Below are positions 1 through 64,000 of a stretch of 64,000 bases of DNA, piece after piece. Numbering within the stretch: the stretch's first letter is position 1; each line of letters starts with the position of its first letter. Both the position numbers and the translations under genes were made by a program. The notes under the pieces are model-generated. The model made no database searches. It was not told where the DNA came from and worked only from the letters and a program-made list of their open reading frames with translations. Source of the stretch: Methylopila sp. Yamaguchi (GTDB lineage Bacteria; Pseudomonadota; Alphaproteobacteria; Rhizobiales; Methylopilaceae); the NCBI RefSeq assembly GCF_002897035.1, contig NZ_BAUX01000003.1, forward strand, positions 62,001-126,000, in the 5' to 3' direction.

Positions 1-853
1 CGGAATGCGAGCCGCCGCGCACCACGTTCGGCGCGCCGGCCACCGTGGCGAGGCCCGCCGCCTTCGCCGCCCGCGCCGCGGCGAGCGTCGTGGGAAACTC
101 AGAGATCGCGCAGCCCTCCGCCGCGGCCTCCGCGACATGCGCCTCGGTCGTGTCGTCGTGGCTTGCGAGCGGCGCGCCGCGGGCCTTGAACAGCGCGACC
201 ACCTGGGGTCGGTTTCGGGCGGCGTTCTCGGCCCCGGCCGCCATGCGCCGGGCGAGCATCTCGTCGGCGTCGGTCTCGGACAGGCCGTTGCTCGTCATGA
301 ACCGCTTCAGCGTCGCGACGTCCCGCCACTGCCGCTGGCCGGGCGTGTGGTCCATCAGCGAGCCGAGCCGCACGAGGGGCGAATCGAGATGGCCGTCGAG
401 GTCGCCGATCAGCGCGGGATCGGTCAGCTCGCAGCGCAGGTGGATGCGGTGCTCGATGCGGAACGCGCCCGACCGCACCCCGTCCTCGATCGCCGCGACC
501 ATGTCGGGGAAGATCGCGCGGCGGTAGTCGTTCTTGGCGTCGTAGCCGCCGGCGCAAAGCGCGTCGAAGACGGTGGTGACGCCGGAGGCAGCCATCTGCG
601 CGTCGTGCACCAGCGCCGCCGCGAGCGGGTTCGGCCACACGACGCCGGGCCGCGGCACGAAGTGCTTCTCGAGGTTGTCGGTGTGGATCTCGATCAGGCC
701 GGGCGCCAGCAGGTCGCCCTCGAGGTCGATCGCGCCCGGCGCCTGCGAGCGTCCCTCGGAGATGTCACGGATGACGCCGTCCCGGTGCGCCAGCGTGCCG
801 GTGACGATCGCGTCGTCGAGCACGAGGCGGGCGTTGGTGAGGACGGTTTCCAT
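1..853 (-). CDS. phnM: Alpha-D-ribose 1-methylphosphonate 5-triphosphate diphosphatase (PhnM), partial
   Basis: An amidohydrolase-superfamily enzyme of the carbon-phosphorus lyase pathway. It removes pyrophosphate from alpha-D-ribose 1-methylphosphonate 5-triphosphate so that PhnJ can cleave the C-P bond. About 284 residues are present from an ATG at 853; the family is about 380 residues long, so the C-terminus lies beyond the left edge. Visible metal-site motifs are HTDNLEKH (His57, Asn60, His64), DHTPGQ near residue 168 and SHDDTTEAH (His232, Asp233). Translation reads cleanly in one frame to base 1. The other phn genes would be expected off the window. The identification rests on the motifs and overall sequence and is firm. 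Confidence 0.9.
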   Translation of the reverse strand, partial: METVLTNARLVLDDAIVTGTLAHRDGVIRDISEGRSQAPGAIDLEGDLLAPGLIEIHTDNLEKHFVPRPGVVWPNPLAAALVHDAQMAASGVTTVFDALCAGGYDAKNDYRRAIFPDMVAAIEDGVRSGAFRIEHRIHLRCELTDPALIGDLDGHLDSPLVRLGSLMDHTPGQRQWRDVATLKRFMTSNGLSETDADEMLARRMAAGAENAARNRPQVVALFKARGAPLASHDDTTEAHVAEAAAEGCAISEFPTTLAAARAAKAAGLATVAGAPNVVRGGSHS

Positions 854-948
854 CGGGCGGCTATAGGGGTCTCGAAAGCTCGGCCGGCGGCCGAAGGTTG
901 CGCCTAGATAGGCCGACCAGGGCGCGATGGAAACCTGCGCCCTTGGCG

Positions 949-2490
949 TCAGACCCCGAGCGCCGCCCCTTCGCCGCGGGGGTCGGCGCCGGCCTCGACG
1001 CGGCCGGAGGCCTCGCGAATGAGCGCCGCGGGCGCCGCGAACCCTGAGCTCTCCACAGCGACGCGATGTCCCATCCGGTCGAGCCGATCCGCGACTTCGC
1101 CGTCGAACCCCGGCTCAAGCGCCAGCAGGGGCTCGCCGTCCGGCCCGCGGCGAAGCGCGATCCGCGGGGCGGCGAGGGCGCTCGCGAGATCCTGCTCGAA
1201 GCCGAGGCGGCGTACCGCCAGCGCGGCGGCGGCCAGGGGCGGCCGGTCGCTTGCGCCGAACACCGCGACGCGCCCGTCGAGCATGGCCATCAGCGGCGCC
1301 GACAGCGGATCGGAGGCGGCGGCGCCCGGACGAAGCGGTTCGTCGCCCTCGAGCGCGAAGGCCGCGCCGCGGTTCGAGAGCAGCACGCCGGTCGACGCCG
1401 AGACCATGCCCGCGCCGAACGGCGACAACAGGCTGTGCGTGACGCTGACCGCGCGGCCTGCGGCGTCGACGACGCCGATCCAGCCGGCGCCCCCGGTGGG
1501 GACGTCAGGCAAAGCGAGCGGCGTCGCGCGGGCGCGGTCGAGCGCGCCGGCTGCAGCGTCGAGCGCCTCCGGCGTCAGACGATCGGCGGCGGCGACGCGC
1601 GGGCGGTCGTCGGCCTCGGCCTCGCGGCGTAGCCCCTCGACGCGTTTCGCGCCCTCGACGATGGCGTGGACGAAGGCGGCGTCGTCGTCGCGCTGGAGCT
1701 TCAGCCGCTCCAGCAGCGCGATCAGGGCGGGCGTCGAGAGCTCGGCGTCGAACGCCACGCCGGCCTTGATGCGCGCGGACAGCGCCGCCCGCGGCCGGGC
1801 TTCGACGCGGGTGAGATCCTCGCGGCCGAGCGGGATGCCGAGGCGATCGAGGTCGGCGGCCAGCTCGCGGGAGAGGTCGCCGTCGTAGAGGTCGCGGAGA
1901 CCGGAGCGCGCGAGATGCTCGAGCGCGTCCGCCAGCCGCGGCGGGCGCAGCGTGGCGCCTGCGGCGGGCGCGGCCTTGTCGATGAGGAAGGCGGCCTGGA
2001 AGCCCTTATCCTCGGGGAGCGTCGGGAGCGCGTCGGCCAGGGCGCGGGCGAGGGTGGACGAAACGGAAAAGCCCTCGCGGGCGTGTCGCAGCGCGTCGGC
2101 GAACAGCACGTGGCGCGGTAGGCGGCGGCTGGAAAGCTCCAGCGCCGCCCGCCAACCTTCGACGGACCCGGGCGCCACGAAGGCGGAGAACGGCCCGCGG
2201 ACCGGGACGGCGCCATGGCCGCGGTCATGGAAGAAGGCTGGGGACGCGCGCCGTCCGGCGAGGCCGCGGGCCTCGATCACGCCGACCGCCCCGTGCGGTT
2301 CGCGGAAGGTCCAGACGGCGTCGGCCGCCAGCGAGCTCAGGTGCGGCGCGACGACGGCGAGCGTCGCCGCCATCGCGACGGCCGCCTCGAAGGCGTCGCC
2401 GCCTTCTCCCAGGATTAGCCGGCCGGTCTCCGCGGCCTCGCGACAGGGAGCGGCCACGGCCCCCCGCGTGGAGACGACGATGTCGGACAT
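949..2490 (-). CDS. Gamma-glutamyltransferase family protein, apparently lacking the catalytic Thr
   Basis: An Ntn-hydrolase-fold homologue of gamma-glutamyltransferase, about 513 residues from the ATG at 2490 (an in-frame ATG at 2538 would add 16 low-complexity residues). The large-subunit part (DAFEAAVAMAATLAVVAPH) and the C-terminal ADPRGEGAALG end match the family. At the autoprocessing site, where active enzymes have TTHxSVxD, this protein reads GGAGWIGVVD, so the Thr nucleophile is replaced. The usual GSPGG oxyanion/substrate segment is also changed (FGASDRPP). No signal peptide is seen. Known members mature by self-cleavage at the Thr; by inference this one neither processes nor acts as a normal transpeptidase. 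Its real role is unknown. Confidence 0.75.
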   Translation of the reverse strand: MSDIVVSTRGAVAAPCREAAETGRLILGEGGDAFEAAVAMAATLAVVAPHLSSLAADAVWTFREPHGAVGVIEARGLAGRRASPAFFHDRGHGAVPVRGPFSAFVAPGSVEGWRAALELSSRRLPRHVLFADALRHAREGFSVSSTLARALADALPTLPEDKGFQAAFLIDKAAPAAGATLRPPRLADALEHLARSGLRDLYDGDLSRELAADLDRLGIPLGREDLTRVEARPRAALSARIKAGVAFDAELSTPALIALLERLKLQRDDDAAFVHAIVEGAKRVEGLRREAEADDRPRVAAADRLTPEALDAAAGALDRARATPLALPDVPTGGAGWIGVVDAAGRAVSVTHSLLSPFGAGMVSASTGVLLSNRGAAFALEGDEPLRPGAAASDPLSAPLMAMLDGRVAVFGASDRPPLAAAALAVRRLGFEQDLASALAAPRIALRRGPDGEPLLALEPGFDGEVADRLDRMGHRVAVESSGFAAPAALIREASGRVEAGADPRGEGAALGV

Positions 2491-2606
2491 GGGGGCCTGG
2501 CTGACTCTCGAGGAGGTTTTGGAGGGCGGCCTGCTCATGTCCGGCGCGCGGCATGGAGGCCAGAGGATGGAGGCAAGAGGGCTTCGAGCGCCTCGCTGGC
2601 GCTCGG

Positions 2607-2752
2607 CTCCTCAGCATGAGGAGGTCGTCGGGAGGACCAGGACTACAGAACCAAGACTGCCTCCGACCTCCTCACGCTGAGGAGCGCCGAAGGCGCGTCT
2701 CGAAGCACGCGCTTGACCGAAGCGGAGTCATGCCCTTGCCGGGCATGACTCG
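2607..2752. repeat. Intergenic palindromic repeats (CTCCTCA-N3-TGAGGAG type and a stem-loop)
   Basis: The 230-bp gap between two minus-strand genes holds three palindromes. CTCCTCA-GCA-TGAGGAG lies at 2607-2623 and CTCCTCA-CGC-TGAGGAG at 2668-2684. An 11-bp perfect stem GAGTCATGCCC/GGGCATGACTC with a 5-nt loop is at 2726-2752. The first type recurs at 30132-30148. No T-tract follows, so these look like dispersed intergenic repeats rather than classical terminators, although they may stabilise the 3' end of the cobW-like transcript. Confidence 0.7.
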
Positions 2753-2771
2753 TGAGACGGGCGCGATCAGC

Positions 2772-3914
2772 TCAAGCCGCGCAGGCTTCGAAGCCCTCGC
2801 GCAGCTTGGCCTCGTCGAGCTCCTTGCCGATGAAGACCAGCTTGGAGCGGCGGGCCTCGTCGGCCTTCCACTCGCGCTGCAGGTCGCCGTCGAGGATCAT
2901 GTGCACGCCCTGGAACACGAAGCGGCGATCCTCGCCCTTGAACGCGAGAATGCCCTTCCAGCGCAGGAAGTTCTGGCCGTCGGACTGCGCCAGCGCGTTG
3001 ACCCAGGGCATGAACTTGTTGGGATCGACCTCGCCGGGGATCTCCAGCGCGACCGATTGCATGGTCTCGTCGTGGTAGTGCTTCAGGCCGCCGTGCGAAT
3101 GCTCGCCGTGGCCATGATCCTTGTGCGCGTGGCCGTGGTCCTCGTGGCCGTGGCCGTGCCCGTGATCGTGGCCGCAGCCGCAGTCCGGTCCATGCTCGTG
3201 GTGGTCGTGCGCGTGGCCATGGGCGTGGTCATGATGACTGTGGTCGTGGTCGTCGGCCTCGAGGAACGCCGGCTCCAGCGCGAGGATGCGGTCGAGGTCG
3301 AACGCGCCTTTGTCCAGCACCTCGTCCAGCGCGACGGCGCTCTTCACCGTGCGGATGACGCGGGCGTAGGGGTTGATGCCGCGGATGCGGGCCTCGACCT
3401 CCTCCAGCTCGTCCTTGGTGACGAGGTCGGTCTTGTTGAGCAGGATCACGTCGGCGAAGGCGATCTGGTTCTTCGCCTCCGGCGCGTCCTTGAGGCGATC
3501 CGTCAGCCACTTGGCGTCGGCGACGGTGACGACGGCGTCGAGCCGGGCCTTCCGGCCGACCTCCTCGTCAATGAAGAAGGTCTGCGCGACGGGGGCGGGG
3601 TCGGCGAGGCCGGTGGTCTCGACGATGATCGCGTCGAACTTCCCCTTGCGCTTCATCAGGCCTTCGAGGATGCGGATCAGGTCGCCGCGCACGGTGCAGC
3701 AGATGCACCCGTTGTTCATTTCGAACACTTCCTCGTCGGCGCCGACCACGAGGTCGTTGTCGATGCCGATCTCGCCGAACTCGTTGACGATGACGGCGTA
3801 GCGCTTGCCGTGCGGCTCCGAGAGGATGCGGTTGAGCAGGGTCGTCTTGCCGGCGCCGAGATAGCCGGTGAGCACGGTGACGGGCGTCTTGTCGGATGCG
3901 GCCGCGAGCGACAT
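2772..3914 (-). CDS. CobW/COG0523-family GTPase, His-rich putative zinc chaperone
   Basis: A G3E-family P-loop GTPase of 380 residues. GYLGAGKTT (17-25) is the Walker A motif and NGCICC (Cys70, Cys72, Cys73) is the CXCC metal-binding motif of COG0523 proteins. NEFGEIGID and ETTGLADP are also family marks. A stretch near residues 243-305 is dense in His with one Cys-Gly-Cys, and a CobW C-terminal domain follows. The start at 3914 is chosen because GGAGG lies 5 nt upstream. Known relatives deliver zinc or cobalt to client enzymes. The His-rich insert and the zinc-uptake operon 2 kb away favour zinc, but no Zur-like palindrome is visible upstream. Confidence 0.88.
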
Positions 3915-4018
3915 GGAGCCTCCGGGGGCGGGCGCGGCCAGAGATGGGCCGCTTCGGGATGGGATGGTCGCGCCTGATATAGCGACGCCGGGCGCTGGCG
4001 TCACGGGGCGTGACGGCG

Positions 4019-4999
4019 TCAGGCCCGCGCGCGGGCCCGGGGGTGAAACTGCTGGTGCACGGCGACGAGGCGGGCGGCGTCGACTTCGGTGTAGATCTGC
4101 GTCGTCGAGAGGCTGGCGTGGCCGAGCAGCTCCTGGATCGTCCTTAGGTCGCCGCCGCGCGCCAGCAGATGGGTCGCGAAGGAATGGCGCAGCGCGTGCG
4201 GCGTCGCGCTGTCGGGCAGGCCCAGCGCCCCGCGCATGCGCGCCACCGCCGCCTGCACGATGCGCGGGTTCAAAGGGCCGCCCTTAGCGCCCACGAACAG
4301 CGGGCCGGAGGGCGCCAGCGTCCAGGGGCAGTCCTTGAGATAGGCCGCGATAGAGGTCTGCACCGCGGCAATGACCGGCAGCTGGCGGGTCTTGCCGCCC
4401 TTGCCGGTGACCTCGATGCGGTCGACGCCCTCGACCGGCGCCTGCGCCCGCGTGAGCGACAGCGCCTCGGAGATGCGCAAGCCGCAGCCGTAGAGCAGCG
4501 CGATCACCGCTGCGTCGCGGGCGAGCACCCAGCCCTCGCGCTCCTCGCCCGCGCGAGTGTCGGCGTCGGCGAGCGCCCGGGCCGCGGCGGGGGAGACGGG
4601 CTTCGGCAGGCTGCGCGCAATCTTCGGGGACCGCACCGCCGCGAACGCCGACGCCTCGCCGCGGCCTGTGCGGGCGAGGAAGCGCGCGAGCGAGCGGCTC
4701 GACGCCAGCGCCCGCATCAGCGAGCGGCTGACGAGCCCCTTCGCTCGCCGGGCGGCGAGGAAGGCGCGGAGGTCGCGGGGCGTCAGCGCGATCAGGTCAT
4801 CGAGCGAGGCCGGCCCGCCGAGATGGCCCTGCAGGAAGGTGAGAAAGATGCGGACGTCGCGCCCGTAGGCCTCGACCGTCTTGGACGACAGCCGCCGCTC
4901 GGTCGCGAGATGCCGCAGCCACTCCGCGAAGGCCTGGCGCAGGTCCGGGGCCACGGGCAGCAGCAGGTCGTCGAGGGTCTGGATGGCGGGGGATGTCAT
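4019..4999 (-). CDS. xerC: Tyrosine recombinase XerC
   Basis: A 326-residue site-specific recombinase that works with XerD at dif to resolve chromosome dimers during cell division. The N-terminal SAM-like core-binding domain spans about residues 15-110. The catalytic domain shows the expected residues in order: Arg in GLRISEAL, Lys in [17 protein letters not shown] (His and Arg), His in [13 protein letters not shown] and the Tyr nucleophile in that last motif. Length is only slightly above the usual 300. It is a stand-alone gene with no integrase-type flanks or att-like repeats, which argues for the housekeeping enzyme rather than a mobile element. Confidence 0.92.
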
Positions 5000-5139
5000 G
5001 GCCGTCAGGATGGTCGGGAGGGGTTAAGTTTTTCCGGGCCGGGCGCCCGGTCGGACATTTTGCGCGACGGACGTGTCGGGACGGCGGCGTCCCGGCCGTC
5101 CTCGCAAGCGGAGCGAAATCTTCACCGGGAGCAGACGCC

Positions 5140-5610
5140 ATGACCGACGCCATCGATCCGAACCGCGACCTTGTCCTGACCCGTCTGCTCGACGCGCCGC
5201 GAAGCGCGCTCTACCGCTGCTGGACCGAGCCGGAGCTCTTGAAGCAATTCTTCGCGCCGCTGCCCTACACCACGCCGCACGCCGAGCTCGACGTGCGCCC
5301 CGGCGGCTCGAACCGCATCACCATGCGCTCGCCGGACGGCGAGGACATGCCGATGTCCGGCGTCTATCTCGACGCGGTTCCGAACGAGAAGATCGTCTTC
5401 ACCGACGCCTTCACCGAGGCGTGGAAACCGTCGGAGAAGCCGTTCTTCGTTGGGATTCTCACTTTCGCGGACGAAGCCGGCAAGACCCGCTACACCGCCG
5501 TCGCCCGCCACTGGACGGCCGAGGACAAGGCCGCCCACGAGGCGATGGGGTTCCGCGAGGGGTGGGGGCAGGTCGCGGACCAGCTTGAGGCGCTGGCGAA
5601 GACGCTGTGA
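5140..5610 (+). CDS. SRPBCC / AHSA1-family protein
   Basis: A 156-residue member of the START-like SRPBCC fold (activator of Hsp90 ATPase homologue 1-like family), small soluble proteins with a hydrophobic ligand cavity. Typical features are the N-terminal LVLTRLLDAPRSALYRCWTEPELLKQFFAP, the central ELDVRPGG and the C-terminal HEAMGFREGWGQVADQLEAL helix. The ATG at 5140 follows a GGGAG-like site; upstream in-frame codons look non-coding. Substrate unknown. It stands alone, convergent with the zinc-operon binding protein across a repeat element. Confidence 0.88.
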   Translation: MTDAIDPNRDLVLTRLLDAPRSALYRCWTEPELLKQFFAPLPYTTPHAELDVRPGGSNRITMRSPDGEDMPMSGVYLDAVPNEKIVFTDAFTEAWKPSEKPFFVGILTFADEAGKTRYTAVARHWTAEDKAAHEAMGFREGWGQVADQLEALAKTL

Positions 5611-5647
5611 GGGGGCCTCGCCCCCGTCGGCTCAAGCCTACCCGGGC

Positions 5648-5735
5648 CGTCATGGTCCGGCTTGACCGGACCATCCACGCCGAACGTCGCCCTCGACGTC
5701 GGAAATGGGTCCTCCGGTCAAGCCGGAGGACGACG
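5648..5735. repeat. Composite two-hairpin intergenic repeat, copy A
   Basis: Two palindromes about 37 bp apart: GGTCCGG-CTTGA-CCGGACC (5654-5672) and TCCTCCGG-TCAAG-CCGGAGGA (5710-5730), preceded by CCGTCAT and followed by CGACGG. The same layout recurs at 19196-19278 and 34445-34531, and with different arm sequences at 10347-10434. It sits between convergent gene ends and could act as a bidirectional transcript stabiliser or terminator. Confidence 0.8.
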
Positions 5736-5755
5736 GCGGCGCTTGTCGCCCGATC

Positions 5756-6679
5756 TCAGCTCGACAGCGCCGCCGTCAGCTCACGCAGGTTCGAGCGCAT
5801 CATGTCGACGTAAGTTCCCGCGGGGCCGTTCGGGCCCGACAACGCGTCGGAGTAGAGCGTGCCTCCCACCACGGCGCCGGTCTCCTTGGCGATGCGTTCG
5901 ACCAGCCGCTTATCGGTGATGTTCTCAACGAACACCGCCGGGATCTTCTCCGTCTTGATCTGACGGATGATCTTCGCGACGTCCTTGGCGGAGGCCTCCG
6001 CTTCGGTCGAGACGCCCTGCGGCGAGATGATCTCCACGCCGTAGGCCTTGGCGTAGTAGCCGAAGGCGTCGTGCGAGGTGATGATCTTGCGGCGCTCGGC
6101 AGGGATCTTGGCGAGGCCCGCGCGGATTTCGGCGTCGAGCGCGTCGAGCGTCGCCAGATAGGCGGCCGCGTTCGTCTCGTAGGCCGTCTTGCCCTCGGGG
6201 TCGGCCGCGATCAGCGCGTCGCGGATGTTCGCCACGTAGAGCTTGGCGTTGGGGACCGACTGCCAGGCGTGCGGGTCGGTGACCTCGTGGCCGTGCCCGT
6301 GGTCGTGGCCATGGCCATGGCCGTCCTCCTCGTCCTCCATCTTCTGCGCCGTGACGCCCTTGGAGGCGATCACAACCGTTCCCTTGGCTCCAGAAGATTT
6401 CGCGAGGCGGTCGATCCAGCCTTCGAGACCCAGGCCGTTCTCGAAGATTACGGCGGCGTCCGCCGCCTTCTTGGCGTCGGCGGGGGCGGGCGAGAACACG
6501 TGGGCGTCGCCGTCCGGCCCGACGAGCGTCTCGACCGTGACGCGGTCGCCGCCGACCTGACGCACCAGGTCGCCGAGGATCGAGAATGTCGCGAGCGCCT
6601 TGACCGGCTCGGCGGCGGCCGGCGTGACGACGAACGCGGCCGTGACCGCGGCGGCGAGGAGAGAGCGCATCCGCATCAT
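5756..6679 (-). CDS. znuA: Zinc ABC transporter substrate-binding protein (ZnuA-like)
   Basis: A periplasmic cluster A-I metal-binding lipocalin-like protein of 307 residues that captures zinc for the ABC importer. The signal peptide ends near residue 23 (TPAAA-EPV). Expected metal ligands are His60 (DAHVFSP), His137 (DPHAWQ), His203 (SHDAFGYYA) and Asp278 (YSDAL). A His/Asp-rich loop (about 120-131, [11 protein letters not shown]) is the mark of zinc rather than manganese binders. GGAGG lies just upstream of the start. It is the last gene of a four-gene operon with the permease and ATPase. Manganese specificity is the alternative but less likely given the His loop. Confidence 0.9.
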   Translation of the reverse strand: MMRMRSLLAAAVTAAFVVTPAAAEPVKALATFSILGDLVRQVGGDRVTVETLVGPDGDAHVFSPAPADAKKAADAAVIFENGLGLEGWIDRLAKSSGAKGTVVIASKGVTAQKMEDEEDGHGHGHDHGHGHEVTDPHAWQSVPNAKLYVANIRDALIAADPEGKTAYETNAAAYLATLDALDAEIRAGLAKIPAERRKIITSHDAFGYYAKAYGVEIISPQGVSTEAEASAKDVAKIIRQIKTEKIPAVFVENITDKRLVERIAKETGAVVGGTLYSDALSGPNGPAGTYVDMMRSNLRELTAALSS

Positions 6680-6712
6680 GAAAACCTCCGGAAGGTGACG
6701 TTCGTTCGGGCG

Positions 6713-7588
6713 TCAGGCCGCCCTGTGATGGCGCGGCGGCGCGAGCCGCCAGAGCACGCCGCCGGACCAGCCGACGGCGACGGAGACGAGGTAAAGGACG
6801 CCGGCCGACAGGATGATCGCGGGGCCGGTCGGCAGGTCGAAGTGGTAGGAGACGAGGAGGCCGGCGACGCTCGCGAGGCTCGCGACCAGGATCGCGACCG
6901 CGAACATCGGCGTCAGCGCGTTCGACCAAAAGCGCGCGGCGGCGGCGGGCAGCATCATGACGCCGACGGCGAGCAGGGTGCCGAGCGCCTGGAACCCGGC
7001 CACGAGATTTAGCACCACGAGGCCGAGGAAGATGAAGTGGACCGGCCCGCCGGCGCGGCTGACCGAGCGCAGGAAACCAGGGTCGACGCATTCCAGCACC
7101 AACGGCCGGTAGATCAGCGCAAGCGCGACGAGCGTGACGCTGGCGACGCCCGCCAGCAGCAGCATGGCCTGATCGTCGAGCGCCAGCACCGATCCGAACA
7201 GCACGTGCAGCAGGTCGACGTTGGAGCCCTTAAGCGAGACGAGCGTGACGCCGAGCGCGAGCGACAGCAGGTAGAACGAGGCGAGCGCCGCGTCCTCTTT
7301 CAGCACGGTGGTGCGGGCGACGAGGCCGGTGAGCAGCGCCACCGAGACGCCGGCGACAAGGCCGCCCAGCGTCATCGCCGGCAGCGACAGCCCGGCCACG
7401 AGGAAGCCGACCGCGGCGCCCGGGAGGATGGCGTGGGCCATGGCGTCGCCGGTCAGGCTCATGCGCCGCAGCATCAGGAACACGCCGATCGGCGCCGCGC
7501 CGAGCGACAGCGCGAGCGCGCCGACCAGCGCCCGACGCATGAAGGCGAACTCGGCGAAGGGTCCAACGAGGGCGTCATAGAGGGTCAT
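6713..7588 (-). CDS. znuB: Zinc ABC transporter permease (ZnuB-like)
   Basis: A 291-residue inner-membrane permease of the ABC-3 family. Hydrophobic segments run through the whole length, probably 8 helices. Family motifs include LMLRRMSLTGDAMAHAILPGAAVGF near residue 38 and GTLLAVGVMMLPAAAARFW near 205. It lies 4 bp after the ATPase gene and 33 bp before the binding protein gene, so all are probably one transcript. It would form a homodimeric channel energised by the neighbouring ATPase. Confidence 0.92.
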   Translation of the reverse strand: MTLYDALVGPFAEFAFMRRALVGALALSLGAAPIGVFLMLRRMSLTGDAMAHAILPGAAVGFLVAGLSLPAMTLGGLVAGVSVALLTGLVARTTVLKEDAALASFYLLSLALGVTLVSLKGSNVDLLHVLFGSVLALDDQAMLLLAGVASVTLVALALIYRPLVLECVDPGFLRSVSRAGGPVHFIFLGLVVLNLVAGFQALGTLLAVGVMMLPAAAARFWSNALTPMFAVAILVASLASVAGLLVSYHFDLPTGPAIILSAGVLYLVSVAVGWSGGVLWRLAPPRHHRAA

Positions 7589-7592
7589 CGCG

Positions 7593-8333
7593 TCAGGCCG
7601 CGTTCGCGGAGCAGAACGGGGCGGCGTCGTCGAACGCTTCGGTCATGGCGCGGGCCTCAAGCAGGCGCTCCGGCTTCAGCGCCTCCGTCGTCGGCCCCCA
7701 GGCCACGGCGCGGCGGGCGAGCAGCAGCGTCTCGGGGAAGGCGCGGCGCACCATGTCGATGTCGTGCAGCACCGCGATCACCGTGCGGCGCTCGGAGTGC
7801 CAGCGCGCGACCAGCGCCAGAAGGTCCTCGACCGTTTTGGCGTCGATGGCCGCGAAGGGCTCGTCGAGCAGGATGACGGAGGCGTCCTGCAGCAGCAGCC
7901 TGGCGAACAGCGCGCGCTGCAGCTGGCCGCCGGAGAGCGTGCCGATGGCGCGGCGCTCGAACCCGGTAAGGCCGACGCCGGCTATCGCCTCAGCGACCCG
8001 CGCCCGGTCGGCGCGGCCGACGCCGCCGAACAGGCCGGCGCGGCGCCAGAGGCCTGTGGCGACGAGGTCGAACACGTCGATCGGGAAGCTGCGGTCGAGC
8101 TCCGCGGCCTGGGGCAGGTAAGCTATGTCGCGGGGACCGAGCGCGCCGCGGTCGATGCGCCCGCCGAGCGGCTCGATCGCGCCGACGAGGCCCTTGAGCA
8201 GCGTGGACTTGCCCGCGCCGTTTGGCCCCACCACCGCCAGCAACGCGCCCGGCGCGACGGCGCCGTCGAGGTGGTGCACGGCGGGGTGACGGTCGTAGCC
8301 GAGCGTCACGTCCTCGAGCCGGAGCGCGCTCAT
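7593..8333 (-). CDS. znuC: Zinc ABC transporter ATP-binding protein (ZnuC-like)
   Basis: A 246-residue ABC ATPase. Walker A GPNGAGKST (about 35-43), Q-loop YLPQ, signature LSGGQLQR, Walker B VILLDEPF and the switch His in AVLHDID are all present. The start at 8333 is fixed by a 4-bp ATGA overlap with the stop of the upstream His-rich membrane-protein gene, indicating translational coupling; in-frame codons further upstream lie inside that gene. It powers import of zinc bound by the periplasmic protein encoded two genes downstream. Confidence 0.92.
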   Translation of the reverse strand: MSALRLEDVTLGYDRHPAVHHLDGAVAPGALLAVVGPNGAGKSTLLKGLVGAIEPLGGRIDRGALGPRDIAYLPQAAELDRSFPIDVFDLVATGLWRRAGLFGGVGRADRARVAEAIAGVGLTGFERRAIGTLSGGQLQRALFARLLLQDASVILLDEPFAAIDAKTVEDLLALVARWHSERRTVIAVLHDIDMVRRAFPETLLLARRAVAWGPTTEALKPERLLEARAMTEAFDDAAPFCSANAA

Positions 8334-8554
8334 GCCAGGGCCCAGGCGACGGCGCCCCATAGCACGATCAACGCCGCGGCGACGCCGCCAATCCGGCCAA
8401 GCGCAGATGTGCGCAGCAATGAGGCGGCGGGCGCCTGCGCGCGGGGGGCATGGCCGTGCCGCGGGAAAGCATGGTCGTGACCATGCCCGTGGGAGCCGGG
8501 GTCGTGGGAGCCGTGATCGTGGGCGTGGTGGTCGTGGGCGTGCGTGGACGTCAT
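8330..8554 (-). CDS. Small His-rich single-span membrane protein, first gene of the zinc operon
   Basis: A 74-residue protein. The first 38 residues carry many His-Asp and His-Gly pairs (HAHDHHAHDHGSHD and HGHGHDHAFPRHGH). A linker and one C-terminal hydrophobic helix (GGVAAALIVLWGAVAWALA) follow, giving a tail-anchored layout. The ATG at 8554 lies 36 bp downstream of the Zur-like palindrome; longer in-frame starts would put the palindrome inside the gene. Its stop overlaps the ATPase start. No named family recognised. By inference it binds or senses zinc at the inner membrane for the importer. Confidence 0.7.
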   Translation of the reverse strand: MTSTHAHDHHAHDHGSHDPGSHGHGHDHAFPRHGHAPRAQAPAASLLRTSALGRIGGVAAALIVLWGAVAWALA

Positions 8555-8589
8555 GCCGAGCTCGGTCGGGCGCGGGAGCGCTTTGTGAG

Positions 8590-8610
8590 AAACGTTATAT
8601 CGTAACGTTT
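8590..8610 (-). promoter_or_regulatory. Zur-type operator upstream of the zinc operon
   Basis: A perfect inverted repeat AAACGTTA-TATCG-TAACGTTT, AT-rich in a very GC-rich region, 36 bp before the first gene of the zinc-uptake operon. Alphaproteobacterial Zur boxes are similar AT-rich palindromes centred on GTTA/TAAC half-sites. Binding of Zur with zinc would repress the operon. No zur gene is in the window. Confidence 0.72.
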
Positions 8611-8883
8611 TCGCGATGCAAGGTTGGCGGAGATCGAAACTCGGCGCGCTCAACGAACAAGCCGAGGACCAAAAGTGTGGACACGCCTCTCTCGATAGGG
8701 AGAGGGTGGACGGGCGCAGCTTGGGCGGGCGGGGGCTAGGATGGGCCCCGAAGGCCGGCGCCGCGCTCTACGCGCAAACCCCACCCGACCTCGGCTGACG
8801 CCGAGCCACGCTCCCCAAGCTCCGCTTGAGAAGGGATGTCCGCGCCTCGTCCTGATTGAGAGAGGGTAGGAGGCTGGTGATCC
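8611..8883. other. Intergenic region with no gene
   Basis: About 270 bp between the zinc operon promoter and a small membrane-protein gene. It contains a CCTCTC-TCGATAG-GGAGAGG imperfect hairpin near 8690-8706 and a GGTGGACGGGCG-type stretch that recurs near 60664. Short open frames across it are proline/arginine-rich by composition and have no ribosome site. I see no gene. Confidence 0.5.
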
Positions 8884-9132
8884 TCAGCGCTGCGTGCGCA
8901 GAGGCTCCTGCTTCAGGGCGGCGCGGACGAACTTCACGACGATCCAGACGCCGACGGCGAGGCCGGCCGCCTCCAGCGCGTAGGCGCCGATTTCGCCCAG
9001 GCCGAAGAACCCGGCGATCGCCCAGCCGCCAGCGACCGCCGCGGCGATGGTCTGCGTCGCGATCAGCACCGTGGCGCCGGCGAGCGTGACGACGCGCTTG
9101 ACGTCGAGCGAACCGGCGGAGGCGTCGGGCAC
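8884..9132 (-). CDS. Small two-helix membrane protein
   Basis: An 82-residue protein started at a GTG (9132) that follows GGAG by 7 nt. Two hydrophobic segments are clear: VVTLAGATVLIATQTIAAAV and, after a short loop (FFGLGEIG), YALEAAGLAVGVWIVVKFV. The tail is basic (RAALKQEPLRTQR). No family recognised and no catalytic motif. It lies divergent from the WD40 gene. The long upstream in-frame extension is antisense to the WD40 gene and is not coding. Confidence 0.65.
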   Translation of the reverse strand: MPDASAGSLDVKRVVTLAGATVLIATQTIAAAVAGGWAIAGFFGLGEIGAYALEAAGLAVGVWIVVKFVRAALKQEPLRTQR

Positions 9133-9294
9133 GGGGGAACTCCAGACTGACGGTGCGGCGGGCCGCACGATGGACCCGCGCCTTTTAGCATGATCGACGT
9201 GCGGGTCGAGAGGGCTCCGGCTTGCGAAGCCGGGGGGCGCACCTGTATGCCTCTCGCTCTTCAGAACCTCATCATCACCGGACGCGCGCGCCTC

Positions 9295-10305
9295 ATGTCC
9301 ATGCCCACCGACGCCGGCTACCCCTCGCTGACCGACCGGCTGACGCCGGTCGAGGCCGGGGCCTACGTCGTCGCCGCGACCTTTCTGGGCGGCGCGGCGG
9401 CCTTCGCGCTCGGCGACGGCGCGGTGCTGTTCGTGGGCGACGAGGGCGAGCTGCGCGTGCCGGCGCACGACGGCGGCGTGGTCTCGACGGCGGTCGCGCC
9501 GAACCTGCTCGTCACCGGCGGCGACGACGGCAAGGTACTGAAGTTCGCGGCCGGCGACACGCCGGAGCCGGTCGGCGAGGCCAAGGGCTGGATCGACGCG
9601 GTCGCGATCGGCCCCGACGGCGCGGTCGCCTGGTCGGCCGGCAAAAAGGTGTTCGCCCGCGACGGCAAGGGCGACGTCCGCACCTTCGAGTCGCCCTCGG
9701 CTGTCCGCGGCCTCGCCTTCGCGCCGAAGGGCTACCAGCTCGCGGTCGCGCGCTACAACGGCGTCTCGCTCTGGTTTCCGCGCACCGAAGGCGCCCCGAA
9801 AGAGCTGACTTGGAAGGGCAGCCACATCGACGTGGTCTTCGCGCCCGACGGCAAGTTCGTCGTCACGACCATGCAGGAGAACGCCCTGCACGGCTGGCGG
9901 CTGTCGGACGGGGCGCACATGCGCATGACCGGCTACCCCGGCAAGGTGCGCTCGGTGGACTGGACGGCGGACGGCAAATGGCTCGCCTCCGCCGGCGCCG
10001 ACGCCGCCGTCGTCTGGCCGTTCCAGTCGAAGGACGGACCGATGGGCAAGGCCCCGAAGGAGCTGGGCATCCGCCCCGCGCGCGTCTCCCGCGTCGCAGC
10101 GCACCCCAAGGCCCCGGTGGTGGCGCTCGGCTACGAGGACGGCTGCATCCTGCTCGCTCGTCTGTCCGACGGAGCGGAAATCCTCGGCCGCAATCCCGGC
10201 GAAGGCGGCCCGATCACCGCGCTCGGCTGGGACCGCATCGGCTCCCGCATCGCCTTCGGCACCGAGGACGGCAAGGCAGGAATCGTGGCGCTGCCCGAGG
10301 GATGA
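9295..10305 (+). CDS. WD40 repeat protein
   Basis: A soluble beta-propeller protein of about 336 residues. Repeats are visible as GDGAVLFVGDEGEL, TGGDDGKVLKFA, WIDAVAIGPDGAVAW, GLAFAPKGYQLAVARYNGVSLWF, DVVFAPDGKFVVTTMQENALHGWRL, VDWTADGKWLASAGADAAVVWPF and ALGWDRIGSRIAFGTEDGKAGIV, about seven blades. The start is uncertain: ATG at 9295 (MSMPTDAGYPSLTDR) fits homologues best, but in-frame ATGs at 9190 and 9247 exist. No signal peptide, so cytoplasmic. Such proteins usually serve as protein-interaction platforms. Whether it belongs with the nearby zinc genes is only a guess from position. Confidence 0.85.
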   Translation: MSMPTDAGYPSLTDRLTPVEAGAYVVAATFLGGAAAFALGDGAVLFVGDEGELRVPAHDGGVVSTAVAPNLLVTGGDDGKVLKFAAGDTPEPVGEAKGWIDAVAIGPDGAVAWSAGKKVFARDGKGDVRTFESPSAVRGLAFAPKGYQLAVARYNGVSLWFPRTEGAPKELTWKGSHIDVVFAPDGKFVVTTMQENALHGWRLSDGAHMRMTGYPGKVRSVDWTADGKWLASAGADAAVVWPFQSKDGPMGKAPKELGIRPARVSRVAAHPKAPVVALGYEDGCILLARLSDGAEILGRNPGEGGPITALGWDRIGSRIAFGTEDGKAGIVALPEG

Positions 10306-10346
10306 GCGTCGCCAGACGATCGCGGTCGAGCTGAAAAGCCAAGCAC

Positions 10347-10434
10347 GTCATGCCCCGGTTTATCCGGGGCATCCAGGAGATGGAGCGCGCCCGACGACCC
10401 GGCCTGGATTCCCCGGATAAACCGGGGAATGACG
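10347..10434. repeat. Composite two-hairpin intergenic repeat, variant copy
   Basis: Same layout as the repeats near 5.6, 19.2 and 34.5 kb but with other arms: TGCCCCGG-TTTAT-CCGGGGCA (10351-10371) and ATTCCCCGG-ATAAA-CCGGGGAAT (10408-10430), with the shared CGTCAT before, ATCCA between and GACGA after. It lies between convergent gene ends. Part of the second arm recurs near 62511-62542. Confidence 0.75.
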
Positions 10435-10481
10435 AAGCGGTGATGGCCGCTGAGGCCGTCTTCATTGACCGTTTGGCCGTC

Positions 10482-12068
<1,587 letters not shown>

Positions 12069-12104
12069 GAAGGGGTCCTGGAAACCGTTGTCACAGTGCG
12101 GAGG

Positions 12105-13772
12105 CTACGCCGCGGCGGTCCGGCGCTGGGTCTCGTCCAGCCGGCCGAGGCGGTACCAGCGGTAGCCGTAGGGCTCGAGCGTGACATGATGGCGGCCGTC
12201 GGGGCCGGGACGGCTGTGGTCGGTCGACAGCAGATTGACCAGATGGTCCGGCTCGCCCTCCATCCCTCCGCTGCGGAAGGCGACGTCGCAGCCTTCCTCG
12301 CCGAAGTTGTGCAGGAACACCGCGGCGTTGCCACGCCAGTCGTAGCGCATGGCGAGCACGCCCTTCGCGCCCGTGCGCAGGATCTGGTAGTCGCCCCAGC
12401 CGATCTCCGGCGTCTCCTGGCGCATCCGGACGATCCGCTCCAGCCAGTTCAGGAACGAGTTCGGATCGCGCCGCTGCTGCGCCACGTTGACTGACTCATA
12501 GCCGTAGCCGCCACCTGAGATAGCCGGCAAATAAGTTTTTTCGGCCGTGCTGAACCCGCCGTTTTGCTCGTTCGCCCACTGCATCGGGGTGCGAGCGCAG
12601 TAGCGTTCGGGGAGGTCTAGGTCGTCGCCCATGGCGATCTCGTCGCCGTAGCGCAGCACCGGCGTGCCCGGCAGGGCGAACATCAGGCTGTAGGCGAGCT
12701 CAAGCCGGCGACGATCGCCTTTCAGCATCGGGGCGAGCCGCCGTCGAACGCCCCGGTCATAGAGCTGCATCGATTTCTCGGGTCCGAAGGCGTCGAACGC
12801 CGCCTGCCGCTGCTCGTCGGTCAGACGGCCGAGGTCCAGTTCGTCGTGATTCCGCAGGAACAAGCCCCACTGCGCCGTGGGGTAGCCCGGGCGCGTGTCC
12901 TTGAGGGCCTTCTCCAGCGGCGCGACGTCCGCGCTCGCCAGCGCGTAGAACAGCCGCTGGTTGACCTGGAAGTTGAACATCATCTGCATGCGGTCGCCGT
13001 CGTCGCCGAAGTACTTCATGTCGTCTTCGGGGAGGACGTTGGCTTCGGCGAGGATGACGCTGTCGCCCTTGCGCCATTGCAGGAATTCCCGGAACGAGCG
13101 GAGCATCTCGAACTGCTCCTTCGGCCTCGTCACGTCAGCGCCCTTCTCGGCGATCACGAAGGGCACGGCGTCCATGCGGAAGCCGGACACGCCGAGCTGG
13201 ATCCAGAACCCCATGATCTTGAGGATCTCGGCCTGCACCTCCGGGTTGGCGGTGTTGAGGTCGGGCTGGAACTCGTAGAAGCGGTGGAAGTAATAGGCTT
13301 TGGCCTCGTCGTCCCGGGTCCAGGTCGTCTTCTGCACCCCGGGGAAGACCATGCCTTCGTCGGCGTTCTTCGGCTTGGTCTTCGACCAGACGTACCAGTC
13401 GCGGAACGGCGACTTCGGGTCCGCGCGAGCGGACTTGAACCAGGGGTGCTGGTCGGAGGTGTGGTTGACCACGAGGTCGATCAGAACGCGCATACCGCGC
13501 TGCTTCGCGGCGTGGGTGAACTCGACGAAGTCGCCAAGCGACCCGTAGCGCGGGTCGACGTTGTAGTAGTCGGAGACGTCGTAGCCGTCGTCGCGCCCCG
13601 GCGAGGGCTGGAACGGCATCAGCCAGACGGCGGTGACGCCAAGGCCGTGGAGATAGTCCAGCCGGCGCGTCAAACCCGGAAAATCGCCGACCCCGTCTCC
13701 GTTCGAGTCCATGAAGCTCTCGACCGAGAGACAATAGACGATCGCGTTCTTGTACCAGAGGTCCGTGATCAT
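12105..13772 (-). CDS. GH13 enzyme, trehalose synthase-like (maltose alpha-D-glucosyltransferase)
   Basis: A 555-residue GH13 protein whose opening (WYKNAIVYCLSVESFMDSNGDGVGDFPGL) and segments RRDDGYD-like GRDDGYDVSDY, NHTSDQHPWFKSAR and RTPMQWANEQNGGFS match the catalytic part of trehalose synthase. Catalytic residues are Asp201 (GFRMDAVPF), Glu243 (LAEANVLPEDD) and Asp310 (RNHDELDL). No maltokinase domain is fused. It would interconvert maltose and trehalose, a compatible solute; plain alpha-amylase/glucosidase activity is the alternative. A GGAAC-N17-CGTT promoter motif lies 32 bp upstream, consistent with stress-induced trehalose metabolism. Confidence 0.78.
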   Translation of the reverse strand: MITDLWYKNAIVYCLSVESFMDSNGDGVGDFPGLTRRLDYLHGLGVTAVWLMPFQPSPGRDDGYDVSDYYNVDPRYGSLGDFVEFTHAAKQRGMRVLIDLVVNHTSDQHPWFKSARADPKSPFRDWYVWSKTKPKNADEGMVFPGVQKTTWTRDDEAKAYYFHRFYEFQPDLNTANPEVQAEILKIMGFWIQLGVSGFRMDAVPFVIAEKGADVTRPKEQFEMLRSFREFLQWRKGDSVILAEANVLPEDDMKYFGDDGDRMQMMFNFQVNQRLFYALASADVAPLEKALKDTRPGYPTAQWGLFLRNHDELDLGRLTDEQRQAAFDAFGPEKSMQLYDRGVRRRLAPMLKGDRRRLELAYSLMFALPGTPVLRYGDEIAMGDDLDLPERYCARTPMQWANEQNGGFSTAEKTYLPAISGGGYGYESVNVAQQRRDPNSFLNWLERIVRMRQETPEIGWGDYQILRTGAKGVLAMRYDWRGNAAVFLHNFGEEGCDVAFRSGGMEGEPDHLVNLLSTDHSRPGPDGRHHVTLEPYGYRWYRLGRLDETQRRTAAA

Positions 13773-13803
13773 TCGCCCGCCTGCATCCGGTTGCCCCGCG
13801 GTG

Positions 13804-13829
13804 AACGCTGGTCGGCGACGGGGCGTTCC
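13804..13829 (-). promoter_or_regulatory. EcfG-type (general stress) promoter for the GH13 pair
   Basis: On the minus strand the sequence reads GGAAC, 17 bp, CGTT, an exact match to the alphaproteobacterial EcfG/SigT consensus GGAAC-N16/17-CGTT. The -10 edge is 31 bp before the ATG at 13772, a normal leader length. It would drive the trehalose synthase-like gene and the following alpha-glucosidase. Confidence 0.75.
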
Positions 13830-13836
13830 GGCGGCG

Positions 13837-15030
13837 TCACTTCATCAGGCCGGCGGCCTTCAGCGCCTTGGCGATGACGCCCTGCACGTCGATGCGGCCG
13901 CTCCGCCGCGGCTCGGGCTCCATGCGGCCGGCGAAACCGCTGCGGGAGGTTTTGGCGGTCGATGCCGCGGCGGCCGGCCGGTGGGCCGAGGTTGGGCGAG
14001 GAGGCTCGGCGGCGCCGGGCGCGTTGGCAGGGCTGCGCTCCTCCGCGCTCTTGGCGCTCGCTGTGGCGAGGCCCCAGAACGCAAGCACGTCGCGGTTGGC
14101 CGACACTCCGACGTCCAGCATGAAGGGGCCGGGCGTCTCGCCGCGCCGGGCGTCGAGCGCCACGCCGTGGCTCATGCCGGCGACGACGTGCTGTTCGACG
14201 ACCGCCTCGCCGTTCGGGCTGGTCCAGACCCGGCGGGTGCGGCCGCCCTTGCGCTCGACGGTCGGCTTGGCGCCGCCGAGGCCATGGACGTCGAGCCACT
14301 GCTTGACGATCTCGTCGCCGTTGGAGGGAACCACAGTCGAGTCGGCGCCGCCGTGCCAGACGCTGACCTTCGGCCAGGGGCCGCGGTGGTCCGACGAGTC
14401 CCGGACCACGTCGCCCCATTCGCGGGCCGGTCTGGAGGCGCCCTTGTACATGCTCTCGAAGGCCTGCGGCACCGACGACGCCGCCCCGCACGGCAGTCCG
14501 GCCATGATCGCGCCGCCGGCGAAGACGTCGGGATAGGCTGCAAGCAGCGCGGAGGTCATCGCGCCGCCGGCCGACAGCCCGGTGACGAACACCCGGCGGC
14601 GGTCGAGGCCATGCCCGGCGACCATGGTCTCGACCATGGCGCGGATGGAGGCCGCTTCGCCGGCGCCCCGGGCGACGTCCTCAGGATTGAACCAGTTGAA
14701 GCAGCGCTTCGGGTTGTTGCCCCTGTGCTGCTCAGGGTAGAGCACGGCGAACCCGTGCTCGTCGGCGAGGGCGGTCCAGGCCGCGCTGTGCTCGAAGCTC
14801 GCCGCCGTCTGGGTGCAGCCGTGCAGCACCACGACCAGAGCCGATCCGCGCGCCAGCCGGGCCGGCGTGTAACTTCTCATGACGAGGTCGCCGGGGTTGC
14901 CGCCGAACTCGGCGACCGTCGCCAGCCGCGGGTCGCCGGGCTCGCTGCGGGCGCCCGCGCTCCCGCCGTCGAGCGACCACATCTTCAAGAGCGGGTTCAG
15001 TTCCGAGGCGAGATCGCCGAAGCGGGCCAT
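13837..15030 (-). CDS. PHB-depolymerase-family esterase
   Basis: An alpha/beta-hydrolase of about 397 residues from the ATG at 15030 (an ATG at 15054 adds eight residues). The oxyanion segment VVVLHGCTQTAASFE, the nucleophile elbow GLSAGGAMTSALLAAYPDVFAGG and the late catalytic His in AGMSHGVAL fit the esterase PHB-depolymerase family (TIGR01840), which includes extracellular PHB depolymerases and feruloyl/acetylxylan esterases. No clear signal peptide. The C-terminal 70 residues are Ala/Pro/Arg-rich and probably disordered, ending in a short helix. It may cleave storage polyester or other esters; the substrate is not shown by sequence. Confidence 0.8.
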   Translation of the reverse strand: MARFGDLASELNPLLKMWSLDGGSAGARSEPGDPRLATVAEFGGNPGDLVMRSYTPARLARGSALVVVLHGCTQTAASFEHSAAWTALADEHGFAVLYPEQHRGNNPKRCFNWFNPEDVARGAGEAASIRAMVETMVAGHGLDRRRVFVTGLSAGGAMTSALLAAYPDVFAGGAIMAGLPCGAASSVPQAFESMYKGASRPAREWGDVVRDSSDHRGPWPKVSVWHGGADSTVVPSNGDEIVKQWLDVHGLGGAKPTVERKGGRTRRVWTSPNGEAVVEQHVVAGMSHGVALDARRGETPGPFMLDVGVSANRDVLAFWGLATASAKSAEERSPANAPGAAEPPRPTSAHRPAAAASTAKTSRSGFAGRMEPEPRRSGRIDVQGVIAKALKAAGLMK

Positions 15031-15100
15031 GGCGCGTCCAGTCTTTTGGCGCAACGAGCGGGGATGTCGTCGTCGCTAGATCACGTGGGCGCCGCAAAGC

Positions 15101-15133
15101 ACAATTCAATGCTGCGACGCAACATCGAATTGT
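15101..15133. promoter_or_regulatory. Operator-like inverted repeat upstream of the esterase gene
   Basis: ACAATTCAATG and CATCGAATTGT form 11-bp arms with one mismatch around an 11-bp centre that includes TGCGACGCA. It is an AT-rich island 71 bp upstream of the esterase start and 170 bp upstream of the DUF3297 gene. It looks like a regulator site; PhaR-type regulators recognise TGC-N3/4-GCA-like cores, so control by PHB status is one possibility. Confidence 0.5.
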
Positions 15134-15302
15134 TGGGCCGCGATTAGGGCGAGGCTGCGGCGTGCGCCGCGCAAGGTCGCCGTGCGTGGGCGCCCGCCCT
15201 CGGCCCGGCGACTGCGGGCAAAGGGGGCGCTGCGAGGCTTGGCCCAACGGAAGGCTGCGCCTATGGTCCGCCGCGTCTCGCAACCCCCCCGGAGCGCCCT
15301 CG

Positions 15303-15551
15303 ATGGCCGATACGCCGCCTGCCCGCCTCTCGACCGATCCCGACAGCCCGTACTACGACGCGGAGGCGCTTGAGCGCGGGGTTGGGGTCCGCTTCAAGGG
15401 CGTCGAGAAGACCAACGTCGAGGAATACTCGGTCAGCGAAGGCTGGATCCGCGTCGCCGCCGGCCTCGCGCGCGACCGGTTCGGCAAGCCGATGACGCTG
15501 AAGCTCAAGGGCGAGGTCGAGCCCTATTTCCGCGGCCCGACGCCCGCCTGA
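15303..15551 (+). CDS. DUF3297 family protein
   Basis: An 82-residue protein that is nearly all one conserved domain. The series SPYYDAEALERGVGVRFKG, KTNVEEYSVSEGWIRVAAG and MTLKLKGEVEPYF is the signature of DUF3297, small glutathione-peroxidase-neighbour proteins of unknown function in alphaproteobacteria. The ATG at 15303 is used because homologues begin with a similar short Ala/Asp/Thr leader; the upstream reading frame is non-conserved. Soluble, no catalytic motif seen. Confidence 0.88.
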   Translation: MADTPPARLSTDPDSPYYDAEALERGVGVRFKGVEKTNVEEYSVSEGWIRVAAGLARDRFGKPMTLKLKGEVEPYFRGPTPA

Positions 15552-15756
15552 CCGCTCGTCTCGTGCCGCGCGAATCATCTGCTTATCGGAAGCACAAGGC
15601 GTGATATCGTCGCAGGCAGGTCGCGCGCAGGAGGGCTGGAATTCCCCGCTGTGCGACAAAACAGCCGCCGCGGTCACGTTCGCGCCGACTTTCGCTGGTT
15701 TCTCGCGGCGGGCGCGCCGGGAGGCGGCGCGCGGGGGCAGCGTGTAGGAGGACGAT

Positions 15757-17388
15757 GTGAGGCAGACAGGAGAGTGGAACCCGGACCACGGCGCTGAAGC
15801 CTTTGGCTTCGAGGGCCTGGCGGGGGTCAACTGGAACCTGACGGAGGCGGCGCTGGTCGAGCGCGCGGTCCGCCGGGGCGAAGCCTCGCTGGCGGCCACC
15901 GGCGCGCTCGTCGCCGAAACCGGCGCCCACACCGGCCGCTCGCCCAAGGACAAATTCATCGTTCGCGACGCCGCGACGGAGAACGAGGTCTGGTGGGACA
16001 ACGCGAGCGCGCTGACGCCGGAGCAGTTCGACCTGCTGAAGGCCGACTTCATCGCGCATGTCGCGGGGCGCGAACTGTTCGCCCAGGACCTCCACGGCGG
16101 GGCGGACCCCTCGAACCGCCTCAAGGTGCGGGTCTTCACCGAATACGCCTGGCACTCGCTGTTCATCCGCACGCTGCTGATCGAGCCCGAGCGGGCGGAC
16201 CTCGCGCGGTTCCGCCCGGACCTCACCATCCTCGACGTCCCGAGCTTCCAGGCCGATCCCGAGCGCCATGGCGTTCGCTCCAAGACGGTGATCGCGATCG
16301 ACTTCGCCCGCGGCGTCGTGCTGATCGGCGGCACGGCCTATGCCGGCGAGATGAAGAAGTCGGTCTTCACCGCGCTGAACTACCTGCTGCCGAAGCGCAA
16401 CGTGATGCCGATGCACTGCTCGGCGAACGTCGGCAAGGCGGGCGACGTCGCGGTGTTCTTCGGCCTCTCGGGCACGGGCAAGACCACGCTGTCGGCCGAT
16501 CCCGATCGCGCCCTGATCGGCGACGACGAGCATGGCTGGGGGCGCAACGGCGTCTTCAATTTCGAAGGCGGCTGCTACGCCAAGACCATCCGGCTCGACC
16601 CCAAGGCCGAGCCGCAGATCGCGAACGCCATCCGCCGCTTCGGCGCTGTGCTGGAGAATGTCGCGGTCGATCCTGTCACCCGCCAGCCGGATTTCGACGA
16701 CGGGACCCGCACGGAAAACACCCGCGCGGCCTATCCCCTGCGCTTCGTGCGCAACGTCCACGCCAGCGGCCGCGCCGGGCATCCGAAGAACGTGGTCATG
16801 CTGACCGCCGACGCCTTCGGCGTGATGCCGCCGATCGCGCGGCTCACGCCGGCGCAGGCCATGCATCACTTCCTCTCCGGCTACACCGCCAAGGTCGCCG
16901 GCACGGAAACGGGGGTCAGCGAGCCGCAGGCGACTTTCTCCACCTGCTTCGGCGCGCCCTTCATGCCGCGCCGGCCCGAGGTCTATGGCGAGCTTCTGAA
17001 GAGCCTGATCGCCGAGCACGGCGTGGACTGCTGGCTCGTCAACACCGGCTGGACCGGCGGCGGCTACGGCGAGGGCCGGCGCATGCCGATCGCCGCCACC
17101 CGCGCGCTGCTGTCGGCTGCTCTCAGCGGCGCGCTGAAGGACGTCGAGACCTACGTCGACCCGACCTTCGGCTTCGCCGTCCCGACCGACGTGCCCGGCG
17201 TCGACGCCAAGCTGCTGCGCCCGCGCGACACTTGGGCCGACCCCGCCGCCTATGACCGCGCCGCCCGCAAGCTGGCGCGCATGTTCCAGAAGAACTTCGA
17301 GGCCTTCAGCGAGGTCGACGCCGAGATCCGCGAGGCGGGTCCGCGCGTCGGCGGCGGCTTCGCCAACGTGGCGGCCGCCGCGGAGTAA
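15757..17388 (+). CDS. pckA: Phosphoenolpyruvate carboxykinase (ATP)
   Basis: A 543-residue cytoplasmic enzyme that converts oxaloacetate and ATP to PEP, CO2 and ADP, the first step of gluconeogenesis. The GTG at 15757 is preceded by TAGGAGGACGAT, a strong ribosome site. Visible motifs are the substrate-binding R-S-P-K-D-K segment ([12 protein letters not shown]), [14 protein letters not shown], the kinase-1a P-loop [13 protein letters not shown] and the Asp-rich kinase-2/Mn site IGDDEHGW, followed by the adenine-binding region [11 protein letters not shown]. Length matches the family. In many rhizobia chvI lies upstream; here DUF3297 does. A hairpin follows the stop. Confidence 0.95.
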
Positions 17389-17406
17389 GCGCCTGCCGGT
17401 CTTCCG

Positions 17407-17438
17407 GAGGGGCGCGTCGCAAAGACGGCGCGCCCCTC
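17407..17438 (+). terminator. Hairpin downstream of pckA, probable terminator
   Basis: A 10-bp perfect stem GAGGGGCGCG/CGCGCCCCTC with a 12-nt loop begins 19 bp after the pckA stop. Only a short GTGGTTT follows, so termination strength is uncertain. Confidence 0.5.
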
Positions 17439-17577
17439 GTGGTTTCGAGCTACGCCTCAACGGGGTCGCTCGATCGCTCGCCATGCGACGGAGGACGGAC
17501 TTGCGGGCAGGGGCCGCCCTGTCCACACTTTCGCGACGCCAGCCCGCGACCGCCGCCGGGCTGCAGGAACGATCGCC

Positions 17578-18636
17578 ATGAGCGGCTCTATCGTCCTCCT
17601 CACCGATCGCCCGGCGGAAGGACGACGGCTGCAACGCGATCTCGGGCTGATTTGCCGCTGCCGGATCGCCGCGCCGCACAGACCGATGCCTGTCGAGGCG
17701 CCTGGCGCCGTCGTCACCGACATCGCTCTCGACAACGCGGCCTCGGTCGCCATGGCGCGGGCGGCGCTGAACGGCATGGACCGCGCCGCGACCCCGGTTG
17801 TTGTCCTGATGCGGGGCGAAGGCCGGCGGGCGGACGTGCAGGCGCTGGCGCTCGGAGCCGCGGTCGTGCTCCCGGGCGACGCCCCGCGCGACGTCCTGGT
17901 CAGCGCCGTCCTGCGCGCGATGACCTCCGACAGGGACGATCCGCGCGCGGCTGCGGCCCGTCGGGGCGCCCGCGAGGCCGGGTTCGTGCTGGCAAGCCTG
18001 ATGGACGCAGCAGAGGACGGGCGGCCCGTACCGGTCGAGCGCCTGCCCGAAGGCGGGCGCCACGTGACCCGCACCCTGGAGAAGGTCGGCCTGCACGGGT
18101 GGCTCGACGCCGTCTGGAGCTTCGACGACGTCACCTACCAGCACATGCTGCTGGTGGCGGGGCTCGCCGCCGCCTTCAGCGAGTCGCTCAGCTTCACCCC
18201 GCGGGATTGCCGCCGCGTGGTGGAGGGCGCGCTGCTGCACGACATCGGCAAGGTCGGGGTGCCGATGGAGATTCTGAACAAGCCGGGGCCGCTGACTCCC
18301 GACGAGATGGCGATCATGCGGCTCCACGCCCCAAACGGGCACGCCGTGCTGCAGGCGCAGGGGAATGTCTCGCCCGAACTCCTGGCGATCGTCCGCAGCC
18401 ATCATGAGTATCTCGACGGCAGCGGCTACCCCGACGGACTCGCGGGCGACGCGATCCCGGACGTGGTCCGCTTCATCACCGTCTGCGACATCTTCGCGGC
18501 CCTGATCGAGAGCCGGCCCTACCGGGCGCGGATGTCGTCGAAGGAGGCCCTCGCCGTCATGCGGGGCATGGGGGGCAAGCTCGACCGCGGCGTTCTGTTC
18601 GCCTTCGAGCGGCTGGTCGGCGCGCTCGCGCTCTAG
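17578..18636 (+). CDS. HD-GYP domain protein (c-di-GMP phosphodiesterase) with receiver-like N-terminus
   Basis: A 352-residue cytoplasmic protein. Residues 1-120 resemble a degenerate receiver domain: the position of the phospho-Asp reads VVTDIALD, while the usual acidic pair near the start is missing. The C-terminal HD-GYP domain is well kept: EGALLHDIGKVGVP (HD), LHAPNGH, RSHHEYLDGSGYPDGLAG (HHE...GYP) and FITVCDIFAAL. Such proteins hydrolyse cyclic di-GMP. It stands alone between pckA and an acetyltransferase gene. The motif set suggests an active enzyme, possibly no longer switched by phosphorylation. Confidence 0.88.
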   Translation: MSGSIVLLTDRPAEGRRLQRDLGLICRCRIAAPHRPMPVEAPGAVVTDIALDNAASVAMARAALNGMDRAATPVVVLMRGEGRRADVQALALGAAVVLPGDAPRDVLVSAVLRAMTSDRDDPRAAAARRGAREAGFVLASLMDAAEDGRPVPVERLPEGGRHVTRTLEKVGLHGWLDAVWSFDDVTYQHMLLVAGLAAAFSESLSFTPRDCRRVVEGALLHDIGKVGVPMEILNKPGPLTPDEMAIMRLHAPNGHAVLQAQGNVSPELLAIVRSHHEYLDGSGYPDGLAGDAIPDVVRFITVCDIFAALIESRPYRARMSSKEALAVMRGMGGKLDRGVLFAFERLVGALAL

Positions 18637-18666
18637 CGATCTCCACCTCGAGCGAGCTCCCGCCGC

Positions 18667-19125
18667 TCACCAGTGCACGGAGCGGTCGATCCGGATGACG
18701 TAGTTGTGCCACGGCGCCCGCTCCGCGAGGCGGTCGTAGAGCGCGGCGGCGGGATTGCCCTCCGGGACCATCCAGCGCAGGTGCACCCAGCCGAGCGTCT
18801 CGCCATGGGCCACAAGCCGCTCCAGCAGCGCCTGAGCGACGCCGCGGCCCCGGCAGGCGGGATCGACGTAGAGGTCGTCGAGCTGGCCCGCGCGGCGGCG
18901 GGAGATGGCTTCGGGGAGGTCGTAGTACACCGCGAAGCCCACCAGCCGGCCGTCGAGCTCAGCGCCGGCGATCTTCGCCACGTGGTCGTCGATCAGGGCG
19001 CGGGCGTAGGTCTCGTCCGGCGCTCCTGGCTCTTCATGCAGCAGCGCGGCGGAGTAGGCCGCAAGCAGCGGGGCGAGCCGCACCGCGTCGTCGGCGCCGA
19101 GGCGCGGGAGGATGCGAAGGCTCAC
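18667..19125 (-). CDS. GNAT-family N-acetyltransferase
   Basis: A 152-residue acetyl-CoA-dependent acyltransferase. Motif A is LDDLYVDPACRGRGVAQALLERL near residues 85-107, with the pyrophosphate-binding RGRGVA. The downstream WMVPEGNPAAALYDRL segment is motif B. The target is not indicated; the family acylates amines of small molecules or proteins. It is convergent with the HD-GYP gene (30 bp apart), and a composite repeat lies upstream. Confidence 0.88.
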   Translation of the reverse strand: MSLRILPRLGADDAVRLAPLLAAYSAALLHEEPGAPDETYARALIDDHVAKIAGAELDGRLVGFAVYYDLPEAISRRRAGQLDDLYVDPACRGRGVAQALLERLVAHGETLGWVHLRWMVPEGNPAAALYDRLAERAPWHNYVIRIDRSVHW

Positions 19126-19195
19126 ACATGCGCTCCGGGGATGAGAAGGCGTCGAGCGACCTGCACAAGTGCGAACGGGTCTGGCTCAACGGCGC

Positions 19196-19278
19196 CGTCG
19201 CCGTCCGGCTTGATCGGTCCATGCCCGAGGCCGTTCCACGCTTGGGGTGGGTCCTCCGGTCGAGCCGGAGGACGACGG
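19196..19278. repeat. Composite two-hairpin intergenic repeat, copy B
   Basis: Second copy of the element at 5648-5735. The first palindrome has decayed (GTCCGGCTTGATCGGTCC, 19203-19220), while the second is intact (TCCTCCGG-TCGAG-CCGGAGGA, 19252-19272). It sits between the leuC end and the acetyltransferase start. Confidence 0.75.
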
Positions 19279-19303
19279 CTGAGTTGGCGACGGAAGCGCA
19301 CCT

Positions 19304-19330
19304 CTTGTCCCGGCATCGAGCCGGGACAAG
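19304..19330 (-). terminator. Hairpin after leuC
   Basis: An 11-bp perfect stem CTTGTCCCGGC/GCCGGGACAAG with a 5-nt loop, 26 bp beyond the leuC stop. No T-run follows on either strand, so it may be a processing or stabilising hairpin rather than an intrinsic terminator. Confidence 0.5.
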
Positions 19331-19355
19331 AACGAGCCGACGCCGACCCTCTTCG

Positions 19356-20765
<1,410 letters not shown>

Positions 20766-20836
20766 AATGCGCCTCTAAGCCTTATGAATGCAGAACGGAC
20801 GTGGCGTCGCGCCGTCGGGCGCGCCGGAGTTGGGTC

Positions 20837-20965
20837 TCAGCCCCGGAGTCGCGTGCTGATCGCCGACAGGCGCGCGTGGAACCGCGACGGCAGCCGCACG
20901 TGATCTGCGAGGCCCGCGAAGGTCTCGGTCGAACGCGCGGCGATGCGGGATCGGTGCCTGCTCAT
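20837..20965 (-). CDS. Possible 42-residue upstream ORF in the leuC leader
   Basis: ATG at 20965 opens a 42-codon, Arg-rich frame (starts MSRHRSRIAARSTETFAGLADH) that ends 71 bp before leuC. It starts almost at the predicted transcription start, so it would be leaderless or nearly so. It holds no run of leucine codons, so it does not look like a classical leucine attenuator peptide. It may be chance in GC-rich DNA; only the position makes it worth listing. Confidence 0.25.
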   Translation of the reverse strand: MSRHRSRIAARSTETFAGLADHVRLPSRFHARLSAISTRLRG

Positions 20966-20973
20966 GGCACGTC

Positions 20974-21002
20974 ATATAGGTGAAGTCTTGAATGAGTTGC
21001 AA
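20974..21002 (-). promoter_or_regulatory. Sigma-70-like promoter for leuC
   Basis: On the minus strand, TTGCAA (-35, 20997-21002), a 17-bp spacer and CTATAT (-10, 20974-20979). It is a rare AT-rich patch and lies at the head of the leuC leader. Confidence 0.5.
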
Positions 21003-21043
21003 ATGCGCTGGAGGCGGCTCCGTCCCCAGGCAAACGCGTGCTC

Positions 21044-21397
21044 TCAGACCTTCGCTTCGTAAAGCGCCCCGCGCGGCGCGTCGGCCGCCCTCCGGGCGTA
21101 GGCCCGCGTCGCATGGGACGGCTCGGCCCGGCGGCGGGCGCGTGTCTGCGGCAGGCCGAGGACGTTCGCGATGAGCTGGGCGACGAGCGGCGCGAAGGGT
21201 CGGGCGATCTGCGCCGGCGCTGACCGCTCCTGGTTCAGAGCCGCGCGCGTTGCGAGATCCGGGTCGGAGCGGTCCGTCGGCCGGGCGGCGTCTGGCGCGG
21301 GTTCGACGCGCGGCGCGGAGGAGACAGGGTCGACCCCGCGCTTTCGCGCGGCGCGAACGACACGTTCGGCTCCGCCTGGTCCGGCGATCATCAACAT
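21044..21397 (-). CDS. Conserved small protein of unknown function
   Basis: A 117-residue protein. The N-terminal half is Pro/Asp/Arg-rich and probably disordered. The C-terminal half (ARPFAPLVAQLIANVLGLPQTRARRRAEPSHATRAYARRA) is a helix with a hydrophobic face followed by a basic segment, a pattern found in short rhizobial proteins of unknown function. No signal peptide. It lies upstream of leuC on the same strand and divergent from the GGDEF/EAL gene. A real gene is likely but function cannot be given. Confidence 0.6.
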   Translation of the reverse strand: MLMIAGPGGAERVVRAARKRGVDPVSSAPRVEPAPDAARPTDRSDPDLATRAALNQERSAPAQIARPFAPLVAQLIANVLGLPQTRARRRAEPSHATRAYARRAADAPRGALYEAKV

Positions 21398-21616
21398 CCG
21401 CGTCGCCTCCCTTGGCCTGACATGGCGCGTCGCCGTCTCGCTCCAACGCGCGAACCCGCCTCGCGGACATGGAGCGCGACGTTTTTTCCGTCCGCAACCT
21501 AAAATTTAACTTAATGTTAACCAGTGGCGGCGTCGGCAAGCGGCGACCGAAAAGTTAAGAGAGGCGTCGGCAGATTCCAAGCTGGCGATTCCTCTTCCGG
21601 CGCCCGGGGGGCGAGC

Positions 21617-23320
21617 ATGACGACGCACATCGGCGCGGGAGGCGCGACCAGCTTTGGCCGCCTCGCGGCCGACGACATTCTCGTGGCCGTGGGGGAAGCG
21701 GCCTATGTATGGGACGTGCAATCCGACCGCCTGCGGTGGATCGGCGATCCTCACGGTCTGCTCGAACTCCCAGCCGCGACCCGTCTCGACACCGAGACCG
21801 CCTTCGCCGCGCTGTTCGATCCGGAGGCGTTGACCACCCGCCGCGAGGCGGTGTTCGGCTCCGCAAGCGCCGACAGCGGCGAGGGCGTGCCGTTCGAGGT
21901 GGACTATCCGCTGCTCCGCGGCGGCCGCGCGCAGCGCCTCTGGATCCAGGACCGCGGCCGCTGGCGCGCAGGAGCCGATGGGCGACCGGCGGAGGTCGTG
22001 GGCGTCATCCGCCGCCTCGGCGCCCATCACGAGCGCGCCGAACAGGCCGCCTCGCTCGCGCGCTTCGACCCGCTCACAGGCCTGCTCGCGCGCCCGCGCC
22101 TCATGGAGATCGCCGCCAGCGCGCTCGCGGCGGGCGGGCGGATGCAGACCTCGACCTCCTTCGTCCTGGCCTCTGTCGTGAACCTCGGCGGCGTCAACGA
22201 CGCCTATGGCTTCGACGTGGGCGATCAGGTGCTGGTGGCGGTCGCGCGCCGGCTTCGGGGCGCGATGCGCGGCGGGGACAGCCTCGGCCGGTTCTCGACC
22301 TCGACCTTCGGCCTGGTGCTGCAGGAATGCGACGCCGCAGACCTTCAGGTCGTGGGACGGCGGCTGATCTCGGCGGTGCACGACGAGCCAATCGACTCGG
22401 GCGCGGGCGCCGTCGCGGTGCGCATCGCGATCGGCGGCGTGGTCGCGCCGCGCCATGCCCGGGACGGCGCGGAGTTCGTGGCCCGCGCGCGCACCGCGCT
22501 CGCCCGCGCGAACGGATCCGGGACGGGGTTCCAGATCTACGCGCCGGATCCCGAACGGGAAGCGGCGCGCCGGGCGGACCTGCGTCTCGCCGACGAACTG
22601 GTCGCCGCCATGAGCAGCCGGCGTGTGGCCTTGGCCTACCAGCCGGTGTTCCGCGCCGGCGCGCGGGACCCGGTGTGGAGCGAGGCGCTGCTGCGGATCA
22701 CCACCGAGTCCGGCGACGTCGTCTCCGGGGGGGCCTACGTCCGCGCGGCGGAAGAGCTGAAGATCGTGCACATGCTCGATCATCGGGTGCTCGACCTTGC
22801 GGTCCGACGGCTCGCCGAGAACCCGCAGATCCATCTTGCGGTCAACATCTCCGCCTCCACCACCAACGACGAGAGCTGGCTCGAGGCGCTGACCTCCTGG
22901 TTCACGCTGCGGCCGGACCTCGCGGCGCGGCTCATGGTCGAGATCACCGAGACCGCCGCCATCGCCGACCTCGCGGTCACGGGCCGCTTCGTCGCGCAGC
23001 TGCGGGCGTTCGGCGTCCGCGTCGCGATCGACGACTTCGGCACCGGGCACACCTCGTTCAAGGCGCTGCGCGAGCTGGGCGTCGATCTCGTCAAGATCGA
23101 CGGCTCCTTCGTGCGCGATCTCGGGGCTTCGGCCGACAGCGCCGCCTTCGTCCGCGCTCTGCTCGCGCTCGCCCGCGAGCTCGGGCTGGAGACCGTCGCG
23201 GAGCAGGTCGAGACCGAGGAGGTGGCGGAACTCCTCACCGCGTGGGGCGCCACCTATCTGCAGGGCGACCTGCTGGCGCGCCCCGCTTTGGAGCCGGGCT
23301 CCGGCGCGGACGTCGCGTAA
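21617..23320 (+). CDS. PAS-GGDEF-EAL protein with degenerate GGDEF, probable c-di-GMP phosphodiesterase
   Basis: A 567-residue cytoplasmic protein. Residues 1-135 are PAS-like (VGEAAYVWDVQSDRLRWIG ... VVGVIRRLGAHHER). A GGDEF-type domain follows from FDPLTGLLARPRL, but its active-site motif reads STSTF, so cyclase activity is unlikely. The EAL domain (about 330-560) keeps SEALLR, NISAS, EITETA, AIDDFGTGHTSF, KIDGSFV and the late EQVETEE. Known tandem proteins of this type hydrolyse c-di-GMP, with the dead GGDEF as a GTP sensor. The start at 21617 follows homologue length; no strong ribosome site is seen. Confidence 0.88.
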   Translation: MTTHIGAGGATSFGRLAADDILVAVGEAAYVWDVQSDRLRWIGDPHGLLELPAATRLDTETAFAALFDPEALTTRREAVFGSASADSGEGVPFEVDYPLLRGGRAQRLWIQDRGRWRAGADGRPAEVVGVIRRLGAHHERAEQAASLARFDPLTGLLARPRLMEIAASALAAGGRMQTSTSFVLASVVNLGGVNDAYGFDVGDQVLVAVARRLRGAMRGGDSLGRFSTSTFGLVLQECDAADLQVVGRRLISAVHDEPIDSGAGAVAVRIAIGGVVAPRHARDGAEFVARARTALARANGSGTGFQIYAPDPEREAARRADLRLADELVAAMSSRRVALAYQPVFRAGARDPVWSEALLRITTESGDVVSGGAYVRAAEELKIVHMLDHRVLDLAVRRLAENPQIHLAVNISASTTNDESWLEALTSWFTLRPDLAARLMVEITETAAIADLAVTGRFVAQLRAFGVRVAIDDFGTGHTSFKALRELGVDLVKIDGSFVRDLGASADSAAFVRALLALARELGLETVAEQVETEEVAELLTAWGATYLQGDLLARPALEPGSGADVA

Positions 23321-23448
23321 CGATCCAGATTGGCGAACCATTCGTACGGGTGGGGCGTTTTCGAACGCTTTCCACGGCGCGCCCGTCGCGCTACCGATCA
23401 CGATCCGCTGGACGTTCGCTTCAGCGTTCCGACGTTTCGCGAGATTGA

Positions 23449-24606
23449 ATGACCGACGACCGCAATGCATCGCTGCGGGAGGCGCAGCGCCTTGAGGACC
23501 AGCACGATTCGAGCGATCCCTATGGGGCCGCGATCCGAGCGACCCGCATGCCGATCGTCATCACCGACGCGTTGCAGCCGGATAACCCCATCGTTTTCGC
23601 CAACGACGCGTTTCTTCAGCTTACGGGCTATCCCCGACACGAAGTGATCGGCCGGAACTGCCGCTTCCTTCAGGGCGCGGAGACCGACCGCGCAGAAGTC
23701 CAGCGTATCCGCGCCGCGATCGACGCCGGGGAAGCGGTGGTGGCCGAGATCAGGAACTACCGCAAGACGGGCGAGCCGTTCTGGAACGCGCTCTACGTGA
23801 GCCCGGTCTTCAGCGCGACCGGCGAAATCACGCATTTCTTCGCGTCGCAGCTCGACGTGACCCAGAAGATCCAATCGGCGACGGATCTTCGGGAGGCCAA
23901 CATCGCGCTCAGCCAGGCCAAGGCCATGGCGGAAAAGCTCGTGGAGGAACGCACCCGCGACCTGCGCTACGCGCTTGAGCAGAAGACGCTGCTGCTGCAC
24001 GAGGTCGACCACCGCGTGAAGAACAACCTGCAGCTGATCGCCTCGCTGATCCTGCTGCAGACGCGCCGCATCCCCGATCCGGACATCCAGCGGACGCTGC
24101 GCTCGATGCTGGACCGCGTGAGCGCGCTCGCGACCGTCCATCGCAAGCTCTACCAGTCCGACGACGTCGGCGTGTTCGACGTCGCGGCCTTCATCCGCGA
24201 CATCGCGACGGAGCTCGTCGGCTCGACCGGGCGGGACGACCTCACGCTCGACCTCGACCTCGAAACCGTCGTGATCAAGGCCAGCCGGGCCGCGCCGGTG
24301 GCGCTCGTGGTGAACGAACTGTTGACCAACGCCCTCAAGCACGCCTTCCCTGACGGGCGTCCCGGCCGGATCCGGGTCTCCGCCAAGCGTGACGGCGAAA
24401 GTTTCGTGATCGAGGTCGAGGACGACGGCGTCGGCGGCGCCGGAGCCGTCGAGGACGAAAAGATCGGCTTCGGTCAGAGCCTTGTGGACTTGCTCAGCCG
24501 GCAGTTGTCCGCCACGGTCGAACGGCGCGACGGCGACCCCGGGCTCGTCGCCAGGGTGAGGATCCCGATTGATCCGCATCAGGCGGGCGAGGGCGTAGAA
24601 GGATAG
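23449..24606 (+). CDS. lovK: LOV-domain blue-light sensor histidine kinase (LovK-like)
   Basis: A 385-residue soluble kinase. Residues 25-135 form a LOV domain with the flavin-adduct Cys71 in GRNCRFLQG and the flavin contacts RNYRKTGEPFWN. A coiled linker leads to a HisKA_2/HWE-type dimerisation domain with phosphoacceptor His188 in HEVDHRVKNNLQ, then an ATPase domain with N-box NELLTNALKHAF and DDGVGG. Caulobacter LovK has the same architecture and partners single-domain LovR to tune adhesion and the general stress response. Here a single receiver gene follows by 5 bp, which supports the same pairing. A near-EcfG promoter motif lies upstream. Confidence 0.9.
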   Translation: MTDDRNASLREAQRLEDQHDSSDPYGAAIRATRMPIVITDALQPDNPIVFANDAFLQLTGYPRHEVIGRNCRFLQGAETDRAEVQRIRAAIDAGEAVVAEIRNYRKTGEPFWNALYVSPVFSATGEITHFFASQLDVTQKIQSATDLREANIALSQAKAMAEKLVEERTRDLRYALEQKTLLLHEVDHRVKNNLQLIASLILLQTRRIPDPDIQRTLRSMLDRVSALATVHRKLYQSDDVGVFDVAAFIRDIATELVGSTGRDDLTLDLDLETVVIKASRAAPVALVVNELLTNALKHAFPDGRPGRIRVSAKRDGESFVIEVEDDGVGGAGAVEDEKIGFGQSLVDLLSRQLSATVERRDGDPGLVARVRIPIDPHQAGEGVEG

Positions 24607-24611
24607 AGCCC

Positions 24612-25049
24612 TTGCGAATTCTGGTCGTGGAGGATGAAGCCCTGCTCGCGGCGGAGCTCGAGTTCATGATCGAAGACGCGGGGCTGACGCCAAGCGGATT
24701 CGCGCTCGACAGCGCGGAGGCCCGCGCGCTGCTGGAGCAGTCTGCTCCGGACGTCGCGCTCGTGGACATCCATTTGCTCGACGGGCCGACCGGGGTCGAG
24801 GTCGCCCGCGAGGCCGCGGAGCTCCACGGCGTCGTAGCCGTGTTCATGACCGCCAATCGCAAGCGCATCCCCGAGGACTTCGCAGGCGCGTGCGGGGCGA
24901 TCGCCAAGCCCTACACCTCTTGGGGCATGACCGCGGCGCTGCGATTCATCGCGGACTGTATGGAGGAGGGCAGGGCGTCGGGGCCCGCTCCGGCGAGCCT
25001 CGAGCTTGCGCCGGATTGGGCGCGGCGCTGGTCCGTGGCCGCGGAGTAG
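24612..25049 (+). CDS. lovR: Single-domain response regulator (LovR-like)
   Basis: A 145-residue receiver domain without an output domain. The acidic pocket is EDE (7-9), the phosphorylation site Asp52 in LVDIHLLDG, and the conserved Thr and Lys are in FMTANRK and AIAKPYT. It begins at a TTG codon preceded by AAGGA, 5 bp after the LOV kinase stop; no better in-frame start exists. By analogy with Caulobacter LovR it would act as phosphate sink or adaptor for the LOV kinase. A short Pro/Ala-rich tail follows the receiver. Confidence 0.85.
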   Translation: MRILVVEDEALLAAELEFMIEDAGLTPSGFALDSAEARALLEQSAPDVALVDIHLLDGPTGVEVAREAAELHGVVAVFMTANRKRIPEDFAGACGAIAKPYTSWGMTAALRFIADCMEEGRASGPAPASLELAPDWARRWSVAAE

Positions 25050-25058
25050 CCTGACGCG

Positions 25059-25505
25059 TCAGCGCCCGCGGAGCGTCGACTCGATCGCGCGGAGGTCGGC
25101 GGCGTTCTGGGTCATGCGCGCCGCCAGCCGGGCGCGCAGCTTGGCGGTGACGGCAGGATATTCGGTCAGGAGGCGCCCGAACAGGCTCCGCGCGATGCGG
25201 TAGACCTCGCTCCGCTCGGCGGCCTCGGCGGTGGCCGGCCGGCGGGTGTCGCACAGCAGCGCCAGCTCGCCGATAAGCGCGCCGGGACCCGCGAGATGCG
25301 TACTCCCGCCGCGCCGCGTGAGCGTGATCGCCCCCGAGACGACCACGAAGCCCGAGTCCGCCTCGTCGCCCTGGCGAAACAGGATGTCGCCCTCGCCAAG
25401 GCTCAGCCGGTCGGCCGAAAACGCGATCAGGCGCAGCGCGTCCACGCCCAATTCGTCGAGCAGCGGCGTGCGGCTCAACGTCCGAATGTCGTCCTCAAGC
25501 GACAA
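25059..25505 (-). CDS. Cyclic nucleotide-binding domain protein
   Basis: A 148-residue protein of one cNMP-binding beta-roll (residues about 12-130) with LSLGEGDILFRQGDEADSGFVVVSGAITL, GALIGELALLCDTRRPATAEA as the phosphate-binding cassette and a C-terminal helix. No helix-turn-helix is present, so it is not a Crp/Fnr transcription factor. Such stand-alone domains act as sensors or subunits. It lies convergent with the LovR gene (9 bp apart) and 22 bp after an OmpR-type regulator gene on the same strand, with which it may share a transcript. Confidence 0.85.
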   Translation of the reverse strand: MSLEDDIRTLSRTPLLDELGVDALRLIAFSADRLSLGEGDILFRQGDEADSGFVVVSGAITLTRRGGSTHLAGPGALIGELALLCDTRRPATAEAAERSEVYRIARSLFGRLLTEYPAVTAKLRARLAARMTQNAADLRAIESTLRGR

Positions 25506-25527
25506 GCCGCCCCCGCTGATTCCCTGT

Positions 25528-26214
25528 TCAAGGGACCAGCTTATAGCCTCCGGCTTCCGTGACCAGCAGACGTGCGTTCGAAGGGTCGGCTTCGATCTTC
25601 TGCCGCAGGCGATAGACGTGGGTCTCGAGCGTGTGGGTGGTCACGCCGGAGTTGTAGCCCCAGACCTCCTGCAGCAGCGTCTCGCGCCCGACGACCGAGG
25701 CGCCGGAGCGGTAGAGGAAGCGCAGGATCGCCGTCTCTTTCTCGGTCAGGCGGATCTTGGCGTTCTTCTCCGTCAGCAGCATCTTGGCGCCCGGCTTGAA
25801 CGTGTAGGGCCCGATCGTGAAGATCGCGTCCTCGCTGGCCTCATGGCTGCGGAGCTGCGCTCGGATGCGGGCGAGCAGCACGGCGAAGCGCACCGGCTTC
25901 GCCACGTAGTCGTTGGCCCCGGCCTCGAGCCCGAGGATCGTGTCGGCGTCGGAATCCTGCCCCGTCAGCATGATGACCGGGCCGCGGTAGCCGTCGCGGC
26001 GCATCATCTTGACCGCCTCGCGGCCGTCCATGTCCGGCAGGCCGACGTCCATCAGCACGAGGTCGACGTGGTCCCCGCGGACCTTGGCGACGCCCTCGGT
26101 CGCGGCGGCTGCGGAGTCCGCGTCGAATTCGTCCAGCAGGTTGAGCTGCTCGACGATCTCCCCGCGGAGGTCGGCGTCGTCGTCGACGACAAGGATCTTG
26201 CGCTTCGTGGCCAT
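25528..26214 (-). CDS. OmpR/PhoB-family response regulator
   Basis: A 228-residue two-domain regulator. The receiver domain has DDD near residue 10, phospho-Asp in LVLMDVGLPDMDG, MLTGQ and KPVRF. The winged-helix DNA-binding domain starts at FTIGPYTFKPGAKMLL and ends THTLETHVYRLRQKIEADPSNARLLVTEAGGYKLVP. The start at 26214 (MATKRKILVVDDD) is the canonical family start; longer frames run antisense to the YkuD gene. No histidine kinase is adjacent, so the cognate kinase is unknown. It is divergent from the L,D-transpeptidase-like gene. Confidence 0.92.
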   Translation of the reverse strand: MATKRKILVVDDDADLRGEIVEQLNLLDEFDADSAAAATEGVAKVRGDHVDLVLMDVGLPDMDGREAVKMMRRDGYRGPVIMLTGQDSDADTILGLEAGANDYVAKPVRFAVLLARIRAQLRSHEASEDAIFTIGPYTFKPGAKMLLTEKNAKIRLTEKETAILRFLYRSGASVVGRETLLQEVWGYNSGVTTHTLETHVYRLRQKIEADPSNARLLVTEAGGYKLVP

Positions 26215-26329
26215 TCGGACGTCTTCTCCGGCTGCGGCGGGCGCCGCGTCGTTCGTCGTCGCACCTAGTGCGCGCCCCCCGTCCTCGGCAAGGCGCCAGG
26301 ACGCGTCTTCAGGAGCGTCGCGGCTAGGA

Positions 26330-26890
26330 ATGCAGGGTTTCCTTCCGGTTCTCAAGGTTCGGGCCGCGCCAGGGCGCCCTGCGCGCGGATGTGTGATCGC
26401 CGGACTGGCTCGCTTCCCCTGCGCGCTGGGGCCGGCCGGCATCGCGACGGCGAAGCGCGAAGGCGACGGCGTCACGCCGCTCGGGAGCTTCGCGATCCGT
26501 CGGCTGTGGCGCCGCGCCGATCGCGCGCCGCGGCCTCCCACGGGCCTGCCCGTCCGCGTGACCCGCCCCGACGACGGCTGGTGCGACGCTGTGGGGCACC
26601 GCCGCTACAATCGACCGGTAAGGCGGCCGTTCTCGGCCTCGCACGAAGCGATGTGGCGCGACGACGGGCTCTACGACCTCGTGTTCGAGCTCGGCTGGAA
26701 CGACCGCCCGGTGCGCGCGGGGCGCGGCAGCGCGATCTTCCTGCACGCCGCGCGTCCCGGTTTCACGCCGACCGCCGGCTGCGTGGCGCTGGCGCCCGCC
26801 GTGCTGAAGCGGCTGGCGGGGCGCATCGGTCCCCGGACCATGATCGAGATCGGCGGTCCGGTCCCCAGGCCCCGACGGCGCGCCATCTGA
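26330..26890 (+). CDS. L,D-transpeptidase (YkuD) family protein
   Basis: A 186-residue protein with one YkuD domain. The catalytic HxxxxTxGCVxL motif appears as FLHAARPGFTPTAGCVAL, giving the nucleophilic Cys, with GDGVTPLGSF as the usual upstream segment. Known members make 3-3 peptidoglycan cross-links or attach lipoproteins. No clear signal peptide is visible at the ATG chosen (26330, TAGGA directly before it), so export is unexplained unless the N-terminus lies elsewhere. It is shorter than most periplasmic members. A promoter for the next gene lies 34 bp after the stop. Confidence 0.82.
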   Translation: MQGFLPVLKVRAAPGRPARGCVIAGLARFPCALGPAGIATAKREGDGVTPLGSFAIRRLWRRADRAPRPPTGLPVRVTRPDDGWCDAVGHRRYNRPVRRPFSASHEAMWRDDGLYDLVFELGWNDRPVRAGRGSAIFLHAARPGFTPTAGCVALAPAVLKRLAGRIGPRTMIEIGGPVPRPRRRAI

Positions 26891-26923
26891 CGAAGATGTC
26901 AGAATCCGGAGGCGCTCTCGAAC

Positions 26924-26951
26924 TTGTGCGCCCCTGGGCCATCCCCATATC
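26924..26951 (+). promoter_or_regulatory. Sigma-70-like promoter for the Bax-inhibitor-1 gene
   Basis: TTGTGC (-35), a 16-bp spacer and CATATC (-10), 70 bp upstream of the ATG at 27021. The -10 region is AT-rich against its surroundings. Confidence 0.4.
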
Positions 26952-27020
26952 ATCGACGGCAATACGTGGCGCCGATCACCGGCGGCCCGATTTCAGCTGT
27001 TCTTGAGGGGACCGCACTCA

Positions 27021-27806
27021 ATGCCCGACACCCAACGTAACGTTTATGGCCGCACCGGCTTCGGCGGCGCCTCCGTTCCGGCGGCGTCGGTCGATCAGGG
27101 CCTGCGGTCCTACATGCTGAGCGTCTACAACTACATGTCGCTCGGCCTGGCCATCACCGGCCTGTTCGCCATCGGCGCCTTCATGCTGTCGGTGACGACC
27201 GATCCGTCGCTGGCGGCCGCCCGCACCGCGAACGGCATGATGCTCACCCAGGTCGGCGTCGCGCTCTTCACCAGCCCGCTCAAGTGGGTGGTGATGCTCG
27301 CTCCGCTCGGCATGGTGTTCTTCCTGTCGGCGCGCCTGCACACGATGAGCGTCAGCGGCGCGCAGATCGCCTTCTACGTCTTCGCGGGCCTGATGGGCCT
27401 ATCGCTGTCGTCGATCTTCCTCGTCTACACCGGCGCCTCGATCGCCCGCGTGTTCTTCATCACCGCGGCCGCCTTCGGCGCGCTCAGCCTCTGGGGCTAC
27501 ACCACCAAGCGCAACCTCTCGGGGATGGGCACCTTCCTGATGATGGGCCTCATCGGCATCGTCATCGCGAGCCTGGTGAACATCTTCCTCGGCTCGTCGC
27601 TGGTGCAGTTCGTGGTCTCGGTCGCCGGCGTGCTGATCTTCTCGGGCCTCACCGCCTACGACACGCAGCGTCTGAAGGAAGAGTACTACGCCGGCGACGA
27701 CGGCACGATCATGGGCCGCAAGGCCATCATGGGCGCCCTGTCGCTCTACCTGAACTTCATCAACCTGTTCACGATGCTGCTGTCGCTGTTCGGCAACCGC
27801 GAGTGA
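27021..27806 (+). CDS. Bax inhibitor-1 / YccA family membrane protein
   Basis: A 261-residue inner-membrane protein with about seven hydrophobic helices starting at SVYNYMSLGLAITGLFAIGAF. The C-terminal part (FSGLTAYDTQRLKEEYYAGDD ... ALSLYLNFINLFTMLLSLFGNRE) is the most conserved family region and holds the Asp residues of the calcium-leak pore. Bacterial members (YccA, YetJ) interact with FtsH or conduct calcium. The ATG at 27021 has GAGGGG 12 nt upstream. A single-gene unit: promoter upstream and a strong terminator downstream. Confidence 0.92.
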   Translation: MPDTQRNVYGRTGFGGASVPAASVDQGLRSYMLSVYNYMSLGLAITGLFAIGAFMLSVTTDPSLAAARTANGMMLTQVGVALFTSPLKWVVMLAPLGMVFFLSARLHTMSVSGAQIAFYVFAGLMGLSLSSIFLVYTGASIARVFFITAAAFGALSLWGYTTKRNLSGMGTFLMMGLIGIVIASLVNIFLGSSLVQFVVSVAGVLIFSGLTAYDTQRLKEEYYAGDDGTIMGRKAIMGALSLYLNFINLFTMLLSLFGNRE

Positions 27807-27844
27807 CCTGACGCTCCCGGCTTCGGCCGGACGTATGGAACGAA

Positions 27845-27877
27845 GGCCCCGGCGGCGACGCCGGGGCCTTTTCTTTT
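27845..27877 (+). terminator. Rho-independent terminator after the Bax-inhibitor-1 gene
   Basis: A perfect 10-bp stem GGCCCCGGCG/CGCCGGGGCC with a GCGA tetraloop, followed by TTTTCTTTT. It starts 38 bp after the stop codon and is the clearest intrinsic terminator in the window. Confidence 0.9.
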
Positions 27878-27939
27878 GACCTGCGCCCGCCGGTCGCGTT
27901 CTGGTGTCGCCGCCCTTAACCCAGTGCGAGGAGGCCAGA

Positions 27940-28335
27940 ATGGCCAAGGCGATCCACTCCATGATCCGGGTGCTCGATGAACAGCGCTCGGTCGCGTTCT
28001 ACGACGCCGCCTTCGGCCTGAAGGTGGCGGACCGCTATCCGTTCGACGGCTTCACGCTCATCTACCTGTCGAACCCGGAGACCGGCTTCGAGTTGGAGCT
28101 GACCGTCAACGCCGACCGCGGGACGCCTTACGATCTCGGCGACGGCTACGGCCATCTCGCCGTCTCGGTGGACGATCTCGCCGCAGAGCACGCCCGGTTC
28201 GAGGAAGCGGGCCTGAACCCCGGCGCCCTGAAGCAGATGGACCGCGAGGGAAAGCCTTTCGCGCGGTTTTTCTTCGTGACCGACCCCGACGGCTACAAGA
28301 TTGAGGTGCTGGAGAGGGGCGGGCGGTTTCTGTGA
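27940..28335 (+). CDS. VOC-family protein, glyoxalase I-like
   Basis: A 131-residue lactoylglutathione lyase-like protein. The metal ligands expected of glyoxalase I are present: His6 (KAIHSMIRVLD), Glu in GFELELT, His in GYGHLAVSV and Glu in YKIEVLE. GlxI isomerises the methylglyoxal-glutathione hemithioacetal to S-lactoylglutathione. The fragment is one of the usual two modules in tandem, and the length matches GloA. GGAGG lies 7 nt before the ATG. The next gene starts inside its stop codon (GTGA overlap), so the two are co-translated. Confidence 0.85.
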   Translation: MAKAIHSMIRVLDEQRSVAFYDAAFGLKVADRYPFDGFTLIYLSNPETGFELELTVNADRGTPYDLGDGYGHLAVSVDDLAAEHARFEEAGLNPGALKQMDREGKPFARFFFVTDPDGYKIEVLERGGRFL

Positions 28336-28859
28336 GGCGGCGGAGGACCCATGGGCGGCCGATTCGAGCCGCGATCGTGGCGCTCGGTCTGGCCGGGCTT
28401 ACCCAGGGGTGCTGGCCTGCCTGGAAAACGGTCCAACGCGAGCGATCGTTCAAGGTGGAGGATGAAGCGGGAAAGCCGATTGCATCAGCCACGGTGGCCT
28501 ATGTGACCATCTCATATCCCTACGGTAACGAGGACAAGCGCGAGATCGCCGCCACCGGCCCGGACGGCCGGGCACACTTTCTGAGCGACCGTGAGTGGCA
28601 GCTGGAGTCGCTTATGATTCACGGCTCTCGCTCGTACACGTGGCGGTGGTGCGTGTCTGCGCCCGGCTACGAGACCCATCGCTCCACGCAGGACTGGGGT
28701 TCTGCATCAAACGAGACCGTAATCCGGCTGAGGCCGGGCGACTCGAGGCCTTGCACGACTGCGGCTGAGGTCTTCGTTCAACCGCTAGCGGAGCCGTTGG
28801 GGACCGTTTCGTCTTTCGAGAAGAAGGCGGCTCGTACGGCGGAGCCGAACAGCCGCTAA
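28332..28859 (+). CDS. Putative lipoprotein with carboxypeptidase-regulatory-like fold
   Basis: A 175-residue protein begun at a GTG that overlaps the previous stop by 4 bp. The N-terminus is basic then hydrophobic and ends LAGLTQGC, a lipobox-like site with Cys27. The mature part opens SFKVEDEAGKPIASATVAYV and continues GPDGRAHFLSDREWQL, the pattern of a transthyretin-like/carboxypeptidase regulatory beta-sandwich. Codon use and base composition are visibly less GC-rich than in the flanking leuB and glyoxalase genes, suggesting later arrival. Function unknown. Confidence 0.6.
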   Translation: MRRRRTHGRPIRAAIVALGLAGLTQGCWPAWKTVQRERSFKVEDEAGKPIASATVAYVTISYPYGNEDKREIAATGPDGRAHFLSDREWQLESLMIHGSRSYTWRWCVSAPGYETHRSTQDWGSASNETVIRLRPGDSRPCTTAAEVFVQPLAEPLGTVSSFEKKAARTAEPNSR

Positions 28860-28931
28860 GGCTCGCAGCCCTTGCCAAGGCGTGCAGCGCCCGCTTAAGA
28901 CCCCCGGAAAGAAACACGCACGAGGACACCC

Positions 28932-30044
28932 ATGGCCGCCCAGAAGCTCCTTCTCCTGCCCGGCGACGGCATCGGCCCGGAAGTCATGGGCGAGGTGCGC
29001 CGCGTGCTCGCCGCGATCGAGGCGAAGGGCCTGCTGTCCTTCGAGATCGACGAGGACCTCGTCGGCGGCTGCGCCTATGACGCGCACGGCAAGGCGATCA
29101 GCGACGAGGCGGTGGCGAAGGCCCACGCGGCGGACGCGGTGCTGCTCGGCGCGGTCGGCGGCCCGAAGTGGGACGGCGTGCCTTACGAGCATCGTCCGGA
29201 GGCCGGCCTGCTGCGCCTGCGCAAGGACCTCGAGCTGTTCGCGAACCTGCGCCCGGCGATCTGCTACCCCGCGCTCGCGGACTCCTCGGCGCTGAAACGC
29301 GAGCTGGTCGACGGCCTCGACATCGTCATCGTCCGCGAGCTCACGGGCGGCGTTTACTTCGGCGAGCCGAAGGAGATCACCGACCTCCCGAACGGCCAGA
29401 AGCGCGCCGTGGACACCCAGGTCTACGAGACCTACGAGATCGAGCGCATCGCGAAGGTCGCGTTCGAGCTGGCGCGCGTGCGCGGCAACCGCGTGACCTC
29501 GGCCGAGAAACGCAACGTCATGAAGTCTGGCCTGCTGTGGAACCAGGTCGTCACCGCGACCCACAAGTCCGGCTATGAGGACGTGAAGCTCGACCACATG
29601 CTGGCCGATGCGCTTGGCATGCAGCTGGTGCGCGCGCCGAAGCAGTTCGACGTCATCGTCACCGACAACCTGTTTGGCGACATTCTCTCCGACGTCGCGT
29701 CCATGCTCACGGGCTCGCTCGGCATGCTGCCGTCCGCTTCGCTCGGCGCTGAGGACGCGAGCGGCCGCCGTAAGGCGCTATACGAGCCGGTGCACGGCTC
29801 CGCGCCCGACATCGCGGGCCAGGGCGTCGCCAACCCGCTCGCGATGATCGCGAGCCTCGCGATGGCGCTGAAGTACTCGCTTGGCAAGCCGGAGATCGCG
29901 GACACGCTCGATCGGGCGATCGCGGGCGTGCTGGCCGACGGCCTGCGCACGGGCGACATCTGGACGGAAGGGTCGACCCGCGTCGGCACCGCCGAGATGG
30001 GCCAAGCGGTGGTCGCGAAGTTCGAGCAGCTCCTCGCGGCGTAA
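28932..30044 (+). CDS. leuB: 3-isopropylmalate dehydrogenase
   Basis: A 370-residue NAD-dependent decarboxylating dehydrogenase of leucine biosynthesis, converting 3-isopropylmalate to 2-oxoisocaproate. Key marks are [16 protein letters not shown], the substrate Arg/Tyr region [12 protein letters not shown], the metal-site [16 protein letters not shown] and the NAD-binding [24 protein letters not shown] lies upstream of the ATG. leuB is followed by asd with a small minus-strand gene between. leuC is 8 kb upstream on the other strand. Confidence 0.96.
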
Positions 30045-30272
30045 AGGTAGAAGCGGCGGCCCAGTCCGGTGCGGTCGGACGGGGGCGCGCTCGTTTTCAT
30101 TGCGTCCGTCGAGACGCATCGCTTGGTGAGGCTCCTCAACATGAGGAGGAGCCTTGGCGCTAAGTAGGGCGTCTTGAAGCTCTCACTGAGCCGGACGACC
30201 CGAGGGAGACGAGGCCTTCGCGAGGGCGAGGCGGGAAGGAACGCCGGGCGGCATCCCCCAGCGGGCCCCTGG
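30045..30272. repeat. Intergenic region with a CTCCTCA-N3-TGAGGAG palindrome
   Basis: The gap between leuB and the small secreted protein gene. It contains CTCCTCA-ACA-TGAGGAG at 30132-30148, the same palindrome as at 2607 and 2668, followed by a GGCGTCTTGAAGC-like tail also resembling the first copies. No gene seen. Confidence 0.6.
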
Positions 30273-30560
30273 TCAGTAGCCGGGAACGTCGAAGGTCGAC
30301 GGCAGCGGCCAGCGCTCGAAGCCGCCGGGGCCGCGGGTCGGCGTCGAAGACTGGTAGAGCGCCGAGGTCTGGTAGTCGGCGCCGGTCATGGGGCGCGCGA
30401 CCGTGCGCGTGTTGAGGTAGCTCGGCGCCTTCCGGACCGTGATGGTCACGCCGCCGTCCGAAGACGCACGGTCGCGGGTCTGGGCCGACGCCGTAAGCGG
30501 GACGAGCGCCACGCCCGCCGCAAGGATGAATGCGGCCGTTCCATGCGCAATACCAAGCAT
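30273..30560 (-). CDS. Small secreted protein of unknown function
   Basis: A 95-residue protein from the ATG at 30560, which is preceded by GGAGG at 5 nt (an upstream ATG at 30572 contains that ribosome site). A signal peptide (GTAAFILAAGVALVPLTASA-Q) is followed by a mature part of about 68 residues, VTITVRKAPSYLNTRTVARPMTGADYQTSALYQSS, with no Cys. No family recognised. An exact EcfG-type promoter lies 61 bp upstream, so it is probably part of the general stress regulon. Confidence 0.7.
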   Translation of the reverse strand: MLGIAHGTAAFILAAGVALVPLTASAQTRDRASSDGGVTITVRKAPSYLNTRTVARPMTGADYQTSALYQSSTPTRGPGGFERWPLPSTFDVPGY

Positions 30561-30620
30561 AGCAGCCTCCATGAGGGGAAACGCCGCGTCCCGGGACTGA
30601 GGCGCGCCGGTCATCGAAGC

Positions 30621-30646
30621 AACGTCGTTTCGCCGGCTCCCGTTCC
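30621..30646 (-). promoter_or_regulatory. EcfG-type (general stress) promoter for the small secreted protein
   Basis: On the minus strand GGAAC, 17 bp, CGTT, an exact consensus match whose -10 edge lies 60 bp before the ATG at 30560. Confidence 0.7.
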
Positions 30647-30754
30647 GTGAATTTCTTGCAATCTCGGCCCAACGGGGCCATTCACATCGCGCGGCGTCGC
30701 GCCGCGAACGACAGCAAGACGGCCGCGGTCGAAACCGGGCCGATGGAGTTGGAG

Positions 30755-31786
30755 ATGGGTTATCGGATCGCCGTCGTGGGCGCCACGGGCAACGTGGGCC
30801 GCGAGATGCTGAACATCCTCGAAGAGCGGGAGTTCCCGGTCGACGAGATCGTCGCGCTGGCTTCGCGCCGGAGCCTCGGGACCGAAGTGTCGTTCGGCGA
30901 TCGAACTCTGAAATGCAAGGATCTCGCGACCTTCGACTTCTCCGGGATCGACATCTGCCTGATGTCGGCCGGCGGAGAGGTGTCGCGCGAGTGGTCGCCC
31001 AAGATCGCCAAGCAGGGCGCGATCGTCATCGACAACTCGTCGGTCTGGCGCATGGACCCCGACGTGCCGCTGGTGGTGCCGGAGGTGAACGCCGACGCGG
31101 TCGCCGGCTACACCAAGAAGGGCATCATCGCGAACCCGAACTGCTCGACCGCGCAGCTGGTCGTGGCGCTGAAGCCGCTGCACGACGCGGCGACGATCAC
31201 GCGCGTGGTGGTCTCGACGTACCAGTCCGTCTCCGGCGCCGGCAAGGACGCCATGGACGAGCTCTGGAACCAGACCAAGGGCATCTACGTGAACCAGGCG
31301 CCGGAGCCGGGCACCGGCAAGTTCCCGAAGCAGATCGCCTTCAACGTCATTCCTCACATCGACGTCTTCATGGAGGACGGCTTCACGAAGGAGGAATGGA
31401 AGATGGTCGCGGAGACCAAGAAGATCCTCGACCCGAAGATCAAGTTGACGGCGACCGCCGTCCGCGTGCCGGTCTTCGTCGGCCATTCCGAGGCGGTGAA
31501 CATCGAGTTCGAGAAGCCGATCTCGGCCGAGGAGGCGCGCGACATCCTCCGTGAGGCGCCGGGGATCCTGGTCGTCGACAAGCGCGAGCCCGGCGGCTAC
31601 GTCACGCCGGTCGAGTGCGTCGGCGACTTCGCGACCTTCGTCAGCCGCATCCGCGTGGATCCGACCGTCGACAACGGCCTCGCGATGTGGATCGTCTCTG
31701 ACAACCTGCGCAAGGGCGCGGCGCTGAACGCGGTGCAGATCGCCGAAAGCCTCGCCAACCGCGGGCTGCTGAAGAAGGCGGCGTAA
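30755..31786 (+). CDS. asd: Aspartate-semialdehyde dehydrogenase
   Basis: A 343-residue NADPH-dependent enzyme that reduces aspartyl-4-phosphate to aspartate semialdehyde, feeding lysine, threonine, methionine and diaminopimelate synthesis. VVGATGNVGREMLNIL is the nucleotide-binding loop, Cys130 in NPNCSTAQL is the nucleophile, and RVPVFVGHSEAVNIEF holds the catalytic His. The ATG at 30755 is chosen because homologues start MGY-[KR]-[VI]-AVVG and GGAG lies 7 nt upstream; an ATG at 30743 is also in frame. leuB-asd proximity is common in this order. Confidence 0.94.
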   Translation: MGYRIAVVGATGNVGREMLNILEEREFPVDEIVALASRRSLGTEVSFGDRTLKCKDLATFDFSGIDICLMSAGGEVSREWSPKIAKQGAIVIDNSSVWRMDPDVPLVVPEVNADAVAGYTKKGIIANPNCSTAQLVVALKPLHDAATITRVVVSTYQSVSGAGKDAMDELWNQTKGIYVNQAPEPGTGKFPKQIAFNVIPHIDVFMEDGFTKEEWKMVAETKKILDPKIKLTATAVRVPVFVGHSEAVNIEFEKPISAEEARDILREAPGILVVDKREPGGYVTPVECVGDFATFVSRIRVDPTVDNGLAMWIVSDNLRKGAALNAVQIAESLANRGLLKKAA

Positions 31787-32208
31787 GTCTCAAGCGACGC
31801 GGCGCTCGACGATTTCCGATATGGCCATGCCCTCGGAAGACGGTGAGCGCCGCATCCGCCCAAGGCGCTCAATGAGCGTCTTGAGCTGGCGGCGCGTTCG
31901 ATCGACACGTCGGCCCACGCTGCTTGGCGCAGCGGCGTAGGTTCCGCTCGTAGGCGGCCTACTCAGTTGGTCCTCGATCGTTTGGATTCCGATTGCGCGG
32001 GGACTACATCTGGTGAGGCAAGTCGTGCTCGGTCGATTAAGAGCGAGGACTGAATGGCCGACCTTCCGCTTTGGCGCCTGTGGGGCGTCCCGTCCGGCGC
32101 TCTGGCCTCGGCCCCGTTGCGCTTGTCCGTACGAGCTATGAATCGGCCGAGTTCGACCGCCGTTACGGCAAGCGCGGCTGACGCGCGTCACCTTCCAATC
32201 AGGTTTCG
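31787..32208. other. 422-bp region without a recognisable gene
   Basis: Both strands have short open frames (a minus-strand one of 133 codons and a plus-strand one of 52 codons from 32053), but none has a ribosome site, a known domain or the codon use of neighbouring genes. Base composition is lower in GC around 31970-32060. The plus frame ending in EFDRRYGKRG just before 32181 could be the tail of a decayed gene. Nothing can be supported. Confidence 0.4.
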
Positions 32209-32415
32209 ATGAAACTCTATCGCTTCCTCACCGGTCCCGACGACGCGGCCTTCTGCCGGCGTGTCTCCGCTGCGCTCAACAAGGGGTGGGCGCTGCAGGG
32301 CGATCCGTCGCTGACCTACGATCCGGTCAAGGGAACCGTGATCTGCGGCCAGGCGATTGTGAAGGAGGTTCCGGACGTCGAGTGGTCGGACGAGATCAAG
32401 CTGTCCGACTGGTGA
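32209..32415 (+). CDS. DUF1737 domain protein
   Basis: A 68-residue protein that is a single DUF1737 domain: MKLYRFLTGPDDAAFCRRVSAALNKGWALQGDPSLTYD ... GTVICGQAIVKEV. These short proteins are widespread in bacteria and have no known function. It overlaps the end of the opposite-strand gene by 20 bp, tail to tail. Confidence 0.85.
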   Translation: MKLYRFLTGPDDAAFCRRVSAALNKGWALQGDPSLTYDPVKGTVICGQAIVKEVPDVEWSDEIKLSDW

Positions 32416-33139
32416 CGACGGTGAGCGCGGGTCGCCGCGGCGGCGTGCGCTCCTCGGGGGCTCCCCCCTCGATCGCGATCAGCGCCGGGCGGCGTTGAGG
32501 CGCCGACGGCCCCCTCAGCACGGTCTCCGCGCGCAGCATCAGGCCGGCGGCCTCGTCTCCCGCCCCGCTCGCCTCCAGCGTCGCGGCGAGGCGGAGGCAG
32601 CTCTGCGCGAGTTCGGTCGCGAGCGTCGCAAGCGACGGCGCGTGGATCGCCACCAGGTCGAGCGCGGCCGTGGCCGCAGCCCCCGCGGCCGCGATCTGGC
32701 GCGGATCGCCCGTCACCTCAGGCGCTTCGCCAGCCTCGAGCGCCGCCCGCGCCGCTCGGGTCCAGCCTTCGCCGTAGGCCCGGAGCAGGCAGCGCTGTTC
32801 GCAGGCCCGGGCGATGAGCAGCAGGCGGGCCACGTCGTCGGGCTGGTCGGCGAGGTCGATGCTGAGGATCGCGACGCCGCGCACCAGCGCCTCCTCGGCC
32901 TCGTGCAGGGGCTCCGGCGAACCGTCCGCCGTCCAGTCGAAGGCGAAGCGCAGGTAGCTCGCCGCGAGCGGAGCGTTCCAGTCGGCGCGGCGGCCTTCGG
33001 TCGCCCGCAGCGCCTCCCATTCGCGCCAGGCGTCCCCGAAGCGGCCGGCCCGCTCGAAGGTCAGCGCGCGGCGCGCCCTGGCGGCGACGTCATACGTCGC
33101 GACGACCGCAATCTGTTCCCGAGCATCGGTCAGCGACAT
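32396..33139 (-). CDS. Conserved alpha-helical protein of unknown function
   Basis: A 247-residue Ala/Arg/Leu-rich protein begun at the ATG at 33139, which follows GGAGG by 6 nt. The sequence is predicted mostly helical (ALTFERAGRFGDAWREWEALRATEG resembles a TPR-like helix pair), with a low-complexity Pro/Arg-rich end. No signal peptide, membrane span or catalytic motif. I do not recognise the family. The longer in-frame extension to 33568 is antisense to the meaC gene and rejected. Confidence 0.6.
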   Translation of the reverse strand: MSLTDAREQIAVVATYDVAARARRALTFERAGRFGDAWREWEALRATEGRRADWNAPLAASYLRFAFDWTADGSPEPLHEAEEALVRGVAILSIDLADQPDDVARLLLIARACEQRCLLRAYGEGWTRAARAALEAGEAPEVTGDPRQIAAAGAAATAALDLVAIHAPSLATLATELAQSCLRLAATLEASGAGDEAAGLMLRAETVLRGPSAPQRRPALIAIEGGAPEERTPPRRPALTVVTSRTA

Positions 33140-33349
33140 CCGCCCCTCCTGCAAAATCCCTCGGCCAAGGGCGTCGTCGACGACGCCTGCTGGCATGACC
33201 GCAAGTTGGCACGCCGGGCTTGAAGGCCGGGTGAAGCGGCACGGTCGGAATCGCGCGATCCCATTCACTCTCCGGAAACGCACGCAGAAGACGAACGTCG
33301 ATGTCGCCCGCCGCGGCGCAACGTGGCAGATGTGCGCTGCGGTAAAACA

Positions 33350-34411
33350 ATGACGGAGCGGCGCGGCATGGCCGGAGCGGGACGGTTCTTCGAAGACTTC
33401 ATCGTCGGCGACGTCATCCGCCACGCCACGCCCCGCACCGTTACGCTCGGCGACCTCGCGCTCAACCAGGCGCTCTACGGCAACCGCTACGTCGTCCAGT
33501 CGTCCGACGCCTTCGCCCAGGGGCTGGGCTATCCCCGCTCGCCGGTGGACGACCTCGTCACCTTCCACGTGGTGTTCGGCAAGACCGTGCCGGACGTCTC
33601 TCTCAACGCCTTCGCGAACCTCGGCTACGCCGCCGGCCGCTTCCTGACGCCGGTCTACCCGGGCGACACCCTGTCCTCGACCTCAGAGGTCATCGGCGTC
33701 CGGCCGACCTCGAAGGGAGACGCCGGCGTGGTGTGGGTGCGGACGCGCGGATCGCGCGCCGACGGCGCGCTGGTGCTCGAGTACGTGCGCTGGGTGCTGG
33801 TGCGAGTCCAGGGCGGGCGGCCGCTCCAGGACACGGTCGTGCCGGAGCTTCCCGCGGTGGTGGACCCCGCCGAGATCGGCGGCGCCTGCCCGCGCATCGA
33901 TCTTTCGGCCTGGGACGACGCTCTGTCCGGCAGTCCGCGGCGCTTCGACGACTATGCGGTCGGCGAGAGGATCGACCACGTCGACGGCATGACGGTCGAG
34001 GAGGCCGAGCATCAGCTCGCCACCCGTCTCTGGCAGAACACCGCGCGGGTTCACTTCGACAACCATGCGCAGAAGTCGAGCAAGATCGGCCGGCGGCTGG
34101 TCTATGGCGGCCACGTCATCAGCCTCGCGCGCGGGCTCATGTACAACGGGCTGGAGAACGCCTTTCATGTCGCGGCGATCAACGGCGGTCGCCATGTGGC
34201 GCCGATCTTCGCGGGCGACACGCTCTACGCTTGGTCGGAAATCCTCGACAAGCAGGCGCTGCCCGGCCGCGACGACGTCGGCGCCCTGCGCGTCCGCCTC
34301 GTCGGCCTCAAGAACGACGCGCCGGGGGCCTTCCCGCTCAAGACCGAGGACGGCAAGGACCACCCGGCGGTTGTGCTCGACCTCGACCTGTGGGTGCTGC
34401 TGCCCCGCTGA
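33350..34411 (+). CDS. meaC: Mesaconyl-CoA hydratase (double-hotdog MaoC protein)
   Basis: A 353-residue protein that hydrates mesaconyl-CoA to methylmalyl-CoA in the ethylmalonyl-CoA pathway of acetate and C1 assimilation. Two MaoC-like hotdog halves: FFEDFIVGDVIRHATPRTVTLGDLAL / AFAQGLGYPRSPVDDLVTFHVVFGKTVPDVSLNA and FDDYAVGERIDHVDGMTVEEAEHQLATRLWQNTARVHFDNH / YGGHVISLARGLMYNGLENAFHVAAINGGRH. These segments are close to the Rhodobacter and Methylobacterium enzymes. The start may instead be 33368, which has GGAG 9 nt upstream. It stands alone; the other pathway genes (ccr, ecm, mcd, mcl) are not in the window. Confidence 0.88.
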   Translation: MTERRGMAGAGRFFEDFIVGDVIRHATPRTVTLGDLALNQALYGNRYVVQSSDAFAQGLGYPRSPVDDLVTFHVVFGKTVPDVSLNAFANLGYAAGRFLTPVYPGDTLSSTSEVIGVRPTSKGDAGVVWVRTRGSRADGALVLEYVRWVLVRVQGGRPLQDTVVPELPAVVDPAEIGGACPRIDLSAWDDALSGSPRRFDDYAVGERIDHVDGMTVEEAEHQLATRLWQNTARVHFDNHAQKSSKIGRRLVYGGHVISLARGLMYNGLENAFHVAAINGGRHVAPIFAGDTLYAWSEILDKQALPGRDDVGALRVRLVGLKNDAPGAFPLKTEDGKDHPAVVLDLDLWVLLPR

Positions 34412-34444
34412 GGGGCTTGGAGCCGAGGATCAGTCCACCCGCGC

Positions 34445-34531
34445 CGTCATGGTCCGGCTTGACCGGACCATCCACTTCGACGTCGAGATCGACGTCGACG
34501 ATGGGTCCTCCGGTCGAGCCGGAGGACGACG
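34445..34531. repeat. Composite two-hairpin intergenic repeat, copy C
   Basis: Closest relative of copy A: CCGTCAT, GGTCCGG-CTTGA-CCGGACC (34451-34469), a spacer with ATCGACGTCGACGAT, then TCCTCCGG-TCGAG-CCGGAGGA (34506-34526) and CGACGG. It lies between the convergent ends of meaC and argE. Confidence 0.8.
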
Positions 34532-34584
34532 GCGAGGCTCTGTCACCGCCGGTTCCGCATACGACCAGGGCCGCCAGCCGGCGG

Positions 34585-35742
34585 TCACCCCGCGCAGTGC
34601 GCGATCAGCTTGCGGACGAAGTCCTCGCAGGCGCCGAGCTGGGCCTCGGTCACAAACTCGTCGGCCTTGTGCGCCTCGCCGATCGAGCCGGGGCCGCAGA
34701 TGACGGTCGGGACGCCCGCCATCTCCACGAACAGCCCCGCCTCCGTGCCGTAGGCGACCTTGGCGTGGTCGTTGCGGCCGGCGAGTCGCTTCGCCAGGGT
34801 GACGATCTCGGCCTCGGGCGCGGTCGCGAGGCCCGGGAACTCCGACTTGATGCGCAGGTCGAGCGAGGCGCGGGGATCGCGCGCCTTCATCTCAGCTTCG
34901 ATGGTCTCGGCGACGCCGCGGATCTCGGCGACCAGCGCGTCGGCGTCTTCGGTCGGCAGCACGCGGAACTCGAACTCCGTCGTCGCCTCGTCCGGCACGA
35001 TGTTGAGCGCCGTGCCGCCGTGGAAGACGCCGACATGGGCGGTGGTGTGCGGCACGTCGTAGAGCTCGTCCCGGGCGCCTGAGGCGGCGAGGCGCTTTCC
35101 GATCGCGGTCGTGGCCGTCACCAACTCGGCGAGGTGCTCGACCGCGTTGACGAACTCCGGAGCGCGGGAGGAGTGGCCGCCCGTACCCCTCGCCGTCGCG
35201 ATCAGCGAGCGCTTGGCCTTGTGGCCGATGACGACCTGCATGTCGGTGGGTTCGCCGACGATGCAGCCGAGCGGCCTCACGGGACGCGCGGCCAGCATCT
35301 CCAGCAGGCCGCGCACGCCGAGGCAGCCGACCTCCTCGTCGTAGGAGAAGGCGAAATGGATCGGGGTCTTCAGATCGACCTGCGTCATCTCCGGCGCGAG
35401 CGCGAGGCAGACCGCGAGGAACCCCTTCATGTCGCAGGCGCCGCGGGCGTAGAGCTTGCCGTCGCGGCGGGAGAGGACGAAGGGGTCGGAGGCCCAGGCC
35501 TGACCGTCCACCGGCACCACGTCCGTGTGACCCGACAGCACGATCCCCGGACGCTCGGCGGGGCCGATGGTCGCGAACAGGTTGGCTTTGCCGCCGTTCG
35601 GGTCCGTCACGCGTTCATGAGCGATCCCGAGGCCGTCGAGATAGGCCTCCACGTGCTCGATCAGCGCGAGGTTCGAATTGCGGCTCGTGGTGTCGAAAGC
35701 GACAAGCCGGGCGAGCAGATCGCGGGTTGCGTCCGAGGCCAT
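34585..35742 (-). CDS. argE: Acetylornithine deacetylase
   Basis: A 385-residue M20-family metallohydrolase that releases ornithine from N-acetylornithine in arginine synthesis. Metal ligands are seen in SGHTDVVPV (His), RGACDMKG (Asp), DEEVG (Glu), GEPTDMQ and the late EAHKADE (His). The dimerisation domain runs from about residue 180 to 290. NGGKANLFATIGP is typical of ArgE rather than DapE. A single gene, convergent with meaC. DapE or succinyl-diaminopimelate desuccinylase is the alternative but less like it. Confidence 0.88.
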   Translation of the reverse strand: MASDATRDLLARLVAFDTTSRNSNLALIEHVEAYLDGLGIAHERVTDPNGGKANLFATIGPAERPGIVLSGHTDVVPVDGQAWASDPFVLSRRDGKLYARGACDMKGFLAVCLALAPEMTQVDLKTPIHFAFSYDEEVGCLGVRGLLEMLAARPVRPLGCIVGEPTDMQVVIGHKAKRSLIATARGTGGHSSRAPEFVNAVEHLAELVTATTAIGKRLAASGARDELYDVPHTTAHVGVFHGGTALNIVPDEATTEFEFRVLPTEDADALVAEIRGVAETIEAEMKARDPRASLDLRIKSEFPGLATAPEAEIVTLAKRLAGRNDHAKVAYGTEAGLFVEMAGVPTVICGPGSIGEAHKADEFVTEAQLGACEDFVRKLIAHCAG

Positions 35743-35828
35743 GGGTCTCCGTCGGGGGTCAGGGAGAGGCGGTCGGACCTTACGGCCTTTGCACGACGAT
35801 CAGAAGGCCTGTCGCCGGAGGACTCGCC

Positions 35829-35853
35829 GGAACGGCCGTGCGGCGCCGGCGTT
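35829..35853 (+). promoter_or_regulatory. EcfG-type (general stress) promoter for the HVA_TUDOR-DUF6321 operon
   Basis: GGAAC (35829-35833), a 16-bp spacer and CGTT (35850-35853), an exact consensus match, 39 bp upstream of the ATG at 35893. Confidence 0.75.
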
Positions 35854-35892
35854 TCTCCGCCGGCGACATCATCACAGGACGAGAGGCGACGC

Positions 35893-36111
35893 ATGACGAA
35901 GGCTTACGCGGTGGGCGCGAAGGTGTCGTGGAGTTGGGGGCAGGGGAAGGCCACCGGCAAGGTGGCGGACGTTTTTCAGAAGCGGGTCCAGCGGACGATC
36001 AAGGGCTCGAAGATCGTCCGCCGCGCCACCGCCGACAATCCGGCCTACCTCGTGGAGCAGGAGGATGGGGGCAAGGCGCTGAAGTCGCATTCGGAGCTGG
36101 AGAAGGCGTGA
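35893..36111 (+). CDS. HVA_TUDOR-domain protein (DUF2945 family)
   Basis: A 72-residue protein that is one hypervirulence-associated Tudor-like domain: AVGAKVSWSWGQGKATGKVADVFQKRVQRTIKGSKIVRRATADNPAYLVEQEDGGKALKSHSELEKA. The small beta-barrel is basic and may bind nucleic acid or protein. GAGAGG lies 5 nt before the start. Its stop codon overlaps the next start (TGATG), and an exact EcfG promoter precedes it, so the two genes form a stress-induced pair. Molecular function is unknown. Confidence 0.85.
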   Translation: MTKAYAVGAKVSWSWGQGKATGKVADVFQKRVQRTIKGSKIVRRATADNPAYLVEQEDGGKALKSHSELEKA

Positions 36112-36437
36112 TGGCGGACGTCGATCTGACGCCGACCAAGGCCGTGGCGGACGCCGCGGCCAAGGGCCTCGAACTCCGCAAGGCGCACAAGCGCGGCGGC
36201 ACCCAGGTCGGCGTCGCCCGCGCGCGCGACCTCTCGGCGCGGAAGCCGCTGAGCGAGGAGACCGTCAAGCGCATGATCAGCTACTTCGCCCGCCACAAGG
36301 TCGACAAGCGCGCCGCGAACTTCGGCGACGACGACAATCCCTCGGCTGGCTACGTGGCCTGGCTGCTCTGGGGCGGCGACGCTGGCCGGTCATGGGCCGA
36401 AGCTTTGGGCAAGAAGCTGAACTCCCAGGGCGGGTGA
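36111..36437 (+). CDS. DUF6321-domain protein
   Basis: A 108-residue protein, translationally coupled to the HVA_TUDOR gene. The N-terminal part has a basic helix (AAKGLELRKAHKRGGTQVGVARARDLSARKPLSEETVKRM). The C-terminal part SYFARHKVDKRAANFGDDDNPSAGYVAWLLWGGDAGRSWAEAL is a module also found in phage-derived head/protease fusions and in small rhizobial proteins. No catalytic residues known. Its partnership with a Tudor-like protein under a stress promoter suggests a DNA- or nucleoid-related role, by inference only. Confidence 0.78.
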   Translation: MADVDLTPTKAVADAAAKGLELRKAHKRGGTQVGVARARDLSARKPLSEETVKRMISYFARHKVDKRAANFGDDDNPSAGYVAWLLWGGDAGRSWAEALGKKLNSQGG

Positions 36438-36549
36438 GGGCCGGAGCCGGCCCGAGATCGCCGACCATCGGCGATCTGTGCGGCGGGACGTCGCGGCCTA
36501 GTTCAAGTCGCCCGGCCGCGCCAGCGGTCTTAGAGCGTTCAGCCTCTCT

Positions 36550-38940
36550 ATGAACCTGCGCCGCCTCGCCGCCGTCGTTCCCCTCCTCCTCATCGCCTTC
36601 GCGGCGATCGCGTCGTCGTCCGCTAACGCCCAGACGCAGGCCGAGGTCCCGCACTCGGCTTCCCAAACGGCCGATGAACCCCGGCCGACCGCGCCCGATC
36701 TCGACGCGCTCATCCGCGTGCTCGAGGACGACAAGGCGCGGGGTGAGCTGATCGGCCGGCTGAAAGCGGCAGCCGCGCCGCCGCAGCAGCCGACGGGCCC
36801 GACCGCTGAGACCAAGGCCTCCGGCGGCGACACGCCGAGCGCGCCGCCGACCGAGGCCGCGGCCGTGGACGCCGCGAAATCCGCCGAAGGCACGCCGGAG
36901 CCGACCTTCGCGCGGCGCGTCGCGGAGTACACCCGCAGCGTGGCGGAGCAGGGCGCGAACCTCGTCGGCGCGAGCGCGCGCCTGGTCGGGGACCTCTCGT
37001 CGATCATCACCGCCGGCGGCGCCGGAATCGAGGCCAACTGGGGGCGCCTGATCGCCGTCGCCGCGACCATCGGCGTCACCTTCGGCGCGTTTCTCGCGCT
37101 CCGCGCCGCCGGCATCCCGTTCTACCGCTGGATCGGACGCAAGGCCGCCACCGGGCGGCTCGCGGTCCATATTCCCCTTGTTCTGGCGAGCGTGGCGGTA
37201 GACGCGCTGATGGTCGCGGTCGCCTGGGCCGGCGGCTACGTATTCGCCATACAGTTCGGCGTCACCGGCGTCATGCACATCCAGGAGGCGCTCTACCTCA
37301 ACGCCTTCCTGTTCATCGAACTCGCCAAGGTGGCGATGCGCGCCGCCCTGTCGCCGAACTACCGGTCGCTGCGCGCCTTGCCCCTCTCGGACGAGGCCGC
37401 CGCCTACTGGTACTTCTGGGGCAGCCGGCTCGTCAGCCTGTTGGGTTACACCTTCCTGTTCGTGGCTCCGATCCTGACCGCAGCGGTCTCGCCGGGCGCG
37501 GCGCAGGCGGTGCGCGTCGTCGTCGCCTTCACCGCGCTGATGATGTCGCTCGCGATCGTGCTGCAGAACCGGGAGAGGGTGCGGCTCGCGCTGGCGGGCG
37601 GCGCCGAGGCGACATCGAGCGACGCGCTTTCGGCGCTTTACGGCTTCCTCGCGCGCTTCTGGCACCTCGCGGCCATTGGTTGGTTGCTGGCGTTGTTCGT
37701 CGTCTGGCTGGTGAATCCGCAGGAGGCGCTGCCCTTCATGGCCGCCGCGACGCTGCAGACGCTCGCCGCGGTCGCGATCGGCGCGCTCGTCTCAGCCTTC
37801 ATCTCGCGAGTCATCTCCGGCGGCATGCGCCTGCCGGAGGACGTCCGGAACCGGCTGCCGCTGCTCGAGACGCGGCTCAACGCCTTCGTGCCGGCGATCC
37901 TCAAGGTCGCGCGCGTCGTGGTGCTGCTGGCGGTGCTGCTCGCGATCGCGCAGAGCTGGGCGTTGCTCGACTTCGCTGGCTGGATCTCGAGCCAGGCCGG
38001 CGCGCGGATTGCGACCTCCATCTTCTCGGCCGGGCTGATCCTGCTGATCGGCCTTGCGGCCTATCTCGCGATGTCGTCGTGGGTCGAGTACCGGCTGAAC
38101 CCGAACTACGGCGCGGTCCCGACTGCGCGCGAGAAGACGCTGCTCGCGCTGTTCCGCAACGCCTTCACCATCGTGCTGGTGGTGCTGGTCGCGATGCTGG
38201 CGCTGTCGGAGGTCGGCGTGAACATCGCGCCGCTGCTGGCCGGCGCCGGGGTGCTCGGCCTCGCCGTCGGCTTCGGCGCGCAGAAGCTGGTGCAGGACAT
38301 CATCACCGGCGCGTTCATCCAGTTCGAGAACGCGATGAACACCGGCGACAACGTCAAGATCGCGGGAATCACAGGCACGGTCGAGCACCTGACGATCCGC
38401 TCGGTCGGCGTCCGCTCCATCGACGGCGTCTACCACCTGATCCCGTTCTCCTCCGTCGACAGCGTCTCGAACGCCACCAAGATCTTCAGCTACCACATGG
38501 CCCAGATCGGCGTGGCCTACCGCGAAAGCATCCCCGAGGTGAAAGAGGCGATGCAGGAGGCCTTCGACAGGCTGAAGGAGACCGAACACGGGCCGGCGAT
38601 CATCGGGCCGTTCGAGATGCACGGGCTCACCGTGTTCGGCGACAGCGCGATCACCGTGCGCGCCCGCATCAAGACCCAGCCCGGCAAGCAGTGGGCCGCG
38701 GGCCGCGCCTACAACGAGATCTTGAAGGAGATCTTCGACGCGCGCGGCATCGAGATGCCTTTCCCCCACGTCACGCTCTACATGGGCGAAGACAAGAACG
38801 GAGAGGCCCCGCCGCTCCGGCTCGCGGGCGAAATCGCGCAGCGGCGGACGCCCGCGCGCCGCGTGGCGGAACGGCGGCCGGACGCCCCCCGCGCCCTGGA
38901 CGGGCCGCCCGAAGACGGAGCCGACGCGCCCTCCGCCTGA
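36550..38940 (+). CDS. Large mechanosensitive ion channel, MscS family
   Basis: A 796-residue inner-membrane protein. A signal sequence (LLLIAFAAIASSSANA-Q) is followed by a Pro/Ala-rich periplasmic segment to about 150 and then about ten hydrophobic helices. The MscS pore and cytoplasmic domain lie near 570-740: PLLAGAGVLGLAVGFGAQKLVQDIITGAFIQFENAMNTGDNVKI, then VEHLTIRSVGVRSIDGVYHLIPFSSV. The C-terminal tail is charged and disordered. Such channels release solutes on hypo-osmotic shock; the extra helices place it near the YbdG/MscK-like group. The strong promoter is not evident. A stand-alone gene. Confidence 0.88.
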   Translation: MNLRRLAAVVPLLLIAFAAIASSSANAQTQAEVPHSASQTADEPRPTAPDLDALIRVLEDDKARGELIGRLKAAAAPPQQPTGPTAETKASGGDTPSAPPTEAAAVDAAKSAEGTPEPTFARRVAEYTRSVAEQGANLVGASARLVGDLSSIITAGGAGIEANWGRLIAVAATIGVTFGAFLALRAAGIPFYRWIGRKAATGRLAVHIPLVLASVAVDALMVAVAWAGGYVFAIQFGVTGVMHIQEALYLNAFLFIELAKVAMRAALSPNYRSLRALPLSDEAAAYWYFWGSRLVSLLGYTFLFVAPILTAAVSPGAAQAVRVVVAFTALMMSLAIVLQNRERVRLALAGGAEATSSDALSALYGFLARFWHLAAIGWLLALFVVWLVNPQEALPFMAAATLQTLAAVAIGALVSAFISRVISGGMRLPEDVRNRLPLLETRLNAFVPAILKVARVVVLLAVLLAIAQSWALLDFAGWISSQAGARIATSIFSAGLILLIGLAAYLAMSSWVEYRLNPNYGAVPTAREKTLLALFRNAFTIVLVVLVAMLALSEVGVNIAPLLAGAGVLGLAVGFGAQKLVQDIITGAFIQFENAMNTGDNVKIAGITGTVEHLTIRSVGVRSIDGVYHLIPFSSVDSVSNATKIFSYHMAQIGVAYRESIPEVKEAMQEAFDRLKETEHGPAIIGPFEMHGLTVFGDSAITVRARIKTQPGKQWAAGRAYNEILKEIFDARGIEMPFPHVTLYMGEDKNGEAPPLRLAGEIAQRRTPARRVAERRPDAPRALDGPPEDGADAPSA

Positions 38941-39081
38941 CCCATGGTCATCCGTTCACCGAACCGTCATGGGGGTGTCGACACGCCGCCCGGCTTTCGT
39001 GCTAGCGTTTTGACCGGATAGGTTCGTTCGGGGAGATCGGCGGGCCCTCCAGCCAGCGTCGCACAGCGCGGATGCCGTTCG

Positions 39082-41583
39082 ATGACCGTCGTAAGTCCTC
39101 TCCTCCTGCCGCATGTTCCGGTGGCGCGAGACGCCGAGTCCGCGGGGGGCGGCGGCGTTGAGGCGGAGCTGCGCCGCAGGCTCGCGGAGAGCGAAGCGCG
39201 CTTCGCCGCCCTCGCGGAGGCCATGCCGCACATGGTGTGGTCGACGGACGCCGCGGGCGTCCCCGACTACTACAACTCGTGCTGGCACGACTACACCGGC
39301 ATGCCCGTCCACCGCGACGGACGCAACGTATGGACCGACTACGTCCATCCCGACGATGTTGAGCTGGCTGAGGAGGCGTGGCGCCGGAGCCTCGCCACCG
39401 GCGAGCCTTATTCCGCCGAGTACCGCCTGCGCCGCGCAGGCGACGGCGCCTGGCGCTGGTTCCTCGCACGTGCGCGCGCGGTGCGCGGCGCCGATGGCGC
39501 TATTGAGCGCTGGTTCGGCGCTTCGACCGACATCGACGACGTCGTCCGCGCCCGCGAGGATCTCGCCGGCCGTCGGCGCGAGCTCGAGCGCATCGCCGCC
39601 GACCGCGCCGCCGACCTCGTCGACGTCGAGCGCCGGCTCGAGGTCGAGATCGCCGGGCGACGCTCGATCGAGAGCGAGCGCGCCGAGGTCGACGCGCTCT
39701 ACGCCGCCTACATCGACAACACCACCGACGGCGTCTTCGTCGTCGAGGCGGCCGCCGACGGCCGGGTGGTGGTGGAGACCGTCAACCGGGTGATCGAGCG
39801 CGCCTTCGCGATCCGGCGGGACGATGTGCGCGGGCTGTCGCTGCGGCTGATGCTGGGCGACGCCACCGCCGACCGGCTGGCGGCGAAGATCGCCGAGTGC
39901 CTGCGCACCAACAGGCCCGTCCGCTACGAGGAGACCGTCGAGCGCGGCGACGGCGAGCGGGTCTACGAGGTCACGCTGGCGCCCGTCACGATCGGCCCAG
40001 CGCGCTCGACGCGCATCGTCGGCTCGGCGCGCGACCTGACCGAACGCCGCAGCGCCGAGCAGCAGCTCCGGCAGGCGCAGAAGATGGAGGCGGTCGGCCA
40101 GCTGACGGGCGGCATCGCCCACGACTTCAACAACTTGCTGCAGGTGGTGAAGGGCAATCTCGACCTGCTCGCGCTGGACCTCGCCGGGCCCGCGGCCGCC
40201 CTTCGCACGCCGCAGATCGAACGTCGGCTGAAGGACGCGATGGCGGGGGCCGCGCGCGGCGCGAAGCTCACGCGCCAGCTGCTCGCCTTCTCCCGCCGCC
40301 AGCCGCTCGCGCCGAAGCCGGTGGCGGTCGCCGAACTCGTCGCGTCCATGCTGGACCTGCTTCAGCGCACGCTCGGCGAGACCATTATCGTTCGCCTCGA
40401 CGTCGCCTCGCCGCATTGGACGGCGCTGGTCGATCCCGCCCAGCTCGAGAACGCGGTGCTCAACCTCGCGATCAACGCGCGCGACGCCATGCCCGACGGA
40501 GGAACGCTCGACATCGCTGTGCGCAACCTGGTCGACCCGGCCGACGGCGACCGGCTGGAGATCCGCGTCGCCGACAGCGGCGTGGGGATGGACGCGCGCA
40601 CGCTGTCGCGGGTGTTCGAGCCCTTCTTCTCCACCAAGCCCGAAGGCAAGGGCACCGGCCTCGGCCTGCCGCAGGTGCAGGGCTTCATCGAGCAGTCGAA
40701 CGGCCGCATTGAGATCGAGAGCCTGCCTGGCGCGGGCACGACGGTGCGCCTCAGCCTGCCGCGCACCCACGCCGCGCCGGCCGCGCCGGAGGAGACGCCG
40801 CGGCTCGACGACATGCGCGGCCGGGGCGAGAGCATTCTGATCGTCGAGGACGACGACGCTGTGCGCCGCGCGGTCGCCGACCTGCTGGCCGCTCTGGGCT
40901 ACGCCGTCACCGCGACGGGGACCACCCGCGAGGCCGCGGCGTTGTTCGACGCCGGAGAACGGTTTCAGCTGCTGCTGTCCGACGTGGTCATGCCCGGCCA
41001 GCCCACACCGCTCGAACTCGCGCGCGAGGCGCAGGCGGCGCGGCCGGAGCTGAAGGTGCTGTTCATGTCGGGCTACGCGGAGGATGTCGTCGTCCACCAC
41101 GGCCGCATCGACGCCGACGTCCACCTCATCCAGAAGCCCTACCGCCAGGATGAGCTGGCGGCGCGCCTGCGCCGTCTCCTGGACGCGCCTGCGCCCCCGC
41201 CGGAGCCGCGCCCTGCCCGGGAGGGGCCCCTCACGGTGCTGCTGGTGGAGGACGACGCGCTGATCGCCATGGGCGTCGCCGACCTTCTCGCGAGCTTCGG
41301 CCATCAGGTGATCGAGGCGCGGACCGCCGCCGGCGCCCAGGCGATCATTCGCGAAGGCAAGCCGGTCGACGTCGTGCTGGCGGACCTCGGCCTGCCGGAC
41401 ATGGACGGCGACGCGTTGGCCCGGTGGTGCCGCGACGAGCGTCCGAACCTTCCGATCGTCTTCGCCACCGGCCGGGCGGACTTTGACGTCGGCGCGGCCT
41501 TCGACGACGGACCGACGCAGGTCGTCACCAAGCCCTTCGACGGCCTGACGCTGCGCGCCGCCCTCGACGCCTGCGTGGCCTGA
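39082..41583 (+). CDS. Hybrid sensor histidine kinase with two receiver domains
   Basis: An 833-residue cytoplasmic protein. Order: PAS (about 35-150, [23 protein letters not shown]), PAS-like (205-325), HisKA with the phosphoacceptor in [16 protein letters not shown] near 345, ATPase domain with DSGVGMD and [14 protein letters not shown], then receiver 1 ([28 protein letters not shown]) and receiver 2 ([29 protein letters not shown]). No membrane span, so it senses a cytoplasmic cue. Target unknown; the partner output regulator is not adjacent. A SAM methyltransferase gene follows by 7 bp. Confidence 0.92.
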
Positions 41584-41590
41584 CCCCGGG

Positions 41591-42331
41591 ATGCCGCTCG
41601 ACGTCGTCGATCTCCGAGACTTCTACGCCCGGCCGCTCGGCGAAATCGCTCGGCGCATCCTGCGCGGCAAGCTCCGCGCGCGCTGGCCAGCAACCGCCGG
41701 CCTGCGCGTGCTCGGAGTCGGCTTCGCGAGCCCCTATCTCGGCGTGTTCCGCGGGGAGGCGGAGCGGCTGCTGGCGCTTTACCCCGCCCAGCAGGGCGTC
41801 ATCGCCTGGCCGCCGGAGCCGCCCCACGCCGCGACTCTTGTGGAGGCCGACATGTGGCCGCTGCCGGACGCGGCCGTCGATCGGGTGATCGCAATCCACG
41901 TGCTCGAAACCAGCGACAGCGCGGCCGACGTGCTGCGGGAGGCCTGGCGCTGCCTCGCCCCCGGCGGCCGGCTGATCGTGGTGGCGCCCAACCGGCGCGG
42001 CGCCTGGGCGCAGAGCGACGCGACCCCCTTCGGCCACGGCCGTCCTTTCAGCCGCAGTCAGCTGACCGACCTGCTGCGCGAGGCGCTGTTCACGCCCGAA
42101 GGCTGGGACGAGGCGCTGTTCATGCCGCCGGTTGAGCGCGGCTTGATGCTGCGCTCCGCCTTCGCCTTTGAGCGCTTCGGCGCGCGGCTGTGGGCGCCGT
42201 TCGCGGGCGTGCATCTGGTGGAGGCGACCAAGCAGGTGATGCGACCGCTTCCCGCCCGCTCGACGCGCCGGGTGAAAATGGCGCCGGCGCTGTCGCCGGC
42301 CCCGGTGGGCGTCCCGGCTCCTGCGCCGTAG
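41591..42331 (+). CDS. Class I SAM-dependent methyltransferase
   Basis: A 246-residue protein with a methyltransferase-11-type core: LRVLGVGFASPYLGVF (degenerate motif I, VGFASPY instead of VGCGxG), LVEADMWPLPDAAVDRVIAIHVLETSDSAADVLREAWRCLAPGGRLIVVAPNRRG. Homologues in the order commonly sit near gloB and have no assigned substrate. It lies 7 bp after the hybrid kinase gene and may be co-transcribed. The C-terminal third is Arg/Pro/Ala-rich. Function of the methylation is unknown. Confidence 0.82.
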   Translation: MPLDVVDLRDFYARPLGEIARRILRGKLRARWPATAGLRVLGVGFASPYLGVFRGEAERLLALYPAQQGVIAWPPEPPHAATLVEADMWPLPDAAVDRVIAIHVLETSDSAADVLREAWRCLAPGGRLIVVAPNRRGAWAQSDATPFGHGRPFSRSQLTDLLREALFTPEGWDEALFMPPVERGLMLRSAFAFERFGARLWAPFAGVHLVEATKQVMRPLPARSTRRVKMAPALSPAPVGVPAPAP

Positions 42332-42391
42332 GGACGCAGCCGCACATCTCTCCCTCCCGAAGAAGGTGAGGAACCAGGCGGCGCCTCGCCC

Positions 42392-43060
42392 TCACTCCCG
42401 GCTGAGCAGGAACACCCCTTGGGCGCCGAACAGGTTCCAGAACCACCACGGCGCGTTGACGCGCACGGGGCGTCCCGTGGCGTCGAGCGCGACCGCGCGC
42501 TCCATGTGGGCGCCAAGCATCTCCACCAGGTCCACGAAATCGCGGATGGTGCAGAGGTGGATGTTCGGCGTCTCGTACCAGGCCTCGGGCAGATTGGCGT
42601 TCACCGGCATGCGGCCTTCCGTCAGGAACTGCATGCGGGTGCGCCAGTGGCCGAAGTTCGGGAACGAGACCACCGCCCGACGGCCGATGCGCAGGAGGTC
42701 CTCGATCACGGCCTTCGGGCGCCGCGTCGCCTGCAGCGTCTGCGACAGGATAACGTAGTCGAAAGCGTCGTCGGGATAGGCAGCGAGGTCGGCGTCGGCG
42801 TCGCCTTGGATCACGGATAGGCCGTGGGCCACGCAGGCGTTCACGCCCGACTGCGAAAGCTCGATCCCGCGCCCGTCCACGCCGCGCCGGGCGATCAGAA
42901 GGTTCAGCAGCGCGCCGTCGCCGCAGCCGACGTCGAGCACGCGCGAGCCCGGCTGGACCATCTCCGTCACCAGCAGATGGTCGGGCCGCGGGGCGGCGGC
43001 GAGCGTCTCCGGGGCGACGAGGGGATCGGTCAGCGGTTCGGTCTGGGGGGCGGTCATCAC
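42392..43060 (-). CDS. metW: Methionine biosynthesis protein MetW
   Basis: A 222-residue methyltransferase-fold protein. VTEMVQPGSRVLDVGCGDGALLNLL, GRGIELSQSGVNACVAHGLSVIQGDAD, FDYVILSQTLQATRRPKAVIEDLLRIGRRAVVSFPNFGHWRTRMQFLTEGRMPV and LCTIRDFVDL are typical. MetW normally follows metX and assists homoserine acetyltransferase in methionine synthesis. Here the upstream gene is the divergent chaA, so metX is elsewhere. The start at 43060 is the first of two adjacent ATGs. Confidence 0.92.
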   Translation of the reverse strand: MMTAPQTEPLTDPLVAPETLAAAPRPDHLLVTEMVQPGSRVLDVGCGDGALLNLLIARRGVDGRGIELSQSGVNACVAHGLSVIQGDADADLAAYPDDAFDYVILSQTLQATRRPKAVIEDLLRIGRRAVVSFPNFGHWRTRMQFLTEGRMPVNANLPEAWYETPNIHLCTIRDFVDLVEMLGAHMERAVALDATGRPVRVNAPWWFWNLFGAQGVFLLSRE

Positions 43061-43223
43061 GCTCTTGTTCGACGCGGGGAGGGCCTGAAGCGGCGGAATG
43101 GGTGGACACCCGGCGGCGATGTCCTACACCCCCGATCGGATAATCCATCCTGCTCACGCCGCAAAGCGCGCCGATGCGTCCGCCATCCCCGGTGGACGCG
43201 CCAGCCGGAGACCGCCTCACGTC

Positions 43224-44366
43224 ATGACACCTGTCGCCGCCGCCGCCGAACGTCAGTCCCATGTCGAGCCGAAGACGCCCGTCTCCGCGTGGGCGCCGCC
43301 GCTCGTCGGGCTCGCCTTCGTCGCGGCGCTCAAGGTTTTTGGCCTCGACGGCGGCTACGACGGCTCAACCCTCAGCCTCGTGGTGGCCATCGCGCTCATC
43401 CCGGTGCTGTTCGGCGCCGTCTTCGCGGCGGTCTACCATGCGGAGCTGATCGCCCACCGGACCGGCGAACCCTTCGGCACGCTCGTGCTTGCCATGTCGG
43501 TCACGGTGATGGAGGTGGCGCTGCTCGCCTCCGCGCTGCTCGGCGACGACCCCAATCCCACGCTGACCCGCGACACCATCCTCGCGGTCGTGATGATCGT
43601 GGGCAACGGGCTGGTCGGCGTCTGCATCCTGTTGGGCGGCCTGCGGCACAAGGAGCAGAGCTTCCGCGTCACCGGCGCGAACGCCTATCTCGCGGTGCTG
43701 ATCCCGCTCTGCGCGCTGTCGCTCGTGCTGCCGAACCACACGGTTGCGGCCCCCGGCGGCGCCTATTCCGCGAGCCAGCTCGCCTTCGCGGGCGCCGCGA
43801 CCTTCGCGATCTATCTCGCGTTCCTCTACACCCAGACCGTGCGCAACCGCGAGTATTTCGCCGTCGTCATCAAGGACGACGAGGTGGCGGACAAGGCGCA
43901 CAAGCCGAGCAACCGCGCCACTCTGATCTCTTTCGGCTTCCTCATCGCGTCGCTGCTCGTGGTGATCCTGCTGTCCAAGACCTTCACCGCCACGGTCGAC
44001 GTCGGACTGCGGGCGGCGGGCGCGCCGGCGGCGGTCGCCGGCGTCATCGTCGCCTTCCTGATCCTGCTGCCGGAGTTCAGCGCCGCGGTGCGCGCCGCCC
44101 GCGCCGACAAGCTGCAGAAGAGCGTGAACCTCGCGCTGGGCTCCGCCTGCGCCACCATCGGCCTGACCATCCCCGCGATCGCGGCGCTGTCGCTGCTCTA
44201 TGGCGCGCCGCTGGAGCTCGGGCTCGACTCGAAGGACACGGTGCTGCTGCTCGTCACCTTCGCGGTCGCGCTGCTCACCTTCGGCACGGGCCGGACGAAC
44301 ATTCTCTACGGCCTGATCCACCTCGTGCTGTTCGCGACCTTCTGCTTCCTGGTCGTGCAGCCGTAG
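43224..44366 (+). CDS. chaA: Calcium/cation:proton antiporter (ChaA-like)
   Basis: A 380-residue inner-membrane exchanger of the CaCA family with about 11 hydrophobic helices. The two inverted alpha-repeats carry acidic signature motifs: MSVTVMEVALLASALLGDDPNPTLTRDTILAVVMIVGNGLVGVCILLGG and AFLILLPEFSAAVRAARADKLQKSVNLALGSACATIGLTIPA, the Glu residues of which bind the ion. Members expel calcium (or sodium/potassium) for protons. The start at 43224 fits homologues; longer frames run over the metW promoter. A small EF-hand protein gene follows on the same strand. Confidence 0.9.
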   Translation: MTPVAAAAERQSHVEPKTPVSAWAPPLVGLAFVAALKVFGLDGGYDGSTLSLVVAIALIPVLFGAVFAAVYHAELIAHRTGEPFGTLVLAMSVTVMEVALLASALLGDDPNPTLTRDTILAVVMIVGNGLVGVCILLGGLRHKEQSFRVTGANAYLAVLIPLCALSLVLPNHTVAAPGGAYSASQLAFAGAATFAIYLAFLYTQTVRNREYFAVVIKDDEVADKAHKPSNRATLISFGFLIASLLVVILLSKTFTATVDVGLRAAGAPAAVAGVIVAFLILLPEFSAAVRAARADKLQKSVNLALGSACATIGLTIPAIAALSLLYGAPLELGLDSKDTVLLLVTFAVALLTFGTGRTNILYGLIHLVLFATFCFLVVQP

Positions 44367-44630
44367 GGGGCGCTGAGGTCGTCGTCGGCGGGGTCGAAGA
44401 CCGGGGCCGGAAGCCATGTTCAGGCAAACGAAGACGTTACGCCGCCGCCGTCGCTTTGCGTATAGGCGACGTATCGGCGCGCCTACGACTAAGTCCCGGC
44501 TGAAATCGGGAAGAAGTGCCATTGATAAAGCTTGGCTGGCGCCCGCCCGTTAGAAAGCGGCCGAAAACAGGCGGCAGGGCCCGCGTCCACTGAGGCGGGG
44601 GTCACTAACGACACTAGGGAGATTACGCAC

Positions 44631-44933
44631 ATGACCAAGAAAGTGGTCGCTTTCGCCGCCGTCCTTCTGCTTTCGGCGGCTCCGGCCGTCGCAGCCGAGT
44701 GGCCGAGCTTCAAGTCGATCGACACCAACGGCAACGGTCAGATCGACAGCGTCGAGTGGCGGAAGAACTCCGCGAACCTCAAGGTCGAGCAGGTGCCGAC
44801 GTTCGAGGCGATGGACGCCAACAGCACGAACTCGATCGACGAAGACGAGTGGGCCGCGGCCGAGAAGCTGTCGCAGAGCTACGCCGCGCGGTGCCGCGAG
44901 GCCTCGTCCTCGTGGTGCAAGGACGCCAAGTAA
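44631..44933 (+). CDS. Small secreted EF-hand calcium-binding protein
   Basis: A 100-residue protein. A signal peptide (VVAFAAVLLLSAAPAVAA-E) is followed by two EF-hand loops: DTNGNGQIDSVEW, canonical with acidic positions 1 and 12, and DANSTNSIDEDEW, slightly degenerate at position 3-5. Two Cys near the end (RCREASSSWCKDAK) could form a disulfide. GGGAG precedes the ATG. Located 264 bp after the calcium antiporter, so a periplasmic calcium buffer partnering that exporter is plausible, by inference. A hairpin follows the stop. Confidence 0.82.
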   Translation: MTKKVVAFAAVLLLSAAPAVAAEWPSFKSIDTNGNGQIDSVEWRKNSANLKVEQVPTFEAMDANSTNSIDEDEWAAAEKLSQSYAARCREASSSWCKDAK

Positions 44934-44946
44934 ACCTCCGTTCCGA

Positions 44947-44980
44947 CCGGCGCCCGAGACCTGACGGCTTCGGGCGCCGG
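44947..44980. terminator. Bidirectional hairpin between convergent genes
   Basis: An 11-bp perfect stem CCGGCGCCCGA/TCGGGCGCCGG with a 12-nt loop between the EF-hand and antiporter stop codons. No T-tract, so Rho-independent action is uncertain. Confidence 0.55.
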
Positions 44981-44994
44981 CCTGACGCTCGTCC

Positions 44995-46455
44995 TCACCA
45001 GTCGAAGAACAGCAGCGTCAGAACCACGAAGCAGGGACCGAGCACGCCCCAGGACCAGGCCATGTAGCCGAAGAAGCTCGGCATCGCGACGCCGCGGTTC
45101 TTCGCGATGGCGAGCACCATGAAGTTCGGGGCGTTGCCGATGTAGGTCAGGGCGCCCATGAACACCGCGCCGCCGGAGATCGCCGCGAGCGTCGAGGCGA
45201 GCGGCCCCATCAGCTCCTGCGCGTCGCCGCCGGCGAGATTGAAGAACACGAGGTAGGTCGGGGCGTTGTCCAGGACGCTCGACAGGATGCCCGTGAGCCA
45301 GAAATAGGTGGCGTCGCTGGGGCTGCCGTCCGGTCGCGACACCAGCGCGACCAGCGGCGCGGCGGCGCCGTCCGTCCCGGCCTTCAGGATCAAAAGGGCC
45401 GGGATCAGCGTCGCGAAGATCGCGGCGAAGATCTTGGCGACCTCGCGGATCGGCTCCCAGTCGAAGCCGTTGCGCTCCCTCAACTCGCGCGGGGTGATGG
45501 CGAGGGAGATCAACGCGAGGCCGACGAGGATGATGTCGCGCAGCAGCGCCTGCAGCGTGACCTTGGTCCCGAACACGTCGAAGATCACGCCGCTGTCCCA
45601 TAGCCCGCTCATCAGGATGGCGGCGATGACCCCGGCCAGCAGCGGCAGGTTCTGCAGGCCCGCGACGCCGACCCGGCTGTCGGGCGTCGGGTCGGGCCTC
45701 GGGATGAGAGGCTCGCGAGAGAAGAACCAGCGGTCGAGCAGATAGAACGCCGGCAGCAGGATCGCCACCAGCACCGCGGTCTCCTTGGCGACGTTGGTCG
45801 TCGTCCAGAAGAAGTCGACGCCCTGCAGGAAGCCGAGGAACAGCGGCGGGTCGCCGAGCGGCGTCAGCGAGCCGCCGATGTTCGAGACCAGGAAGATGAA
45901 GAAGATCACCACATGGGCGTTGCGCCGGCGCTGGTCGTTGGCCCGCAGCAGCGGGCGGATCAGCACCATCGAGGCGCCGGTCGTGCCGATGACGCTCGCG
46001 AGCAGCGTGCCGATCGCGAGCAGCGCGGTGTTGAGCGCCGGCGTGCCGTGCAGATTGCCCTTCACCAGGATGCCGCCGGAGATCGTGAACAACGAGAACA
46101 GCAGCACGACGAACGGCAGGTACTCCCCCAGGGCCGCGTGAACCGTCTCGCTCGCCACCGGCCCGACGCCGTGGACGGCCGCGAATGGGACGAGCAGCGC
46201 GATCGCCCAGCCGGCCGCGATCTTGCCGTAGTGGTGGTGCCAGACGTGCGGCGCCGCGAGCGGCATCACCGCGATCGACAGCAGCAGCCCGATCAGCGGC
46301 AGCGTCCAGACCAGCGACAGCGCGTTGCCGTCCACATGGCCGTGGATGACGCTCGCGAGCCATGGGGAGAGCGCCCAGAGGGCCAGACCGGCGGCGAGGA
46401 TCAGGGCGAGGAGCCCCGCGAGCGGAACGGGCGAGCGTCGAGGGGCGGCTGTCAT
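44995..46455 (-). CDS. Sodium:proton antiporter, NhaD/ion-transporter superfamily
   Basis: A 486-residue inner-membrane transporter with about 12 helices. Diagnostic regions are ASVIGTTGASMVLIRPLLRAND, FLVSNIGGSLTPLGDPPLFLGFLQGVDFFW and the late ISGGAVFMGALTYIGNAPNFMVLAIAKNRGVAMPSFFGYM, as in NhaD and citrate-type carriers annotated as sodium:proton antiporters. The start at 46455 is inferred from the first hydrophobic helix; upstream codons are Arg/Ala-rich and not conserved-looking. It maintains sodium/pH homeostasis if NhaD-like; organic-anion transport cannot be excluded. Confidence 0.85.
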   Translation of the reverse strand: MTAAPRRSPVPLAGLLALILAAGLALWALSPWLASVIHGHVDGNALSLVWTLPLIGLLLSIAVMPLAAPHVWHHHYGKIAAGWAIALLVPFAAVHGVGPVASETVHAALGEYLPFVVLLFSLFTISGGILVKGNLHGTPALNTALLAIGTLLASVIGTTGASMVLIRPLLRANDQRRRNAHVVIFFIFLVSNIGGSLTPLGDPPLFLGFLQGVDFFWTTTNVAKETAVLVAILLPAFYLLDRWFFSREPLIPRPDPTPDSRVGVAGLQNLPLLAGVIAAILMSGLWDSGVIFDVFGTKVTLQALLRDIILVGLALISLAITPRELRERNGFDWEPIREVAKIFAAIFATLIPALLILKAGTDGAAAPLVALVSRPDGSPSDATYFWLTGILSSVLDNAPTYLVFFNLAGGDAQELMGPLASTLAAISGGAVFMGALTYIGNAPNFMVLAIAKNRGVAMPSFFGYMAWSWGVLGPCFVVLTLLFFDW

Positions 46456-46711
46456 CGGGGCGGTCGGGCCTTGGGTTCGGAGACGCGCGCTGCGGGCGGC
46501 CTCAGACCTACCGTTCGAGGCGCCGCAGGCCAACCCGAACCGGGCGCCGTAACCCGCGGTTGACCTAGTGTTTACCACGGGCCTGTGTGCGCCACCGCCG
46601 CCCAGGCGCCCGCGCCCCGGCCGGACGCCGCCTCAGGCCGGCCTGTCGATCCGTCACGCCGGCGCTATTTGTCCGTTCAGAAGGGCGATCAACGGGTTAA
46701 GGAGGCGCTTC

Positions 46712-47146
46712 ATGGGCGTGTTCGATTTCATCAAGGACGTCGGCGAGAAGCTGTTCGGCGCAAGCGAAGCCGAGGCCGCCCCGGCGGACAAGATCAAGGC
46801 CGAGATCGAGAAGCACGGGCTCGACGCGAAGGATCTCAACGTCGCGGTCGAAGGCGACACGGTGAAAATCACCGGCGCCGCGCCGTCGAACGAGGTCCGC
46901 GAGAAGATCATTCTCGCCGCCGGCAACACCCTCGGCGTCGCCAAGGTCGAAGAGCAGCTGAAGGTCGACGCGCCGGGCGGGGAGGCCAAGTTTTACACCG
47001 TGAAGAAGGGCGATAACCTGTCGAAGATCGCCGAGGCGCAGTACGGCAAGGCCAGCCGCTACAACGACATCTTCGAAGCCAACAAGCCGATGCTGAAGCA
47101 CCCCGACAAGATCTACCCGGGACAGGTGCTCCGCATCCCGGCCTGA
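46712..47146 (+). CDS. BON-LysM protein (YgaU/Kbp-like)
   Basis: A 144-residue soluble protein with a BON domain (residues 25-90, IKAEIEKHGLDAKDLNVAVEGDTVKITGAAPSNEVREKI) and a C-terminal LysM domain (FYTVKKGDNLSKIAEAQYGKASRYNDIFEANKPMLKHPDKIYPGQVLRIP). E. coli Kbp (YgaU) has the same two domains, binds potassium and is stress-induced. No signal peptide, also as in Kbp. AAGGAGG lies 7 nt upstream of the ATG and fixes the start. Sits between ion transporter and an unknown secreted protein. Confidence 0.9.
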   Translation: MGVFDFIKDVGEKLFGASEAEAAPADKIKAEIEKHGLDAKDLNVAVEGDTVKITGAAPSNEVREKIILAAGNTLGVAKVEEQLKVDAPGGEAKFYTVKKGDNLSKIAEAQYGKASRYNDIFEANKPMLKHPDKIYPGQVLRIPA

Positions 47147-47160
47147 ACGGCCAAACAGCC

Positions 47161-47658
47161 TTAGAACGAGGTCGCGAGACGGGCGCCGGCGGGCTTGATG
47201 GTCCGGCGGCGCCGCTCCTTCGGCTCCTGGGGCTCGTCCTGCGCCGCTCGGCCCGCCATCTGGCGCAGCGCGCGGCGTTCGGACGAGCTGACGATGTGGG
47301 TGCTCTCGAGCGGCGCGTAGCTGCTCGGATCGCCGATGCGCCCGCCCGTGAACACGACCACGCGGTCCGCCAGGAACAGCACGTCGCCGCGCCGCAGGGT
47401 GGGATCCATGAGATGCCAGTCGGGGTTCGCGACCGGATCGATTGTGCGCGCCAACTGCTCCTGCGGGGTAAGCTGGGGCTTCCGGACGGGCGCTCGTTCG
47501 GCGCGCGGCGCAGGCGGCGGCGCCGCCCGCGGCTCACGGTACTCCTCGACCGGAGCCGGCGCTCGGCGCCCGAACAGGAAGTCGAGGAACCCCGCCTGCG
47601 CTGTGGGCGCGGCGACGCTCGCCACGACCACCGCCGTCGCCAAGGTGCGAAATTTCAT
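47161..47658 (-). CDS. Secreted protein of unknown function
   Basis: A 165-residue protein. A signal peptide (TLATAVVVASVAAPTAQA-G) is followed by FLDFLFGRRAPAPVEEYREP, a Pro/Arg-rich stretch and a compact region LARTIDPVANPDWHLMDPTLRRGDVLFLADRVVVFTGGRIGDPSSYAPLES. The tail is basic. Homologues occur in rhizobia without a name. No Cys, no catalytic motif. It is the last gene before the nrsF-sigF operon on the same strand, 132 bp away, so it could be read through from it. Confidence 0.7.
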   Translation of the reverse strand: MKFRTLATAVVVASVAAPTAQAGFLDFLFGRRAPAPVEEYREPRAAPPPAPRAERAPVRKPQLTPQEQLARTIDPVANPDWHLMDPTLRRGDVLFLADRVVVFTGGRIGDPSSYAPLESTHIVSSSERRALRQMAGRAAQDEPQEPKERRRRTIKPAGARLATSF

Positions 47659-47790
47659 GGCTTAGGACGTCCTCCCCGGCGCCGCCCCCGACGCCAGTAG
47701 CCCTAGAACGCGCCCGCCCAAGGATCGTTCACGGAAAAGTCGCGCCATCGCCGCAAATGCCCGCGGTGCTCTGACGCGGGTCGCCGACCG

Positions 47791-48429
47791 TCACCAGCGC
47801 AACAGACGCGAGCCGGCGACGGCGCCCGCCGTCGCCACGATCGCGACCGCAAGCGTGTACCAAACCGCCACGAACAGCGGCGAGTCGTCCGGGCAATGAG
47901 CTGCGTAGAACGTCGCGCCGATCGCGCCGGCGAGCACGCCTGCGACCGCGCCGGCGAGCCGCGGCGACGCCGGCGCGCCGCGGCGGAGCGCGATCAGCAG
48001 CGCAGCCAGCGGGATGGCTGACAGGACGGGCACGTTGATCAGGCAGACCAGCCAGTTGTGGCCCACAAGCCGCGGCGCCCAAGTCGCCCCGGGCGTCGCC
48101 GACAACTCCGCCAATACGCCCGCTCCAAGCAGCGCGACGGCCGCGAGGAAGGCCAGCGCGCCGCCCCGCGGCGAGGCGCCCGGCCGCGCTAGCCGCAGCG
48201 CGAGCAGCGCGGCCGCGGCCGCAAACGCGCCGGTCACCGCGAACTTGAACGGGAACCGCACGGTTCCAAGGGCGTCGACGACGTCGGGGCGCGGTCCGAG
48301 CTTCACGGCGAAGACAAGCGCGGCGCCCACGACCGCGAGTGCGAGCGCGAGCGCGAAAGTTCGGCCGAGCCGCGCGGGCGGCGTGCCGGCGTCGGCGGCC
48401 ATGGCCGCGATCAGATCGCTCGTCCTCAT
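47791..48429 (-). CDS. nrsF: NrsF-family anti-sigma factor (DUF1109)
   Basis: A 212-residue membrane protein with six hydrophobic helices. The N-terminal cytoplasmic segment MRTSDLIAAMAADAG and the Cys residues in LVCLINVPVL and FYAAHCPDDSPLFVAVWY are typical of DUF1109, which includes Caulobacter NrsF, the membrane anti-sigma factor of SigF. Conserved Cys residues are needed for metal response in that system. Its start overlaps the sigma gene stop (ATGA). By analogy it holds SigF inactive until metal stress. Confidence 0.9.
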   Translation of the reverse strand: MRTSDLIAAMAADAGTPPARLGRTFALALALAVVGAALVFAVKLGPRPDVVDALGTVRFPFKFAVTGAFAAAAALLALRLARPGASPRGGALAFLAAVALLGAGVLAELSATPGATWAPRLVGHNWLVCLINVPVLSAIPLAALLIALRRGAPASPRLAGAVAGVLAGAIGATFYAAHCPDDSPLFVAVWYTLAVAIVATAGAVAGSRLLRW

Positions 48430-48974
48430 TCCCGGAAGCTCCTGTAGGCGACGGACAACGCGCTCAATCCTCTGTGCAGCGCGACCCTCACGGCGCCCTC
48501 GGTCATGCCTAACTTGGTCGCCGTGGCGCGGATGTCCGCGCCCTCCAGCGAGATCGACCGCACCACGTCATGCTGCCGGCCCTTCAGCACGGACAGCAAC
48601 CTGTCGGTCTCATGGGCGGACAGGCCGTCCTCCTCCTGGGGCGCGGCCAGCATCTCCTCGACGTCCTCGATCGGCACGGCGATCCGCCGCCCGCGACGCC
48701 GGAGCGCATCGGTCAGCTTGTTGCGCGCGATGGTCGCGACCCAGGGGCCGACCGGCTGGGCCGGATCCCACGTGCCGCGCTTGAGATGGATCGCGAGCAA
48801 CGCCTCCTGGACCACGTCCTCCACCTCTGCGTCGTCCACGCCGAAGCCGCCCCGACGTCGGACCACGCGACGCAGGAACACGGACAGCTCGTCGAGCAGC
48901 CGCCGGTAGGCGCGCGTGTCGCCCGCCTCAGCCGCCCGCATCCAGGTCGCCCAGTCCAGTTCACGCTCGTTCAC
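48426..48974 (-). CDS. sigF: ECF sigma factor SigF
   Basis: A 182-residue extracytoplasmic-function sigma factor. Region 2 spans GDTRAYRRLLDELSVFLRRVV ... VEDVVQEALLAIHLKRGTWD ... VGPWVATIARNKLTDALRRR and region 4 SVLKGRQHDVVRSISLEGADIRATATKLGMTEGAVRVALHRGLSAL. It begins at a GTG with GAGGA 7 nt upstream. Followed directly by nrsF and divergent from bufA, as at Caulobacter sigF loci. A promoter of the same type as that of bufA lies immediately upstream, so it probably activates itself. Confidence 0.92.
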   Translation of the reverse strand: MNERELDWATWMRAAEAGDTRAYRRLLDELSVFLRRVVRRRGGFGVDDAEVEDVVQEALLAIHLKRGTWDPAQPVGPWVATIARNKLTDALRRRGRRIAVPIEDVEEMLAAPQEEDGLSAHETDRLLSVLKGRQHDVVRSISLEGADIRATATKLGMTEGAVRVALHRGLSALSVAYRSFRE

Positions 48975-48995
48975 GAAGCATCCTCGACTTGGGCT

Positions 48996-49021
48996 TACGT
49001 GCGGCGCGCAGGAAGCGTTAC
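48996..49021 (-). promoter_or_regulatory. SigF-type autoregulatory promoter for sigF-nrsF
   Basis: On the minus strand GTAACG (-35, 49016-49021), 16 bp, CGTA (-10, 48996-48999), 22 bp before the GTG start. It matches the bufA promoter in element sequence and spacing. Confidence 0.75.
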
Positions 49022-49074
49022 GCGCGGGCGGCGGTCAAGCGCGAATAAATTTTCGGGGGAAGTTTGTGTGGCAT

Positions 49075-49100
49075 GTAACGAACGGCGGATCGCCGACGAA
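49075..49100 (+). promoter_or_regulatory. SigF-type promoter for the bufferin operon
   Basis: GTAACG (49075-49080), 16 bp, CGAA (49097-49100). Caulobacter SigF promoters are reported as GTAACC-N16-CGAA, so this is a near-exact match. The -10 lies 50 bp upstream of the bufA ATG. Confidence 0.8.
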
Positions 49101-49150
49101 GACTGGGTTGCGGGCCGCTTAGAGCCCGGTTCTACTGTAGGAGAACAGTC

Positions 49151-49435
49151 ATGAATCGTCGTGTCGCCGCCGTCGCCCTCGCGGGTTCGTTCGCCGCCGC
49201 CCTCGCCGCGGCCGCCTCGCCCGCCCTCGCGGAGGACAAGATGGCGGGCAAGGAGAAGTGCTACGGCGTGGCCTTGAAGGGCCAGAACGACTGCGCCGCC
49301 GGCGCAGGCACCACCTGCGCCGGCACCTCCAAGGTCGATTTTCAGGGCAACGCCTGGAAGGCCGTGCCGGCCGGCACCTGCGTCACCATGAAGACCGCCA
49401 AGGGCATGGGCTCGCTCTCGCCGATCAAGATGTGA
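49151..49435 (+). CDS. bufA: Bufferin precursor BufA1 (DUF2282), copper-buffering RiPP
   Basis: A 94-residue precursor with a signal peptide ([19 protein letters not shown], cut near 27) and a core with exactly four Cys: Cys37 ([14 protein letters not shown]), Cys48, Cys56 ([17 protein letters not shown]) and Cys77 (PAGTCVTM). This is the DUF2282/BufA1 pattern. Known bufferins have Cys converted to thiooxazole groups by the BufB-BufC enzymes, are exported and bind copper in the periplasm. GTAGGAGAACAGTC supplies the ribosome site. First gene of bufABC-doxX behind a SigF promoter. Confidence 0.93.
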
Positions 49436-49506
49436 CCGCCGCCGCCGGACGCGGGGCCTGTCCGCGGCGTCCGGCGGCGCGTCCTGCCCCACAGCGGAGC
49501 GACGCC

Positions 49507-50379
49507 ATGATCCTGACCACGCTGCCCGCCACGGCGGGTGTCGGCTTCAAGCCAGAGCATTTCGGCGACGTGCTCGCCGACGGCGGCTTTGGCGGATTCT
49601 TTGAGGTTCACGCCGAGAACTACATGGGCGCCGGCGGGCCTCCGCACGCCCAGCTGACGCGTCTTCGCCAGGATCACGCTCTCTCGATCCACGGCGTCGG
49701 CCTGTCGATCGGCGGCGCTGGGCCGCTCGACTGCGCCCATCTGGCGCGGCTGAGGTCCCTCTGCGACCGCTATGCGCCGGAAAGCTTCTCCGAGCATCTC
49801 GCCTGGTCGACCCACGACGGCGTGTTCCTGAACGACCTGCTGCCGCTGCCCTACACCGCCGAGACTCTCGCCCAGGTGATCGCCCATGTGGACGAAACCC
49901 AAAGCGCGCTGGGTCGGCGGATGCTGCTCGAGAATCCGGCGACCTATGTGCTCTTCGCCGAGAGCGACATTCCCGAGACGGAGTTCCTCGCCGAGGTGGC
50001 GCGCCGGACGGGCTGCGGGCTCCTGCTGGACGTCAACAACGTGCTGGTCTCGGCGACCAACCATGGGACCTCGCCGGAGCGATATCTCGACGCGTTCCCC
50101 CTCGCTCAGGTGGGCGAGATCCATCTCGCCGGTCATGACCTCGCCGAGGGCGACGGCGGCGCGCCGTTGCTGATCGACGCCCACGGCGCGCCTGTGGCCG
50201 ATCCGGTGTGGGCGCTTTACGCCCGCACGCTCGACCGCACAGGACCTCTCCCGACGCTGATCGAGCGCGACAACGACGTGCCGGCATGGCCTGAGCTCCG
50301 CGCTGAAGCCGGCGTCGCGCAGAGGCTCATCGACGGTGCGGCGGCCGGCGCATCCGTGTCCAAGCGGGTGGCGGCGTGA
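49507..50379 (+). CDS. bufB: BufB, multinuclear iron oxidase (MNIO, DUF692)
   Basis: A 290-residue TIM-barrel enzyme of the MNIO (DUF692) family that oxidatively modifies Cys residues of the bufferin core. Iron-ligand segments are in order: [71 protein letters not shown] and LIERDNDVP. The ATG at 49507 is preceded by GGAGCGACGCC. Its last bases overlap the bufC start (GTGA). Works as a heterodimer with BufC in characterised systems. Confidence 0.93.
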
Positions 50380-51158
50380 GCGCGGCCGCGCAGGCGCGCT
50401 TTGCGGCGGCGGCGCTGGACCCGGGGGCCGCGGTTCCGGCCGATCTCGCGCAAGCAGGCGGCCGCGCGCCGGAACGGCGCTTCGCGGTCTACCGCAACAA
50501 CGTGGCGGTTGGGCTCGCGGGCCCGCTCGCGGCGCGGTTTCCGGCGGTGCGCGGCATCGTCGGCGCGGACTTCTTCGCGGAGCTCGCCCGCGCGTTCGTC
50601 CGGGCGCATCCGCCGCGCTCCCCGCTGATGATGCTCTACGGCGACGATTTTCCCGCCTTCGTGGACACGGCGCCGGGGCTGGAGGAGCTGCCTTATCTCG
50701 GCGACGTCGCCCGGCTAGAGGCGGCCCGCACGCGCGCCTACCACGCGGCCGACGTCGCCCCTCTCGGGGCGGCCGCCTTCGCGGCGATTGGGCCGGAGGC
50801 GCTGGCGGAGGCGACGATCAGGCTCCATCCGTCCCTCGGCCTGGTGCGCTCGCGCCACCCGGTGGCGTCGATCTGGGCCATGAACGCCGGCGAGGCGGAA
50901 CTGGGGCCGATCGACGGCCTCCCGCCCGAGGACGCCATCGTCGGGCGCCCTGCGCTCGACGTCCACGTGCGCCGGCTGCCGCCCGGCGGCGCGGCGTTCC
51001 TGGCAGCGTTGCACGGAGGACGCCCGCTCGGGCGCGCCTGCGCCCTCGCCCGGCGCGTCGCGCCGGACTTCGACGTCGCCCTCAACCTGTCCGGCCTCAT
51101 CGCATCCGGCCTCGCCGCGGCGATCGCCCCATCCCCTTGCAAGGATCCCAAGCCATGA
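50376..51158 (+). CDS. bufC: BufC, precursor-recognition partner (DUF2063)
   Basis: A 260-residue protein with a DUF2063 (HvfC/BufC N-terminal) domain: [61 protein letters not shown], then [25 protein letters not shown] and a C-terminal domain [18 protein letters not shown]. The GTG start overlaps bufB by 4 bp and its TGA overlaps the doxX ATG, so translation is coupled. In known systems it binds the precursor and positions it for BufB. Confidence 0.92.
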
Positions 51159-51634
51159 CCGCCGCAGCGCCCATCGCCGGCCCCAGGCCGCGCGGAAGCC
51201 TCGTCGCCGCCGTCGAGCGCCTGATCGGGCTGTTCGAAGCGATCCCATACTCCGCGCTCGCGCTCGCCGCCCGCATCTTTCCGGCGGCGGTGTTCTGGCA
51301 GTCCGGTCAGACCAAGGTGCAGGGGTTCGGCCTCTCCGACAGCGCGGTCTACCTGTTCCAGGAAGAGTACCGGCTGCCGCTGATCGACCCGACCGTCGCC
51401 GCTTACGGCGCCGCCTTCGCCGAGCATTTTTTCCCCATTCTTCTGGTGATCGGCCTAGCCAGTCGCTTCGCGGCGCTCGCGCTGCTCGGCATGACGCTGG
51501 TGATCGAGATCTTCGTCTATCCCGACGCCTGGCCGACGCATGGGGTGTGGGCGGCCTGCTTCCTGCTGGTGATCGCGCGGGGGCCGGGATCGTTCTCCCT
51601 CGACCGTCTGATCGCCGGCGCGCGGCGGGGCTGA
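51155..51634 (+). CDS. DoxX family membrane protein
   Basis: A 159-residue inner-membrane protein with four hydrophobic helices: [25 protein letters not shown], the segment [45 protein letters not shown] and a final helix. DoxX genes close many bufABC operons, where they are thought to contribute to redox chemistry or export. The ATGA overlap with bufC shows it belongs to the operon. Exact role unproven. Confidence 0.88.
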
Positions 51635-51748
51635 CAGGGGCGCGGCCGTCATCGCCGCGTCACCGCTGGTGTTGATTCTCCAGCGCCGTTCGGCCTTTAT
51701 CGGGCCGCGCGGCGTCCGCCGCGACAGCCAGCCCAGGAGCGCGAAAGA

Positions 51749-53182
51749 ATGACGGAACATCCGGTGTACGCCAAGATCGACGGTCCCATCGTGATGATCG
51801 GTTTCGGCTCCATCGGACGGGCGACGCTGCCTCTGCTGGAACGCCACTTCGAGTTCGACAAGAGCCGGGTGTCGATCATCGACCCGAGCGATCTCAACAA
51901 GCACATCGCCGAGAAGCACGGCTACGAGCTGATCCAGCAGCACGTGACCAAGGAAAACTACCGCGCGTTTCTGACGCCTCTGCTGACCAAGGGCGAGGGC
52001 CGCGGCTTCTGCGTGAACCTCTCCGTCGACACCGGCTCGGCCGACCTGATCGCGCTCTGCCAGGAGCTCGGCGTGCTCTACATCGACACCGTCAACGAGC
52101 CGTGGCTCGGGTTCTACTTCGACAAGAGCAAGGGGCCGTCGGAGCGCTCGAACTACGCGCTGCGCGAGATCACGCTCGATCTTCGCCGCCGTTCGCCGAA
52201 AGGCCTGCCGACCGCCGTCTCCACCTGCGGCGCGAACCCCGGGATGGTGTCGTTCTTCGTGAAGCAGGCGGCGCTGAACATCGCAGCCGACATGAACCTG
52301 AACACGCCGGAGCCCTCGACCCGCGAGGAGTGGGCCGCCCTGCTGCGCCAGATCGGCGTGAAGGGCGTGCACATCGCCGAGCGCGACACCCAGCGCACCA
52401 CCGATCCGAAGCCGCGGAACGTGTTCCTCAACACTTGGTCCGTCGAGGGCTTCATCTCCGAGGGCCTGCAGCCGGCGGAGCTCGGCTGGGGCACGCACGA
52501 GACCTGGATGCCGGAGAACGCCCGCACCCACGACGATCCGAACGCGGCGGCGATCTACCTGATGCAGCCGGGCGCCGCGACCAAGGTGCGCACTTGGTGC
52601 CCCACGCCCGGGCCGCAGTACGGCTTCCTCGTTACTCACAACGAGTCGATCTCGATCGCCGACTACTTCACGGTCTACGAGGACGGCAAGGCCGTCTACC
52701 GCCCGACCTGCCACTACGCCTACCACCCAGCCGACGACGCGGTGTTGTCCTGGCACGAGCTGTTTGGCGCGGAAGGCAAGGTGCAGGACACGCTGCACGT
52801 GCTCGATGAGGACGAGTTGGTCGACGGGATCGACGAGCTCGGCGTGCTGCTCTACGGGCACGGCAAGGGCGCCTACTGGTACGGCTCGCAGCTCTCGCTC
52901 GAGGAGACCCGCGAACTTGCGCCCTACCAGAACGCCACCGGCCTGCAGGTGACCTCCGCGATCATCGCAGGCATGGTCTGGGCGATCGAGAACCCGAACG
53001 AGGGCATCGTCGAGACCGACGAGATGGATTTCAAGCGCTGCCTCGAAATCCAGCGCCCCTACCTCGGCCCGGTGAACGGCTACTACACCGACTGGACGCC
53101 GCTGCATAACCGTCCGGGCCTGTTCCCGGAGGACCTCGACGAGAGCGATCCCTGGCAGTTCAGGAATTTCCTGGTGCGGTGA
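51749..53182 (+). CDS. hss: Homospermidine synthase
   Basis: A 477-residue NAD-dependent enzyme that makes sym-homospermidine from putrescine (or from spermidine and putrescine), the main long polyamine of many alphaproteobacteria. [23 protein letters not shown] is the Rossmann loop; [28 protein letters not shown] and [35 protein letters not shown] hold conserved active-site regions. Length equals the family norm. A single-gene unit with a hairpin beyond its stop. Confidence 0.95.
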
Positions 53183-53189
53183 GGGGCGC

Positions 53190-53482
53190 TCAGAGGGAAG
53201 AAGGCGCGCGTCGCCGCGCGCCTTCCGGGCCGCCTAGTCCCTGAAAGTAGTGGCGTCGTTCGGCGCCGTCGTAGCGGCCGCCCTTCAGGCAGCACGCTTT
53301 GAAACCGCCTCCCGGACCCGCATGGGCAGAGATCCTGCCGTCCGAGTTTTTCGACCAGCTCCACGTCTCCATGAACCACGCGAACGCCACGTCCGACGCG
53401 GGTTTCCGACGGGAACGAGTTACGCCGCTTGCTCGTGCGCTCGAAAGCACGAGGCGTCGTCACGCGTGATCTTGATCGCCAT
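53190..53482 (-). pseudogene. Decayed SEC-C motif gene (stop and frameshifts)
   Basis: Pieces of one small SEC-C protein are spread over all three minus frames. The ATG at 53482 has GAGGAGG upstream and reads [20 protein letters not shown] before an in-frame TAA, with LVPVGNP beyond it. The next frame reads [15 protein letters not shown]. The third reads [20 protein letters not shown], and then the second again [20 protein letters not shown]. Joined, they give the zinc-binding CxC-x8-CC SEC-C motif. One nonsense and about three frame changes are needed, so a real pseudogene is likelier than sequencing error. Fused open frames of 86 and 126 codons are by-products. Confidence 0.72.
53201..53224. 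terminator. Hairpin after hss
   Basis: A perfect 10-bp stem AAGGCGCGCG/CGCGCGCCTT with a TCGC loop, 19 bp past the hss stop. On the minus strand it is followed by CTTCCCTC, on the plus strand by GC-rich DNA. Confidence 0.55.
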
Positions 53483-53629
53483 TATCGCCTCCTCTTGCGG
53501 CGAAGCGCCGCCAAGAGCTTCCTGTTATCTCAGAAGACGAGCGGTAGGGAGGGCGCAGGGGCGCCGCGTTGGTTTCTTGCTCGCGGAGCGCCACATTAGC
53601 CACGCCGCCGTCCTCGGGAGACCTCGCCC

Positions 53630-54136
53630 ATGTTCAACCGCACGCGTGTGATCGTCGCCGTCGTGGCCCTGCTCGCGGTGCTGCCGGGGGCGGCGTTCCT
53701 GCACTACTACCTGCCGCGGCACGACGTGGTGCGGATCATTGGCGTCGAGAACCGGCGGGTCGACATGAGCGGCAAGCCGCTGCAGGGCGGAGACCGCCCG
53801 CAGACGGGGCGGGACGTCTACTACATCTTCGCCGAGGACGCCGAGACCAAGGCCCCGCACGTCTACCGCAACGAGGACACCGGCTGGGGCTTTCCGTTCT
53901 ACTTGAAGTTCGATAGCGCCGACGAGCAGGCGGTCGCGGCGTCGATCGCCTCCGAGAAGGGGCTCGCCATCGTCACCAAGTACGGCTGGCGAGTGAACCT
54001 GTTCTCGTGGTTCCCGAACGCGATCAACGTGCGCCGCACCGAGCCGAACCCGACGATCATCCCTTGGTTCAACATCGTCTTCTTCGCCGCCTTCGGCGCG
54101 CTCGCCCTCTGGATCTGGCGCCGGGCGGCGCGCTGA
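53630..54136 (+). CDS. DUF1523 family membrane protein
   Basis: A 168-residue protein with a hydrophobic N-terminal anchor (VIVAVVALLAVLPGAAFLHYYL), a soluble central part (PRHDVVRIIGVENRRVDM ... VYYIFAEDAETKAPHVYRNEDTGWGFPFYLKFDSADEQA ... KYGWRVNLFSWFPNAINVR) and a C-terminal helix (WFNIVFFAAFGALALWIW). This is the complete DUF1523 pattern, with unknown function in alphaproteobacteria. The ATG at 53630 starts the anchor. Confidence 0.88.
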   Translation: MFNRTRVIVAVVALLAVLPGAAFLHYYLPRHDVVRIIGVENRRVDMSGKPLQGGDRPQTGRDVYYIFAEDAETKAPHVYRNEDTGWGFPFYLKFDSADEQAVAASIASEKGLAIVTKYGWRVNLFSWFPNAINVRRTEPNPTIIPWFNIVFFAAFGALALWIWRRAAR

Positions 54137-54411
54137 GCCGCGCGCGAGCGCATCTTCTGTCGCTCCCGCGAGCGGGCGCGAACCCTCCGGACTTGGCCGA
54201 CCGCTCCCGCATTTTGTGCGGTGCGGCATTATTCGGTGGACAGGACCGCGGACGCGGGCTACGGCGCTAGTGCTACTTTAGTCCAATAAGAGACGCATTC
54301 CCGCTTCCCCGACTTGGGCGCAGCTTCGAGGCGCGGCGTGCCGACACAGGCTCGCCGTCGCTCGCGAGCATGTGCCCGCGTCCTGGTCCCCGCCGCTTTC
54401 AGGAGACGACC

Positions 54412-55686
54412 GTGTCCGACGCATCCGACGCCCGCCTAACCGACCGCCGCAATTTCATCCGCTTCCTCGCGGCGAGCCCCGTGATGACGCCGACTGCCGT
54501 GCGTACCCTCGTCGGGTCGCTGGCGCTCGGCTCCACCAACGCTTTCGCCCAGAGCTACGACGTCCTCCGCGCCCCGACGCAGGCGGTCGGGGACGTGATC
54601 GCGGCGCCGGAGCAGGCGCTCAACGTGATGGACTTCGAGCCGGCGGCCAAGAAGGCGCTGCCGCCCGCCCACTACGGCTATCTCGCGAGCGGCGTCGACG
54701 GCGACGAGACGCTGCGGGCGAACCACGAGGCTTTCTCCAAGATCCGAATCCGCACGCGCCGCCTGATCGACGTTCGCAAGATCGACACCAGCGTCACCCT
54801 CTTCGGCCAGACCTACGGCACGCCGATCATGCTGGCGCCGGTCAGCAGCCAGGGCGCCTTCCATCCTGAGGCCGAGGGCGCGGTCGCCAAGGCCGCCAAG
54901 GTCAAGGGCAACGGCATGATCCTCTCGACGGTGGGCTCCACCTCGATCGAGGACGTCACCGAGGCCCGCGGCGCGCCCGTCTGGTACATGCTCTACCCGA
55001 CCGACGACTGGACCGTCACCGAGGCGCTGGTGAAGCGCGCGGAGGCGGCCGGCGCGCCCGCGATCGTGCTCACCGTCGACCGCCAGGGCGGCCGCAACAC
55101 CGAGACGCTGTTCCGCCTGCGCCGCGACGACACACGCAACTGCAAGGACTGCCACGCCGGCGGCTTCGTCAACGAAGTCAGCCGCAAGCCGATGTTCGAC
55201 GATCTCGACGTGTCGAAGGTCACTAACCTCTACGGCACCGGCATGACCTGGGACTATGTCGATCGGCTCCGAAAGATCGTGAAGGGCAAGCTGGTGCTGA
55301 AGGGCATCGTCACCCACGAGGACGCGGAAGAGGCGTTGAAGCACGGCGTGGACGCGATCATCGTCTCGAACCACGGCGGCCGCGCCGAGGAGAGCCTCTT
55401 CCCGACCATCGAGGCGCTGCCCGAAGTGGTGAAGGCCGTGAACGGCAAGATCCCGGTGCTGGTCGACGGCGGGTTCCGCCGGGGCACCGACGTGATCAAG
55501 GCGCTCGCGATGGGCGCGACGGCGGTCTGCATCGGCCGACCCTACTGCTGGGGCCTCGCGGCCTTTGGCGAACCGGGCGTGGCGGCCGTGCTGGCGATCA
55601 TGCAGCGCGAGTTCGAGACGATCATGAAGCAGGTCGGCGCTCTGCGGATCGAGAACATCACCGCGGACATGGTCAGCGTCGGCTAA
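54412..55686 (+). CDS. FMN-dependent alpha-hydroxy-acid dehydrogenase, Tat-exported, with CXXCH motif
   Basis: A 424-residue member of the L-lactate dehydrogenase/glycolate oxidase family. Substrate and flavin residues are Tyr90 (HYGYLASG), Lys297 (VLKGI), His321 and Arg324 (VSNHGGRAEE), Asp352 and Arg356 (VDGGFRRGTDV). The N-terminus DRRNFIRFLAASPV ... STNAFA-Q is a twin-arginine signal, unlike the soluble or membrane-bound cytoplasmic LldD. Residues 244-248 (NCKDCHAGG) form a CXXCH c-heme motif in the variable loop. AGGAG precedes the GTG start. By inference it oxidises a 2-hydroxy acid in the periplasm and passes electrons to a cytochrome; the substrate is unknown. Confidence 0.85.
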   Translation: MSDASDARLTDRRNFIRFLAASPVMTPTAVRTLVGSLALGSTNAFAQSYDVLRAPTQAVGDVIAAPEQALNVMDFEPAAKKALPPAHYGYLASGVDGDETLRANHEAFSKIRIRTRRLIDVRKIDTSVTLFGQTYGTPIMLAPVSSQGAFHPEAEGAVAKAAKVKGNGMILSTVGSTSIEDVTEARGAPVWYMLYPTDDWTVTEALVKRAEAAGAPAIVLTVDRQGGRNTETLFRLRRDDTRNCKDCHAGGFVNEVSRKPMFDDLDVSKVTNLYGTGMTWDYVDRLRKIVKGKLVLKGIVTHEDAEEALKHGVDAIIVSNHGGRAEESLFPTIEALPEVVKAVNGKIPVLVDGGFRRGTDVIKALAMGATAVCIGRPYCWGLAAFGEPGVAAVLAIMQREFETIMKQVGALRIENITADMVSVG

Positions 55687-55720
55687 GCCGCCGGACCCCT
55701 GCCTCCGGACGGGGCCGCGC

Positions 55721-56866
55721 TCAGGCCCGCGCGGCCTTGAGCGCGGGCCGCTCCTCCCGCGCCTGCTGCTGGCGCGGGTCCGGAGCCGGCTGGCGCCCCA
55801 TGTCGGTCCGCAGCCGCGGCAGCGCGTAGGGGTGATGCTCGGCAAGCCATACGATCATCTTCTCGCGCATCTCGCAGCGCAGGTCCCACGCCTTGGGCGA
55901 ACTGCCCGACGACACCAGCAGGCGCACCTGGATGACGTGCTCCATGGCGTCCGAGACCTGCAGGTTCACGACCTGCCCGTCCCAGAGCGGCGAGGCCCTC
56001 ACCAGCTCCTCCAGCTTCGCCCGCATCAGCGCGATCGGCGCGGCGTGGTCGACATAAAGCATCACCGTTCCGATGATGGAGGCGCCCTCACGGGTCCAGT
56101 TCTGGAACGGCTTCTCGATAAAGTACTTCAGCGGCAGCACCAGCCGCCGCCAGTCCCACAGCCGCACCACGACGTAGGTCGCAGTGATCTCTTCGACCCA
56201 GCCCCATTCGTTCTCCACCACGATTGCGTCGTCGAGCCGGATCGGCTGGGTGATGGCGAGCTGGATGCCGGCGACGAGGTTGGCGAGCACCGGCTGCATG
56301 GCGAGGCCCAGGATGAGGCCCGCGGCGCCGGCGGAGGCGAGCAGCGACACGCCGTATTGCCGCACGCCGTCGAAGGTCATCAGAGTGGCGCCGATGGTGA
56401 CGACGACAAGCAGCGTGACGCCCGCGCGCTCGAAGATCTTCATCTGCGTCAGGTGCTTGCGCGCCAGCAGGTTGTCTTCCGAGTCGAGCTTGAACTTCCT
56501 GAGATAGATGACGGTCCAGATGTGCAGCGCCGTCGTCGCCGCCCAGCCGACCAGGATCATGAAGGCGACCAGCAGGCCGTGGCGGATGGCGTCGCTCTGG
56601 CGGTCGGTGAGCGGCGCCGCGGACGACACGATCGAGAGCGCGAGGATCAGCACGGCCAGCCGCGTCGGGCCGCGCGTGCGGGAGACCAGCGAACGCCAGA
56701 ACAGGCTGCGGTCCGCCACGAACGTCGTGAGCATGCGAAACGCGAGACGGTGGACTGCGATCGCGGCCGCCGCGCCGAGCGCAAGCAGAATGAGGCTGGC
56801 GCCCCAATCGGGAAGCCAGGACAGCCGTTCAGCCGCCCCTTCAACGAGCGTCACCGCTTCGTTCAT
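55721..56866 (-). CDS. Small mechanosensitive channel, MscS family
   Basis: A 381-residue inner-membrane channel with about four N-terminal helices, then the pore and MscS beta domain: SLLASAGAAGLILGLAMQPVLANLVAGIQLAITQPIRLDDAIVVENEWGWVEEITATYVVVRLWDWRRLVLPLKYFIEKPFQNWTR. The tail (TDMGRQPAPDPRQQQAREERPALKAARA) is charged. The ATG at 56866 follows a GGGGGG stretch. Smaller and less ornate than the 796-residue channel in the window. An exact EcfG promoter lies just upstream, so it should rise in osmotic or general stress. Confidence 0.9.
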   Translation of the reverse strand: MNEAVTLVEGAAERLSWLPDWGASLILLALGAAAAIAVHRLAFRMLTTFVADRSLFWRSLVSRTRGPTRLAVLILALSIVSSAAPLTDRQSDAIRHGLLVAFMILVGWAATTALHIWTVIYLRKFKLDSEDNLLARKHLTQMKIFERAGVTLLVVVTIGATLMTFDGVRQYGVSLLASAGAAGLILGLAMQPVLANLVAGIQLAITQPIRLDDAIVVENEWGWVEEITATYVVVRLWDWRRLVLPLKYFIEKPFQNWTREGASIIGTVMLYVDHAAPIALMRAKLEELVRASPLWDGQVVNLQVSDAMEHVIQVRLLVSSGSSPKAWDLRCEMREKMIVWLAEHHPYALPRLRTDMGRQPAPDPRQQQAREERPALKAARA

Positions 56867-56900
56867 GCGACCCCCCTGTCTGTGCGACGTAAGGACAGGG

Positions 56901-56925
56901 AACGCGAACGCCGCCATAGGGTTCC
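56901..56925 (-). promoter_or_regulatory. EcfG-type (general stress) promoter for the MscS-type channel
   Basis: On the minus strand GGAAC, 16 bp, CGTT, an exact consensus match with the -10 edge 34 bp before the ATG at 56866. Confidence 0.75.
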
Positions 56926-57032
56926 CGCATCGCGGGATGACGCCTTCGCAGGTGCGAGCGAAGCGCCCGGAGGATGCGCTCGCTGCGCCGCCAGCGCGCC
57001 AGCCATGCGCAATCTGTGTAGCGGGCTATTAG

Positions 57033-57044
57033 TTAGCGTCCTAA
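57033..57044. promoter_or_regulatory. SlyA/MarR-type operator over the marR start region
   Basis: TTAG-CGTC-CTAA, a 12-bp palindrome with the half-sites of the SlyA box (TTAGCAAGCTAA), flanked by further TTAG/CTAA repeats within 57029-57048. It overlaps the leader just before the marR ATG at 57054, as expected for autorepression of the marR-aae operon. Confidence 0.6.
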
Positions 57045-57053
57045 TTAGTGGCG

Positions 57054-57503
57054 ATGTCGTCTCGCCCTTCGCCCTCCGCCGTCACCGATTTCGGCTTCGG
57101 CCTTACGCTCGCCGCGCGCCGCTGGCGCCGGACGATCGACGAGGCGCTCGCGCGCTATGACCTGAGCGACGCCAGCTGGCGCCCGCTGCTGCACCTCGAC
57201 CGGCTGGGGGAGGGGGCCCGCCAGCAGGACCTCGCGCACGCGCTCGGGATCGAGGGGCCGTCCCTCGTCCGTTTGCTCGATCGTCTGGCCGCGGCCGAGC
57301 TGATCGAGCGCCGTGAAGACCCCACTGACCGGCGCGCCAAGACGCTCCATTTCACCGCTCGGGGCCGCGACGAGACGGCGCGGCTCAAGCAGGTGGTTGC
57401 GGAGGTCTGCGCGGAGATGCTTGAGGGCGCGCCCGCCGAGGAGATCGCCGCTGCGACGCGGCTGCTCGCGCGGCTCGCGCTCGACCGGAGCCCGCGCCCG
57501 TGA
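57054..57503 (+). CDS. MarR-family transcriptional regulator
   Basis: A 149-residue winged-helix repressor (GTG at 57048 adds two residues). LTLAARRWRRTIDEALARYDLSDASWRPLLHLDRL leads to the recognition helices QQDLAHALGIEGPSLVRLLDRLAAAELIERREDPTDRRAKTLHFTARG, where DRR is the wing signature. It overlaps the following efflux gene by 4 bp (GTGA). It probably represses the operon until an aromatic acid or drug binds it. Confidence 0.9.
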   Translation: MSSRPSPSAVTDFGFGLTLAARRWRRTIDEALARYDLSDASWRPLLHLDRLGEGARQQDLAHALGIEGPSLVRLLDRLAAAELIERREDPTDRRAKTLHFTARGRDETARLKQVVAEVCAEMLEGAPAEEIAAATRLLARLALDRSPRP

Positions 57504-59533
57504 GCCCCGTCGTCCGCGATCGGCTGATCTTCACGACACGGACGACGCTCGCGGCCGGCCTCGCGGCCTTCGTCGCCTTCGTGGTCGAGCTGCCGCAGGC
57601 CTCGAGCTCGATCATGACGGTGTTCATCGTGTCTCAGCCGCTGACCGGCATGGTCTTGTCGAAGGCGCTCTACCGCACGGTCGGCACCATCGTCGGCGGC
57701 GTCGTCGCGGTCGCGATCACGGCGACGCTCTACGACGCCCGCGAGCTGTTCGTGGTCGCGGTTTCGCTCTGGATCGCGGGCTGCGTCTTCGTGTCGATCT
57801 ATCTGCGCGATGCGCCGGCCTCCTATGGCGCGCTGCTCTCCGGCTACACCGTGGCGATCATCGCCTTCCCAGTGGTGGACGCGCCGGACACGGTGTTCCT
57901 GGCGGCGCTCGACCGCATCGCCGAAATCTTCGTCGGCCTCGCGTCCGCGACCGTCCTGAGCCAGGTGTTCTTTCCGCGCAGCGCGGGGCGCGCGCTGAAG
58001 GCCTCGGCGGAAACGGCGCTCGCCTCGGCCTCACGCTGGGCGGCCGACACGCTGCGTGGGCGGCCCGACCCTGCCGCCGTGCTGCGCGACCGGCGCGCGC
58101 TCGTGGCGAACGTCGCGACGCTCGACGGCCTGCGCATCCACGCCTCGTTCGACAGCGCGACGGTGCGCCTCTCCAACCGCCGTATCCGCTTGCTGCACGG
58201 GCGGCTGATCTCGTTCCTCGCGCTGGTCGTCGCGATCCACGACCGCATGGAGATCCTGCGCGCCGAGCGCCCGGATCGGTTCGCGACGCTCGCTCCCACG
58301 CTCGCCGGCGCCGCGGACGCGATGGCGGCCGGCGCGCCGGCGGGGGCGCGCACGGCCGCGGCCAAGGCCGTGCTGGCGGCGGCCCCCGACTTCGCCGCGA
58401 TGCGGGCGAGCGCCGGCGCGGTGCTGGAGCGGACCATCCTGGTCCGAGTCGCCGACCTGCTCGCGCTGCGCGACGACCTCGACGGGCTGTCCGACCTCCG
58501 GGCCCCGGAGACCGACCGCGCAGCGGGCGAGGCGCCGGCCACGCTCGAGCGCTACCGCGACTACCAGCTCGCCTTCACGGCCGCCGCGGCGGCCTTCGTC
58601 GCGCTGGTCGGCACCTTCGCCTTCTGGATTCTGTCCGGCTGGGTGAGCGGGGCGGGCGCGGTGATCTTCGTCGCCGTCATGGCGAGCCTGTTCGCGCAGG
58701 CCGACGACCCCGCCGCCGCGGCCGGCGGCTTTACCCTTATGACGGCGGTCGGGGCTGTGGTCGCAGGGGTCTATCTGTTCGGCGTGCTTCCTCGGCTCGA
58801 GGGCTTCGAGGCGCTTGCCCTCGCGCTCGCCCCGCTGGTGTTCGGCGCCGCCTACGCCATGTCGATCCCGGCCTACACGCTGCGCGCGCTCGCGCTCGGC
58901 CTTGGGGCGATCAACATCATCTCGCTGAGCAACGTGATGACCTACGACTTCGCGGCCTACGCCAACACGACGGTCGCGAGCCTGTTCGGGCTCGGCTTGG
59001 CCGCGGCGCTGCTGCGGGTGTTGCGGCCGATCGGGACGGCCTGGCCCGTGGCGCGGCTGGTCGCGGGGCTGCGACGCGACCTCGCGGAGGCCGCGGCGAG
59101 CCGCGAGGCCCCGACGCGCACCGGGTTCGAAAGCCGCATGTTCGACCGCATCAATGGGCTCATGATCCGGCTCGACCTGCGTGACCCCCGCCAGCTCGCG
59201 CTCGAGCAGGGCGCGCTGGCGGCCCTGCGCGTCGGCCTCAACACCTTGGCGCTGCGGCGCGTGGTGCGCGCCCTGCCGTCGGCCGTCGGCGCGCCGCTCG
59301 CCGACGCCCTCGCCGAACTCGCGCGCCATTTCCGCCGGCTCGCCCGCCGGGAGCCCTCCGTCCCGCCGCTCGACCGGCTGGACGCGGCGCTCAGCGCCGC
59401 GCTGGCGCAGGGGCCGGCCGACGAGGCGGAGGCCGCGGAGCTTGCGGTCTGGATCGCGGCGCTGCGCTCGAGCCTCGCGCAGCACCCCGCGCTGTTCGGC
59501 GTGGCGAGGCGCGTCGGGGAGGCGGCGGCATGA
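57500..59533 (+). CDS. aaeB: FUSC/AaeB-type aromatic efflux membrane protein
   Basis: A 677-residue inner-membrane protein of the FUSC (AaeB) family. Two hydrophobic blocks, each of five to six helices, flank a soluble region: TTLAAGLAAFVAFVVELPQASSSIMTVFIVSQPLTGMVLSKALYRTVGTIVGG at the start and FTAAAAAFVALVGTFAFWILSGWVSGAGAVIFVAVMASLFAQADDPA near 370. With AaeA and AaeX it exports aromatic carboxylic acids such as p-hydroxybenzoate. GTG start overlaps marR and the ATGA at the end overlaps the small gene, so the operon is tightly coupled. Confidence 0.9.
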   Translation: MSPVVRDRLIFTTRTTLAAGLAAFVAFVVELPQASSSIMTVFIVSQPLTGMVLSKALYRTVGTIVGGVVAVAITATLYDARELFVVAVSLWIAGCVFVSIYLRDAPASYGALLSGYTVAIIAFPVVDAPDTVFLAALDRIAEIFVGLASATVLSQVFFPRSAGRALKASAETALASASRWAADTLRGRPDPAAVLRDRRALVANVATLDGLRIHASFDSATVRLSNRRIRLLHGRLISFLALVVAIHDRMEILRAERPDRFATLAPTLAGAADAMAAGAPAGARTAAAKAVLAAAPDFAAMRASAGAVLERTILVRVADLLALRDDLDGLSDLRAPETDRAAGEAPATLERYRDYQLAFTAAAAAFVALVGTFAFWILSGWVSGAGAVIFVAVMASLFAQADDPAAAAGGFTLMTAVGAVVAGVYLFGVLPRLEGFEALALALAPLVFGAAYAMSIPAYTLRALALGLGAINIISLSNVMTYDFAAYANTTVASLFGLGLAAALLRVLRPIGTAWPVARLVAGLRRDLAEAAASREAPTRTGFESRMFDRINGLMIRLDLRDPRQLALEQGALAALRVGLNTLALRRVVRALPSAVGAPLADALAELARHFRRLARREPSVPPLDRLDAALSAALAQGPADEAEAAELAVWIAALRSSLAQHPALFGVARRVGEAAA

Positions 59534-59727
59534 TCAAGGAGGTCGACCTCTTCGGCGTCTTCGTGCCGCCCCTGCTGCTCTACGCCGCGCTGGCCGGGCT
59601 GATCTGGCAGCCGCTCCGCATCCTGCTGGAGCGGACGGGCTTTTACAGGCTCGTCTGGCATCCCGCCCTGTTCAACGTGTCGGCCTACGTGCTGACGCTG
59701 GCGGCGGTCGTCGCCGTCCTGATGTGA
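59530..59727 (+). CDS. aaeX: AaeX-like DUF1656 protein
   Basis: A 65-residue protein with two hydrophobic helices (FGVFVPPLLLYAALAGLIWQPL and YVLTLAAVVAVLM) linked by RILLERTGFYRLVWHPALF. The first part matches DUF1656, the small gene always found between FUSC permease and HlyD fusion protein genes. ATGA overlap with aaeB. Function unknown but required in the same efflux unit. Confidence 0.9.
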   Translation: MIKEVDLFGVFVPPLLLYAALAGLIWQPLRILLERTGFYRLVWHPALFNVSAYVLTLAAVVAVLM

Positions 59728-59740
59728 GGCTTCGCAAATC

Positions 59741-60613
59741 ATGTCGATCGCTGCGAGGAGCTTCCGGGTCCTCCTCACCCTCGTCGTCTTCGCCGCGGCC
59801 CTCGCCGGCGGGTGGTACGTCTGGCGCGCCTACGCCGACACGCCCTGGACGCGGGACGGCCGGGTGCGCGCCAACGTCATCCAGGTGACGCCAGACGTCT
59901 CCGGGGCCGCGACCGACCTGACCGTGCAGGACAACCAGACGGTGAAGAAGGGCGACGTGCTCTTCGTCATCGACCAGGCGCGCTACAAGCTCGCGCTCGA
60001 CCAGGCCGAGGCGACGGTCGACGGGCGCTTCGGCGAGCTGCAGCAGCGGCGCAAGGAGGCGGAGCGCCGGGACCGACTGACCTCCGCCGCCGTCGCCGAC
60101 GAGGCGCGCGAGCAGGCGCGCACCGCGGTCGTCACCGCCGAAGCCGCGTGGCGGCAGGCGATCGTCGAGCGCGACGTGGCGAAGCTCAACTTCGACCGCA
60201 CCGTCGTGCGCTCCCCCGTCAACGGCTACGTCACCAACCTTCTGCTGAACGAGGGCGACTATGCGACCGCGGGCAAGGCGGCGGTCGCCGTCGTCGACAG
60301 CGACTCGTTCTATGTCGCCGGCTACTTCGAGGAGACCAAGCTGCGCGCCATCCGCGAGGGCGACCCGGCGACCGTGCGCCTGATGGGCCACGATGGCGAC
60401 CTCACAGGCCGTGTGGAGAGCGTGGCGCGCGCCATCGTCGACCGGGACAACGTCACGAGCGCGGACCTGATCGCGAACGTGAACCCGAGTTTCACCTGGG
60501 TGAGGCTGGCCCAGCGCATCCCGGTCCGCATCAAGCTCGACCCGCTGCCGGCGGGCCTGACGCTCGCCGCGGGCATGACCGCGACGGTGGTGGTTCATCC
60601 CACGGCGCGGTGA
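59741..60613 (+). CDS. aaeA: HlyD-family periplasmic adaptor (AaeA)
   Basis: A 290-residue membrane-fusion protein. One N-terminal anchor (VLLTLVVFAAALAGGWYVW), the lipoyl half-motifs DGRVRANVIQVTPDVSGAATDLTVQDNQTVKKGDVLFVID and DRTVVRSPVNGYVTNLLLNEGDYATAG, a helical hairpin between them and a beta-barrel end (AGYFEETKLRAIREGDPATVRL). It would couple the AaeB permease to an outer-membrane channel. 13 bp after aaeX, same operon. Confidence 0.92.
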   Translation: MSIAARSFRVLLTLVVFAAALAGGWYVWRAYADTPWTRDGRVRANVIQVTPDVSGAATDLTVQDNQTVKKGDVLFVIDQARYKLALDQAEATVDGRFGELQQRRKEAERRDRLTSAAVADEAREQARTAVVTAEAAWRQAIVERDVAKLNFDRTVVRSPVNGYVTNLLLNEGDYATAGKAAVAVVDSDSFYVAGYFEETKLRAIREGDPATVRLMGHDGDLTGRVESVARAIVDRDNVTSADLIANVNPSFTWVRLAQRIPVRIKLDPLPAGLTLAAGMTATVVVHPTAR

Positions 60614-60851
60614 GACTTCCGCCGACGCAGGTACGCGCGGGCGATCCCTCGCTCGGAACGGGAGGGTGGACGGGCGAACGCCCCGGCCGGGTGGGGTATA
60701 CGCCGGACGAAGCTCCGACGTCCCACCGCGTTCCAGCGCCGTCACCCCCAACGCCCCGAACCCCATCCAACTTCGGCCTGCCGGCCAAGGCCAACCCACG
60801 CTACGGGGGGAGGGCTCCCCGCATCTTAGCCCGTAGCGTGAAAGGCGCAGC
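60614..60851. repeat. Intergenic region with an 11-bp inverted repeat
   Basis: The gap between convergent aaeA and comM. CACGCTACGGG (60797-60807) and CCCGTAGCGTG (60830-60840) form a perfect 11-bp stem around a 22-nt loop and could end both transcripts. A GGTGGACGGGCG stretch near 60664 repeats one at 8705. No gene seen. Confidence 0.6.
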
Positions 60852-62381
60852 TCACGCCGCCCGCGCCTCCGCGGCGGGCGCAGCGCGGTAGGCCAAGGCT
60901 TCGGCGAGGTGGATGCGGCCGACGGTCTCCACGCTGTCCAGGTCGGCGATGGTGCGGGCGACCTTCAGCACGCGGTGATATCCCCGCGCCGACAGTTTGA
61001 GCGCGTCGGCGGCGTCGCGCAGCAGCTTGAGGCCCGCTGCGTCGGGACGGGCGATCTCCTCGAGCAGCGCGACGGGCGCGTGGGCGTTCACCGCGACGCC
61101 ATCAAGGCCGAGCGCGGCAAAGCGGCCGGCCTGCCGGCGGCGCGCCTCGGCGACGCGCGCGGCGACCGTCGCGCTGTCCTCGAGCGCGGGCGGCGCCATC
61201 AGGTCGGCGGCGCTCACCGCCGGGACGTCGAGGCGCAGGTCGATGCGGTCGAGCAGGGGGCCGGAGATCCGCGCCTGATAGTCCGCGGCGCAGCGCGGGC
61301 CGCGGCGGCAGGCGTGGCCCGCCTCGCCTCCGCCGCAGCGGCAGGGGTTCATGGCCGCGACCAGCTGGAAGCGGGCGGGATAGGCGATGCGGTGGTTGGC
61401 GCGGGCGATGACCGCCTCGCCGGTTTCCAGCGGCTGGCGCAGCGCGTCGAGCGCCTGGGCGGAGAACTCCGGCAGCTCGTCGAGGAACAGCACGCCGTTG
61501 TGGGCGAGCGCGATCTCGCCGGGCCGCGGCCGGGCCCCGCCGCCGACCAGCGCGGCCATGGAGGCGGAGTGGTGCGGCGCGCGGAACGGCCGGCGGTTCG
61601 ACAGCCTTCCGCCGGCGAGCTCGCCCGCGATCGAGCGGATCATTGCGACCTCGAGCAGCTCGCGCGCGCCGAGCGGCGGCAGCAGCGAGGGCAGGCGGCT
61701 CGCGAGCATCGACTTGCCGGCGCCCGGCGGTCCGTTGAGCAGGATATTGTGCCCGCCGGCGGCTGCGATCTCGAGCGCGCGCTTCGCCGTCTCCTGGCCA
61801 CGCACGTCCTTGAGGTCGGGCTGCGCGCCGGCCGCGTCGGGCAGGCCGGGGCGGGGACGGGCCAGAACCTGCACGCCCTTGAGGTGGTTCGCGATCTGGA
61901 GCAGCGAGCGGGGCGCGACGATGGCGAGGTCCGCGCTCGCCCACGCGGCCTCGGGCCCGCAGGATTCCGGACAGATCAGCGCGTGGCCGCGGGCCACGGC
62001 CGCGACCGCCGCGGGGAGACAGCCCGCGACGCTGGCGATCGTGCCGTCGAGCGCGAGCTCGCCGAGCACGGTCACGCCCGCGAGCGCGTCCTGCGGCACG
62101 GCGCCGATCGCCGCCATCAGGCCGAGCGCGATCGGCAGGTCGAAGTGGCTCCCCTCCTTGGGGAGGTCGGCGGGGGCGAGATTGACGGTGATGCGCCGCG
62201 GCGGCAGCGCGAGGCCGGAGGCGATCAGCGCCGCGCGCACCCGCTCGCGCGCCTCGGTCACCGCCTTATCGGGCAGGCCCACCACGTTGAAGGCCGGCAG
62301 GCCCGGCGCGACCTGCACCTGCACGTCGACGGCGCGGGCCTCGATGCCCTCGAACGCCACCGTTGAGACCCAAACGACCAT
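60852..62381 (-). CDS. comM: ComM/YifB-type Mg-chelatase-like AAA+ ATPase
   Basis: A 509-residue protein. The N-terminal Lon-protease-like fold carries VVGLPDKAVTEARERVRAALIASGLALPPRRITVNLAPADLPKEG. The AAA+ module has GPPGAGKSMLASRLPSLLPPL (Walker A), GVLFLDELPEF (Walker B) and a Cys cluster CRCGGGEAGHACRRGPRC before the C-terminal DRIDLRLDVP domain. ComM is a hexameric helicase that promotes branch migration of incoming DNA in natural transformation. The start at 62381 is MVVWVSTVAF, the family start; the ATG at 62426 adds Gly/Arg codons. Confidence 0.93.
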   Translation of the reverse strand: MVVWVSTVAFEGIEARAVDVQVQVAPGLPAFNVVGLPDKAVTEARERVRAALIASGLALPPRRITVNLAPADLPKEGSHFDLPIALGLMAAIGAVPQDALAGVTVLGELALDGTIASVAGCLPAAVAAVARGHALICPESCGPEAAWASADLAIVAPRSLLQIANHLKGVQVLARPRPGLPDAAGAQPDLKDVRGQETAKRALEIAAAGGHNILLNGPPGAGKSMLASRLPSLLPPLGARELLEVAMIRSIAGELAGGRLSNRRPFRAPHHSASMAALVGGGARPRPGEIALAHNGVLFLDELPEFSAQALDALRQPLETGEAVIARANHRIAYPARFQLVAAMNPCRCGGGEAGHACRRGPRCAADYQARISGPLLDRIDLRLDVPAVSAADLMAPPALEDSATVAARVAEARRRQAGRFAALGLDGVAVNAHAPVALLEEIARPDAAGLKLLRDAADALKLSARGYHRVLKVARTIADLDSVETVGRIHLAEALAYRAAPAAEARAA

Positions 62382-62504
62382 GCCGCCGCCCCCGCCCTGA
62401 CGCACGCGATGGTAGCGGCGGCGCAACCGCCGTCAAGAACAATCAGCGAACATTCGCTTGATCGACTTCGGGGCGCCCAGGTCGCCATGGCAGGCGCTTG
62501 ACGA

Positions 62505-62548
62505 TCTCGCCTGGATTCCCGGATGCAACGGGGATGACGAAGCAGTAG
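62505..62548. repeat. Partial copy of the variant two-hairpin repeat
   Basis: GCCTGGATTCCCGGAT, five bases and CGGGGATGACGAAG resemble the second arm of the element at 10347-10434 with decayed pairing. It lies in the 197-bp gap between comM and mepA. Confidence 0.45.
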
Positions 62549-62578
62549 GCCTTCAACTCCGGCTCTTAGACAGGCCCT

Positions 62579-63496
62579 TCACGGCTCGCGGATGACGGCC
62601 GCGCACTCCGCTGGCATGTCCTTCAGCGTCATCGGCGGGCGCGGCTTCGGCGGAATTTTCGGCGGCGTCGGGAACAGCCGGCCCGGCGTGAACCACCAGT
62701 CGAGCGGCTTGCCGCAGCCGTCGCCGGGGACGACGTCCGCCTGGGGTTTGCAGGAGGCCTCGCCGGCGGGGCAGCCCAGCCGCACGTGGAAGTGGTAGTC
62801 GTGGCCCCACTGCGGCCGCACCTTCTGCAGCCAGCCGCGGTCGCCGCGCGCGTCGCGGCACACGGCCCGTTTGATCGCGGGGTTGACCAGGATGCGCTCC
62901 ACCTGCGGGTCGAGCGCCGCGTCCTTCAGCACCTGCATGTGGTCCGCGGACCAGAAGCGGTTCGTGTCGATCCGGTTCTCGGCGACGACGTTGGTGGACA
63001 TCAGCGTCTCGCGCTGCGCCATCGTCAGCGGTTGCGCGGGCATGGGGCGCAGCCAGATGTCCACGTCGAGGCCGATCTGGTGCGAGGCGTGGCCCTTGAT
63101 CATGGGGCCGCCGCGCGGCTGGGACATGTCGCCGACGAGCACCCCCGGCCAGGAGGTGTTCGACGCCACCCGCTTCGAGAACCGCTGGATGAAGCTCACC
63201 AGCGTCAGGCGACCATAGAAGCGGTCACGCGAGGGCCGCATCACCTGCCACGTCGGGCCGCTGAGCGGCAGCATGGAGGCGCTTGCGAGACAGCCCTTGG
63301 AGTAGAAGCCGATCGACCGCTCGCGCCCCGTGCTCGGGCGGGTCACCCGGCCGAACAGCTCCTTCGCGGGCGTCGTCGCGGTGATCGGCGGCATGGGCGG
63401 CAGGCGGAAGCCGGGCGGCGTCACGTCCTGCGCCCAGGCGGCGCCGGCGGCGCAGGCGAAGAACGCGGCGGCGGCGAGAGCGAGCTTCAGCGTCAT
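62579..63496 (-). CDS. mepA: Penicillin-insensitive murein endopeptidase
   Basis: A 305-residue periplasmic LAS metallopeptidase that cleaves D-Ala-meso-DAP cross-links of peptidoglycan. A signal peptide ([19 protein letters not shown]) is followed by the mature enzyme with zinc ligands in [15 protein letters not shown] (His, Asp) and [12 protein letters not shown] (His). The six Cys are typical of MepA. The start overlaps the glutathione synthetase stop (ATGA), fixing it at 63496 and linking their translation. The C-terminus is Pro-rich. Confidence 0.94.
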
Positions 63497-64000
63497 GCGG
63501 CGGCGCGGCTCCGCTTGCCTTCGATGGCGTCCCAGGTGATCGCCGCGACGTCCGGGCCGCCGAGCCGCTTGATGGCGCGAACGCCGGTGGGGGAGGTCAC
63601 GTTGATTTCGGTCAGATTGCCGTCGATCACGTCGATGCCGACGAACAGCAGCCCGCGCCGCGACAGCTCCGGCCCGATGCGCGCACAGATCTCCTGCTCG
63701 CGCGGGGTGATCTCGGTGGTCTGCGCCGCGCCGCCGCGCACCATGTTGGCGCGCAGATCGCCCACCGCCGGCACGCGGTTCACCGCGCCCGCGAACACGC
63801 CGTCCACCAGCAGGATGCGCTTGTCGCCCGCGGCGACCTTCGGCAGGAACTTCTGCACCATCCACGGCTCGCGGAAGGTGGTCGAGAACAGGTCGATCAG
63901 CGAGCCGTAGTTCAGGTCGTCGGCGGTCACGCGGAACACCGCCGCTCCGCCGTTGCCGTAGAGCGGCTTCACCACGATGTCGCCGTGCTCGGCGCGGAAG
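63493..64000 (-). CDS. gshB: Glutathione synthetase, C-terminal part
   Basis: About 168 C-terminal residues of the ATP-grasp enzyme that joins glycine to gamma-glutamylcysteine; the family is about 315 residues and the start lies beyond the right edge. Seen: [18 protein letters not shown] (ATP-binding loop), [41 protein letters not shown] and the metal site [23 protein letters not shown]. Runs in one frame to base 64000. Followed by mepA with overlap. Confidence 0.93.

Follow-up and report, generated by a model that had tools for sequence, protein, structure and literature searches.

The partner switch formed by PhyR, NepR and EcfG is an established regulatory system. The promoter consensus recognized by EcfG has been given as GGAAC-N16-CGTT (PMC7083833) and as GGAAC-N17-20-GTT (PMC6599016). 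In S. melonis Fr1, an EcfG-dependent gene annotated as "Glycosidases" (#1751) carries GGAAC...CGTT 26 nt before its start (PMC6599016). EcfG controls the treS gene blr6767 of B. diazoefficiens but not the paralog bll0902, whose mutant resembled the wild type in its symbiotic phenotype and, under stress, continued to accumulate trehalose (PMC8092242). Our literature search for the locus name bll0902 returned PMC8092242 only, and a search combining Hansschlegelia with trehalose returned no paper on the subject, as judged by titles and the beginnings of abstracts. Three residues of the +1 subsite, Tyr213, Glu320 and Glu324, are indispensable in DrTS, the trehalose synthase (TreS) of D. radiodurans; the site is sealed by Arg148 and Asn253, and the variants E324A and Y213A have undetectable activity (PMC4257617). 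The motif NHDELTLE was reported to be conserved among ten reported TreS (PMC3797794).

We analyzed a stretch of 64,000 nucleotides, hereafter the window, for which a preliminary description had placed an exact GGAAC-N17-CGTT 31 bp before a GH13 gene. Pattern search confirmed this match on the minus strand at 13829..13804, where 31 bp separate CGTT from the start codon (ATG at 13772), and the two elements are separated by a distance within the 16-17 bases expected for -35 GGAAC and -10 CGTT (Table 1). The site lies in a 64-bp intergenic gap (13773-13836) behind the stop codon of a same-strand gene resembling PHB depolymerases. Two plus-strand frames (12846-13877 and 13750-15147) overlap the site, both of which run antisense to genes with family matches.

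Table 1. Features of the locus and further motif matches in the window
Feature	Position	Strand	Description
Predicted EcfG-type promoter	13804..13829	-	-35 GGAAC 13825-13829, 17-base spacer, -10 CGTT 13804-13807; exact match
TreS-like GH13 gene, 555 aa	12105..13772	-	ATG 13772; Pfam Alpha-amylase and SupH-like_C
GH13 alpha-glucosidase gene, 528 aa	10482..12068	-	Pfam Alpha-amylase and DUF3459; 36 bp downstream of the TreS-like gene
PHB-depolymerase-family esterase gene, upstream neighbour	13837..15030	-	NF050058 331.7 bits (cut-off 150), PF10503; stop bounds the promoter gap
Motif match, GGAAC-N16-CGTT	56901..56925	-	34 bp upstream of MscS-type mechanosensitive channel gene 55721-56866
Motif match, GGAAC-N16-CGTT	35829..35853	+	39 bp upstream of 72-aa Hva1_TUDOR-domain gene 35893-36111
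Motif match, GGAAC-N17-CGTT	30621..30646	-	6 bp upstream of 113-aa frame 30273-30614, which has no Pfam match

The window contains four GGAAC-N16-18-CGTT matches compared to 1.09 expected, a number reached by 2 of 100 shuffles. Throughout the 4.42-Mb genome, 80 GGAAC-N16/17-CGTT sites were found (56 with N16 and 24 with N17), compared to 30 matches of the reversed pattern (20 and 10, respectively); a lone exact match is thus weak evidence rather than proof, above all with an N17 spacer. A mechanical screen classified 22 of the 56 N16 and 11 of the 24 N17 sites as promoter-like (33 of 80 in total); of the reversed matches, 2 of 20 and 2 of 10 passed (4 of 30). The site at 13829..13804 failed this screen by 0.02 (0.17 versus a cut-off of 0.15), probably due to the antisense shadow frame of a flanking gene. 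Among the other matches in the window, the one before the MscS-type channel gene has a parallel in S. melonis, where MscS-type genes are EcfG-dependent (PMC6599016).

What settles the promoter question is conservation within the genus, rather than the single match. The TreS-like gene is present in 11 of 13 genus genomes and absent from G003 and G011, whereas G007 has two copies, the second of which is frameshifted (L136; counted among the promoter copies but outside the residue counts given below). In each of the resulting 12 copies, a GGAAC-N16/17-CGTT begins 52-62 bp ahead of the start codon, with N16 and N17 spacers in six copies each, and the reversed control pattern is found upstream of none of the 12. 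The mean identity among eight chosen copies is 0.41 over the spacer, compared to 0.80 over the first 840 coding bases. Were the motif a chance match without promoter function, as the 30 reversed-pattern matches and the relative rarity of N17 might suggest, its recurrence at the same place in every copy with diverged spacers would hardly be expected; on this ground we reject that explanation as most improbable. The site is almost certainly an EcfG-dependent general-stress promoter, as far as sequence comparison can indicate.

The genome itself supplies the matching machinery, as it encodes two PhyR/NepR/EcfG sets. One set, on contig C5, comprises PhyR, a ferritin-like (Dps-like) gene, NepR, EcfG and an HWE/HisKA_2 histidine kinase; a second set of NepR, EcfG and PhyR is found on contig C16 (L156, G000:C16:79000-89000). 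The motif is located 17 bp upstream of nepR. It also precedes otsA in all 13 genus genomes (N17 in 11 of them; the reversed control in none), which indicates that N17 is a normal spacing in this genus. Similarly, copy 1 of glgX carries the motif in every one of the 13 genomes, whereas copy 2 carries it in none and serves as an internal negative control. The motifs at otsA and glgX link the regulon to trehalose independently of the gene under study. Taken together with the conservation described above, these observations lend good support to the EcfG promoter reading put forward in the preliminary description.

Contig C5 also bears a cluster encoding GlgX, GlgE, a TreS-maltokinase, GlgB, GlgX, TreZ, MalQ, TreY and GlgP (L153 and L154, G000:C5:1-28000). 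Among GlgX1, GlgX2 and the GlgE side of this cluster, a conserved EcfG-type motif occurs at GlgX1 only; over the first 900 bases of the divergent glgE side of the TreS-maltokinase operon, a single genome of the 13 has an exact motif, which lies near that of glgX. The identity of GlgE was confirmed by Pfam, and NCBIfam gave no match at 1e-60. Elsewhere than at the present locus, the trehalose genes of the genome include those of the TreS-maltokinase fusion on C5, OtsA and TreY/TreZ. A search for GH37 trehalase gave weak partial matches only, in 2 of 13 genus genomes, which makes another outlet for trehalose plausible.

Outside the genus, direct wiring of the TreS-like gene to EcfG appears limited to certain lineages, since the motif lies within 300 bp upstream in just 4 of 80 named relatives. 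Three of these four are the loci of Hansschlegelia plantiphila, H. quercus and H. zhihuaiae, which are identical letter for letter over 4.2 kb to the genus genomes G005, G006 and G012 and hence not independent of the genus count. From these identities, the genus is presumably Hansschlegelia. In further loci of the order, the motif stands as a direct promoter in 2 of 22. This count leaves out L157 (G014, 46% identity, motif at -46), which was rejected as a member because its forward frames contain no HDE motif.

Within 1700 bp upstream, the motif was found in 11 of the 80 named relatives, whereas five control patterns gave 0, 1, 1, 2 and 3 such loci. The 11 loci include four from Rhizobiaceae (L049, L054, L063 and L065), which are related and therefore not independent counts. 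In the three of them with frames listed (L049, L054 and L065), a gene of 325-352 aa separates the motif from the TreS-like gene, and Pfam assigned this gene in L049 and L054 to the luciferase-like monooxygenases. Such a monooxygenase gene stands directly before the TreS-like gene in L049, L054 and L104, the first two from Rhizobiaceae and the third from an Actinomycetota MAG. Two Rhodopseudomonas loci (L041 and L090) have the motif about 546 bp upstream, at a PRC-barrel gene in L041, and these sites may serve the PRC-barrel gene alone. In L067, the alpha-glucosidase gene comes first in the operon, with the motif upstream within 1700 bp. Of the 385 genomes covered by a wider survey of the class, 7 yielded members at E <= 1e-165, and the motif was found within 1400 bp of none of the four new members. 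Overall, the distribution of the motif suggests that TreS-like genes have been wired to EcfG repeatedly.

The 555-aa protein scored 597.5 bits against the curated TreS model TIGR02456, below its cut-off of 678.35, compared to 934.8 bits for the TreS-maltokinase fusion on C5. A search of the PDB returned TreS as the best match at 2e-147, compared to 1e-69 for the next family and 5.6e-69 for alpha-glucosidases. The predicted model (pLDDT of 89.4), which was built from 38 alignment rows out of the members gathered, could be superimposed onto DrTS with a Z-score of 48.5 and an rmsd of 1.9 over 535 residues, compared to a Z-score of 39.0 for the first non-TreS row. The protein thus has the fold of TreS, together with the GH13 catalytic triad. 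An identity as a digestive alpha-glucosidase was rejected, as both sequence and fold are nearer to TreS; the preliminary description had also argued against a digestive glucosidase, and the PDB matches bear it out.

To compare the active site, residues were mapped by alignment to DrTS numbering, with an offset of 2, over 89 clade rows that hold three genomes twice (L031/L126, L032/L131 and L034/L133) and exclude L090 and L099 for their broken frames. The triad (D201, E243 and D310) and the counterparts of Glu320 and Asn253 are present in 89 of 89 rows. The counterpart of Tyr213 (F205) is F in 88 rows, that of Arg148 (G140) is G in 87, and that of Glu324 (G315) is G in 81, D in 7 and A in 1. 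Two of the three essential +1 residues (Tyr213, Glu320 and Glu324) are therefore missing; the 12 TreS rows of the genus all retain Y, R and E at the positions of Tyr213, Arg148 and Glu324. Moreover, where TreS has T, 83 of the 89 rows have an aspartate (D313), two residues before the lost Glu324, and the 555-aa protein reads NHDELDLG in place of NHDELTLE. In a 42-row tree, the TreS-like clade is monophyletic with a support of 98/94, its 29 rows being set against 12 TreS rows that all come from this one genus. It is very likely that the 555-aa protein belongs to a sister family of TreS.

The preliminary description went further and took the promoter as a reason to call the protein a trehalose enzyme. 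This step fails, since a promoter tells when a gene is on but cannot name its substrate: the genes behind the other three motif matches in the window have no known connection with trehalose, encoding the MscS channel, the TUDOR protein and a protein without family. It is homology that carries a trehalose-related reading, which stands as far as the fold and the nearest kin are concerned, but is weakened by the TIGR02456 score and the lost +1 residues. With residues essential in DrTS altered, we regard action on trehalose or maltose as plausible, perhaps probable, from the comparisons at hand, but not as assured.

The best PDB matches of the 528-aa protein encoded downstream are the alpha-glucosidases QsGH13 (7voh) and 3wy1, and its gene is probably the second gene of the transcript. 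A plus-strand frame over the gene pair (10350-12494) has no Pfam match. A relative of the alpha-glucosidase gene follows the TreS-like gene at 9 of the 12 genus copies, and 27 of the 80 named loci have a relative of at least 50% identity within the fetched flank, in varying orientation and across several phyla. The association with an alpha-glucosidase gene noted at the outset is thus real and recurrent. Other neighbours of the clade genes differ and include luciferase-like monooxygenase, PRC-barrel, P450 and M20 peptidase genes.

Three further readings of the enzyme have to be weighed. It might be a true TreS, an ordinary maltose-trehalose mutase making trehalose under stress, in which Asp313 replaces Glu324 in its role. 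The TreS fold and nearest kin, the invariant triad and the counterparts of Glu320 and Asn253 fit such an enzyme, and D313 might rescue it. However, the score lies below the TIGR02456 cut-off, Tyr213, Arg148 and Glu324 are almost uniformly replaced, the corresponding DrTS variants E324A and Y213A are inactive to the limit of detection (PMC4257617), and the genome already has the TreS-maltokinase fusion, OtsA and TreY/TreZ; we therefore consider a true TreS unlikely. An equally unlikely reading gives the enzyme a different glucoside as substrate, such as sucrose or a glucosylated osmolyte, with a link to trehalose by descent only. The separate clade with its own +1 subsite, the varied neighbour genes and the C-terminal domain, which matches the sucrose hydrolase-like SupH-like_C, point in this direction, but the amylosucrase rows reach a Z-score of only 38.2 compared to 48.5 for TreS.

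A broader reading, which we hold possible though rather doubtful, takes the clade as a distinct GH13 group that is not a mutase and forms, with the alpha-glucosidase, a stress-induced module of glucoside turnover. Such a module would have been wired to EcfG several times by differing architectures: directly in Hansschlegelia and Ancylobacter, behind a luciferase-like monooxygenase gene in Rhizobiaceae, behind a PRC-barrel gene at the two Rhodopseudomonas loci, and in an operon led by the alpha-glucosidase gene in L067.

We favour as the probable explanation that a stress-induced sister enzyme of TreS and the adjacent alpha-glucosidase turn over trehalose and maltose, with a presumed enzymatic step. 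Under stress, PhyR would bind NepR and free EcfG, and transcription by RNA polymerase with EcfG would begin a few bases downstream of 13804, covering first the TreS-like and then the alpha-glucosidase gene. The product of the former would be a retaining GH13 enzyme of the TreS sister clade with a rebuilt +1 subsite, most likely acting on glucose disaccharides (trehalose and/or maltose) and probably hydrolysing more than a true TreS. The alpha-glucosidase would split maltose, and together the two enzymes would turn over the trehalose pool supplied by OtsA, whose gene is likewise preceded by an EcfG-type promoter. In this turnover model, transcription, co-transcription, substrate and reaction direction are what we infer; the promoter, its conservation, the EcfG machinery, the fold and the residue changes come from comparison. 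In favour of turnover, PMC3518184 cites a B. japonicum treS mutant with increased trehalose accumulation. Against it, synthesis by OtsA and breakdown controlled by a single sigma factor would amount in part to a futile cycle. Although genes of this clade are readily annotated as "trehalose synthase", they lack residues essential in the studied enzyme. If the stress control is real and recurrent, the Alphaproteobacteria with this gene have a stress step that trehalose models misname.

Compared to the known EcfG/PhyR regulons, the locus shares GGAAC-N16/17-CGTT near the start codon, a genome with EcfG, NepR and PhyR, a motif before nepR, and the trehalose genes otsA and glgX among the likely targets. 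It differs in that the TreS-like paralog carries the promoter, whereas the TreS-maltokinase operon apparently does not. If bll0902, possibly the ortholog of the TreS-like gene, is indeed so, the EcfG wiring in B. diazoefficiens is opposite to that seen here. Compared to TreS (TIGR02456; DrTS, 4tvu; T. terrenum, 5x7u), the 555-aa protein has the same fold, length and triad and the counterparts of Glu320, Asn253 and Arg316, but differs in the counterparts of Tyr213, Arg148, Glu223 and Glu324, in its sub-threshold score, in NHDELDLG versus NHDELTLE, and in having no maltokinase domain. The GH13 alpha-glucosidases (QsGH13 and 3wy1) belong to the same superfamily and count the downstream gene among them, whereas the 555-aa protein stands far nearer to TreS than to them.

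What the first reader, a model, noticed from the sequence alone, without database searches (positions are those of the whole stretch)
47791..51634. Complete bufferin locus with paired SigF-type promoters on both arms
The sigma factor, its membrane anti-sigma factor and a four-gene bufABC-doxX operon diverge from one 176-bp gap. In it I read GTAACG-N16-CGTA towards sigF and GTAACG-N16-CGAA towards bufA. Identical -35 elements and spacing on both strands argue that SigF controls itself and the copper-buffering RiPP. The precursor has four Cys (37, 48, 56, 77), as BufA1 peptides do. Bufferins were described recently in Caulobacter; this is a full copy in what seems a different order, so peptide and metal range may differ. 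The DoxX role is still open.
Basis: partly seen in the sequence, partly recalled or inferred. Interest (0 to 1): 0.8.

Follow-up and report, generated by a model that had tools for sequence, protein, structure and literature searches.

The report
Ordinary SigF-controlled copper-buffering peptide locus
This is a complete, well-conserved copy of a known bacterial gene cluster that makes a copper-binding peptide under a stress-sensing sigma factor; the only new points are that the same switch also appears to drive oxidised-methionine repair genes here, and that the peptide genes have been lost twice in the genus while the switch stayed.

Summary
A sigF-nrsF pair and bufABC-doxX diverge from a 176-bp gap with one GTAACG-N16-CG(T/A)A box on each arm, and BufA has Cys 37, 48, 56 and 77. 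All six proteins fall in the expected families. The host belongs to Methylopilaceae (Hyphomicrobiales). The arrangement, the paired promoters and SigF control were published for Caulobacter in 2012, copper induction in 2021, and SigF/NrsF-linked Buf1 clusters were surveyed in 2025. Of 63 divergent relatives, 42 keep an exact box on both arms (control 0). It is a new member of a known kind; nothing suggests an altered peptide or metal range. (2) bufABC-doxX was lost at least twice in the genus while sigF-nrsF and the msrP box stayed. (3) In the genus the sigF and msr boxes read CGTA (38 of 39) but the bufA box CGAA (7 of 7). (4) A hairpin follows the bufA stop codon in most relatives, conserved in pairing but not in sequence; I found no report of it in the papers checked.

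The parts
47791..48429 (-). nrsF, six-TM anti-sigma factor (DUF1109/NrsF), Cys129 and Cys179
   Evidence: Pfam PF06532 E 1.5e-60; only two Cys; same positions as OsrA C129/C179
48426..48974 (-). sigF, ECF16-type sigma factor
   Evidence: NCBIfam NF009165 above cut-off, E 1.2e-69; Sigma70_r2 and r4_2
48996..49021 (-). SigF-type box towards sigF, GTAACG-N16-CGTA
   Evidence: a box with CGTA upstream of sigF in all 13 congeners
49075..49100 (+). SigF-type box towards bufA, GTAACG-N16-CGAA
   Evidence: exact box on this arm in 53 of 63 relatives
49151..49435 (+). bufA, Buf1 (DUF2282) precursor, 94 aa, four Cys (37, 48, 56, 77); residues 1-27 read as a Sec signal peptide
   Evidence: Pfam PF10048 E 3e-24; Cys count; signal peptide by eye
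49440..49479 (+). hairpin starting 4 nt after the bufA stop, in the 71-nt bufA-bufB gap, no U-tract
   Evidence: own sequence alone z -1.4; conserved as a structure in relatives
49507..50379 (+). bufB, MNIO maturase
   Evidence: NCBIfam NF050167 MNIO_BufB above cut-off, E 2.1e-111; aligned with MbnB structures
50376..51158 (+). bufC, DUF2063 partner protein
   Evidence: Pfam PF09836 E 3.4e-25
51155..51634 (+). doxX, membrane protein of unknown role
   Evidence: Pfam PF07681 E 1e-17

Best explanation
A standard Buf1 bufferin locus with its ECF16 sigma switch. NrsF holds SigF at the inner membrane. Metal or oxidant acting on Cys129/Cys179 of NrsF releases SigF (inferred from Caulobacter and Bradyrhizobium homologues). 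SigF-RNA polymerase then transcribes sigF-nrsF and bufABC-doxX from the two divergent boxes and, in this genome, also msrP, msrQ and msrB from boxes at three other loci. BufB with BufC oxidises the two central Cys of BufA (48 and 56) to thiooxazoles, Cys37-Cys77 form a disulphide, and the Sec-exported peptide binds excess copper in the periplasm (chemistry inferred from characterised bufferins). The hairpin after bufA probably raises bufA mRNA above the maturase mRNAs by stabilising its 3' end or attenuating read-through (inferred). SigF is thus a periplasmic redox/metal stress switch whose usual outputs in this genus are itself and MsrP, with bufferin as an optional second output.
For: Families of all six proteins. 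Exact boxes, conserved on both arms across classes. Single copies of DUF2282, MNIO and NrsF in the genome, so SigF, precursor and maturase are unambiguous partners. Boxes about 25-35 nt upstream of msrP, msrQ and msrB in the same orientation, identified by NCBIfam; a box at msrP in 12 of 13 congeners, at msrQ in 9 and at msrB in 5 of 13. G001, which has an msrP relative but no NrsF, has no box. Experiments on homologues: SigF-dependent 5'-RACE and lacZ for CC3254 and sigF, and CC2748 (MsrP) in the regulon; copper induction and copper sensitivity of a sigF mutant; OsrA cysteines and MetSO reductases in Bradyrhizobium; HOCl induction in Brucella.
Against: No expression, mass-spectrometry or metal data exist for this organism. 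The box is short and not enriched genome-wide over its reversed control. G014 and G017 keep bufA without an exact N16 box. The msrB box is present in only 5 of 13 congeners and G008 lacks the msrP box, so targets beyond sigF and bufA vary. The own-sequence hairpin is only z -1.4 against shuffles; its support comes from the comparison. BufA scores under the cut-off of the only NCBIfam bufferin model it hits (BufA2), so Buf1 assignment rests on PF10048 and the Cys pattern.
Confidence: 0.87

Rival explanations
1. SigF is a dedicated bufferin/copper regulator that controls only itself and bufABC-doxX.
For: The two boxes and the divergent arrangement.
Against: Boxes at msrP, msrQ and msrB; four congeners keep sigF-nrsF and the sigF and msrP boxes without any DUF2282 or MNIO gene.
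Confidence: 0.08
2. One or both boxes are chance matches and the operon is driven by other regulators.
For: The box is not enriched genome-wide over its reversed control.
Against: Two boxes in one 176-bp gap, correctly oriented; 42 of 63 relatives with both and 0 control matches; promoter mapping in Caulobacter. No sigma-70-like promoter found in the region.
Confidence: 0.03
3. The post-bufA hairpin is just ordinary G+C-rich sequence without function.
For: The own sequence alone is not exceptional (z -1.4), and no U-tract follows.
Against: Gap mean z -2.34 against -0.09 inside bufB and -0.55 upstream of bufA; 63% against 19% of post-stop 70-mers with z < -1.5; stem of 12 or more in 42% of gaps against 3% of shuffles, with different arm sequences in different lineages.
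Confidence: 0.2

Closest known systems
Caulobacter crescentus sigF-nrsF / CC3254-CC3257 (Buf1 bufferin)
   Same: Same gene order, divergent arms, highly similar promoters on both arms, DUF2282-MNIO-DUF2063-DoxX, two NrsF Cys 50 residues apart, MsrP in the regulon (PMC3511200, PMC8224329)
   Different: Caulobacter has a second DUF2282-MNIO operon and msrP-msrQ as one cluster; here there is one bufferin operon, msrP and msrQ lie apart with a box each, and msrB also has a box
Bradyrhizobium EcfF-OsrA and Brucella BcrS-AbcS (ECF16)
   Same: ECF16 sigma with a DUF1109 anti-sigma factor, Cys129/Cys179, GTAAC...CG(t/a) box, MetSO reductases as targets
   Different: No bufferin genes turned up in the passages read on those regulons; inducers studied there are H2O2, singlet oxygen and HOCl
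Methylopila capsulata DSM 6130 locus (L001)
   Same: Same operon and both boxes; BufA 88% and SigF 88% identical
   Different: No material difference seen

Membership tests
Buf1 bufferin biosynthetic cluster | DUF2282 precursor with four conserved Cys and a Sec signal peptide | tested here: met
   PF10048 E 3e-24; Cys 37/48/56/77; signal peptide judged by eye only
Buf1 bufferin biosynthetic cluster | MNIO maturase gene | tested here: met
   NF050167 MNIO_BufB, 371.5 bits against cut-off 310
Buf1 bufferin biosynthetic cluster | DUF2063 partner and DoxX genes in the cluster | tested here: met
   PF09836 and PF07681 over their gathering scores
Buf1 bufferin biosynthetic cluster | Thiooxazoles on the central Cys and copper binding | not testable with these tools
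   Needs mass spectrometry and metal titration
ECF16 SigF-NrsF system | Sigma factor with regions 2 and 4 only, next to a DUF1109/NrsF gene | tested here: met
ECF16 SigF-NrsF system | Two conserved Cys in the anti-sigma factor | tested here: met
   Cys129 and Cys179, the only Cys
ECF16 SigF-NrsF system | GTAAC-N16/17-CGAA-type target promoters | tested here: met
   the sigF arm is CGTA, a variant also covered by the Bradyrhizobium motif
ECF16 SigF-NrsF system | MetSO reductase genes in the regulon | tested here: met
   Boxes at msrP, msrQ, msrB; expression not tested

The most novel reading that the evidence does not exclude
In Methylopila-type bacteria bufferin is an optional, at least twice-lost output of a SigF methionine-sulfoxide-repair regulon. 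It is set apart by its own promoter class (-10 CGAA against CGTA at sigF, msrP, msrQ and msrB) and by a conserved post-bufA hairpin that sets the precursor-to-maturase ratio across bufferin operons of Alphaproteobacteria.
Probability: 0.45. Interest if true: 0.42.

Novelty: new member of a known kind. Interest (0 to 1): 0.28.

Why it matters
It adds a clean one-copy example in a genus that also has natural bufferin-minus relatives keeping the same switch. That makes it possible to ask what SigF does without bufferin and how far copper buffering and methionine repair are one response. The hairpin is a testable candidate for how these operons make more precursor than enzyme.

Tried and rejected
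Genome-wide counting of the box as evidence by itself: rejected, matches do not exceed the reversed control. The remaining boxes of the own genome (L080, L083, L084, L086) showed no plausible downstream target; ccmC (L184, L200) has a box 90 nt upstream in only two close genomes, left open. The -10 letter difference as a general rule: rejected outside the genus. Over 63 loci the buf arm is 48 CGAA to 5 CGTA and the sig arm 28 to 23, but the sig-arm letter needs only 5 changes on the SigF tree, so it follows lineage. Intrinsic terminator between bufA and bufB: none found by the scan. Solved structures: none matches BufA. The search for a paper joining Methylopila and bufferin found none. Searches failed for wrong bufB coordinates and for a term that the tool does not take.

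Full report
Observation. The six genes, the 176-bp gap, the two boxes and the four Cys of BufA are exactly as described. bufB starts at 49507, and bufB/bufC and bufC/doxX overlap by four bases, so translational coupling is likely. The genome holds a single DUF2282, a single MNIO and a single NrsF gene, all here.

What it is. Pfam and NCBIfam place the proteins as NrsF, an ECF sigma factor, DUF2282, MNIO (BufB over its curated cut-off), DUF2063 and DoxX. BufB aligns with the solved MbnB structures, including several shared His, Asp and Glu positions; I did not map the metal ligands one by one. The genome falls in one GTDB genus with G007, whose contig of 995166 bases matches that of Methylopila capsulata DSM 6130, that is Methylopilaceae, Hyphomicrobiales.

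The promoters. Two exact boxes in one gap are far more than chance for the window, although the box is not enriched genome-wide. Conservation settles it: of 63 loci with divergent sigF and bufA from alpha-, beta- and gammaproteobacteria, 42 have an exact box on both arms, 11 on the buf arm only, 8 on the sig arm only and 2 on neither; the reversed pattern occurs in none. Some of the missing ones are spacing variants (L055, L069, and probably L007). These loci are related and not independent.

Already known. In Caulobacter the same divergent locus, highly similar promoters on both arms, SigF dependence of both, NrsF as negative regulator with C131/C181, and the MsrP gene CC2748 in the regulon were reported in 2012 (PMC3511200). 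Copper induction of the whole cluster and copper sensitivity of a sigF mutant followed (PMC8224329). The 2025 survey lists sigma factor and NrsF genes as parts of Buf1 clusters and four conserved Cys as the rule, the central two modified and the outer two in a disulphide (PMC12452194). ECF16 systems in Bradyrhizobium and Brucella share the Cys pair, the box and MetSO reductase targets.

The regulon in this genome. Ten exact GTAAC-N17-CGWA sites exist in the 4.42-Mb genome. Besides the two at this locus, three lie about 25-35 nt upstream of, and point at, msrP, msrQ and msrB, which are at three separate loci (families; MsrQ scores just under its curated cut-off). All five sites found in M. capsulata (G007) are these same five. 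Among 13 congeners the msrP box is exact in 12, the msrQ box in 9 and the msrB box in 5. Outside the genus, G002 has an msrP box and NrsF; G001 has an msrP relative, no NrsF and no box. These are predicted targets; no expression was measured.

An optional module. G006, G010, G011 and G013 have sigF-nrsF but no DUF2282 and no MNIO, and keep the sigF box and the msrP box. In G013 the sigF upstream region, including its box, runs straight into the sequence that follows doxX in the window (111 bp at 97% identity), so the block from just beyond the sigF box to just after the doxX stop is absent. A tree of MsrP plus MsrQ for 12 congeners puts the bufferin-minus genomes in two places; two changes are the minimum and well-supported branches force two. 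Because sigF-bufA adjacency is widespread, loss is the simpler direction (inference).

Promoter letters. In the genus the box reads CGTA at sigF (13 of 13 genomes), msrP (12 of 12), msrB (5 of 5) and msrQ (8 of 9), and CGAA at bufA (7 of 7 exact). Across all loci the sig-arm letter follows lineage with few changes, so this is a property of the genus, not a rule. Whether CGTA and CGAA differ in strength is not known here.

The post-bufA hairpin. The 71-nt bufA-bufB gap folds into a long stem starting 4 nt after the stop codon. Alone it is not exceptional (z -1.4). Over 53 alphaproteobacterial loci the gap averages z -2.34, against -0.09 for equal stretches inside bufB and -0.55 upstream of bufA. 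For the 70 nt after the stop codon, bufA averages -2.06 and long ORFs in the same loci -0.42. Of 52 gaps 90% have a stem of nine or more pairs, against 33% of shuffles, and 42% have twelve or more, against 3%. Arm sequences differ between lineages while pairing holds. I made no formal covariation test, and the loci are related. The 2025 survey text has no mention of stem-loop, hairpin or terminator; the original 2024 bufferin paper was not read, so I cannot say the hairpin is unreported.

Verdict.

Noticed in passing
L064, L067, L074; L038: bufA next to doxX without bufB or bufC nearby (L064, L067, L074), and bufA beside sigF-nrsF with none of bufB, bufC or doxX found within the fetched locus (L038).
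   Followed up: no
L057, L079: sigF-nrsF lies on the same strand downstream of doxX instead of divergent from bufA.
   Followed up: no
G009 (L096, L107, L109): Three NrsF genes in one genome, and the MNIO gene split into two frames; the assembly is only 88% complete.
   Followed up: no
47161-47658 (-): Small protein with a signal-peptide-like start and no Pfam or NCBIfam match, kept next to nrsF in G013 (L102).
   Followed up: partly
L184, L200: A GTAAC-N17-CGTA site 90 nt upstream of ccmC in the own genome and G013 only; target status uncertain.
   Followed up: partly
L108 (G017): A second, weakly scoring NrsF-like protein near a Met/His-rich exported protein.
   Followed up: no
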